This document shows positions 1-36,601 of a DNA stretch of 36,601 bases, in pieces. The notes below the pieces were generated by a model, which saw only the letters and a program-made list of their open reading frames with translations, did no database searches and was not told the DNA's origin. Source of the DNA: Candidatus Ventricola gallistercoris (GTDB lineage: Bacteria; Bacillota; Clostridia; Christensenellales; Aristaeellaceae); the NCBI GenBank assembly GCA_018716525.1, contig DVJV01000215.1, positions 1 to 36,601 on the forward strand. The letters run 5' to 3'. Position numbers and translations under genes: made by a program. Numbering within the stretch: the first letter of the stretch is position 1; every line of letters starts with the position of its first letter.

Positions 1-495
1 CTGTGCGCGATGATCATTCCGCACATGTATTCCTCCGGCTACGCCGGTTCGGGCCGCGTGGTCAACATGTATCACAGCTATGTGGTGCTGGCCTCCCCCA
101 TCGCGCTGGTGCTGGTGCTCATGCGCCTGCCTTCGCGCCGCCGGGCGGTGCTTGCCACAAGGCGCTCGCTTGCGGTCTGCACGGTGCTGGCAGCGGGCGC
201 GCTGGCCGTCTGGTGCGCAGGCGGGCAGCAAAGCCACTATGTGCAGCTCATCTGCGATCAGCTCGACGGCACGCAGGATGCCTACATTGCCCAGTTTCAG
301 CGGGAATATGCGCTGTGCGAAGCAGCCGGGGCAGAGGATGATGTGCTCCTGCCCGCCTGGACGGTGCAGACGCTGACCGGCAAGCCCACCGTCTACGAGG
401 ACCCGGCGGTCTGGACAAACGAGAGCATGGCGCACTACTTTGGCGTTGCGAGCGTGCGGGCTGTGCCCCAGGAGGAGATGGCGGTAGCCCCCTGA
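1..495 (+). CDS. C-terminal part of a polytopic membrane protein (5' truncated by window edge)
   Basis: Frame open from base 1 (LCAMIIPHMYSSGYAGSGRVVNMYHSYVVLASPIALVLVLMRLP...), hydrophobic segments then a soluble tail; followed by a strong terminator. Confidence 0.65.
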   Translation: MCAMIIPHMYSSGYAGSGRVVNMYHSYVVLASPIALVLVLMRLPSRRRAVLATRRSLAVCTVLAAGALAVWCAGGQQSHYVQLICDQLDGTQDAYIAQFQREYALCEAAGAEDDVLLPAWTVQTLTGKPTVYEDPAVWTNESMAHYFGVASVRAVPQEEMAVAP

Positions 496-536
496 CGGGC
501 GGGGAAATTCCGCGCAGAAAAGGGGGATGGACAGAG

Positions 537-572
537 GCATCCGCCTTCGCAGCAAGCGAAGGCGGGTGCTTT
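537..572 (+). terminator. Rho-independent terminator
   Basis: GCATCCGCCTTCGC-AGCAA-GCGAAGGCGGGTGC stem (14 bp, one G-U) followed by TTT, 42 nt after the stop of the truncated gene. Confidence 0.75.
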
Positions 573-603
573 GTCTGCGCCCGCGGCGCAGGGGGAAAGC
601 ATC

Positions 604-632
604 TTGCCACAGGGGGCAAAAAACAGTATAAT
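604..632 (+). promoter_or_regulatory. Sigma-A-like promoter for DNA methylase/trmD cluster
   Basis: TTGCCA (604-609), 17-nt spacer, TATAAT (627-632). Confidence 0.6.
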
Positions 633-694
633 AAATAGAAGGGAACGCATACCGGCGCTGCAAGGCGGGTGATGCGAAGGACGGAGGGGCGACA

Positions 695-1963
695 ATGGCT
701 TGTACCTATATCCGCTGCGCCGCCGAGCGGCAGATGGGCCGGGAGAGCACAGGCACGCTGATTCAGGCGGAACTGCCCGCCTGTGGTCAGCAGCTCCTCT
801 CGCGCTATGGCGAGAGTGTGCAGACGGTGTATCTCGATCCGCCGTTTAACACCGGCAGGCGGTTTGATATGAAAGTGCGCGTGGGCACACAGGGGCATAA
901 GACCGGTTCGCCTGCCCTCGCCCTGCCGGCTTACGACGACCGGTGGCAAAGCCGCGAGCAGTATCTGGCCATGATGCGCGATGTGCTCACGCTTTCCCGC
1001 CAGCTTTTGAAAAAAGAGGGCACGATTTTCCTGCACATCGACAGCCACATGTATGCGCATCTGCGGCTGCTGATGGACGATATATTCGGCGAAAACAACT
1101 TTCTCAACGAGATCATCTGGGCATACCAGACCGGCGGGCGCGCGCGCACCTATTTTCCGCGCAAGCATGACGTGATTTTGTTTTACGCCAAATCCCGCTC
1201 CTATTATTTCAACATCCGCGCCGTCCCGGTGGCGCGCAGCGAGACGCGCAGCAACCACATGCGCCGCGCGGTCGATTCGGATGGGCGCACCTACCGGTCC
1301 ATCATGTCCGGCGGAAGGGAATACCGCTATTATGACGATGAGCCCACCTATCCCGGCGACGTGTGGGACGACATCAGCCACCTGCAGCAGAAGGACCCCC
1401 AGCGCACAGGTTTTGAAACGCAAAAGCCCCTCAAGCTGCTTCAGCGAATCGTGAGCTGTGCGTCGCAGCCGGGCGACCTGGTGTGCGATCTGTTTGCCGG
1501 AAGCGGCACCACCGCGGTGGCCGCCGCGCAGCTTGACAGGCGCTTTGTGTGCGTGGACCGCAGCCCGCTGGCCATCTCCGTGGCCGGCAAGCGCCTCAAT
1601 CAGACGATGCAGGATGCAACCTTTCACTTTGCCTACGATGTGGAGGCACCCTGCGGCCCGGATGACTGCCGGGTGGAAGCGGAGGTCTTTCCGGCGATCA
1701 GCTCGTATACCGTGCGCCTGATCGACTTTGCCTGTGATCAGGCGAAAGAGCAGGGCATTTCGGGCCTGGATGCGGTGGATCAGTGGTCGGCCGGGTTTGT
1801 GCAGGGGGATATCTACCGCCGGTGTGTGAGCAGTTCGCGCAGCGCGTCTTCGCCTGCGCTTGCTACGGCGCTGGAGATGCCCGTCTGCGCGGGCGAACCG
1901 TGCGTGATGATCGTGGATATCTGGGGAAACAGGCGCTTTTACCTGCCCAGAAGGAGATATTGA
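695..1963 (+). CDS. Site-specific DNA methyltransferase, adenine-specific, beta-class (Type III Mod-like), solitary
   Basis: Motif IV DPPFNTG precedes motif I CDLFAGSGTTAVAA; FGENNFLNEIIW, TQKPLKLLQRIV are typical of N4/N6 methylases. RBS cggaggggc before ATG. ~95-aa C-terminal extension. Confidence 0.88.
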   Translation: MACTYIRCAAERQMGRESTGTLIQAELPACGQQLLSRYGESVQTVYLDPPFNTGRRFDMKVRVGTQGHKTGSPALALPAYDDRWQSREQYLAMMRDVLTLSRQLLKKEGTIFLHIDSHMYAHLRLLMDDIFGENNFLNEIIWAYQTGGRARTYFPRKHDVILFYAKSRSYYFNIRAVPVARSETRSNHMRRAVDSDGRTYRSIMSGGREYRYYDDEPTYPGDVWDDISHLQQKDPQRTGFETQKPLKLLQRIVSCASQPGDLVCDLFAGSGTTAVAAAQLDRRFVCVDRSPLAISVAGKRLNQTMQDATFHFAYDVEAPCGPDDCRVEAEVFPAISSYTVRLIDFACDQAKEQGISGLDAVDQWSAGFVQGDIYRRCVSSSRSASSPALATALEMPVCAGEPCVMIVDIWGNRRFYLPRRRY

Positions 1964-1966
1964 GCG

Positions 1967-2602
1967 ATGAACAACGGATACATGGTCTATCTTCTGCGCA
2001 TTCTGGCGGCACAGGGCGCGCTGGCCTCGGTGTATACGGACCCGGATGATCCCGAAGGGTTTTCTGCCGGTTTTGTGGAGGCGGTGGACGGGCTGCACAC
2101 GCTCATGTGCGACCTGACCCCGTGGGGGCAGATCGACGGCTGGCGCGTGCGCCGCAATCAGGACGTGATTCAGGTGCTCTCCGGGGAGGAGTATGAGCAG
2201 CGTCTGGCCATGCTCATGACCTACCACAAGCAGCACCACCGCTTCTTTTTTAATGACCTGCCGGCGGAGGATACCGACCTGCTGCTCAGCGTGTTGCTCG
2301 AGTGCCGGGAGCGCAGGGAGATTGTCAGCGTGATCATTGGCGATGACATGATCACCGGCCGCGTGATGGAGGCCAACGGCCTGCGCCTCAAGCTGCGGGT
2401 GCTCGACTTCTTTGGCCGGGAGGCGGAGGAGGAGACGATCACGCTGCGGGCGATCGAGATCCTTGAAATCGACACGCAGGAAGAGAAGATGTACGCGGTG
2501 CTCGAGGAGATGGAGCGCCAGCGCGTGACGCTGCTGCCCGGCGGTGCGGATGGCGCGCCGGATGGCGGCGTGCCGGACGGCGCAGGGCCGGAGGAACCAT
2601 GA
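1967..2602 (+). CDS. Uncharacterised protein, 211 aa, two apparent small beta-barrel-like repeats
   Basis: ORF between methylase and trmD, stop overlaps trmD start (ATGA). Two similar segments around residues 30-80 and 125-185. Confidence 0.75.
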   Translation: MNNGYMVYLLRILAAQGALASVYTDPDDPEGFSAGFVEAVDGLHTLMCDLTPWGQIDGWRVRRNQDVIQVLSGEEYEQRLAMLMTYHKQHHRFFFNDLPAEDTDLLLSVLLECRERREIVSVIIGDDMITGRVMEANGLRLKLRVLDFFGREAEEETITLRAIEILEIDTQEEKMYAVLEEMERQRVTLLPGGADGAPDGGVPDGAGPEEP

Positions 2603-3363
2603 AGATCACCATACTGACCATATTCCCGGAGATGTTTGCGCCGCTGCACCAGAGCATACTGGGCCGGGCGCAGAAGGCTGGTCTGCTGGATATTCGCGAG
2701 GTGGATATCCGGCCCTATTCCCTCAACAAGCATCACAACACGGACGATGCGCCCTATGGCGGCGGCGCAGGCATGGTGATGCTCGCCCAGCCGATTGCGG
2801 ATGCCATCCGCGATGTGCAGGGCGAGCACTTTTGCGGCAAGCGCATCTATCTGTCGCCGCGGGGCGCGACGCTGACGCAGAAGAAGGCGGAGGAGCTTTC
2901 CAAAGAGCAGGAGCTGATCCTGCTGTGCGGACATTATGAAGGGGTCGACCAGCGCGCGCTTGACCTGTACATCGATGAGGAAATCTCCATCGGCGATTAT
3001 GTGCTCACCGGCGGAGAGCTGGGGGCGATGGTGCTGGTGGATTGCGTGGCCCGGCTGGTGCCGGGGGTGCTCGGCTGCCAGGAAAGCGCGCAGACGGAGA
3101 GCTTTTCCTCGGGCCTGCTGGAATACCCGCAGTACACGCGCCCGCGCGAGTTTGAGGGGCTGACGGTGCCGGAGCCGCTGCTCAACGGCAATCACCAGCA
3201 CATTGTGGATTGGCAGCTGAGCGAATCGCTTTACATCACCCTGCGCCGCAGGCCGGAGATGGCCAGGGCGTTTCTGGAAGGGCGAAAGTTTACCCGGCAC
3301 GAGCAGAAGGTGGTGGACGCGGTGTTTGAGCGCATCCGCCAGGAGGACGGCGCGCAGGGCTAG
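2599..3363 (+). CDS. trmD: tRNA (guanine37-N1)-methyltransferase
   Basis: MKITILTIFPEMFAPLHQSILGRAQ, DDAPYGGGAGMVM, LLCGHYEGVDQR, IGDYVLTGGELGAMVLVD are diagnostic TrmD motifs. Confidence 0.97.
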   Translation: MKITILTIFPEMFAPLHQSILGRAQKAGLLDIREVDIRPYSLNKHHNTDDAPYGGGAGMVMLAQPIADAIRDVQGEHFCGKRIYLSPRGATLTQKKAEELSKEQELILLCGHYEGVDQRALDLYIDEEISIGDYVLTGGELGAMVLVDCVARLVPGVLGCQESAQTESFSSGLLEYPQYTRPREFEGLTVPEPLLNGNHQHIVDWQLSESLYITLRRRPEMARAFLEGRKFTRHEQKVVDAVFERIRQEDGAQG

Positions 3364-3405
3364 CGCGTCGCCATCACGATACGACAAAGACGGAGGACTT
3401 GCCGC

Positions 3406-4038
3406 TTGGCCAAACGCAAGAAGAGGAGAGGACTGCTTTCTACCCTGTTTGACGGCCTGCTGACGCTGGTGGATATGGTTTGCGAGGGCATTGCAGGCGC
3501 GGTGGTGGCGCTGCTGCGGGCGTTGGGACAGCTGATTGTGCTGATCGCGCGCGGGCTGTGGGCGCTGCTGCGCGGGATCATCGGGGTGCTGCTATGGCCG
3601 TTTGCGCGGCTGTTCAGGCTCCTGGGGGCGCGCAGAAACGCCGCCTCGCGCTGCCTGAGGCTGACCGGCGGGGAGTTTGAGGCTTACGCCGCGCAGGTGC
3701 TTTCGGACAACGGTTTCAGACATGTGCAGGTGACGCGCGCCAGCGGCGACCAGGGGGTGGATATCCTGGCCGAGCGCAACGGCAAGACGTATGCCATCCA
3801 GTGCAAAAACTACAAGGGCGCCGTGGGAAACGCGGCCGTGCAGGAGGCCTTTGCCGGCGCGCAGTACTACGGGTGCGACAAGGCGGTGGTGCTGTGCACG
3901 GGGCGGTTTACGCGCGCGGCACAGGAGCTGGCGCAGCGCATAGGCGTGTCACTGTGGGACAGCGAACAGCTTTCGCACATGATGCGCGTGAGCGGCCGCA
4001 GGCCGGTGCACCGCCCTCCGGCGCGAAGGAGCGCCTGA
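3406..4038 (+). CDS. Membrane-anchored restriction endonuclease-like (Mrr-cat domain) protein
   Basis: Hydrophobic N-terminal ~75 aa, then FEAYAAQVLSDNGFRHVQVTRASGDQGVDILAERNGKTYAIQCKNYKGAVGNAAVQE (E...D...QCK PD-(D/E)xK Mrr core). TTG start with RBS cggagga. Confidence 0.88.
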   Translation: MAKRKKRRGLLSTLFDGLLTLVDMVCEGIAGAVVALLRALGQLIVLIARGLWALLRGIIGVLLWPFARLFRLLGARRNAASRCLRLTGGEFEAYAAQVLSDNGFRHVQVTRASGDQGVDILAERNGKTYAIQCKNYKGAVGNAAVQEAFAGAQYYGCDKAVVLCTGRFTRAAQELAQRIGVSLWDSEQLSHMMRVSGRRPVHRPPARRSA

Positions 4039-4123
4039 GCGGCCCGGCCGGGGCAGATGGAAAGCCGTGGGGGCGATGAGATGCCCAAACGGTGCAGAGA
4101 CGCCCCAAAATCGCGCGCAATGC

Positions 4124-4152
4124 TTGACAAAGCAGGCGTTCTTTAGTATGAT
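4124..4152 (+). promoter_or_regulatory. Consensus promoter for T-box-glyS transcript
   Basis: TTGACA (4124-4129), 17-nt spacer, TATGAT (4147-4152). Confidence 0.8.
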
Positions 4153-4159
4153 AACGGTG

Positions 4160-4378
4160 CAATTCGTGTCGATGGGGTTGGCATCCCGGAGCGATGGCAT
4201 CAGTGAAATGAAAGTGGGCGCGCGTTTGCGCGTCAACAAGGGTGGAACCGCGGAAGGATGTCTTTCGTCCCTTGAATCCATGCGTCGGTGCGGATTCGGG
4301 GCAGCGCCTTCGCGCGGTTTTGTTGTGGAGCCGGGTACGGCCCGCACGCCCCGGAGAGTGGGAAAGTGAGGCGTTTTT
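4160..4378 (+). promoter_or_regulatory. T-box riboswitch leader (predicted glycine-specific) of glyS
   Basis: T-box sequence AGGGTGGAACCGCG at 4239-4252; antiterminator arm AAGGG...CCCTT; preceding Stem III-like GCGCGC-GTTT-GCGCGT; competing hairpin GAATCC...GGATTC downstream; located directly before glycyl-tRNA synthetase. Confidence 0.88.
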
Positions 4379-4379
4379 C

Positions 4380-5777
4380 ATGGCAAAGGTGCAAAACGAC
4401 AGGATGGACAAGATCGTCGCCCTGTGCAAGGGACGCGGCTTTGTGTTCCCCGGCTCGGAGATCTACGGCGGCCTGGCCAACTCCTGGGACTACGGCCCGC
4501 TGGGCGTGGAATTCAAAAACAACGTCAAGCGCGCATGGTGGAAGAAGTTCGTGCAGGAAAACCGCTACAATGTCGGCCTGGACTGCGCGATTCTGATGAA
4601 CCGTCAGGTCTGGGTGGCCAGCGGCCACGTGGGCAACTTCAACGACCCGCTGATGGACTGCAAGGCCTGCAAGGCGCGCTTCCGCGCGGACAAGCTCATC
4701 GAGGACTGGGCCAAGGCCAACGGCGAGGAGATCGAGGCGGACGGCTGGAGCAACGAGCGGCTTGAGGCGTTCATCGCCGAGAAGAATATTCCCTGCCCCA
4801 CGTGCGGCAAGCACGATTTTACGGGCATCCGCAAGTTCAACATGATGTTCAAGACGTTCCAGGGCGTCACGGAGGATGCCAGCAACGAGATCTATCTGCG
4901 CCCGGAGACCGCGCAGGGCATCTTCGTCAACTTCCAGAATGTGGCGCGCAGCACGCGCCGCAAGCTGCCGTTTGGCGTGTGCCAGATTGGCAAGAGCTTC
5001 CGCAACGAGATCACGCCGGGCAACTTCATCTTCCGCATCCGCGAGTTTGAGCAGATGGAGCTGGAGTTCTTCTGCATGCCGGGCACCGATCTGGAGTGGT
5101 TTGCCTACTGGCGTGCCTACTGCCGCGACTGGCTGCTGGGTCTTGGCATGAATCCCGAGCACCTGCGCCTGCGCGACCATAAGCCCGAGGAGCTGGCTCA
5201 CTATTCCAAAGCGACGACGGACTTTGAGTATCTCTTCCCGTTTGGCTGGGGCGAACTGTGGGGCGTGGCGGATCGCACCGATTACGACCTCAAGGCGCAC
5301 CAGACGACCTCCGGCAAGAGCATGGAGTACCTCAACCCCACCACAGGCGAAAAGGTCATTCCGTATGTCATCGAGCCGTCGCTGGGCGCAGACCGCGCGG
5401 CGCTGGCGTTCCTGTGCGAGGCGTACGAGGAGCAGCAGCTTGAGGGCGGCGACATGCGTGTGGTGATGCACCTGCACCCGGCGCTGGCGCCCTACAAGTG
5501 CGCGGTGCTGCCGCTGCAAAAGAACAAGCTCGGCGATAAGGCGACGGAAGTGTACGACATGCTGTCCAAGCACTTCATGGTCGATTACGACGAGACGGGC
5601 TCCATCGGCAAGCGTTACCGCCGTCAGGACGAGATCGGCACGCCCATGTGCGTGACCGTGGACTTTGACACGCTGGAGACGGGCGTTGTCACCGTTCGCG
5701 ATCGCGACACGATGGAGCAGGACAAGGTGCACATCGACGAGCTGGTCGCCTACATTCAGAAGAAGATCGAATACTGA
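4380..5777 (+). CDS. glyS: Glycyl-tRNA synthetase, single-chain alpha2 type
   Basis: [54 protein letters not shown]..., [39 protein letters not shown]. Confidence 0.96.
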
Positions 5778-5835
5778 TCCGCGGCGATGCGGATGAAAAA
5801 CAGGCAAGCCGTTTCAATGGAAGGCGGCATGCCTC

Positions 5836-5916
5836 AAGCAGGGAAGAAGCACAGAGGATGAAAAGGGGAACGCGCAGCGCGTGCCCCGCATCCGTGAGCG
5901 GCTTCCCTGCTTTTTT
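5836..5916 (+). terminator. Long nested composite hairpin with T6 tract (terminator and/or structured RNA)
   Basis: AAGCAGGGAAG / CTTCCCTGCTT outer stem, then GGATG/CATCC, GGGG/CCCC, ACGCG/CGCGT nested inside; followed by TTTTTT at 5911-5916. Confidence 0.8.
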
Positions 5917-5982
5917 GATGGAAAGGTGCGTGGGGGTGCCGCAATGCTTGCGGCCCTAAACGCACAGGGGAGGAGGAATAAC

Positions 5983-6411
5983 GTGTTTGAAGCGCTACTG
6001 TATGAGGTTACTATGATTGCCGCACAGGTACATGAATCCCTCATGCACCTCAATGACAGCTTTGAGCTGGCGTTTGACGACAAGGAGCTGCACTTTCTGG
6101 TGATGTTTGGCATCGGTATGATGCTGTTCTTCATGGTGCATTTTGTCTTTAAGCGCCTGGCCAGGTGGAGTATTACGGCTATATCGTTTATCTATGTGTT
6201 CACGGTCATGACCGTGCTGGGTTTTGCCATTGAAATCGGCCAGCGCATTACCGGAACGGGGGAAATGGACTTTGGCGATGTGATTTCCGGCCTGTATGGT
6301 GTGCTGGTGTTCTTTTTGATCTATTCGGCTTACCGCATTGTGGTGTTTGCCGTCAAGCATATTGTGTGCAGGGGGCGTCCTTCCAGGAAAAACAGACTGG
6401 ATGAGGTATGA
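5983..6411 (+). CDS. Small VanZ-like membrane protein
   Basis: GTG start after RBS GGGGAGGAGGAATAAC; ...DDKELHFLVMFGIGMMLFF...VLGFAIEIGQRITGTGEMDFGDVISGLYGVLVFFL pattern resembles VanZ-like proteins. Confidence 0.7.
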   Translation: MFEALLYEVTMIAAQVHESLMHLNDSFELAFDDKELHFLVMFGIGMMLFFMVHFVFKRLARWSITAISFIYVFTVMTVLGFAIEIGQRITGTGEMDFGDVISGLYGVLVFFLIYSAYRIVVFAVKHIVCRGRPSRKNRLDEV

Positions 6412-6427
6412 GGTTATTCATATGGAT

Positions 6428-6487
6428 AAAAAGGGCCGCCCGGAACTTCTCTGAAAAGTGACATCAGGGAAAGCTCCGGACGGCCCT
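6428..6487 (-). terminator. Terminator of the GH13 gene
   Basis: AGGGCCGcCCGGA ... TCCGGaCGGCCCT stem; minus-strand reading runs into TTTTTAT. Confidence 0.75.
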
Positions 6488-6543
6488 GGATAGATGCTGT
6501 TTGAATACGAGAAAACGGAAAGCAGAATGCCCCCTACTCCGGC

Positions 6544-8487
6544 TCAGGAGAGCTTTGCAAAGTAGGTGACCCCGCGCATCGCGTCCAGATGGATGCTGAA
6601 GGCGCCTTCGCTGGCAAAGAGCACGTCGTTTCGGTCTGAAACGAGGCACTGCGCGTCCATCACGTCCGAGGTCTTGACATACAGCGTCACATTGCGGCTG
6701 CTGCGGTTGATGAACGTCAGCGCGCAGGCGTCCTGCGCGGCTCGGCCCAGCGCATCCTGCCCGCCCTGGATGGTGCGGAGGATGCCCAGCACGTCGTTGC
6801 AGGGCGACAGATACCGGCACTCGCCCGTGCGCAGCACAGGATGTTCGCGGCGCATCTGGATGAGCGTGTGATAGACGCAGAGCACCTGCTGGTCTTCCTC
6901 GCCCCATGGATATGTGCGCCGGCAGAACGGATCGGCGCAGCCCTCCAGGCCGGCTTCATCGGCGTAGTAGATGCAGGGCATGCCCGGCACACTCATCACA
7001 GCGCGCAGCATCATGGCCTCGCGCTGAATGCCTCGGTCGCGCTCCTCTTTGGACAGGCAGAGGTTCGCGCGCTCGGCACGGGGAATGTCGTTGCCGTCGT
7101 TTCCGGCCAGCACGTTGAGGATGCGCGGCCTGTCGTGGCTGCCCATCAGGTTCATCAGCGCGTAGAGGAACGGCTTGGGATAGTTTTGCAGCAACGAGGA
7201 GAGCGACTGTGCCACCACGGTTGATGACTTGCGGCCCATCAGGAAATCGATGAGCGCATCGCGCAGCGGATAGTTCATCACGCTGTCCAGCGTGTCGCCC
7301 AGCACGTAGGAGCGAAGCTGGTTATAGGCGATCTTGTGGCTCGCATCCTCCCAGACCTCGCCGAGCACGGCCGCATCGGGCGAAACCGACTTGACCTCCT
7401 GCCGCAGTTCGCGAAGGAAGGGCATGGGCAATTCGTCGGCCACATCCAGCCGCCAGCCGCTTGTGCCTGCCCGCAGCCAGTGCTTGACGACGGCATCCTC
7501 ACCGTTTAGAATGTGCCGGCGGAAGTCTTCGTCCATCTCGTTGACGTTGGGCAGCGTGCGGAAACCCCACCAGCAGTCATAATCATCGGGCCAGTTGCGG
7601 AATGTGAACCACTTGTAGTAGGGCGATTGCTGACTTTGGTATGCGCCGACATCCTTGCCGTGCGTGCCGCGCCGGTTGAAGTAGACGCTGTCGTCGCCCA
7701 CATGCGAGAACACGCCGTCGAGCATCACACGGATGCCCATCTCACGCGCTTCCTTGCACAGGCGGCGGAGGGCTTCCTCATCGCCAAACATGGGATCGAC
7801 CCGCATGTAATCGCTCGTGTCGTACTTGTGATTGGTGCGCGCTTCAAAGATCGGGTTAAAGTACAGCACGCTGACACCCAGATCCTTCAGATAAGGCAGC
7901 TTTTGGCGAATGCCCTCCAGATTGCCGCCAAAGAAGTCGTTGGCAAAGTTATCCCCGTTTTCGGAGATGTTGAGCGCGGGCATCTCGCGCCAGTCCTGAT
8001 GCAGAAGGATATCCTGCCCTGCCTTGGCGTGCAAAAGCGCATCCGTTCCCTCGCCGTGGAAGAAGCGGTCCACCATGATCTGATACATCACGCCGTCGTG
8101 CATCCACTCGGGCGTCTTGTATGCAGGATCATAGACGGTGATCTGGAAGCTGTCGGGGCTGCCCATGACGCCTTCGCCGCAGCCGGTATGATCATTAGGC
8201 GCGCCGAGGATCTCCTTTCGTCCGTCGGCATAGGCCTCGAACCGGTACCAGTACAGATCGGGCGTGTCACCCACCGTCAGATGCGTCTCGTAGAAAGTTT
8301 TTCCATCGCGCGCCCCCAGAAGCTGCATGGGGTAGCAGTGCTCGCTGCCATTCCACACCCGAAGATCCATGCGATCCAGCACAAGACTTCCGCACAACGC
8401 CACGCGCAGGCGCAGCCGTGTGCCTGCTGGCACCGCGCCCGTGGGCGAACGATAAAACACATCCAGTGTGTTATGACACAAGTCCAT
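6544..8487 (-). CDS. GH13 alpha-amylase-family glycoside hydrolase (neopullulanase/cyclomaltodextrinase-like)
   Basis: GVMYQIMVDRFF, DLGVSVLYFNPIFEARTNHKYDTSDY, GIRVMLDGVFSHVG, GWRLDVADELP, AVLGEVWEDA, LMGSHDRPR. Start at 8487 chosen for an RBS-like ggatggag; an upstream GTG at 8526 has no obvious RBS. Confidence 0.93.
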   Translation of the reverse strand: MDLCHNTLDVFYRSPTGAVPAGTRLRLRVALCGSLVLDRMDLRVWNGSEHCYPMQLLGARDGKTFYETHLTVGDTPDLYWYRFEAYADGRKEILGAPNDHTGCGEGVMGSPDSFQITVYDPAYKTPEWMHDGVMYQIMVDRFFHGEGTDALLHAKAGQDILLHQDWREMPALNISENGDNFANDFFGGNLEGIRQKLPYLKDLGVSVLYFNPIFEARTNHKYDTSDYMRVDPMFGDEEALRRLCKEAREMGIRVMLDGVFSHVGDDSVYFNRRGTHGKDVGAYQSQQSPYYKWFTFRNWPDDYDCWWGFRTLPNVNEMDEDFRRHILNGEDAVVKHWLRAGTSGWRLDVADELPMPFLRELRQEVKSVSPDAAVLGEVWEDASHKIAYNQLRSYVLGDTLDSVMNYPLRDALIDFLMGRKSSTVVAQSLSSLLQNYPKPFLYALMNLMGSHDRPRILNVLAGNDGNDIPRAERANLCLSKEERDRGIQREAMMLRAVMSVPGMPCIYYADEAGLEGCADPFCRRTYPWGEEDQQVLCVYHTLIQMRREHPVLRTGECRYLSPCNDVLGILRTIQGGQDALGRAAQDACALTFINRSSRNVTLYVKTSDVMDAQCLVSDRNDVLFASEGAFSIHLDAMRGVTYFAKLS

Positions 8488-8558
8488 CTGGAACACTCCA
8501 TCCGTATTCGCGGCATCAAACCACACGATACCGCTTGATTTTTACAGGGTCAATCATT

Positions 8559-8587
8559 ATTCTAGCGTACTTTTTTCACGCTGTCAA
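8559..8587 (-). promoter_or_regulatory. Consensus promoter for GH13 gene
   Basis: Minus strand TTGACA (8587-8582), 17-nt spacer, TAGAAT (8564-8559). Confidence 0.75.
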
Positions 8588-8733
8588 ATCCATTTTCGAA
8601 TAAAGAGTGCACAAGAGTTCACATTTTTGTTTCATTTACATTGCTTCCATGCTACATCTGTTTCCTATAATATGTCCCAGAAGTTCGGGGCGTGATTCCC
8701 CGTATCTGTATCTTGTGCAAAGGAGGGAGACAG

Positions 8734-9357
8734 ATGGCTGCCGTGGTAAGACGGGTGCTCTCCGTGGGTCTGTGTTGCCTGATATGCGGCTTGATCCTCT
8801 GGTATGCTTCTGCGCCGCTGCGCAAAGCGTTCTGGGGCGAGACGCAGACGCCTGCCGTCGCTGACGCGCAGGCGCAGGAAGAGGCGCCCGATGTGACGCA
8901 GCAACCGTTGCAGAGCGATGCGGTCACAGGCCAGCCGCTTTTTGCAGGGCTTGAGAGCGACAGCATCCGGGCTGTGTCCATCCATACGCCGGAGCGGCTG
9001 TTTCAGTTTCAGTGCAGCACCGGAGACAGCGTCAGCGTCAATGCCTATGTCGCCGATGAAGACGTGTTTGACACCTTGATTGAGCAGCTCATGGCGTTTG
9101 ACTTTGTGCAGCGTGATCCCTTTGCGCCGGAGGGCGAACCGCTGCTCACCGTTGCCATATCGACCGATACCCAGCAGTATAACGCCCGCTTCTACGAGGA
9201 TGGAGAGACGGGCAGGAATACCAACATTATCAGTATGCAGCAGAGCAGCACACAATATCTGACCACAGAGGCGTGGCGCGTGGGCACGCTGCTGCTCACA
9301 TGCGAAGGCACACGCATATTTGATGAAAGCGGCAAGGAGACCCCGGCAGAAAAATAG
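8734..9357 (+). CDS. Hypothetical membrane-anchored/secreted protein, ~207 aa
   Basis: RBS AAAGGAGGGAGA before ATG at 8734; N-terminal hydrophobic anchor MAAVVRRVLSVGLCCLICGLILWYAS; no family recognised. Confidence 0.75.
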   Translation: MAAVVRRVLSVGLCCLICGLILWYASAPLRKAFWGETQTPAVADAQAQEEAPDVTQQPLQSDAVTGQPLFAGLESDSIRAVSIHTPERLFQFQCSTGDSVSVNAYVADEDVFDTLIEQLMAFDFVQRDPFAPEGEPLLTVAISTDTQQYNARFYEDGETGRNTNIISMQQSSTQYLTTEAWRVGTLLLTCEGTRIFDESGKETPAEK

Positions 9358-9402
9358 ACCTCGTTCGCAGTGCGGCAAGACACATGCGGACGAGGTCTGT
9401 TT
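9356..9402. terminator. Bidirectional terminator between convergent genes
   Basis: AGACCTCGTTCGCA ... TGCGGACGAGGTCT stem, GTTTTGTGTTTCTT on plus side; lies between convergent CDSs. Confidence 0.75.
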
Positions 9403-9410
9403 TGTGTTTC

Positions 9411-10790
9411 TTACGCGCCACGGCGTGTGCGCAGCGGCTCAAAGGCATAGATGGGCCTGCCGTTCATCGCGCCGGTAATGCGTCCGTCGTGCGCGGCAAT
9501 CTGCCCGCCGACGATCACATAGCGGATGCCTTCGGGCGCGGCGTCGGGGGCGCCCAGGCCGGGGAAATCTGCGCGATCGGCGATGCAACCCGGGTCAAAC
9601 ACCACCAGATCGGCGTCAAACCCAGCGCGCATGCGTCCCTTTCCGGCAAGGCCGAACGTGCGCGCGGGCAAAAGCGTCGTGTGATAGATGGCCTCTTCCC
9701 AGCTCAGTTCGCTGCGCTCGCGCACCATCTTGCGCAGATAGCGCGGGAAGCTGCCCGCAATCTGCGGGTGGCCTTCGCCGGGGGCATAGCTGCCTGTGTC
9801 GGTGGAGACCATGGTCATGGGATAGCGCTGTATGGTGTAGACGGCCTCCTCGTCGCCCGTGTTGACGACGACCGCGTCTGACCCATGCTCGGCGCGCAGG
9901 TGTTCATAGAGCGTCTGGTCGGGCAGCGCGCCGATATGCTCGCCCGTGATGACCCGCAGATGGCTCAGGTCGATGCCGTTGTCGCGCATGGTCACCGGCT
10001 CAAACAGCGCCGAACCGATGCTCGAGCACCAGTCCTTATACATGCCGCTGTCCAGGTGCATATCCACGCCGCGCTCGCGCGCGAGTTCGAGCATCTCCAG
10101 CGCGTCGTATTCCACACCTACGCCATACTGGTATTCAAAGTGGGAAATGATCATGCGGCAGCCGGTCACTTCGGCCAGCGAGATGGCCTCCTGCAGCGAA
10201 TGCAGGTCGGTCATGCCGTACATGCGCGTGTCGATGGAGACAGGACGCCCATAGCGGCAGGCCAGGCTGCACAGCGCTTCCATCTCCTCAAGGGTGCTGC
10301 CGGGCGCATAGCTGGGGCCCAGCGACACGCCTGCAGCGCCCTGGCGCAGCGCGCGCTCGCACAGTGCTTCCATTTCCTGCACCTGTCTGCGCGTGGTGGC
10401 CTGAAATGGGTCGCTCGCGCCTACGGCGTCGCGCAGCGTACAGTGGCCGACCAGCTCGGCCTGGTGGATGGAAAAGGACTGCTGGGAAGCTAAAAAAGCG
10501 CCGATGTCCAGCGGCGAAAACCCACAGTTTCCCCCGACTGTGGTGGTGATGCCCTGAAGCAGCGAGAGGATGCCGGTGCGCATACAGCCGTCAATATGGC
10601 CGTGCGGGTCGATGAAGCCGGGGCAGACATAGCAGCCCGAAGCGTCCACCACCACGGCCTCGGGAGGAATGGAGGTTCCGGGCGGGCAGATGCGCTCGAT
10701 CCGGGTGCCATTGCACAGCACATCGGCGGGCATCTTTCGGAGCGTTTCGGGGTCGATGACCGTACCGCCGCAAATGAAAAGCACAGACAT
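9411..10790 (-). CDS. N-acyl-D-amino-acid deacylase-like amidohydrolase
   Basis: YVCPGFIDPHGHIDG, GITTTVGGNCGFSP, GSYAPGEGHPQIAGSFPRYLRKMVRERSELSWEEAIYHTTLLPARTFGLAGKGRMRAGFDADLVVFDP are typical of the D-aminoacylase family. RBS ggagggaga. Confidence 0.88.
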   Translation of the reverse strand: MSVLFICGGTVIDPETLRKMPADVLCNGTRIERICPPGTSIPPEAVVVDASGCYVCPGFIDPHGHIDGCMRTGILSLLQGITTTVGGNCGFSPLDIGAFLASQQSFSIHQAELVGHCTLRDAVGASDPFQATTRRQVQEMEALCERALRQGAAGVSLGPSYAPGSTLEEMEALCSLACRYGRPVSIDTRMYGMTDLHSLQEAISLAEVTGCRMIISHFEYQYGVGVEYDALEMLELARERGVDMHLDSGMYKDWCSSIGSALFEPVTMRDNGIDLSHLRVITGEHIGALPDQTLYEHLRAEHGSDAVVVNTGDEEAVYTIQRYPMTMVSTDTGSYAPGEGHPQIAGSFPRYLRKMVRERSELSWEEAIYHTTLLPARTFGLAGKGRMRAGFDADLVVFDPGCIADRADFPGLGAPDAAPEGIRYVIVGGQIAAHDGRITGAMNGRPIYAFEPLRTRRGA

Positions 10791-10938
10791 GGAATCTCCC
10801 TCCATCTTCAGCATAGCAAACAGGGGAATAATATGTGCACAATTCCGCCAAAGAAAACCCGTTTGCACGGCAAGCGGGCTTTCTTTGGCGGACGGCCGGA
10901 GGCCGTCCGTCCAGCGGCGGATGGGGAAACCCCAACCG

Positions 10939-11994
10939 TCACAGGCTGAGCTTGAAGCTGGTCCAGATATCCTGGAACTTCTGCGCATCCTCAATGGGCA
11001 GATTGACCACATACTCGATGTCATCCAGCCGTTCGGTGATACCGGTAAAGACAGGATTTTCGGTATACCAGGTGCCCAGAATTTCACGCGCGGGAACGTT
11101 GGTGCAGCAGTAATTCTGCCACTGGGTGATGATGGCGCCGATATCGTCTCGAAGTAGGAAGTTTAGGAATTCGTTAGCATTTTTGGCGTGCGGGGCGTTC
11201 ACGGGGATGAAGCAGCCATCAACGCCAAAGCCCATGGTCCCTTCCGGGAAGGCGATGGCCAAATCGGGGTTGCTGTCCAGCGCCATGACGGCAAACGGGG
11301 TAAACGTGTAGATGACGGACACATCACCGGAGAGCAGGTAGTTGTGCAGATTTTCGTATTCGAGAATATGAATATTGGGCTTGAGCTCTTCAAGCTTTGC
11401 AGCAGCTTCGGCGAGTATTGTCTCATCAGTGGTGTTCATGCTTTGCCCCATGGAGAGCAGCACCATGCCCAGAGTGACGCGAGCGTCGTCAATCAGACCC
11501 AGGCTGTCGGTGAGACTCGGATCCCACAGGCTCTCCAGGCCGGTGATCTCTATATCCACCTGAGACGGATCATACACAATCAGCGGCGCGCCGGCCACAT
11601 AGGGGACAACATACTCGTTATCAGGGTCGAAGAACTGGCTCATGAATGTCATGTCCAGATTTTCGTAGTTGGGGATGAGACTCTTGTCCAGCTTCTGCAT
11701 CAGGCCGGCTTCACGCGCGGCGTTGAGCATGTAGTCGCTCGCCAGGATGATGTCGTAATCTCCACCATTGCTCGCGGAGAGCTTCTCATACATCTCCTCG
11801 TTGCTCGAGAAGGTGGCATAGTTGACCTTGATCCCCGTCTCGTCCTCGAAGGGCTTGAGCACGGTGGTGTAGTCGATGTAGCCTTCCCAGGAGAAGATGT
11901 TGAGCACGGCTTCGTCGGTCGCGTTGACCGTCTCGGCCAGGGCGCAGGTGCCAAGCGCCATGAGCGCCAGCAGCAGACAGAAGACCTTTTTCAT
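10939..11994 (-). CDS. potD: Spermidine/putrescine ABC transporter substrate-binding protein
   Basis: Signal peptide MKKVFCLLLALMALGTCALAE; LNIFSWEGYIDYTTVLKPFEDETGIKVNYATFSSNEEMYEKL; downstream of potABC. Confidence 0.92.
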   Translation of the reverse strand: MKKVFCLLLALMALGTCALAETVNATDEAVLNIFSWEGYIDYTTVLKPFEDETGIKVNYATFSSNEEMYEKLSASNGGDYDIILASDYMLNAAREAGLMQKLDKSLIPNYENLDMTFMSQFFDPDNEYVVPYVAGAPLIVYDPSQVDIEITGLESLWDPSLTDSLGLIDDARVTLGMVLLSMGQSMNTTDETILAEAAAKLEELKPNIHILEYENLHNYLLSGDVSVIYTFTPFAVMALDSNPDLAIAFPEGTMGFGVDGCFIPVNAPHAKNANEFLNFLLRDDIGAIITQWQNYCCTNVPAREILGTWYTENPVFTGITERLDDIEYVVNLPIEDAQKFQDIWTSFKLSL

Positions 11995-12047
11995 GTTGAT
12001 TTTCCTCCCTGTCAAGAATACCTATTCTTCAACACAGCAGCGTGAAG

Positions 12048-12857
12048 CTACTGCGCAGAATGCTGTTTGCGTTCCGCGCGCGCCGTCAGCAGCTGGCTGA
12101 GCGCCACGCACAGGAAAATGCCCCCCAGCATCAGCGTGGAAAGCGCGTTGATCTCCGGCGTGCCGCCCGAACGCAGGCCGGTGTAGACCTTGAGCGGCAG
12201 CGTCGTGGTTTCGGCGCTGGTGACGAAAAACGAGATGACCACGTCGTCCAGGCTCATGGCGGCCGAGAGCATCATGCCCGAGGCCACGGCCGGGGCGATG
12301 AGCGGCAGCGTGATATCCCGCAGCACGCGCGCGGGGCTGGCGCCCAGGTCGCGGGCGGCCTCCTGAAGGGCGGGGTCCATGCCGATCAGACGGGACTTGA
12401 CGTTGATGAACACATACGGGATGCAGAATGTGGTGTGCGTGAGGATCAGCGCGCCCATGCCCAGCGGCACGCCCACCGCGGTGAACAGCGCCAGATAGGC
12501 CATGCCCAGCACGAGCTCGGGCATCGTCATGGGCAGGGTGGCGACCGTTTCCACGGCGCTGCCGAGCTTCATGTGGCTGCGCACCAGGCCGATGGCGCCC
12601 AGCGTGCCGATGCCGCCCGCCAGCAGGCTGGAAGCCGCGGCCAGGAGCAGCGAATTTTTGAGCGCATCGCCCATCAGCGTGTTGGCGAACAGGCGGGTAT
12701 ACCAGCTGGTGGTGAAGCCCTGCCAGGAGCCGATGGTGCGCCCTGCGTTAAACGAGTAGATGACCACCATCAGGATGGGCAGATAGAGCACGATGAGCAC
12801 GAGCGTCAGGTAAACGGGAGAAAAGATCTTGCGCTTTTTGCGCCGCGTTGCAGCCAT
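12048..12857 (-). CDS. potC: Spermidine/putrescine ABC transporter permease
   Basis: Polytopic; EAARDLGASPARVLRDITLPLIAPAVASGMMLSAAMSLDDVVISFF EAA-loop and PotC signature. Confidence 0.92.
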   Translation of the reverse strand: MAATRRKKRKIFSPVYLTLVLIVLYLPILMVVIYSFNAGRTIGSWQGFTTSWYTRLFANTLMGDALKNSLLLAAASSLLAGGIGTLGAIGLVRSHMKLGSAVETVATLPMTMPELVLGMAYLALFTAVGVPLGMGALILTHTTFCIPYVFINVKSRLIGMDPALQEAARDLGASPARVLRDITLPLIAPAVASGMMLSAAMSLDDVVISFFVTSAETTTLPLKVYTGLRSGGTPEINALSTLMLGGIFLCVALSQLLTARAERKQHSAQ

Positions 12858-13709
12858 CAGAACACCCCCAGACCATCACCGCCGGCCTTGCGGTAGAGCA
12901 GGTAGAGCCCGGCCGACAGCGCGATGAGCACCATGGACATGGCCGAGCCGACATTCCAGTCGCGCACCTTGAGCAGCTGGTCGCGGATGAGGTTGCCCAC
13001 CAGCACCAGGCCGCCGCCCATGATATCCGACAGGTAGAACAGGCCGACGCTCGGCACAAACACCAGCACGCAGCCAGCCAGGATGCCCGGCATCGTCAGC
13101 GGCAGCGTGACGGTGAGAAATGCCCGCCAGGGTTTGGCTCCCAGATCGCGCGAGGCCTCCACGAGGGTGAAGTCCATCTTGTCCACAGCGTTATAGCAGG
13201 GCAGGATCATAAAGGAGATCAGGCAGTAGACCATGGCCAGCAGTACAGCGCCGTAGGAACCCAGGAACTTGATGTTCTTGTCGATGAGCCCGAGCGCGCG
13301 CAGAACGCCGTTGATGGGGCCGTTGGCCTGAAGCAGGATCTTCCAGCCGAATATACGCACCAGCGCGCTCGTCCAGAAGGGAATGATGACCAGCATCATC
13401 AAAAGCGCCTTCCACCTGCGGCCGGCGCGGGCCATGCAGTAGCCGAAGGGGTAGCCCACCAGAAGCGAGATCACCGTGGTGAAAAAGGCGAGCTGCAGGC
13501 TGTTGGCAAACACGCGGACATAGTCCACCCGCAGCAGCGCCCGGTAGTGATCGAGCGTGAAGGCGGAGGAAAGCGTAAATTTGCCGCCGGAAACCAGCGA
13601 CGTGCACAGCACATAGATGAGCGGCAGCGCCACCAGCAGCACCGCAAAACAGGCCATCGGCGCGGCCATGAGCGCATTGCGGCGCGCTTCGCGGCGGCGG
13701 AGGCTGTCT

Positions 13710-13720
<11 letters not shown>
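12857..13720 (-). CDS. potB: Spermidine/putrescine ABC transporter permease
   Basis: VIIPFWTSALVRIFGWKILLQANGPIN, EASRDLGAKPWRAFLTVTLPLTMPGILAG; start at MVRKDSLRRRE overlapping potA end. Confidence 0.92.
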
Positions 13721-14798
<1,078 letters not shown>

Positions 14799-14910
14799 GT
14801 CCGCCTCCCGGCTTTCGCCGTAGTTTTGCCGTAATCAAGTAAGGGGGAATTTCCCCGGACCGGGAACGTGCGGCGCGCAAGCGGCCTCCGATTCCCGCAA
14901 AATCAGCATG

Positions 14911-14939
14911 ATTATATAGGATATGCTCCCCTGTGTCAA
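14911..14939 (-). promoter_or_regulatory. Consensus promoter for potABCD
   Basis: Minus strand TTGACA (14939-14934), 17-nt spacer, TATAAT (14916-14911). Confidence 0.85.
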
Positions 14940-15117
14940 CCCAAAAGTTTAACGATGAAATTGTGAGGGTTTAGTTTTTCTAAACAATCTGCGGAAAATG
15001 GAAGCCTCCGGAAAAGCGCCGGGCAATGCGTGGCGTCGCAGAAGGCGGCGCCCGGCGAAAAGCGGGGCACAGGTGGTCAGACCGGGCATTAAGGACAGAA
15101 TGCAGAAAATGGAAAAA

Positions 15118-15148
15118 GCAAAAAACCGCCTTCCCAAGCGGAAAGCGG
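15118..15148 (-). terminator. Terminator of amino-acid ABC operon (minus strand)
   Basis: CCGC-TTTCC-gcttg-GGAA-GGCGG then TTTTTT reading minus strand. Confidence 0.65.
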
Positions 15149-15149
15149 T

Positions 15150-15356
15150 CAGCGTGTCGAAAAAGTCCGCCTGCGGCGTCCTTTTCCGAATGTTAACGCC
15201 GTTTCCCTCTCGCCCCTGCGGGGCTCCCGGGCGGGAAACGGCGCAAGGAAGCCTTGCGCGGCAAGGCCCGAATCCTCCGCACATGTCGCCGGATTCGGAT
15301 TGTATTTGGAGGACTTCGGCCCTCCAAACCTCCCGGAAGGTTTTTTTGACAGTCTG
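15150..15356 (+). repeat. MITE-like structured intergenic repeat, copy 1
   Basis: Imperfect terminal inverted repeats CAGCGTGTCGAAAAAG / CAGACTGTCAAAAAAA; internal palindromes; colinear with the reverse complement of 18017-18199; flanked on both sides by CGGT. Confidence 0.75.
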
Positions 15357-15397
15357 CGGTCCATACTATGATCAAATTCAATCCGGTCTGCTTTCAA

Positions 15398-16153
15398 TTA
15401 ATACCGGTTGTCTCCGGCAAACGCGCGGATTGCCTCGCTGCGCGTGTCGCCCAGCACCTGGCGCGCCGGGCCGTCTTCCACGACGAGGCCGTTTTCCATG
15501 TAGATGACCCGGTCGGCCACGTCGCGCGCAAAGCTCATCTCGTGCGTGACGACGATCATCGTGCGCTTTTCATCGGCCAGCTGGCGGATGACCGAGAGCA
15601 CCTCCTGCGTCAGCTGCGGGTCGAGCGCGGAGGTCGGCTCGTCGAAGCAAAGGATCTCTGGGTCGAGCGCCAGCGCCCGCGCAATGGCAACCCGCTGGCA
15701 CTGGCCACCCGACAGGTTGCAGGGGTATTCGCCTGCCTTGTCCGCCAGGCCGACTTTTTCAAGCAGAGTCATGGCCTTTTGCTCGGCATCCTGGCGGCTG
15801 CGGTGCAGCACCAACTGCTGGGGCGCGGTCAGATTGCGCAGCACGCTGTAGTGGGGAAAGAGGTTGTAGTCCTGAAAGACGAGCCCCATTTGCAGGCAGA
15901 GCCCGCGCAGATCCTTGTCCTTTTTATACTGGGCGCGTCCGTCCGGGCCGGTCTGCGCCATGGTCTGCCCGCCGATGCGGATCTCGCCGCTGTCGATCGT
16001 CTCCAGATGGTTGAGGCATCGAAGCAGCGTGCTCTTGCCCGAGCCGCTGCGCCCGATGATGGCCACCACCTCGCCGCGCGATACGCGCACGGTTACGCCC
16101 TTGAGCACCTCATTGTTTCCAAACCGCTTTTTGATGTCAATCGCCTGAAGCAT
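15398..16153 (-). CDS. Amino-acid ABC transporter ATPase (GlnQ-like)
   Basis: IIGRSGSGKSTLLRCLNHLE, LSGGQCQRVAIARALALDPEILCFDEPTSALDPQLTQEVLSVIRQLA, VTHEMSFARDVADRVIYME. Confidence 0.94.
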   Translation of the reverse strand: MLQAIDIKKRFGNNEVLKGVTVRVSRGEVVAIIGRSGSGKSTLLRCLNHLETIDSGEIRIGGQTMAQTGPDGRAQYKKDKDLRGLCLQMGLVFQDYNLFPHYSVLRNLTAPQQLVLHRSRQDAEQKAMTLLEKVGLADKAGEYPCNLSGGQCQRVAIARALALDPEILCFDEPTSALDPQLTQEVLSVIRQLADEKRTMIVVTHEMSFARDVADRVIYMENGLVVEDGPARQVLGDTRSEAIRAFAGDNRY

Positions 16154-16166
16154 GGCGCATCCCCCT

Positions 16167-16832
16167 TTATTCCTTGTAGTACGCCAGGCGGCGGTTCATC
16201 CGGCTGAAAAACAGCGTGACCACGCCGTTCATCAGCAGGTAAAAGAGCCCCGCCACAAACAGCGGTTCCACCGACGCGGTGCGGCTCGCCTCGTTTTTGG
16301 CCGCGCGGAACAACTCCGCCACCGCGATGATGTTAGCCAGCGACGTATCCTTGACCAGCGTGATGACCTCGTTGCTCACCGGCAGCAGCACGCGCTTGAT
16401 CACCTGGGGCATCACCACGTGCAGGAACGTCTGCCCCCGCGTCAGGCCGAGCACCTGGCCGGCCTCGATCTGCCCCACCGGGATGGATTGAATGCCGCCG
16501 CGGAAGATTTCGGCGAAATATGCCGCGTAGTTCAGCGAAAAGGCCAGGATGGTAGCCGTCATGCGGTCAAGGTTCATGCCCGTCCACATGGGAATGGCGA
16601 AGTAGATGGCAAAGATCTGCAGCATCAGCGGCGTGCCGCGCATCACCAGGATGTACAGCGACACCGGCACGCTGACGGCCCTGTGCCGGTTCATGCGCAA
16701 AAGCGCCACCAGCAGGCCAAGCGGCAGGGAAAACAGCAGCGTGCTGGCAAAGATGGTCAGCGTGGCCACCAGTCCATCCTGCATGGAGAGCACGAGGCGG
16801 ATCAAAGCATCGGGATTGTTGAAGTACCGCAT
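16167..16832 (-). CDS. Amino-acid ABC transporter permease
   Basis: GLLVALLRMNRHRA, YILVMRGTPLMLQIF, YAAYFAEIFRGGIQSIPVGQIEAGQVLGLTRGQTFLHVVMPQ (HisM/GlnP-type EAA loop). Confidence 0.94.
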   Translation of the reverse strand: MRYFNNPDALIRLVLSMQDGLVATLTIFASTLLFSLPLGLLVALLRMNRHRAVSVPVSLYILVMRGTPLMLQIFAIYFAIPMWTGMNLDRMTATILAFSLNYAAYFAEIFRGGIQSIPVGQIEAGQVLGLTRGQTFLHVVMPQVIKRVLLPVSNEVITLVKDTSLANIIAVAELFRAAKNEASRTASVEPLFVAGLFYLLMNGVVTLFFSRMNRRLAYYKE

Positions 16833-16932
16833 GGGGAAGCTCCTTTATCGGGTGACGTCGTGCCGCGTGGCCACGCCTGTTTGCTCAGGCAGGGGGATAT
16901 CCCAAACCGGGAAGGCCATGGGCGAGGGAAAA

Positions 16933-16966
16933 GGGCGCCGGAAGGGGAAATCCCCCTCCGGCGTCC
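16933..16966 (-). promoter_or_regulatory. Intercistronic stem-loop between binding protein and permease genes
   Basis: GGGCGCCGGAAGGGG-AAAT-CCCCCTCCGGCGTCCC nearly perfect hairpin, no strong T tract. Confidence 0.6.
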
Positions 16967-16981
16967 CGGTGCTTCAGGAAA

Positions 16982-17809
16982 TCACTTCCTGTATTCGTCC
17001 GCGTATTCGGAGACGATGGTCACGTCGTTGGCGAACCAGGCGGAACGGATTTCATCGAGCGTGCCGTCGTCCAGCAGCGCGATGAGCTGCTCGTTGATGA
17101 CATCTGCCAGCGACGCTTCATCCTTGCGGAAGGCGATGCCGTATTCCTCGGCTTCCAGCACCTCCGGCAGCACGGCGAACACCGAGGGGTCTTCCTGCTG
17201 GGCGATGTAGTAGTTGCCCACCACCGAGTCGATGAGCAGCACGTCGATGTTGCCCAGGCTCAGATCCATCAGCGCGACGACGAAGTCATCATACAGATTG
17301 GGCTCGCCACCCTCGATGATGTCCTTCACCTGCGGGTTGGCATCCAGCACCGTCACGGAGCTGGAACCGGCCTGCGTGCCCAGGGACTTGCCCGCCAGAT
17401 CCTCTACCGAGGCGATGCCGGAGTCGGCGCGCACCAGCAGAATCTGCTCGTTGGCCATGTACGGCATGGAGAAGAGCACCTGCTCGCAAAGCTCTTCGGT
17501 CATCGTCATACCGGACCAGATGCAGTCGATGTTGCCAGCTTCAAGCTCCATCACCTTGGCATCCCAGGAGATCGGCTGGAAGACCAATTCCACGCCCAGG
17601 CGGCTGGCGACTTCGCGGGCGAGATCGATGTCAAACCCCGTGTATTCGCCGGATTCATCCACAAAGCTCATCGGCGGATAGGCTTCGTCAAAGCCCATGA
17701 CCAGCTTGCCCTTGGCAAGCACGTCGGCCAGGCCGGTGTCTTCGGCCAGCGCGAAGCAGCAGGATGCGGTCATCAGGGCGGCGATCAGGATGGCGAGAAT
17801 CTTCTTCAT
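16982..17809 (-). CDS. Amino-acid ABC transporter substrate-binding protein
   Basis: Signal peptide MKKILAILIAALMTASCCFALAED; LVMGFDEAYPPMSFVDESGEYTGFDIDLAREVASRLGVELVFQPISWDAKVMELEAGNIDCIWSGMTMTEE. Confidence 0.94.
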   Translation of the reverse strand: MKKILAILIAALMTASCCFALAEDTGLADVLAKGKLVMGFDEAYPPMSFVDESGEYTGFDIDLAREVASRLGVELVFQPISWDAKVMELEAGNIDCIWSGMTMTEELCEQVLFSMPYMANEQILLVRADSGIASVEDLAGKSLGTQAGSSSVTVLDANPQVKDIIEGGEPNLYDDFVVALMDLSLGNIDVLLIDSVVGNYYIAQQEDPSVFAVLPEVLEAEEYGIAFRKDEASLADVINEQLIALLDDGTLDEIRSAWFANDVTIVSEYADEYRK

Positions 17810-17893
17810 GGTGTGCGCTCCTCTCATGGCGACGCCGGGCATGGGCGTCATGTCGTGGTATTGCTTTACTGCGGTATCGCTTTAGTGTGATAA

Positions 17894-17922
17894 AGTATAG
17901 CGCAGGAAGAGAGCATTGTCAA
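17894..17922 (-). promoter_or_regulatory. Consensus promoter for amino-acid ABC operon
   Basis: Minus strand TTGACA (17922-17917), 17-nt spacer, TATACT (17899-17894). Confidence 0.8.
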
Positions 17923-17970
17923 GACCCGATTTGCAGTTTTTTGAAAAAAGTGCAGAGCGCATGTGGCCAG

Positions 17971-17995
17971 AAAAAAACGCCGCCCGGAACGGCGC
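17971..17995 (-). terminator. Terminator downstream of murA (minus strand)
   Basis: CGCCG-TTCCGGG-CGGCG then TTTTTTT reading minus strand. Confidence 0.7.
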
Positions 17996-18016
17996 AGTGT
18001 TTGCGCTTTGGGGCGG

Positions 18017-18199
18017 CAGGCTGTCAAAAACCTTTCCGGGCGGATTGGAGGGCGCGGTCCTCCCAAATGCAATCCGAGTCCGGCAACCTGTGCGGCGGAT
18101 TCGCAAGCTTGCGCAGCAAGGTTTTCTTGCGGCGTTCCCCGCACGGGCGGGGAGGAAAACGGTGCAAGACACTTGGAAAAGGATGCCTTTGACACGCTG
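18017..18199 (-). repeat. MITE-like structured intergenic repeat, copy 2
   Basis: Reverse complement begins CAGCGTGTCAAAGG and ends CCTTTCCG-like...GGTTTTTGACAGCCTG; shares ordered blocks with 15150-15356 (e.g. GCCGGA[T/C]TCGGATTG[T/C]ATTTGG, CCGGAA(A)GGTTTTTGACAG). Confidence 0.75.
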
Positions 18200-18259
18200 T
18201 CGCCTTCCCTCTCGGGAAGGCGATCTGGGTGTGCGGGTGTGCGGCGGTTTAGAAGCTGG

Positions 18260-19501
18260 CTAAAGCCGCACGATGTTGCCGCCTACGGCGCAGAGCTTAT
18301 CCTCGATGTGGCAGTAGCCGCGGTCGATGTGCCCGGCTTCGTCATCCACGAGCGTTTCGCCTTCGGCGCACAACCCCGCGAGGATCAGCGCGGCGCCCGC
18401 GCGCAGGTCGGTGGCCCGCACCGGCGCGCCGGTCAGGTAAGGCGTGCCTTCGACCACGGAGACGCGGTTTTCCACGCGGATGTGCGCGCCCAGGCGCGCC
18501 AGCTCTGCGGCGTGCATGAAGCGGTTTTCAAAAATCGTCTCCAGGAATACGCTGGTGCCGGGGGTTTTGCAGGCGACGGCCATCATCGGCGCCTGCAGAT
18601 CCGTGGGGAAGCCGGGGTAGACCATGGTGCGGATTTCAAAGGGCTGCTTGGCACGGCCAAAGACCATCAGCCCGCCCGGCGTATCCTTGATATGTACGCC
18701 CGCTTCGCTGAGCTTGAAGAGCAGCGAGCGCAGATGTTCGGCGCGCGCGCCGCGCAGCAGCAATTCGCCGCCGGTGATGGCGCAGGCACAGGCCATCGTG
18801 CCGGCCTCGATGCGGTCTGCGATGGGCTGCCAGGATGTGCCGTGCAGCTCACTGACGCCCTCGATGGTGATGGTCGATGTGCCCGCTCCGGCGATCTTGG
18901 CGCCCATGGAGGAGAGGAAAGCGGCCAGATCCACGATTTCCGGCTCCTTGGCGGCGTTTTCAATGCGCGTGGTGCCCTTGGCGAGCGTGGCGGCCATCAG
19001 CAGGTTTTCCGTAGCGCCGACGGAAGGCATATCCAGGTAGATCACCGCGCCGCGCAGGCAGCCCGTCAGCGTCACGCCGCCGTGATCAAATGCGACGCGC
19101 GCACCCAGGGCGCTCATGCCCTTGAGGTGCTGGTCGATGGGCCGCTGGCCAATGGCGCATCCGCCGGGAAGCGGAATGCGCGCCTCACCCAGCCGCGCCA
19201 GCAGCGGGCCGAGCACCAGCACGGATGCGCGCATTTTGCGCACATCTTCTTCATCCTGCGGGTTTTTAAGGCAGGATGCGTTGAGGATGAGCGCATCCTG
19301 CTCGCAGTGCGTGCGGCAACCGCAGGCTTCCATGAGCGAGCGGAGCGTGTGCACATCCGTCAGATCCGGCGGATGCTCAATGCGCACGTCCTCGCGGGTC
19401 AAAAGCGCGCCGCACATGATGGGCAGCACCGCATTTTTGGACGTGCTGATGGGTATTTCTCCCCGCAGAGGCGGGCTTTCGCGTACCGCATAGTGCGCCA
19501 T
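18260..19501 (-). CDS. murA: UDP-N-acetylglucosamine 1-carboxyvinyltransferase
   Basis: [52 protein letters not shown] (Cys loop), [27 protein letters not shown]. Confidence 0.95.
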
Positions 19502-19868
19502 GAGAATCCCTCCGATATTTTCGGCTTTGCGGCGGCGAACCCGCCTGATGGCAACGTATGCCACAGCGGGGCGATGTGTCCGCGATGCCGCAAGAGGATT
19601 TTCTCCTGACGACGCGCGGCACATGCCGGCGGCAAAAGACAGGCAACTGCGGCATTCCCATCATATGTTGGAAAGGGCGCGCTGGCCACAGCGCGAAAAG
19701 AACAACCGATACTGGAAGACAATGCCACGGGCCAACCGCTGCCATGGAAGCAAAGGAAGATGCAGCAAAAAAACAAAACCTCCCATACAGTTTATCCACC
19801 ATGGCGCGAGAATAACCGGAGAACGGGCGAAAAAATGGACTACTTGTTTGAAGACAAATGATTTTGAA

Positions 19869-19897
19869 TTGAAATTGAGCTGCAGATGGTGTATTGT
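19869..19897 (+). promoter_or_regulatory. Candidate promoter for the three-paralog cluster
   Basis: TTGAAA (19869-19874), 17-nt spacer, TATTGT (19892-19897) in a locally AT-rich stretch. Confidence 0.45.
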
Positions 19898-20018
19898 AAT
19901 AGGGATTAAAAACAGGATAAATGTGTGCCGCCTGCGCAAACGGGACGGAGCATGCCCGGAAAAGACAGGCTGGGCGGCGCGCAGAAGATGGACGGCGAGA
20001 GAATGCCGGAAGGGAACC

Positions 20019-21641
20019 ATGCGAAACAAAATCGGGAAAAGATGGATAGATATCGTGCCGTGGCTTCTTTTGGCGGCGGCATATGCGGTTACGGTTGGGC
20101 ACTTTGCCCTCTATGGCATGCACAATCTGGATGCGGACATGTCCAGCGAGATGCTGTTTGCCGACCTGCTCAACCGGGAAGGGCGGCTTTTGACGGACAG
20201 TTGGTACTACTCCTCGGAGCTGCGCACGGTCAGCCCGGTGCCGCTGTATCAGCTGGGGCTGCTGCTCTTTGATTCGTGGCACAGCGCCCGCGTGTTTGGC
20301 ACGGCGCTCATGCTGGCGGGCATTCTCGCTTCGTTTTTGTACTTTTCGCGGGAAGCCGGCCTGGGCCGCGCCGGTGTGTACATGGCCGTGGTGCTGGCAA
20401 TGCCCTTTTCGGATGTTTATGCCTATGTGGCCTTCCTGAACGGAGGCTATTCGGTGTATCTGATGCTGGTCTTCGTGCTGCTGGGGCTTGTGCTGGGCAT
20501 GGAGAAGGCGCGCCACAGGGGAATACGCCTGCTGCTGACAGGGATTCTGAGCCTGTGGGGCGGCACGGGAGGCGTGCGGATGATGCTCTTTTGGGCCGTT
20601 CCGATCTCGGCAGCCTGCACACTGGAAGCGTTTGAAGCGCTCAGGCAGAACAAGCGCATGGCGCAGGCGTGGCAGCAGCCCCTGCGCATCACGCTGATTG
20701 CCGCTGCGCTGTCCGCGGGGCTGACGGCGGCGGGCTATCTGATCAACGCCAGGGTGCTCAGCGGGCTGTATGACTATGTGCGCTACGACCAGACAGGGCT
20801 TTCGATGCCCCAATCGTCCCTGTTTTTTGCGCAGCTGACGGGCATTGCCGAATTCTTTGGTTACCGGGCGTCCAGCCGGATGCTTTCCTCGCGCGGCGTG
20901 GCCAGCCTGCTGGCGCTGTGCATGATGGGGCTGAGCCTGTATGCCGTTTCAAGGCTCCTGGCGCGCAGCCGCGCGGGCAGGCTTTGCCGCACGCAGCGGA
21001 TATTGCTCTATTTCACAATCAGCTCGCTGGCGCTGGGAATCACGGTCAATGCGCTGACGGAAAACTACTTTGCCCGCTACTATCTGCCCGGGCTCTTGAT
21101 GCTGGTGCTGCTGCTGTTTGTCTGCTGGGAGGGAACGGTGTGCCTCTATGCGCCGCTCAGGCGGGCCGTGCCGCTGGCGCTGTGCGCGGTGTTCGCGCTG
21201 GAGGCGGGCATCTATCTGCGTCAGGAGAAGACCACGCAGACTGCCCCCTATGAAGATGCGGCGGACTGGCTGCTTTCAAACGGCTATACGCGGGGGTTTG
21301 CCACATTTTGGAATGGCGCGCCGCTTACGGAGGCAAGCGACGGGGCCATTACCGTTTACACCATGCCGGATTCTTACTGGCAGGATGACTACAAGCATCT
21401 GACGCTCAACCGATTTTTGCAGGAGAAGGCGAATATCGAAGCTGTTGAGAGCGGAAAGGTGGAAGGACCGGTCTTTGTGCTGCTGACGGCACAGGAGTGC
21501 TTGCAGGATGTGCCCTATGCCGACGAGGCCCACCTGGTTGCACAGCTTGATGCGGGCAATATCTACGTGTATGAAAGCCTCGAAGCTTTGTTTGAGGCCG
21601 CGGGGCAGGGCACGGGTTTGGATCAGACGCAAGCTGCCTGA
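20019..21641 (+). CDS. Polytopic membrane protein, paralog 1 of 3 (GT-C-like architecture, function unknown)
   Basis: ATG after ccggaaggg; MHNLDADMSSEMLFADLLNREGRLLTDSWYYSSELRTVSPVPLYQLGLLLFDSWH; multiple TM segments; soluble C-terminal tail. Confidence 0.8.
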   Translation: MRNKIGKRWIDIVPWLLLAAAYAVTVGHFALYGMHNLDADMSSEMLFADLLNREGRLLTDSWYYSSELRTVSPVPLYQLGLLLFDSWHSARVFGTALMLAGILASFLYFSREAGLGRAGVYMAVVLAMPFSDVYAYVAFLNGGYSVYLMLVFVLLGLVLGMEKARHRGIRLLLTGILSLWGGTGGVRMMLFWAVPISAACTLEAFEALRQNKRMAQAWQQPLRITLIAAALSAGLTAAGYLINARVLSGLYDYVRYDQTGLSMPQSSLFFAQLTGIAEFFGYRASSRMLSSRGVASLLALCMMGLSLYAVSRLLARSRAGRLCRTQRILLYFTISSLALGITVNALTENYFARYYLPGLLMLVLLLFVCWEGTVCLYAPLRRAVPLALCAVFALEAGIYLRQEKTTQTAPYEDAADWLLSNGYTRGFATFWNGAPLTEASDGAITVYTMPDSYWQDDYKHLTLNRFLQEKANIEAVESGKVEGPVFVLLTAQECLQDVPYADEAHLVAQLDAGNIYVYESLEALFEAAGQGTGLDQTQAA

Positions 21642-21688
21642 CGGCTGAAATGCGTTGCACGATTTGATGACGGAGAGGATCAAATAGT

Positions 21689-23284
21689 ATGACAGCAAAG
21701 AAAAAGCCCAATCTATTACCCTGGTTGGTGCTGGCGGCCGCATACCTGTTTGCCGTGGGATTCCAAGCGGTTTACGGGATGCACAACCTCAATGCGGATA
21801 ATTCCAGCGAGATGGTGCTGGCGGATCTGCTCAACGAAGAAGGGGGCTTTTTATCCACCAACTGGTTTTACTCTACGGAGCTGCGCGTAGTCAGCCCCGT
21901 GCCTGTATACCAGCTGGGGCTGCTGCTCTTTGATTCGTGGCATATGGCGCGCACGTTTTCCATTGCCGTGCTGCTGTCGGGGGTTGTGGCCTCGCTCCTG
22001 TATGCGCTCAGAGGGGCGGATATCGGCGATGCCGGAATCTATGCGGCGGCAGCGCTGATTCTGCCGTTTAGCCGGGTGTACAACTACCTGTTCTTGTATG
22101 GCGGCGGGTATACGGTGTTCTTCATGCTCACCTGCTGGCTGATCGGGCTGAACCTTCGGCTGCTGTCGGGGCAAAAGACGAAGAGGCGGCTGCTGCTCAT
22201 TGGCGTGCTCAGCCTGTGGGGTGGGCTCAACGGTGTGCGGATGATGATGATGTCCGGCGCGCCTCTGCTTCTGACCTGCGGCATTCTGGCGTTTCGCCGG
22301 TTTCTACGCTGCCGGTCAGCGGCAGAGGGGCTTGGAAGCGGGGAATTCCGCATGCTGCTGGGCGCAGCGGTGAGCATGGCCGTCATGGCGGTGGGGTATC
22401 TGATCAACGTGTGTGTGTTGGCAGATCTCTATTTCTTCAAGAGTTATCAAAACACACAGTTTACCGGTTTTACTGCCGATGCGCTGTTTGAGCAAATCGA
22501 AGCGCTGCCTGTCTTCTTTGGGGAGCGGACCCAGGTTTCGCTTTTCAGCATGGCAGGCATTTCAAGCCTTTGCGCGATTGGGCTTTGTCTGCTGCTGGGC
22601 ATGGCGATCGTGCTGCTGTACGGGATGCGCACAGAGCTGACGGCGGCGCAAAAGTGCATCGTGCTGTTTGCCGGAGTGGCCACTGCGCTGGGCATAGGGC
22701 TCAATGCGGTGACGGAGCTGGGAACGGTTGAGCACAGCGTGGGATATTATATGACGGGCTTGCAGATGCTGGTGGTTTCCGCCTTCGTTCTGCTGGAAAA
22801 GATGCACTGCGGGCTCAGGCCGATGCGTTCGGCGTGCATGGTGCTGTTGACATCGGTGTTTGCGCTGGAAGCAGTGGTGACGCTGCGCAGCGAATATAAC
22901 AATACCCCAACCACGATTGAAGAGGCGGCAGACTGGCTGGTGGAAAATGGCTATACACAGGGATACACGACCTTCTGGAATGGCAATGTGCTGACGGAGG
23001 CCAGCGACGGTGTGCTGGATGTGTATGTCTACAATTCGTGGGCGAGCTCGCAGTTGTATGACTGGCTGCAAAAGAGGACGCATTGGGAGACGACGCCGCA
23101 AGGGAAGGTGTTTGTCTACATCAGCGAAGATGATTACCAGCCGGAAGTGATGCCTTGTAAACAGGCGGATCATCTGGTATGGCAGAGTCATGAAGGCAGT
23201 ATCTATGCTTATGATAGCGGAGAGCAGGTGGAAGCTCTGCAGAGGGGTGCAGGCGATCAGACGAAAGGGGAGGAATACGAATGA
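21689..23284 (+). CDS. Polytopic membrane protein, paralog 2 of 3
   Basis: MHNLNADNSSEMVLADLLNEEGGFLSTNWFYSTELRVVSPVPVYQLGLLLFDSWH; same layout as paralogs 1 and 3. Confidence 0.8.
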   Translation: MTAKKKPNLLPWLVLAAAYLFAVGFQAVYGMHNLNADNSSEMVLADLLNEEGGFLSTNWFYSTELRVVSPVPVYQLGLLLFDSWHMARTFSIAVLLSGVVASLLYALRGADIGDAGIYAAAALILPFSRVYNYLFLYGGGYTVFFMLTCWLIGLNLRLLSGQKTKRRLLLIGVLSLWGGLNGVRMMMMSGAPLLLTCGILAFRRFLRCRSAAEGLGSGEFRMLLGAAVSMAVMAVGYLINVCVLADLYFFKSYQNTQFTGFTADALFEQIEALPVFFGERTQVSLFSMAGISSLCAIGLCLLLGMAIVLLYGMRTELTAAQKCIVLFAGVATALGIGLNAVTELGTVEHSVGYYMTGLQMLVVSAFVLLEKMHCGLRPMRSACMVLLTSVFALEAVVTLRSEYNNTPTTIEEAADWLVENGYTQGYTTFWNGNVLTEASDGVLDVYVYNSWASSQLYDWLQKRTHWETTPQGKVFVYISEDDYQPEVMPCKQADHLVWQSHEGSIYAYDSGEQVEALQRGAGDQTKGEEYE

Positions 23285-24879
23285 AACGTCAAACCATATC
23301 AAAGGGATTGCCCTGGATGGTGCTGGTCGTCGCATATCTGATGACTGTGATGTTTCAAGCACTTTACGGAATGCACAATCTTAATGCGGATGTTTCCAGT
23401 GATATGGTGCTGGCCCAACTGCTCAACGAAGAAGGAAGCTTATTATCCAATAACTGGTATTACTCAACAGAGCTGCGTTTGGTCAGCCATGTGCCGGTTT
23501 ATCAATTGGGCATGCTGCTTTTTGATTCGTGGCACGCGGTGCGCACGTTTGCCATTGCAGTACTTCTGGCAGGAGCGGCGTTGTCGCTCATCTATGTGTT
23601 AAAAGGCGTGGGACTGCAAAAGTGTGCGCCTTATGCCGCGACGGCAATCATCCTACCCTTTAGCGGAGCACAGGACTTTTTGTTCGTGTACGGCTTGTGC
23701 TACACGGTTTGGTTTATCGTGACGTGTTTGATGCTGGGGCTGATCTTTAGGCTGAATCAGCCCAAAGGCCGCAAAGGAAGGCTGTTTTGGATTGTGCTAA
23801 TCAGCGTAGCCGGAGGTATGGGCGGCTTGCGCATGTTTATGGTGTGCAGCGTGCCTTTGGTGCTTGCGTGCGCATTGCTTGCATTGGTTTGCCTTACACG
23901 CAGCGACACGCTTCGGGAATTCAAAACGAAACAGGAAACCATTCTGTTCTCGGGGGCACTGCTGAGCTTGGCAGCGATGGTCGTGGGTTATGGCATCAAT
24001 GTTGGAGTTCTCAGCCGGATCTACCAATGTAACGACTTTTCTGAAACTGCGTTTCAGTCGTTTGACCTGACATCGCTTCGTATCCAGCTGGAGTATATTG
24101 CGTCCTTTTTAGGTGTGCGTACGGGCGTTAAGTTACTGTCCATTCAAGGAATTGCCAGTGTATGTGCGGTGTGTCTGCTGATCATGTTGCCGCTGAGCGT
24201 TTTGATGCTGTACGGATGGCGCAGAGCGCTGCCTGTGGGGCAGCGCACGTTGATTCTCTTCGCTGTGATGGCTTGTGCGACGGGGCTGGGCATCAACTTG
24301 GTGACGGGTGCAGGCGTAATTCATCCTTATTCCGTTGCCTATTACCTTCCGGGTTTGCTGTTGTTTATTGCAACCTTGTTTATACTGGTTGAGCGGATGC
24401 CTTGCCGCATGGAATGGGTACGCACAGGATGTTTTCTGATGTTGACAGCGGTGTTGGTATTGGAAGCGGCAGTGACACTGCGTACCGAGAAAAAGAACAC
24501 GCCCAGCACCATTGAACTGGCGGCGGATTGGCTGGTAGAAAATGGGTATACCCAGGGGTATTCCACCTTTTGGAATGGCAGTGTGCTGACCGATGCCAGC
24601 GACGGAGTGTTGGACGTTTATACATATTATACCTGGAATGGAACTGAACTGTATCCATGGCTACAGAAGCGGTCTCATTGGAGTGAGCAGCCGGAAGGAG
24701 AGGTCTTTGTCTACATTCATGGAAATGATTATCCGCTGACCGGAAGACCTTGCGAGCAGGAAGACCATCTGGCATGGAGTAATGGGGAGGGCAGTATCTA
24801 CATCTACGACAGCGCGGCGGAAGTTGATGCGCTGCAGCGGGCACAGTGGAGCGAAGCGGACCCGCCCTCCGGGGAATGA
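23281..24879 (+). CDS. Polytopic membrane protein, paralog 3 of 3
   Basis: MHNLNADVSSDMVLAQLLNEEGSLLSNNWYYSTELRLVSHVPVYQLGMLLFDSWH; start overlaps paralog 2 stop (ATGA). Confidence 0.8.
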   Translation: MKRQTISKGLPWMVLVVAYLMTVMFQALYGMHNLNADVSSDMVLAQLLNEEGSLLSNNWYYSTELRLVSHVPVYQLGMLLFDSWHAVRTFAIAVLLAGAALSLIYVLKGVGLQKCAPYAATAIILPFSGAQDFLFVYGLCYTVWFIVTCLMLGLIFRLNQPKGRKGRLFWIVLISVAGGMGGLRMFMVCSVPLVLACALLALVCLTRSDTLREFKTKQETILFSGALLSLAAMVVGYGINVGVLSRIYQCNDFSETAFQSFDLTSLRIQLEYIASFLGVRTGVKLLSIQGIASVCAVCLLIMLPLSVLMLYGWRRALPVGQRTLILFAVMACATGLGINLVTGAGVIHPYSVAYYLPGLLLFIATLFILVERMPCRMEWVRTGCFLMLTAVLVLEAAVTLRTEKKNTPSTIELAADWLVENGYTQGYSTFWNGSVLTDASDGVLDVYTYYTWNGTELYPWLQKRSHWSEQPEGEVFVYIHGNDYPLTGRPCEQEDHLAWSNGEGSIYIYDSAAEVDALQRAQWSEADPPSGE

Positions 24880-24927
24880 GGGAACCGAGCTTCGAGCCAA
24901 TCTATGTATTGAAGGAGGACAATCGCT

Positions 24928-26814
24928 ATGTGCGGAATTGTAGGCTATGTGGGCGTCAAACAGGCGGCGCCGATTCTTCTGAGCGGCCTGTCCAAGCTGG
25001 AATACCGGGGGTATGACTCGGCGGGCATTGCCGTGCGCGACGAGGCAGCGGAGCATATCGAGGTCGTCAAGGCCAAGGGCAGGCTCAAGAATCTGATGGA
25101 GATGACGGACTCGGGCCATGCGGTGCGCGGCACGTGCGGCGTGGGCCACACCCGCTGGGCGACGCACGGGGAGCCCAGCGCCATCAATGCGCACCCGCAC
25201 TATTCCAAGGAGAAGCGCGTGGTGGTGGTGCACAACGGCATCATCGAGAATTATCAGGATATCAAGGCGGCGCTGACCCGGAAGGGCTATGTGTTCAGGA
25301 CGCAGACGGACACCGAAGCGGCTGCGCTGCTGCTGGACAGCTACTATGCGGAGGCGGGCAAGAAGGGCCTTGCCCCGCGCGAGCGCGCGCTTGCCGCCAT
25401 CCGGGATATGATGATCCGCGTGCGCGGCAGCTATGCGCTGGGCATCCTCTTTGGCGACCAGCCGGGCGTGCTCTACGCCACCCGCAAGGACAGCCCGCTG
25501 ATCGTGGGCCGCTGCGACGGGGAGCTGCGCGGCCACATGATCGCCTCGGATGTGCCCGCCGTGCTCAACTACACGCGGCAGGTCGTCTATATCGACAACA
25601 TGGAGATCGCCTGCCTGACGCAGGATGAGATGCACCTGTACAACATCGACTGCGAGGAGATCGAAAAGCCCTTTGTGGAGATCAAGTGGGATGCCGCGTC
25701 GGCCGAAAAGGACGGCTACGAGCATTTCATGATCAAGGAAATCCACGAGCAGCCGCGCGCTGTGCGCGACACGCTCTCCCCGCGCATCCGCGAGGCGGAG
25801 GATGGTACAAAGAGCATCGACCTGAGCGAGACGTCGCTGACGGATGAAGACCTTCGCAACGTCTCACGCCTGCTGCTGGTCGGCTGCGGTTCGGCGTATC
25901 ACGTGGGCGTGGCCGGGCGCTATATCGTCGAGCGCCTGGCGCGCGTGCCCTGCGAGGTGGATCTGGCCAGCGAGCTGCGCTACCGCGACCCGATTATCGA
26001 CAGCAAAACGCTGGTGGTCATCATCAGCCAAAGCGGCGAGACGGCAGACAGCCTGGCGGCGCTGCGCATGTGCAAGGAGCGGGGGCTGCGCACGCTGGCG
26101 GTGGTCAACGTGGTGGGCTCTTCCATCGCCCGCGAGGCCGACAGCGTCATGTATACCTGGGCGGGCCCGGAGATCTCCGTGGCCACCACCAAGGCGTATT
26201 CCACGCAGCTTGCGGCGCTGTATCTGCTGGCTACCAAGATGGCCGCAGTGCGCGGGGAGATCGACGAGGCGCGCGAACAAAAGCTCATCGAGGCCATGCT
26301 CGCCCTGCCGGATCAGATCGAGCGCGTGCTTTCCGACAAGGAGCGCGTGCAGTGGTATGCCAACAAGATGGCCGCGTGCAAGGATGTGTTCTTCATCGGC
26401 CGCGGGCTTGATTACGCCATCAGCCTGGAGGGCAGCCTCAAGCTCAAGGAGATCAGCTACATTCATTCCGAAGCGTACGCCGCCGGCGAGCTCAAGCACG
26501 GCACCATCAGCCTGGTGGAGGATGGTGTGCTCGTCGTGGCCGTTGCCACCCAGCCGGAGCTGTTTGAAAAAGAGGTTTCCAACATGGTCGAGGTGCGCAG
26601 CCGCGGGGCTACGCTCTTCGGCCTGACCAGCTACGGGCAGTACGCCATTGAGGATACGGTCAATTTCACCGTGTACGTGCCCCGGACGGAGCCCCTGTTT
26701 GCCACATCGCTGGCCGTGGTGCCGTTGCAGCTTCTGGCCTACTACATCAGCTGCGCCAAGGGCCTTGACGTGGATAAGCCGCGCAACCTGGCCAAGAGTG
26801 TGACCGTGGAGTGA
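24928..26814 (+). CDS. glmS: Glutamine-fructose-6-phosphate aminotransferase (isomerizing)
   Basis: MCGIVGYVG N-terminal Cys; KLEYRGYDSAGIA; GVGHTRWATHGEPS; SQSGETADSLAALR; C-term DKPRNLAKSVTVE. Confidence 0.97.
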   Translation: MCGIVGYVGVKQAAPILLSGLSKLEYRGYDSAGIAVRDEAAEHIEVVKAKGRLKNLMEMTDSGHAVRGTCGVGHTRWATHGEPSAINAHPHYSKEKRVVVVHNGIIENYQDIKAALTRKGYVFRTQTDTEAAALLLDSYYAEAGKKGLAPRERALAAIRDMMIRVRGSYALGILFGDQPGVLYATRKDSPLIVGRCDGELRGHMIASDVPAVLNYTRQVVYIDNMEIACLTQDEMHLYNIDCEEIEKPFVEIKWDAASAEKDGYEHFMIKEIHEQPRAVRDTLSPRIREAEDGTKSIDLSETSLTDEDLRNVSRLLLVGCGSAYHVGVAGRYIVERLARVPCEVDLASELRYRDPIIDSKTLVVIISQSGETADSLAALRMCKERGLRTLAVVNVVGSSIAREADSVMYTWAGPEISVATTKAYSTQLAALYLLATKMAAVRGEIDEAREQKLIEAMLALPDQIERVLSDKERVQWYANKMAACKDVFFIGRGLDYAISLEGSLKLKEISYIHSEAYAAGELKHGTISLVEDGVLVVAVATQPELFEKEVSNMVEVRSRGATLFGLTSYGQYAIEDTVNFTVYVPRTEPLFATSLAVVPLQLLAYYISCAKGLDVDKPRNLAKSVTVE

Positions 26815-26865
26815 GGCGCCCTGCGCTGACCGCCGCACTTTAAGGGCCGCTTTTCCGAAAATAGC

Positions 26866-26894
26866 TTGTATTTTTCGCGCGAACGGTGTACAAT
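26866..26894 (+). promoter_or_regulatory. Candidate promoter for CobW module
   Basis: TTGTAT (26866-26871), 17-nt spacer, TACAAT (26889-26894). Confidence 0.5.
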
Positions 26895-26932
26895 AACCAG
26901 TCGGAATCCTGTATTCCGGCTGGTTTGTTTTT
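26895..26932 (+). terminator. Strong terminator-like hairpin after glmS
   Basis: AACCAGTCGGAAT-CCTGT-ATTCCGGCTGGTT (13 bp, one G-U) followed by TGTTTTTT. Confidence 0.85.
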
Positions 26933-26960
26933 TCATTGGTTCCCAAGGAGAGGGTAAAGC

Positions 26961-28148
26961 ATGACAAAGATTGATATTTTCTCCGGCTTCCTGGGCGCGG
27001 GCAAGACCACGCTCATCAAGAAGCTGCTCAAGGAAGCGCTTGGCGGTGAGCAGGTGGTGCTCATCGAAAATGAATTCGGCGAGATCGGCATCGACGGCGG
27101 CTTTATGAAGGAGGCTGGCATCCAGGTCACGGAGATGAACTCCGGCTGCATCTGCTGCTCGCTGGTGGGCGATTTCGGTAAGGCGCTGCGCCAGGTGATC
27201 GATACCTATCACCCCGATCGCATCCTGATCGAGCCGAGCGGAGTGGGCAAGCTCTCCGACGTCATCCGCGCCGTTGAAGGGGTGGAAAAGGATATCCCCG
27301 AGGCCTGCATGGGCAGCTTTGTGACCGTGGCCGATGCCACCAAGTGCCGCATGTACATCAAAAACTTCGGTGAGTTCTTCCTCAACCAGATCGAGTACGC
27401 AGGCACCATCCTGCTCTCGCGCACGCAGAATCTTTCCCAGGAGAAGCTCGAGGCCGTGGTTGCGCTGCTGCGCGAGCACAATGAAAAGGCGCGCATCATC
27501 ACCACGCCGTGGGATGAGCTCAGCGGAAACCAGATCCTCTCGGCCATGCAGAAGGACCACAGCCTCGCCGAGGAGATGCTCGCTACGGTCATGGCGGAGC
27601 ATCATGAGCACCACTACGACGAGCACGGCGTGTGCAGCTGCGGCCATCATCACGACGAGGATGACCACGACGAGCACGAGCATGAGCACCATCATCATGA
27701 TGAGCATGATCACGACCATTGCCACGATGATCACGACCATGACCACCATCACGATGAGCACGAGCACCATCATCATGACGAGCACGATCATGAGCATCAT
27801 CATGACGAGCATGATCACGAGCATGACCATGAGTGCGGCTGCGGGCACCACCATCACCACGGCCACGACGCCGACGAGGTGTTCACCTCCTGGGGTGTGG
27901 AGACGGTGCGCACATTCGGCGAAGAGGAGCTGCGCGCGATGCTCGGCAAGCTGGAGGAAGAGCGGTTTGGCCTGGTGCTGCGCGCCAAGGGCATCGTGCC
28001 CTGCCAGGATGGCGGCTGGCTGCACTTTGACTACACGCCCGGCGAGCAGAACGTGCGCAAGGGCCCGGCGGATTTCACCGGCCGCCTGTGCGTGATCGGC
28101 TCCAAGCTGTCCGAAAAGGAACTGGCCGGCCTGTTTGGCGTCGCCTGA
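26961..28148 (+). CDS. CobW/COG0523-family GTPase metallochaperone with His-rich linker
   Basis: FSGFLGAGKTTLIKKLL (Walker A), NSGCICCSL (CxCC), long HHxDEHxHEHHHDEHDHEH linker, CobW C-terminal domain. Confidence 0.92.
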   Translation: MTKIDIFSGFLGAGKTTLIKKLLKEALGGEQVVLIENEFGEIGIDGGFMKEAGIQVTEMNSGCICCSLVGDFGKALRQVIDTYHPDRILIEPSGVGKLSDVIRAVEGVEKDIPEACMGSFVTVADATKCRMYIKNFGEFFLNQIEYAGTILLSRTQNLSQEKLEAVVALLREHNEKARIITTPWDELSGNQILSAMQKDHSLAEEMLATVMAEHHEHHYDEHGVCSCGHHHDEDDHDEHEHEHHHHDEHDHDHCHDDHDHDHHHDEHEHHHHDEHDHEHHHDEHDHEHDHECGCGHHHHHGHDADEVFTSWGVETVRTFGEEELRAMLGKLEEERFGLVLRAKGIVPCQDGGWLHFDYTPGEQNVRKGPADFTGRLCVIGSKLSEKELAGLFGVA

Positions 28149-28161
28149 TCGGAGGTGCGGC

Positions 28162-29106
28162 ATGGCTATTCCGGTGTATCTGTTTGCGGGCTTTCTGGAG
28201 AGCGGAAAGACCTCGTTCATCGCCAGCGTGCTGCAGGACCCGGGCTTCACGCGCGACGAGCACACGCTGATCATCCAGTGTGAGGAGGGCATGGAGGAGT
28301 ACGAGCCCGACATGCTCAAAAAGACCCACAGCGTCCTGGAGTGCATCGAGGACGAGGATGAGTACAATGGCGATACGCTGCGCGCGTTTGTGCGCAAGCA
28401 CCATCCCGACCGCGTGATCGTGGAGATGAACGGCATGTGGGATCTGGATGCGGCGCTGGAGCGCACGCCGAAGGTGCTGGAGGTCTACCAGATCATCACG
28501 ACCGTCAATGCGAAGACGTTCGATCTGTATGCCAAGAACATGGGGCAGCGGATGCTCCAGCACATCACCGATGCGGATATGGTGGTGTTTAACCGTGCCA
28601 CGGAGCAGACCCGGCAGCTCATCCGGGACCGCAACGTGCGCAGCATGAATCCGCAGGCAGCCCTCTACTTCGAAAACGAGGATGGCACCAGCGAGGACTA
28701 CGGCGCGGGCATGCCCCCGCCCTATGATATGGATGCCCCCGTCATCGAGATCGAGGACCAGCATTTCGGCATCTTCTACCTGGATGCATCGGAGAACCCC
28801 GAGCAGTACGACGGCAAGACCGTGCGCTTCAAGGGCTACATCTACCGCGGGCGGAACATCGCTTCCGATGAATACGTGCCCGGCCGCATGGGCATGGTCT
28901 GCTGCGCGGAGGACATCCGTTTCGTGGGCTTCATTGCCAAGGCAAACGGGCTGCCCATCCCCGCCTACAAGAGCTGGCAGATGATCACCGCGCGCGTGCA
29001 GGCCGAGGAGCGCAAGCAGTACAAGGGCGTGGGCCCGGTGCTCTATGTTACGGCGGTTGAGCCCTGCGACCCGCCCGAGGAAGAGGTTGTCACATTTAAC
29101 GCATAA
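28162..29106 (+). CDS. CobW-like GTPase fused to YcgQ/DUF1980 (TIGR03943)-like C-terminal domain
   Basis: YLFAGFLESGKTSFIASVLQD N-terminus; C-terminus EQYDGKTVRFKGYIYRGRNIASDEYVPGRMGMVCCAEDIRFVGFIAKA...WQMITARVQAEERKQYKGVGPVLYVTAVEPCDPP. RBS atcggaggtg. Confidence 0.85.
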   Translation: MAIPVYLFAGFLESGKTSFIASVLQDPGFTRDEHTLIIQCEEGMEEYEPDMLKKTHSVLECIEDEDEYNGDTLRAFVRKHHPDRVIVEMNGMWDLDAALERTPKVLEVYQIITTVNAKTFDLYAKNMGQRMLQHITDADMVVFNRATEQTRQLIRDRNVRSMNPQAALYFENEDGTSEDYGAGMPPPYDMDAPVIEIEDQHFGIFYLDASENPEQYDGKTVRFKGYIYRGRNIASDEYVPGRMGMVCCAEDIRFVGFIAKANGLPIPAYKSWQMITARVQAEERKQYKGVGPVLYVTAVEPCDPPEEEVVTFNA

Positions 29107-29110
29107 GCCC

Positions 29111-29139
29111 TTTTCAATGATCCATTCTTATGATATACT
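29111..29139 (+). promoter_or_regulatory. Candidate promoter for riboswitch-ecf operon
   Basis: TTTTCA (29111-29116), 17-nt spacer, TATACT (29134-29139). Confidence 0.5.
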
Positions 29140-29180
29140 GAATTGACCGTCCATGCCGCCCGGAATGGGGCGGCAAGGCG

Positions 29181-29303
29181 GCCGGTCTTCATGGCGGGGT
29201 GGAATTCCCGACCGGCGGTAGAGTCCGCGACGGATGGCAGGGCCATCTTTGATCCGGTGCGATTCCGGAACCGACAGTACAGTCTGGATGAGAGAAGACG
29301 GCT
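29181..29303 (+). promoter_or_regulatory. FMN riboswitch (RFN element) aptamer
   Basis: P1 GTCTTC/GAAGAC; conserved GGGGTGGAATTCCCGACCGGCGGTAGAGTCCGCGA and GATCCGGTGCGATTCCGGAACCGACAGTACAGTCTGGATGAGAGAAGAC. Confidence 0.95.
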
Positions 29304-29323
29304 TACGGCAGCTAAGATGTGTG

Positions 29324-29362
29324 CGGCGCCCGAAAACCGTTTTGGGCGCCGTATTTTGTGTT
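29324..29362 (+). terminator. Riboswitch expression-platform terminator
   Basis: CGGCGCCC-(GAAAACCGTTTT)-GGGCGCCG followed by TATTTTGTGTT, between aptamer and ecfA1. Confidence 0.8.
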
Positions 29363-29391
29363 GGATTTGCTGCATATGGAGGAATCGGACA

Positions 29392-30243
29392 TTGGCAAAC
29401 CTTGAGGAAAACAGGATCATCGCCAGCAACCTGGTGTACACCTACCCGGAAGCAAAGAAAAACGCCGTGGACGATGTGTCCATGCGCGTCAAGCGCGGGG
29501 AATTTCTGGCGATATTGGGGCACAACGGAAGCGGCAAATCGACGCTGGCCAAGCTTTTCAACGCCCTGTACGTCCCGACGGATGGCACGGTGTGGGTCTG
29601 CGGGCTGGATACGCGCGATGACGATTTGGTCTTTGACATCCGCCAGCACGCGGGCATGGTCTTCCAAAACCCCGACAACCAGATCGTGGCGACCGTCGTG
29701 GAAGAGGACGTGGCCTTTGGCCTTGAAAACAACGGCGTGCCGCCGGCGGAAATCCGCGTGCGCATCGATGAGGCGCTGCGCGCGGTGAACATGAGCGCGT
29801 TTGCCAAGAAAGCGCCGCACATGCTCTCGGGCGGACAGAAGCAACGGGTGGCGATCGCCGGCGTGCTGGCGATGAAGCCGGACGTGATCATCCTGGATGA
29901 ATCCACGGCGATGCTTGATCCCAGCGGCCGCCAGGAAGTGATGAACACCGTCCACCGCCTCAACGAAGAAGAGGGCATCAGCGTGGTGATCATCACGCAC
30001 TACATGGCCGAGGCGGCGACGGCGGACTATGTGATCGTCATGGACGAGGGCAAGATCGCCATGAGCGGCACGCCGCGCGAGGTGTTTAGGCAGGTGGAGC
30101 GGGTGCGCGCGCTGGGGCTGGATGTGCCGCCGATGACCGATCTGGCGCATATGCTGCGCGCGGATGGGCTTTCTATCCGCGAGGATGTGCTCACAGTGGA
30201 TGAGATGGTGGAGGAAGTATGTCGCTTGTCATCGAAAATGTGA
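29392..30243 (+). CDS. ecfA1: ECF transporter ATPase EcfA1
   Basis: TTG start with [90 protein letters not shown]. Confidence 0.92.
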
Positions 30244-31085
30244 ATTACGTGTACATGTCCGGCGGACCGTATGAGACGCACGCGCTGCACGACATCTCGC
30301 TGACCATCGAGGATGGCGAGTTTGTGGGGCTGATCGGGCACACGGGCAGCGGCAAATCGACGCTGGTGCAGCACTTAAACGGCTTGCTCAAACCCACCAG
30401 CGGGCGCATTCTCGTGGATGGGCTCGATCTTTCGGACAAGGCGACGGACAAGCGCGCGATCCGCCGGAAGGTGGGGCTGGTGTTCCAGTACCCCGAAAAC
30501 CAGCTCTTTGAGGAGACGGTGGAAAAGGACATCGCCTTTGGCCCCAAGAACCTGGGGCTTGACGCGGCGGAGATCGACCGCCGGGTGCGCGAGGCGATGC
30601 GGCGCGTGGCGATTGACTACGATGCCATTCACGACCGGTCGGTCTTTGAGCTCTCGGGCGGACAGATGCGGCGCGTGGCGATTGCGGGCGTGCTGGCCAT
30701 GGAGCCGCAGGTGCTGGTGCTCGACGAGCCCTGCGCGGGGCTGGACCCGCGCGGCCGCGAGGAGATACTGGGGCTGATCCGCGCGCTGCACCGGGAGTCC
30801 GGCGCGACGATCGTGATGGTGAGCCACTCGATGGATGATGTGGCCTCCCTGGCCGGGCGCGTGATCGTGATGAACCATGGCCGCGTGGCGATGGATGGCA
30901 CGCCGCGGGAGGTCTTTGCCCGCGGCGAAGAGCTGCGCGCCATCGGGCTGGATGTGCCGCAGGCCGTGGAACTGGCTGAGAGGCTGCGCGAGCGGGGGCT
31001 TGATATCCCGCAGGGCGTGTATCAGATGGAGGAGCTGCGCGCGGCGATTGCAGCTGCCGTGGGAAAGGGGAAGCGCCATGCTTAA
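30219..31085 (+). CDS. ecfA2: ECF transporter ATPase EcfA2
   Basis: [84 protein letters not shown]. Confidence 0.94.
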
Positions 31086-31884
31086 CGACATCACGCTGGG
31101 CCAGTTTTTCCCTGGCGATTCTGCAATCCACCGCATGGACCCGCGCATGAAGCTCATCCTGACGATCGTCTACATCGTGGGCGTGTTCATGGTGAGCAAC
31201 CTGCTGGGATACCTGATTTCGCTGCTGTTTCTCTACATCGTGGTGCGCATTTCCGGCATCCGGTTTTCATACCTGGTCAAGGGCATCAAGCCGCTGCGGT
31301 TCATTCTGATCTTCACGTTTGTGCTGAACCTGTTCTTTGCAAAGGGCGAGACGGTGCTGCTCAGCCTCGGCTTTTTCACGCTGACGGCGGAGGCGCTCTC
31401 CTATGCGACGTACTTTGCGCTCAGGCTGGTCTTCCTGGTCATGGGCACATCCGTGCTCACGCTGACCACGAGCCCAGTGCAGCTTACCGACGGCCTGGAG
31501 CGGCTCATGCACCCGCTTCAGCGCTTCCGCTTCCCCGCCCATGAGCTGGCGATGATGATGACCATCGCCCTGCGCTTTATCCCCCTGCTGCTGGAGGAAA
31601 CGGACAAGATCCAAAAAGCGCAGATGGCGCGCGGCGCCGACTTTGAAACGGGCAACCTCATCGCGCGGGCCAAGGCCATGATCCCGCTGCTGGTGCCGCT
31701 GTTTGTCAGCTCCTTCCGGCGCGCAAACGACCTGGCCATGGCCATGGAGGCGCGCTGCTACCGGGGCGGCGATCACCGCACAAGGCTGCGTGAGCTGCGC
31801 TATACGCGCCTGGACGCCTATGCCGTGGTGGCGATGGCGGCGTTCCTGATGGTGATCTTTGCGGAGGGACGGCTGCTTGGATGA
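31078..31884 (+). CDS. ecfT: ECF transporter transmembrane component EcfT
   Basis: [17 protein letters not shown], coupling motifs AQMARGAD and [10 protein letters not shown]; polytopic. Confidence 0.93.
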
Positions 31885-31939
31885 TCTGCATCTGGTGAGC
31901 CGCCACAGGCCGAGTGAAGCGGATCATCCGCCTGAGGGT

Positions 31940-32710
31940 ATGCGCCGCTTCAAGCTGACCGTCGAGTACGATGGAACGGCATACAGCGGCTGGCAGCGGC
32001 AGATCAACGGCCCGAGCGTGCAGCAGACGCTGGAAGAGGCGCTTTGCCGCCTGACGGGTGAGCGGATCGCCGTCACCGGCTCGAGCCGCACGGATGCGGG
32101 CGTGCACGCGCTGGGGCTGTGCGCGCATTTTGACAGCGCCAGCCGCATTCCGCCGGAGAAGGTGAGCTTTGCGCTCAACACGATGCTCCCGCCGGACATC
32201 CGCGTGCGCGAAAGCGGCCTGGCAGCGGAAGGGTTCCACGCGCGCTATGCGGCCCGGGGCAAGGTGTACCGCTATGTGTTTTGCAACGCGAGGCACATGT
32301 GCGCCATCGGGCGGCAGTACCGCGCGCACGTGCCGTTCCCGCTGGATGTGCCGCTCATGCACAGGGAGGCGCAGAGCCTGGTGGGCACGCACGACTTTGC
32401 AGCCTTTGCGGCCAGCGGCAGCGTGGCCAGGAGCACGGTGCGCACATTGTACCGCATTGAGGTGACGCGTCGCGGCGAGGATGTGGTGCTGACCGTGCTG
32501 GGGGATGGCTTTTTGTACAACATGGTGCGCATCATCGCCGGCACGCTGGCGGAGGTCGGCGCCGGACGCCGTGCGCCGGGGGCAATGGCGCGCGCGCTGG
32601 AAACGGGCGACCGGCTCGAGCTGGGGTACACCGCCCCTGCGTGCGGGCTGACGCTGCTCGCCGTGCTTTATGGCGGGGATGAAGCGGTGGCGCTGTCGTA
32701 TTTTGCATAA
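31940..32710 (+). CDS. truA: tRNA pseudouridine(38-40) synthase
   Basis: KLTVEYDGTAYSGWQRQINGPSVQQTLEEAL, GSSRTDAGVHALG, DGFLYNMVRIIAGTL. Confidence 0.96.
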   Translation: MRRFKLTVEYDGTAYSGWQRQINGPSVQQTLEEALCRLTGERIAVTGSSRTDAGVHALGLCAHFDSASRIPPEKVSFALNTMLPPDIRVRESGLAAEGFHARYAARGKVYRYVFCNARHMCAIGRQYRAHVPFPLDVPLMHREAQSLVGTHDFAAFAASGSVARSTVRTLYRIEVTRRGEDVVLTVLGDGFLYNMVRIIAGTLAEVGAGRRAPGAMARALETGDRLELGYTAPACGLTLLAVLYGGDEAVALSYFA

Positions 32711-32754
32711 ACAGGTTCCCGGCGGGAAAATGCTTCCTTGCGGGAGCCTGTTTT
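32710..32754 (+). terminator. Terminator after truA
   Basis: AACAGGTTCCCG ... CGGGAGCCTGTT followed by TTG. Confidence 0.7.
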
Positions 32755-32773
32755 GTACATGGAGGGATGAGAC

Positions 32774-34717
32774 GTGTATCTGACGCTGGGAGTCATGGCC
32801 CATGTGGATGCCGGCAAGACGACGCTGTGCGAGCAGATGCTCTGTCATGCTGGGGTCATCCGGCGGTGCGGCCGGGTGGATCATGGCGACGCGTTCATGG
32901 ATGCCAGCCGCCTGGAGCGCGCGCGGGGCATCACGATCTTTTGTGAACAGGCGGGCTTTTCCCTCGGCACGGAGGAAGGCGAGCCGCTCGAGGTCACGCT
33001 CATGGACACGCCGGGCCATGTCGACTTTTCCGGCGAGGCGGAGCGCGCGCTGTCGGTGCTCGATGCGGCGCTGCTGGTCGTCTCCTGCGCAGAGGGCGTG
33101 CAGAGCCACACGGTGACGCTGTTTCGCATGCTGCGCGCCAGGCGGATTCCGGCGCTGATCTTTTTGAACAAGACGGACCGCGAAGGGGCGGACGTGGATC
33201 GCACGATGGCGCAGATGCACAGGCTCCTGAGCGGGGACTGCGTGCTGATGACGGGCGCGGAGACAGACGCGCTGCGCGAGGAGCTGGCCGCGCGCGATGA
33301 AGCGCTGCTCGAGCGCCACTTTGAAGGCGATGCCTCCCGCGAGGAATATCTGGCGGGCGCGCGCCGCGCATTTGCGGCGGGCAATCTGTATCCCGTGCTG
33401 GCGGGAAGCGCGCTGCTGGATGAGGGGGTGGATGCGCTGCTGCGCGCCATCGCCGCGCTGTGCCGGACAGACTGGGCGTCGCATGAAGGCGATGCGTTTG
33501 CCGCGCAGGTCTACCGGGTGCGCAGGCTGGGCAGCGTGCGTTACAGCTATGTGCGCGCGACAGCGGGCCATCTGTCCTCGCGCGATATGGTGCAGACCGT
33601 GTGCGGCGTGCAAAAGGTCAGCGCGCTGTGCAGTGCGCAGGGGGGGAAGATCTCGCCGCTGTCCGAGCTTCATGCGGGACAGACGGGGCTTCTGGCGGGC
33701 ATCGACGCCCGGCCGGGCGAGCGCATTGGCGCAAACTGCGGCACGACAGGGCAGACGCTTGTGCCGCTGATGAGCGTGGAAATCGAGGGGGCGCCGCCGC
33801 TGGAGCGGCAGACGCTGGTGGCCCATCTGCGCGAGCTGGAGGAAGAAGACCCGCTTTTGAGCGTGCACCCGACGCCCCGCGGGGCGAGCGTGGGCATCAT
33901 GGGTGCGGTGCAGATTGAGGTGCTGGGCAGCTTGCTGGAAGAGCGGTTTGGCGATGAGGTGCGCTTCATGCCGCCTCAGGTGCTCTACCGGGAGACGGTG
34001 GCAGCGCCTGTCATCGGCATCGGGCACTATGAACCGCTCAGGCACTATGCGGAGGTCTGGCTGCGCATTGAGCCGGGGAAACCTGGCAGCGGCGTGACGT
34101 TTGAGGCGGCCTGCGCGCCCAATTCGCTGGATGTCAACTGGCAGAGGCTCATCGGCACGCACGTGCTGGAGCGGGAACACCCGGGCGTGCTTACCGGAAG
34201 CCCCCTGACCGATGTGCGCGTCACCCTGATCGCCGGGCGTTCGCACCTCAAGCACACGGAGGGCGGCGATTTTCGGGAGGCGACATACCGCGCCATCCGC
34301 AATGCGCTGATGCAGGCGGACAATGTGCTGCTGGAGCCCGTCGTGCACTTCGAGGCAAGCCTGCCACAGGAAGCGGCCAGCCGGGTGACGGGCGAATTGT
34401 TGCGGCTGGGTGCGTCGCTGGATGCGCCGCTCTATGAGGGGGACGAGGTGACGATCGCCGGAACGTGTACCGCGGCATCGTTTTGGGATTACCCTTCCCG
34501 GTTTGCCGCGTCCACGCGCGGGCACGGGCGCATCGCCTCGGGCTTTTTGCGCTATGAGCCGTGCAAGGATCAGCAGAGCATTGTTGCAGAGATGGGGTAT
34601 GCTCCCCTGGCGGACGAGCAAAATCCTCCGGGCAGCGTATTCTGCACACACGGTGCAGGCGTTTACGTGGCATGGGATAAGGTGCGAGAGTGGGCGCACT
34701 GCGCGGTGGAAACGTGA
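32774..34717 (+). CDS. TetM/EF-G-like translational GTPase (divergent ribosomal-protection-protein family)
   Basis: GVMAHVDAGKTTLCEQMLCHAGVI, RLERARGITI, LMDTPGHVDFSGEAERALSVLDAALLVVSCAEGVQSHT, IFLNKTDREG, EF-G domain IV/V-like C-terminus. Confidence 0.9.
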   Translation: MYLTLGVMAHVDAGKTTLCEQMLCHAGVIRRCGRVDHGDAFMDASRLERARGITIFCEQAGFSLGTEEGEPLEVTLMDTPGHVDFSGEAERALSVLDAALLVVSCAEGVQSHTVTLFRMLRARRIPALIFLNKTDREGADVDRTMAQMHRLLSGDCVLMTGAETDALREELAARDEALLERHFEGDASREEYLAGARRAFAAGNLYPVLAGSALLDEGVDALLRAIAALCRTDWASHEGDAFAAQVYRVRRLGSVRYSYVRATAGHLSSRDMVQTVCGVQKVSALCSAQGGKISPLSELHAGQTGLLAGIDARPGERIGANCGTTGQTLVPLMSVEIEGAPPLERQTLVAHLRELEEEDPLLSVHPTPRGASVGIMGAVQIEVLGSLLEERFGDEVRFMPPQVLYRETVAAPVIGIGHYEPLRHYAEVWLRIEPGKPGSGVTFEAACAPNSLDVNWQRLIGTHVLEREHPGVLTGSPLTDVRVTLIAGRSHLKHTEGGDFREATYRAIRNALMQADNVLLEPVVHFEASLPQEAASRVTGELLRLGASLDAPLYEGDEVTIAGTCTAASFWDYPSRFAASTRGHGRIASGFLRYEPCKDQQSIVAEMGYAPLADEQNPPGSVFCTHGAGVYVAWDKVREWAHCAVET

Positions 34718-34931
34718 GCCGATTTTCACATGAAAGCGATCCGTGACCGCGAAGCAGGAAAGAGACTCAGGGGCAGCCGGCGTTTTTGCATGCGAAGCGC
34801 AAAGGGAAGAACCGCGCTGGAGAAAAGTGCTCCTTACCACTTTGCCTATGCAAATGAAAAGGGCTTACATAAAGAAGCGGATCGCATAAGGCCGGGTGCC
34901 GGAAGACAGTTTTAAAAGAGGAGGAATCGCA

Positions 34932-36281
34932 GTGTTCACCTGCACGCTCGATCCACACAGCCGCACAACGCTGTGTGATCAGCTTTATTCAGCGCTCAAG
35001 GCAGAGATCGTGCGCGGTGGATTGCGCCCCGGGGCGCGTATGCCGTCCAAACGGGAGCTGGCCGCGCACTTGCACGTGAGCACGGCGACGGTGGAGGCTG
35101 CCTATGGGCGGCTGACCAGCGAAGGCATCTGCGAGAGCCGTCCGCGCAGCGGCGTTTATGTCTGCGAGCAGGTGGAGACGGCACAGACGCCACACAGGGA
35201 AACCGTCGTGCCCATCCGGTGGGACTTTGGCACGGGCGCAGCCGATGCGGCGCACTTCCCCTATGCGACGTGGGCGCGCCTCATGCGCGAGGTGCTCAGC
35301 GAGCAGAGCCGGGATCTGCTGCTTTCAGGCGATCCGCAGGGTTCGGCCGGGCTGCGGCAGGAGATCGCAGGGATGCTCCACCGCCTGCACGGGCTAGACG
35401 TGCAGCCGGATGCCATCGTGGTCGGCGCGGGTACCGATGTGCTGGTGACGGTGCTGGTTGCCCTGATCGGGCGTGAACGGTTGTTCGCGGTGGAGGACCC
35501 GGGCTATTCGCGCGTGCGGCGGATGCTGGTGGCCAGCGGCGCGCGCATTGCCCCTACGCCGCTCTTGGGCGGCGCTATTGACGTGCGTGCGCTGTATGCA
35601 AGTGGCGCCGGCGCGGCATATGTCACCCCTTCGCGGCAATTTCCGACGGGCGCAGAGATGAACGACGCACAGCGTGCGGCCCTGTTGCGCTGGTCGCGCG
35701 AGACGGGGGCCTATATTCTGGAAGATGATTTTGACAGCGAATTCCGGTTTGCCGGTGTGAGCCGTCCCGCTCTGCGCGCGATGGAGGGCGGTGGACGCGT
35801 CATCTATATGAATACGTTTGCCCGCACGCTGGCGTCTGGGCTTCGCATGAGCTTCATGGTGCTGCCAATGGAGCTGATCGCGCGTTACCGGGCCATGCAT
35901 GCGGCGTGCAGCGTGCCGGGGTTTGAGCAGGAGACGCTCTGCAAGTTCATTGCAGGCAGCTATCTGGAGCGGCACATTGCGCGGATGCGGGTGGTGTACC
36001 GTGCGCGCCTTCAGACGCTGACCGAGGAAGCGAAAGCGCTGGGAGAGGTCGCGCCGTGCAGTGCGGGGCTGTATGCGCTGCTGAATGTAGCGGGACGCGT
36101 GCCCGCGCAGGAGCTGCTGCCGCTGGCCGCGCAGGCTGGCGTGCGCCTGACGCGATTGTGCGATTACAGCGTGATGCCCCCGGATGCGCAAAGCGAGCGC
36201 GTGGTGCTTCTGGGCTTCGCGGGGATGGATGAGGAAGCCATCCGTGAGGGCCTCAGGGTGCTGAAAAAAGCCTGGCTGTGA
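34932..36281 (+). CDS. MocR/PdxR-type regulator (GntR wHTH + class I aminotransferase-like domain)
   Basis: GTG start with RBS AGAGGAGGAATCGCA; LCDQLYSALKAEIVRGGLRPGARMPSKRELAAHLHVSTATVEAAYGRLTSEGICESRPRSGVYV; aminotransferase-like GSAGLRQEIAGMLHR, EDDFDSEFRF. Confidence 0.92.
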   Translation: MFTCTLDPHSRTTLCDQLYSALKAEIVRGGLRPGARMPSKRELAAHLHVSTATVEAAYGRLTSEGICESRPRSGVYVCEQVETAQTPHRETVVPIRWDFGTGAADAAHFPYATWARLMREVLSEQSRDLLLSGDPQGSAGLRQEIAGMLHRLHGLDVQPDAIVVGAGTDVLVTVLVALIGRERLFAVEDPGYSRVRRMLVASGARIAPTPLLGGAIDVRALYASGAGAAYVTPSRQFPTGAEMNDAQRAALLRWSRETGAYILEDDFDSEFRFAGVSRPALRAMEGGGRVIYMNTFARTLASGLRMSFMVLPMELIARYRAMHAACSVPGFEQETLCKFIAGSYLERHIARMRVVYRARLQTLTEEAKALGEVAPCSAGLYALLNVAGRVPAQELLPLAAQAGVRLTRLCDYSVMPPDAQSERVVLLGFAGMDEEAIREGLRVLKKAWL

Positions 36282-36320
36282 CCGGCAAAAGCTTGCCGCA
36301 GACACAGAGAAATACAGAAA

Positions 36321-36347
36321 AACCTCCGGCTTTAAAACCGGAGGTTT
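36321..36347 (-). terminator. Terminator downstream of tRNA-Arg
   Basis: AAACCTCCGG-TTTTAAAG-CCGGAGGTTT then TTCTG reading minus strand. Confidence 0.8.
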
Positions 36348-36349
36348 AC

Positions 36350-36426
36350 TGGTGCGCCCGACACGATTCGAACGTGCGGCCTTCAGAGTCGGAGTCTGAC
36401 GCTCTATCCAACTGAGCTACGAGCGC
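36350..36426 (-). tRNA. tRNA-Arg, anticodon CCG, CCA encoded
   Basis: GCGCTCGTAGCTCAGTTGGATAGAGCGTCAGACTCCGACTCTGAAGGCCGCACGTTCGAATCGTGTCGGGCGCACCA folds as cloverleaf; anticodon loop CTCCGAC. Confidence 0.95.
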
Positions 36427-36436
36427 ATGATATGGT

Positions 36437-36465
36437 ATTATACCATCGGCCAAGCGCGATGTCAA
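36437..36465 (-). promoter_or_regulatory. Perfect consensus promoter for tRNA-Arg
   Basis: Minus strand TTGACA (36465-36460), 17-nt spacer, TATAAT (36442-36437). Confidence 0.9.
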
Positions 36466-36536
36466 CGGTTGGAAAGGCAGGTTTCACCGGTCTTCACACT
36501 TTTGCAAAAGAAATGGAAAAAAGTGCGAAAGACCCC

Positions 36537-36566
36537 TTGACAGATGGCTTCTATCTGCGATATAAT
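36537..36566 (+). promoter_or_regulatory. Promoter for a transcript leaving the window
   Basis: TTGACA (36537-36542), 18-nt spacer, TATAAT (36561-36566). Confidence 0.75.
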
Positions 36567-36601
36567 ACCAAAGCTGTCAGCGCGAGAGCAAAACTCCCGG
36601 G

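What the first reader, a model, noticed from the sequence alone, without database searches (positions are those of the whole stretch)
29181..29362. FMN riboswitch in front of the ECF energising module ecfA1-ecfA2-ecfT
The RFN element is intact, with a terminator before ecfA1. FMN riboswitches normally control rib biosynthesis genes or ribU. Here the first genes are the ATPases and T-component, with truA downstream, and no ribU-like S-component in the window. This would place the general ECF module, potentially shared by several vitamin S-components, under FMN control, or mean that this module is dedicated to riboflavin.
Basis: partly seen in the sequence, partly recalled or inferred. Interest (0 to 1): 0.66.

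Follow-up and report, generated by a model that had tools for sequence, protein, structure and literature searches.

The report
FMN riboswitch on shared vitamin-transporter motor
In some gut bacteria that appear unable to make vitamin B2, an RNA sensor of its active form FMN sits in front of the genes for the motor that powers uptake of several vitamins, rather than only in front of the B2-specific part, so B2 status may set the capacity for other vitamins as well.

Summary
An FMN riboswitch (RF00050, 108 bits) lies at 29181-29303, with its own promoter (29111-29139) and a terminator (29321-29354), ahead of ecfA1-ecfA2-ecfT-truA. A separate RibU exists elsewhere in this genome under its own FMN riboswitch, and at least three other S-components exist, but only one EcfA1-EcfA2-EcfT module was found. 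The module is therefore best read as shared, not riboflavin-dedicated.

The host is a Candidatus Ventricola MAG (Clostridia). No genome of the genus (0 of 29) has lumazine synthase, so they are probably riboflavin auxotrophs. The promoter-riboswitch-terminator cassette precedes ecfA1 in 9 of 27 Ventricola genomes and in 3 of 3 Onthenecus-like genomes. It is cleanly absent from 18 congeners with the same gene order, and from all 107 other Clostridia sampled. It is an old element at this locus, not a recent copy of the ribU leader.

A correction to 'intact': this copy carries G-to-U at aptamer position 10, an FMN-phosphate contact, unique among 64 riboswitches compared. Its antiterminator is also the weakest of the 12 ecfA1 leaders, so switching in this species is uncertain.

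Verdict: a real, moderately surprising new use of a known riboswitch; function untested.

The parts
29111..29139 (+). Promoter: TTTTCA - 17 nt - TATACT with extended -10 (TG)
   Evidence: Consensus scan (2 found against 0.3 expected in shuffles of the region). The same TTTTCA-N17-TGnTATAmT block stands ahead of the riboswitch in all 9 riboswitch-positive Ventricola loci (one reads TGTTCA); the pattern scan found none upstream of ecfA1 in the 18 negative ones.
29181..29303 (+). FMN riboswitch aptamer (RFN element), with a G-to-U change at position 10 of J1/2
   Evidence: RF00050 108 bits, full model. The substitution is unique among 64 riboswitches.
29321..29354 (+). Intrinsic terminator of the expression platform
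   Evidence: 15-bp stem, 4-nt loop, then TTTGTGTT. A GCGGCGCCCGAAgac...TTTCGGGCGCCGC type hairpin is kept across riboswitch-positive Ventricola.
29392..30243 (+). ecfA1, ECF ATPase A1 (TTG start, GGAGG ribosome-binding site upstream)
   Evidence: TIGR04520 393 bits over cut-off 315
30219..31085 (+). ecfA2, ECF ATPase A2
   Evidence: TIGR04521 397 bits over cut-off 330
31078..31884 (+). ecfT, transmembrane T-component
   Evidence: PF02361 170 bits; PDB 4huq_T E 6e-61, 5d3m_D E 7e-57
31940..32710 (+). truA, tRNA pseudouridine synthase, downstream in the same direction and probably co-transcribed
   Evidence: TIGR00071 189 bits over cut-off 143
28135..29106 (+). Upstream neighbour: CobW-type GTPase fused to a DUF1980_C domain. 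Syntenic in both riboswitch-positive and -negative congeners, so it brackets the cassette
   Evidence: Pfam; tblastn synteny and gap sizes

Best explanation
The element is an FMN-responsive leader on the single shared (group II) ECF energising module of a riboflavin-auxotrophic Clostridia genus. Together with a second FMN riboswitch ahead of ribU, it puts both the specific and the common part of the riboflavin importer under FMN control. When FMN is scarce, the 5' strand of P1 plus J1/2 (GUCUUCRGGGC) pairs with the 5' arm of the terminator (GCGCCCGAAGAC), so the polymerase reads through and EcfA1-A2-T is made. When FMN is plentiful, P1 closes, the terminator forms and the module is reduced. 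Because FolT and other S-components appear to depend on the same module, FMN status should also alter uptake of their substrates. Shown here: anatomy, own promoter, single module, separate ribU with its own riboswitch, absence of RibH, conservation and phylogeny. Inferred: ligand, OFF direction, sharing by the other S-components, physiological cross-talk. In this particular species the switch may be weakened by the G10U change and a poor antiterminator.
For: Full-length RF00050 match. Complete promoter-aptamer-terminator cassette conserved at the same site in 9 Ventricola species, with mutually exclusive P1/antiterminator pairing in the others. Own genome: second riboswitch at C4:8344-8458 directly upstream of RibU (PF12822 120.7 bits; PDB 3p5n E 3e-24); further S-components at C97, C244 (FolT; 4z7f, 4huq_S) and C70; one EcfA1-A2-T set. 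No lumazine synthase in 29 of 29 genus genomes, while all 14 controls have it. S-component counts do not differ between riboswitch-positive and -negative species. The riboswitches at ecfA1 form one clade (91/84), apart from the ribU riboswitches. Competition of S-components for one module is established for group II ECF transporters (PMC7755397).
Against: No expression or binding data. The window's aptamer has U at position 10, a residue that coordinates the FMN phosphate and lies in the switching sequence (PMC7573352), and its antiterminator duplex is the weakest of 12 (-14.7 against -17.4 to -24.7 kcal/mol) while P1 is the strongest. The genome is an 84.6%-complete MAG, so a second module or further S-components could be missing. 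Eighteen congeners do without the cassette, so it is dispensable.
Confidence: 0.68

Rival explanations
1. The module is in practice dedicated to riboflavin, so the riboswitch is an ordinary control of a riboflavin importer whose parts are split over two loci. The other S-components are minor or use another motor.
For: FMN control of both ribU and ecfA1A2T; a second, distant T-component exists (C207, 43 bits, next to a TetR-type gene).
Against: ecfA1-ecfA2-ecfT-truA is, from general knowledge, the usual order of the shared Firmicutes module. Riboswitch-positive genomes keep 4-7 S-components, as many as the negative ones, including a clear FolT in the window's genome. No ribU lies beside the module in the window or in the related loci examined.
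Confidence: 0.15
2. In this species the riboswitch is decaying. The G10U change and the mismatched antiterminator leave a leader that mostly terminates or answers FMN poorly, on the way to the absence already seen in 18 congeners.
For: U10 is unique among 64 riboswitches. Weakest antiterminator and strongest P1 of 12. The cassette is patchily absent in the genus.
Against: The rest of the aptamer is conserved (108 bits, full length), and promoter and terminator are well formed. Riboflavin and analogues without the phosphate still bind this class of aptamer (PMC7573352, PMC7824784), so loss of one phosphate contact need not abolish switching. The base could also be a MAG sequence error.
Confidence: 0.35
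3. The G10U change makes a variant aptamer with altered ligand preference, as with the known rare FMN-riboswitch variants.
For: Single change at a ligand-contacting residue in an otherwise conserved aptamer. Variants of this class with other ligands exist (described in PMC11477304).
Against: One species only; the closest relative (G150) has the normal GGGGC. The target genes are still vitamin-import genes.
Confidence: 0.05

Closest known systems
FMN riboswitch (RFN element, RF00050) upstream of ribU in Firmicutes
   Same: Same aptamer family, transcription-termination layout and pathway; this genome has that arrangement too (C4).
   Different: Here a second copy controls the energising module rather than the substrate-binding component. 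A survey of 233 FMN sites in 183 genomes sorted the targets into riboflavin biosynthesis or riboflavin transporters (PMC3766115).
Group II (shared) ECF module ecfA1A2T of Firmicutes
   Same: Same genes, order and truA neighbour; S-components encoded elsewhere.
   Different: Organisms are said to produce the S-components by need and let them compete for the limiting module (PMC7755397). Here the module itself has a vitamin-cofactor riboswitch.
Riboswitch-controlled ECF operons for one substrate (e.g. cobalamin riboswitch ahead of ECF operons)
   Same: A cofactor riboswitch ahead of ECF module genes (examples in PMC11477304 and PMC5301498).
   Different: Those operons are assigned to one substrate (cobalt or cobalamin); here the S-component is not in the operon and the module appears shared.

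Membership tests
FMN riboswitch (RF00050) | Aptamer sequence and six-helix structure | tested here: met
   108 bits, model 1-138 complete
FMN riboswitch (RF00050) | Conserved FMN-contacting residue G10 | tested here: not met
   Position 10 of J1/2 is U instead of G in this copy only; 63 of 63 others have G, including the 11 other ecfA1 leaders. The rest of the core matches the consensus. Sequence-level family membership stands on the score; full ligand competence of this copy is in doubt.
FMN riboswitch (RF00050) | Expression platform with terminator and competing antiterminator | tested here: met
   Terminator present. Competing pairing strong in relatives, weakest but still predicted in the window.
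FMN riboswitch (RF00050) | FMN binding and regulation | not testable with these tools
   Needs in-line probing and transcription assays
Group II shared ECF module | A1, A2 and T genes without an S-component in the operon | tested here: met
   no S-component in the window
Group II shared ECF module | Several S-components in the genome and a single module | tested here: met
   4 PF12822 S-components, one EcfA1/A2 pair, one full EcfT; MAG 84.6% complete
Group II shared ECF module | Physical use by several S-components | not testable with these tools
   Needs transport or pull-down assays
Dedicated (group I) riboflavin ECF transporter | S-component encoded with its own A and T components | tested here: not met
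   RibU lies on another contig under its own riboswitch
RibU (S-component at C4) | Homology to characterised RibU | tested here: met
   PDB 3p5n E 3e-24, 5kbw E 5e-17

The most novel reading that the evidence does not exclude
A vitamin-cofactor riboswitch has been placed, and repeatedly lost, ahead of the shared ECF motor within one genus of riboflavin auxotrophs. FMN status then sets the import capacity for several vitamins at once: a hierarchy among vitamins imposed by RNA at the shared component instead of at the S-components.
Probability: 0.5. Interest if true: 0.65.

Novelty: new variant of a known kind. Interest (0 to 1): 0.52.

Why it matters
Group II ECF transporters are thought to be tuned by making S-components on demand, with competition for a limiting motor (PMC7755397). 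A riboswitch on the motor itself is a different control point: riboflavin sufficiency would reduce transport capacity for folate and other vitamins. The genus offers a natural experiment, since related species with the same gene order have or lack the promoter-riboswitch-terminator cassette at the same junction. It also means that riboflavin analogues acting on FMN riboswitches could hit uptake of several vitamins in such auxotrophs.

Tried and rejected
Recent copy of the ribU riboswitch: rejected, because the ecfA1 riboswitches form their own clade. Assembly artefact of the linkage: rejected, because the same cassette stands at the same junction in separate MAGs of 9 Ventricola species. Degenerate riboswitch remnants in the 18 negative congeners: none at E up to 1. 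Widespread but overlooked linkage: none in 107 other Clostridia, by comparing match coordinates by eye; in a family-wide sample of 150 genomes only the window's genome and three genomes of one other genus. One shared origin with Onthenecus: neither supported nor rejected (p-AU 0.25). The literature search in the held open-licence library found no report of an FMN riboswitch ahead of ecfA1; most subscription papers, including Rodionov et al. 2009, and supplementary tables could not be read.

Full report
Observation. RF00050 matches window 29181-29303 (+) over its full length with 108 bits. A sigma-70-type promoter with extended -10 lies at 29111-29139 and a 15-bp terminator hairpin with a T-rich tail at 29321-29354. 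The genes that follow are ecfA1 (29392-30243, TTG start), ecfA2 (30219-31085), ecfT (31078-31884) and truA (31940-32710).

One correction. The aptamer is not fully intact. J1/2 reads CUUCAUGGC where every other riboswitch collected (63 of 63, from the genus, the family and the second copy in the same genome) has G at that position. Numbered as in the Fusobacterium nucleatum crystal structures (numbering placed from memory of that sequence, and consistent with residues 6-11 being the switching sequence), this is G10. G10, G11, G32, G62 and G84 coordinate the FMN phosphate, and residues 6-11 are the switching sequence (PMC7573352). The predicted antiterminator (P1 5' strand plus J1/2 with the terminator 5' arm) is -14.7 kcal/mol here against -17.4 to -24.7 in the 11 other ecfA1 leaders, while P1 is the strongest (-13.9 against -7.8 to -9.7). 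These are simple duplex energies without tertiary contacts, and the base could be a MAG sequence error. The nearest relative (G150) has the normal GGGGC.

Genome context. The window's genome (2.37 Mb, 253 contigs, 84.6% complete) has a second FMN riboswitch at C4:8344-8458, directly ahead of an S-component (C4:7668-8192) that matches RibU of known structure (3p5n, E 3e-24). Three further S-components lie at C97, C244 (FolT: TIGR04518 111 bits over cut-off 60; 4z7f and 4huq_S) and C70 (PF07155 90 bits). One EcfA1/EcfA2 pair and one full T-component exist, all in the window; a distant partial T-component sits at C207 beside a TetR-type gene. So the riboflavin-specific and the common parts each carry an FMN riboswitch, and the common part is the only recognisable motor for the other S-components.

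Riboflavin auxotrophy. Lumazine synthase (PF00885) is absent from all 29 genomes of the genus, 9 of them at least 90% complete with at most 5% contamination, while all 14 control genomes have it. Other rib genes were not tested.

Distribution. EcfA1 homologues place the host in Candidatus Ventricola (closest record Ca. V. intestinavium, 93% identity). The riboswitch precedes ecfA1 in 9 of the 27 Ventricola genomes with an ecfA1 hit. Eight come from searches. The ninth is G150, where the cobW-type gene, promoter, riboswitch and terminator end one contig and ecfA1 begins another. Eighteen congeners have the same neighbouring genes but no riboswitch, no promoter pattern and no remnant; in six of them ecfA1 follows the cobW-type gene by only 12-31 nt. 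The linkage also occurs in all 3 sampled genomes of a second genus (Ca. Onthenecus-like), with a different upstream gene and a different terminator. It was not seen in the other 146 genomes of a family sample nor in 107 other Clostridia (coordinates compared by eye).

Evolution. On a tree of the locus proteins (cobW-type gene, EcfA1, EcfA2) the cassette needs at least 4 changes over both genera; several forks near the base of Ventricola are unresolved. A tree of the riboswitches themselves keeps the nine Ventricola ecfA1 riboswitches together (91/84), apart from the ribU riboswitches. The cassette is thus an old resident of this junction that has been lost more than once, or has moved among congeners; the data do not separate these.

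Mechanism. In the riboswitch-positive relatives the P1 5' strand (GUCUUC) can pair either with the P1 3' strand (GAAGAC) or with the GAAGAC-like motif in the terminator 5' arm (GCGCCCGAAGAC). That is the layout of an FMN-OFF transcription attenuator. Direction and ligand are inferred from the family; nothing was measured.

Shared or dedicated. Riboswitch-positive species carry 5.6 S-components on average and negative ones 5.3 (counted), so having the cassette does not go with fewer other S-components. This, the truA neighbour and the absence of an adjacent S-component favour a shared group II module. Group II S-components compete for the same module (PMC7755397), so FMN control of the module should spill over to other vitamins. 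That consequence is a prediction.

Known or new. FMN regulons have been described as riboflavin biosynthesis plus riboflavin transporters (PMC3766115, PMC4418817), and cofactor riboswitches ahead of ECF operons for cobalt or cobalamin are known (PMC11477304, PMC5301498). I found no report of an FMN riboswitch on the shared module in the open-licence library, which omits most subscription papers. I rate it a new variant of a known kind.

Side finding. In the same family other FMN riboswitches precede a UgpA/UgpE-type permease pair, followed by a UgpB-like binding protein where more sequence was read. It is a candidate flavin importer and deserves its own study.

Noticed in passing
L151 (G116:C3), L152 (G155:C192), L153 (G141:C243); L010, L015, L024, L025, L027, L028, L034: FMN riboswitches directly ahead of a UgpA-UgpE type ABC permease pair, followed in the three longer loci by a UgpB-like solute-binding protein and then a type I phosphodiesterase (G116) or an unidentified ~305-aa protein (G155, G141). 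G116 has no strong RibU hit, so this may be an undescribed flavin or flavin-nucleotide importer.
   Followed up: partly
L047 (G096:C101), L115, L118-L120, L122, L123, L125, L127, L129, L114, L035: A distinct FMN-riboswitch group (5' end TCTTTGG) ahead of a second S-component (about 32-35% identical to the window genome's RibU within Ventricola); some species (G096, G165, G171) have both types.
   Followed up: partly
window 26961-29106: Two adjacent CobW-type GTPases, the first with a long His/Asp-rich stretch, the second carrying a DUF1980_C (TIGR03943-like) domain; possibly metal handling.
   Followed up: no
window 32774-34717: EF-G-like protein closest to tetracycline ribosomal-protection proteins but far below the curated cut-off (379 against 775 bits); probably a divergent paralogue.
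   Followed up: no
L042, L045, L131, L150 (junctions upstream of ecfA1): In several congeners the cobW-ecfA1 junction holds repeat-like inserts instead of, or after, the riboswitch cassette; in G150 the contigs break at such a repeat.
   Followed up: no
window 20000-24880: Three consecutive paralogous membrane proteins (MHNLDADMSSEM / MHNLNADNSSEM / MHNLNADVSSDM motifs), of unknown role.
   Followed up: no
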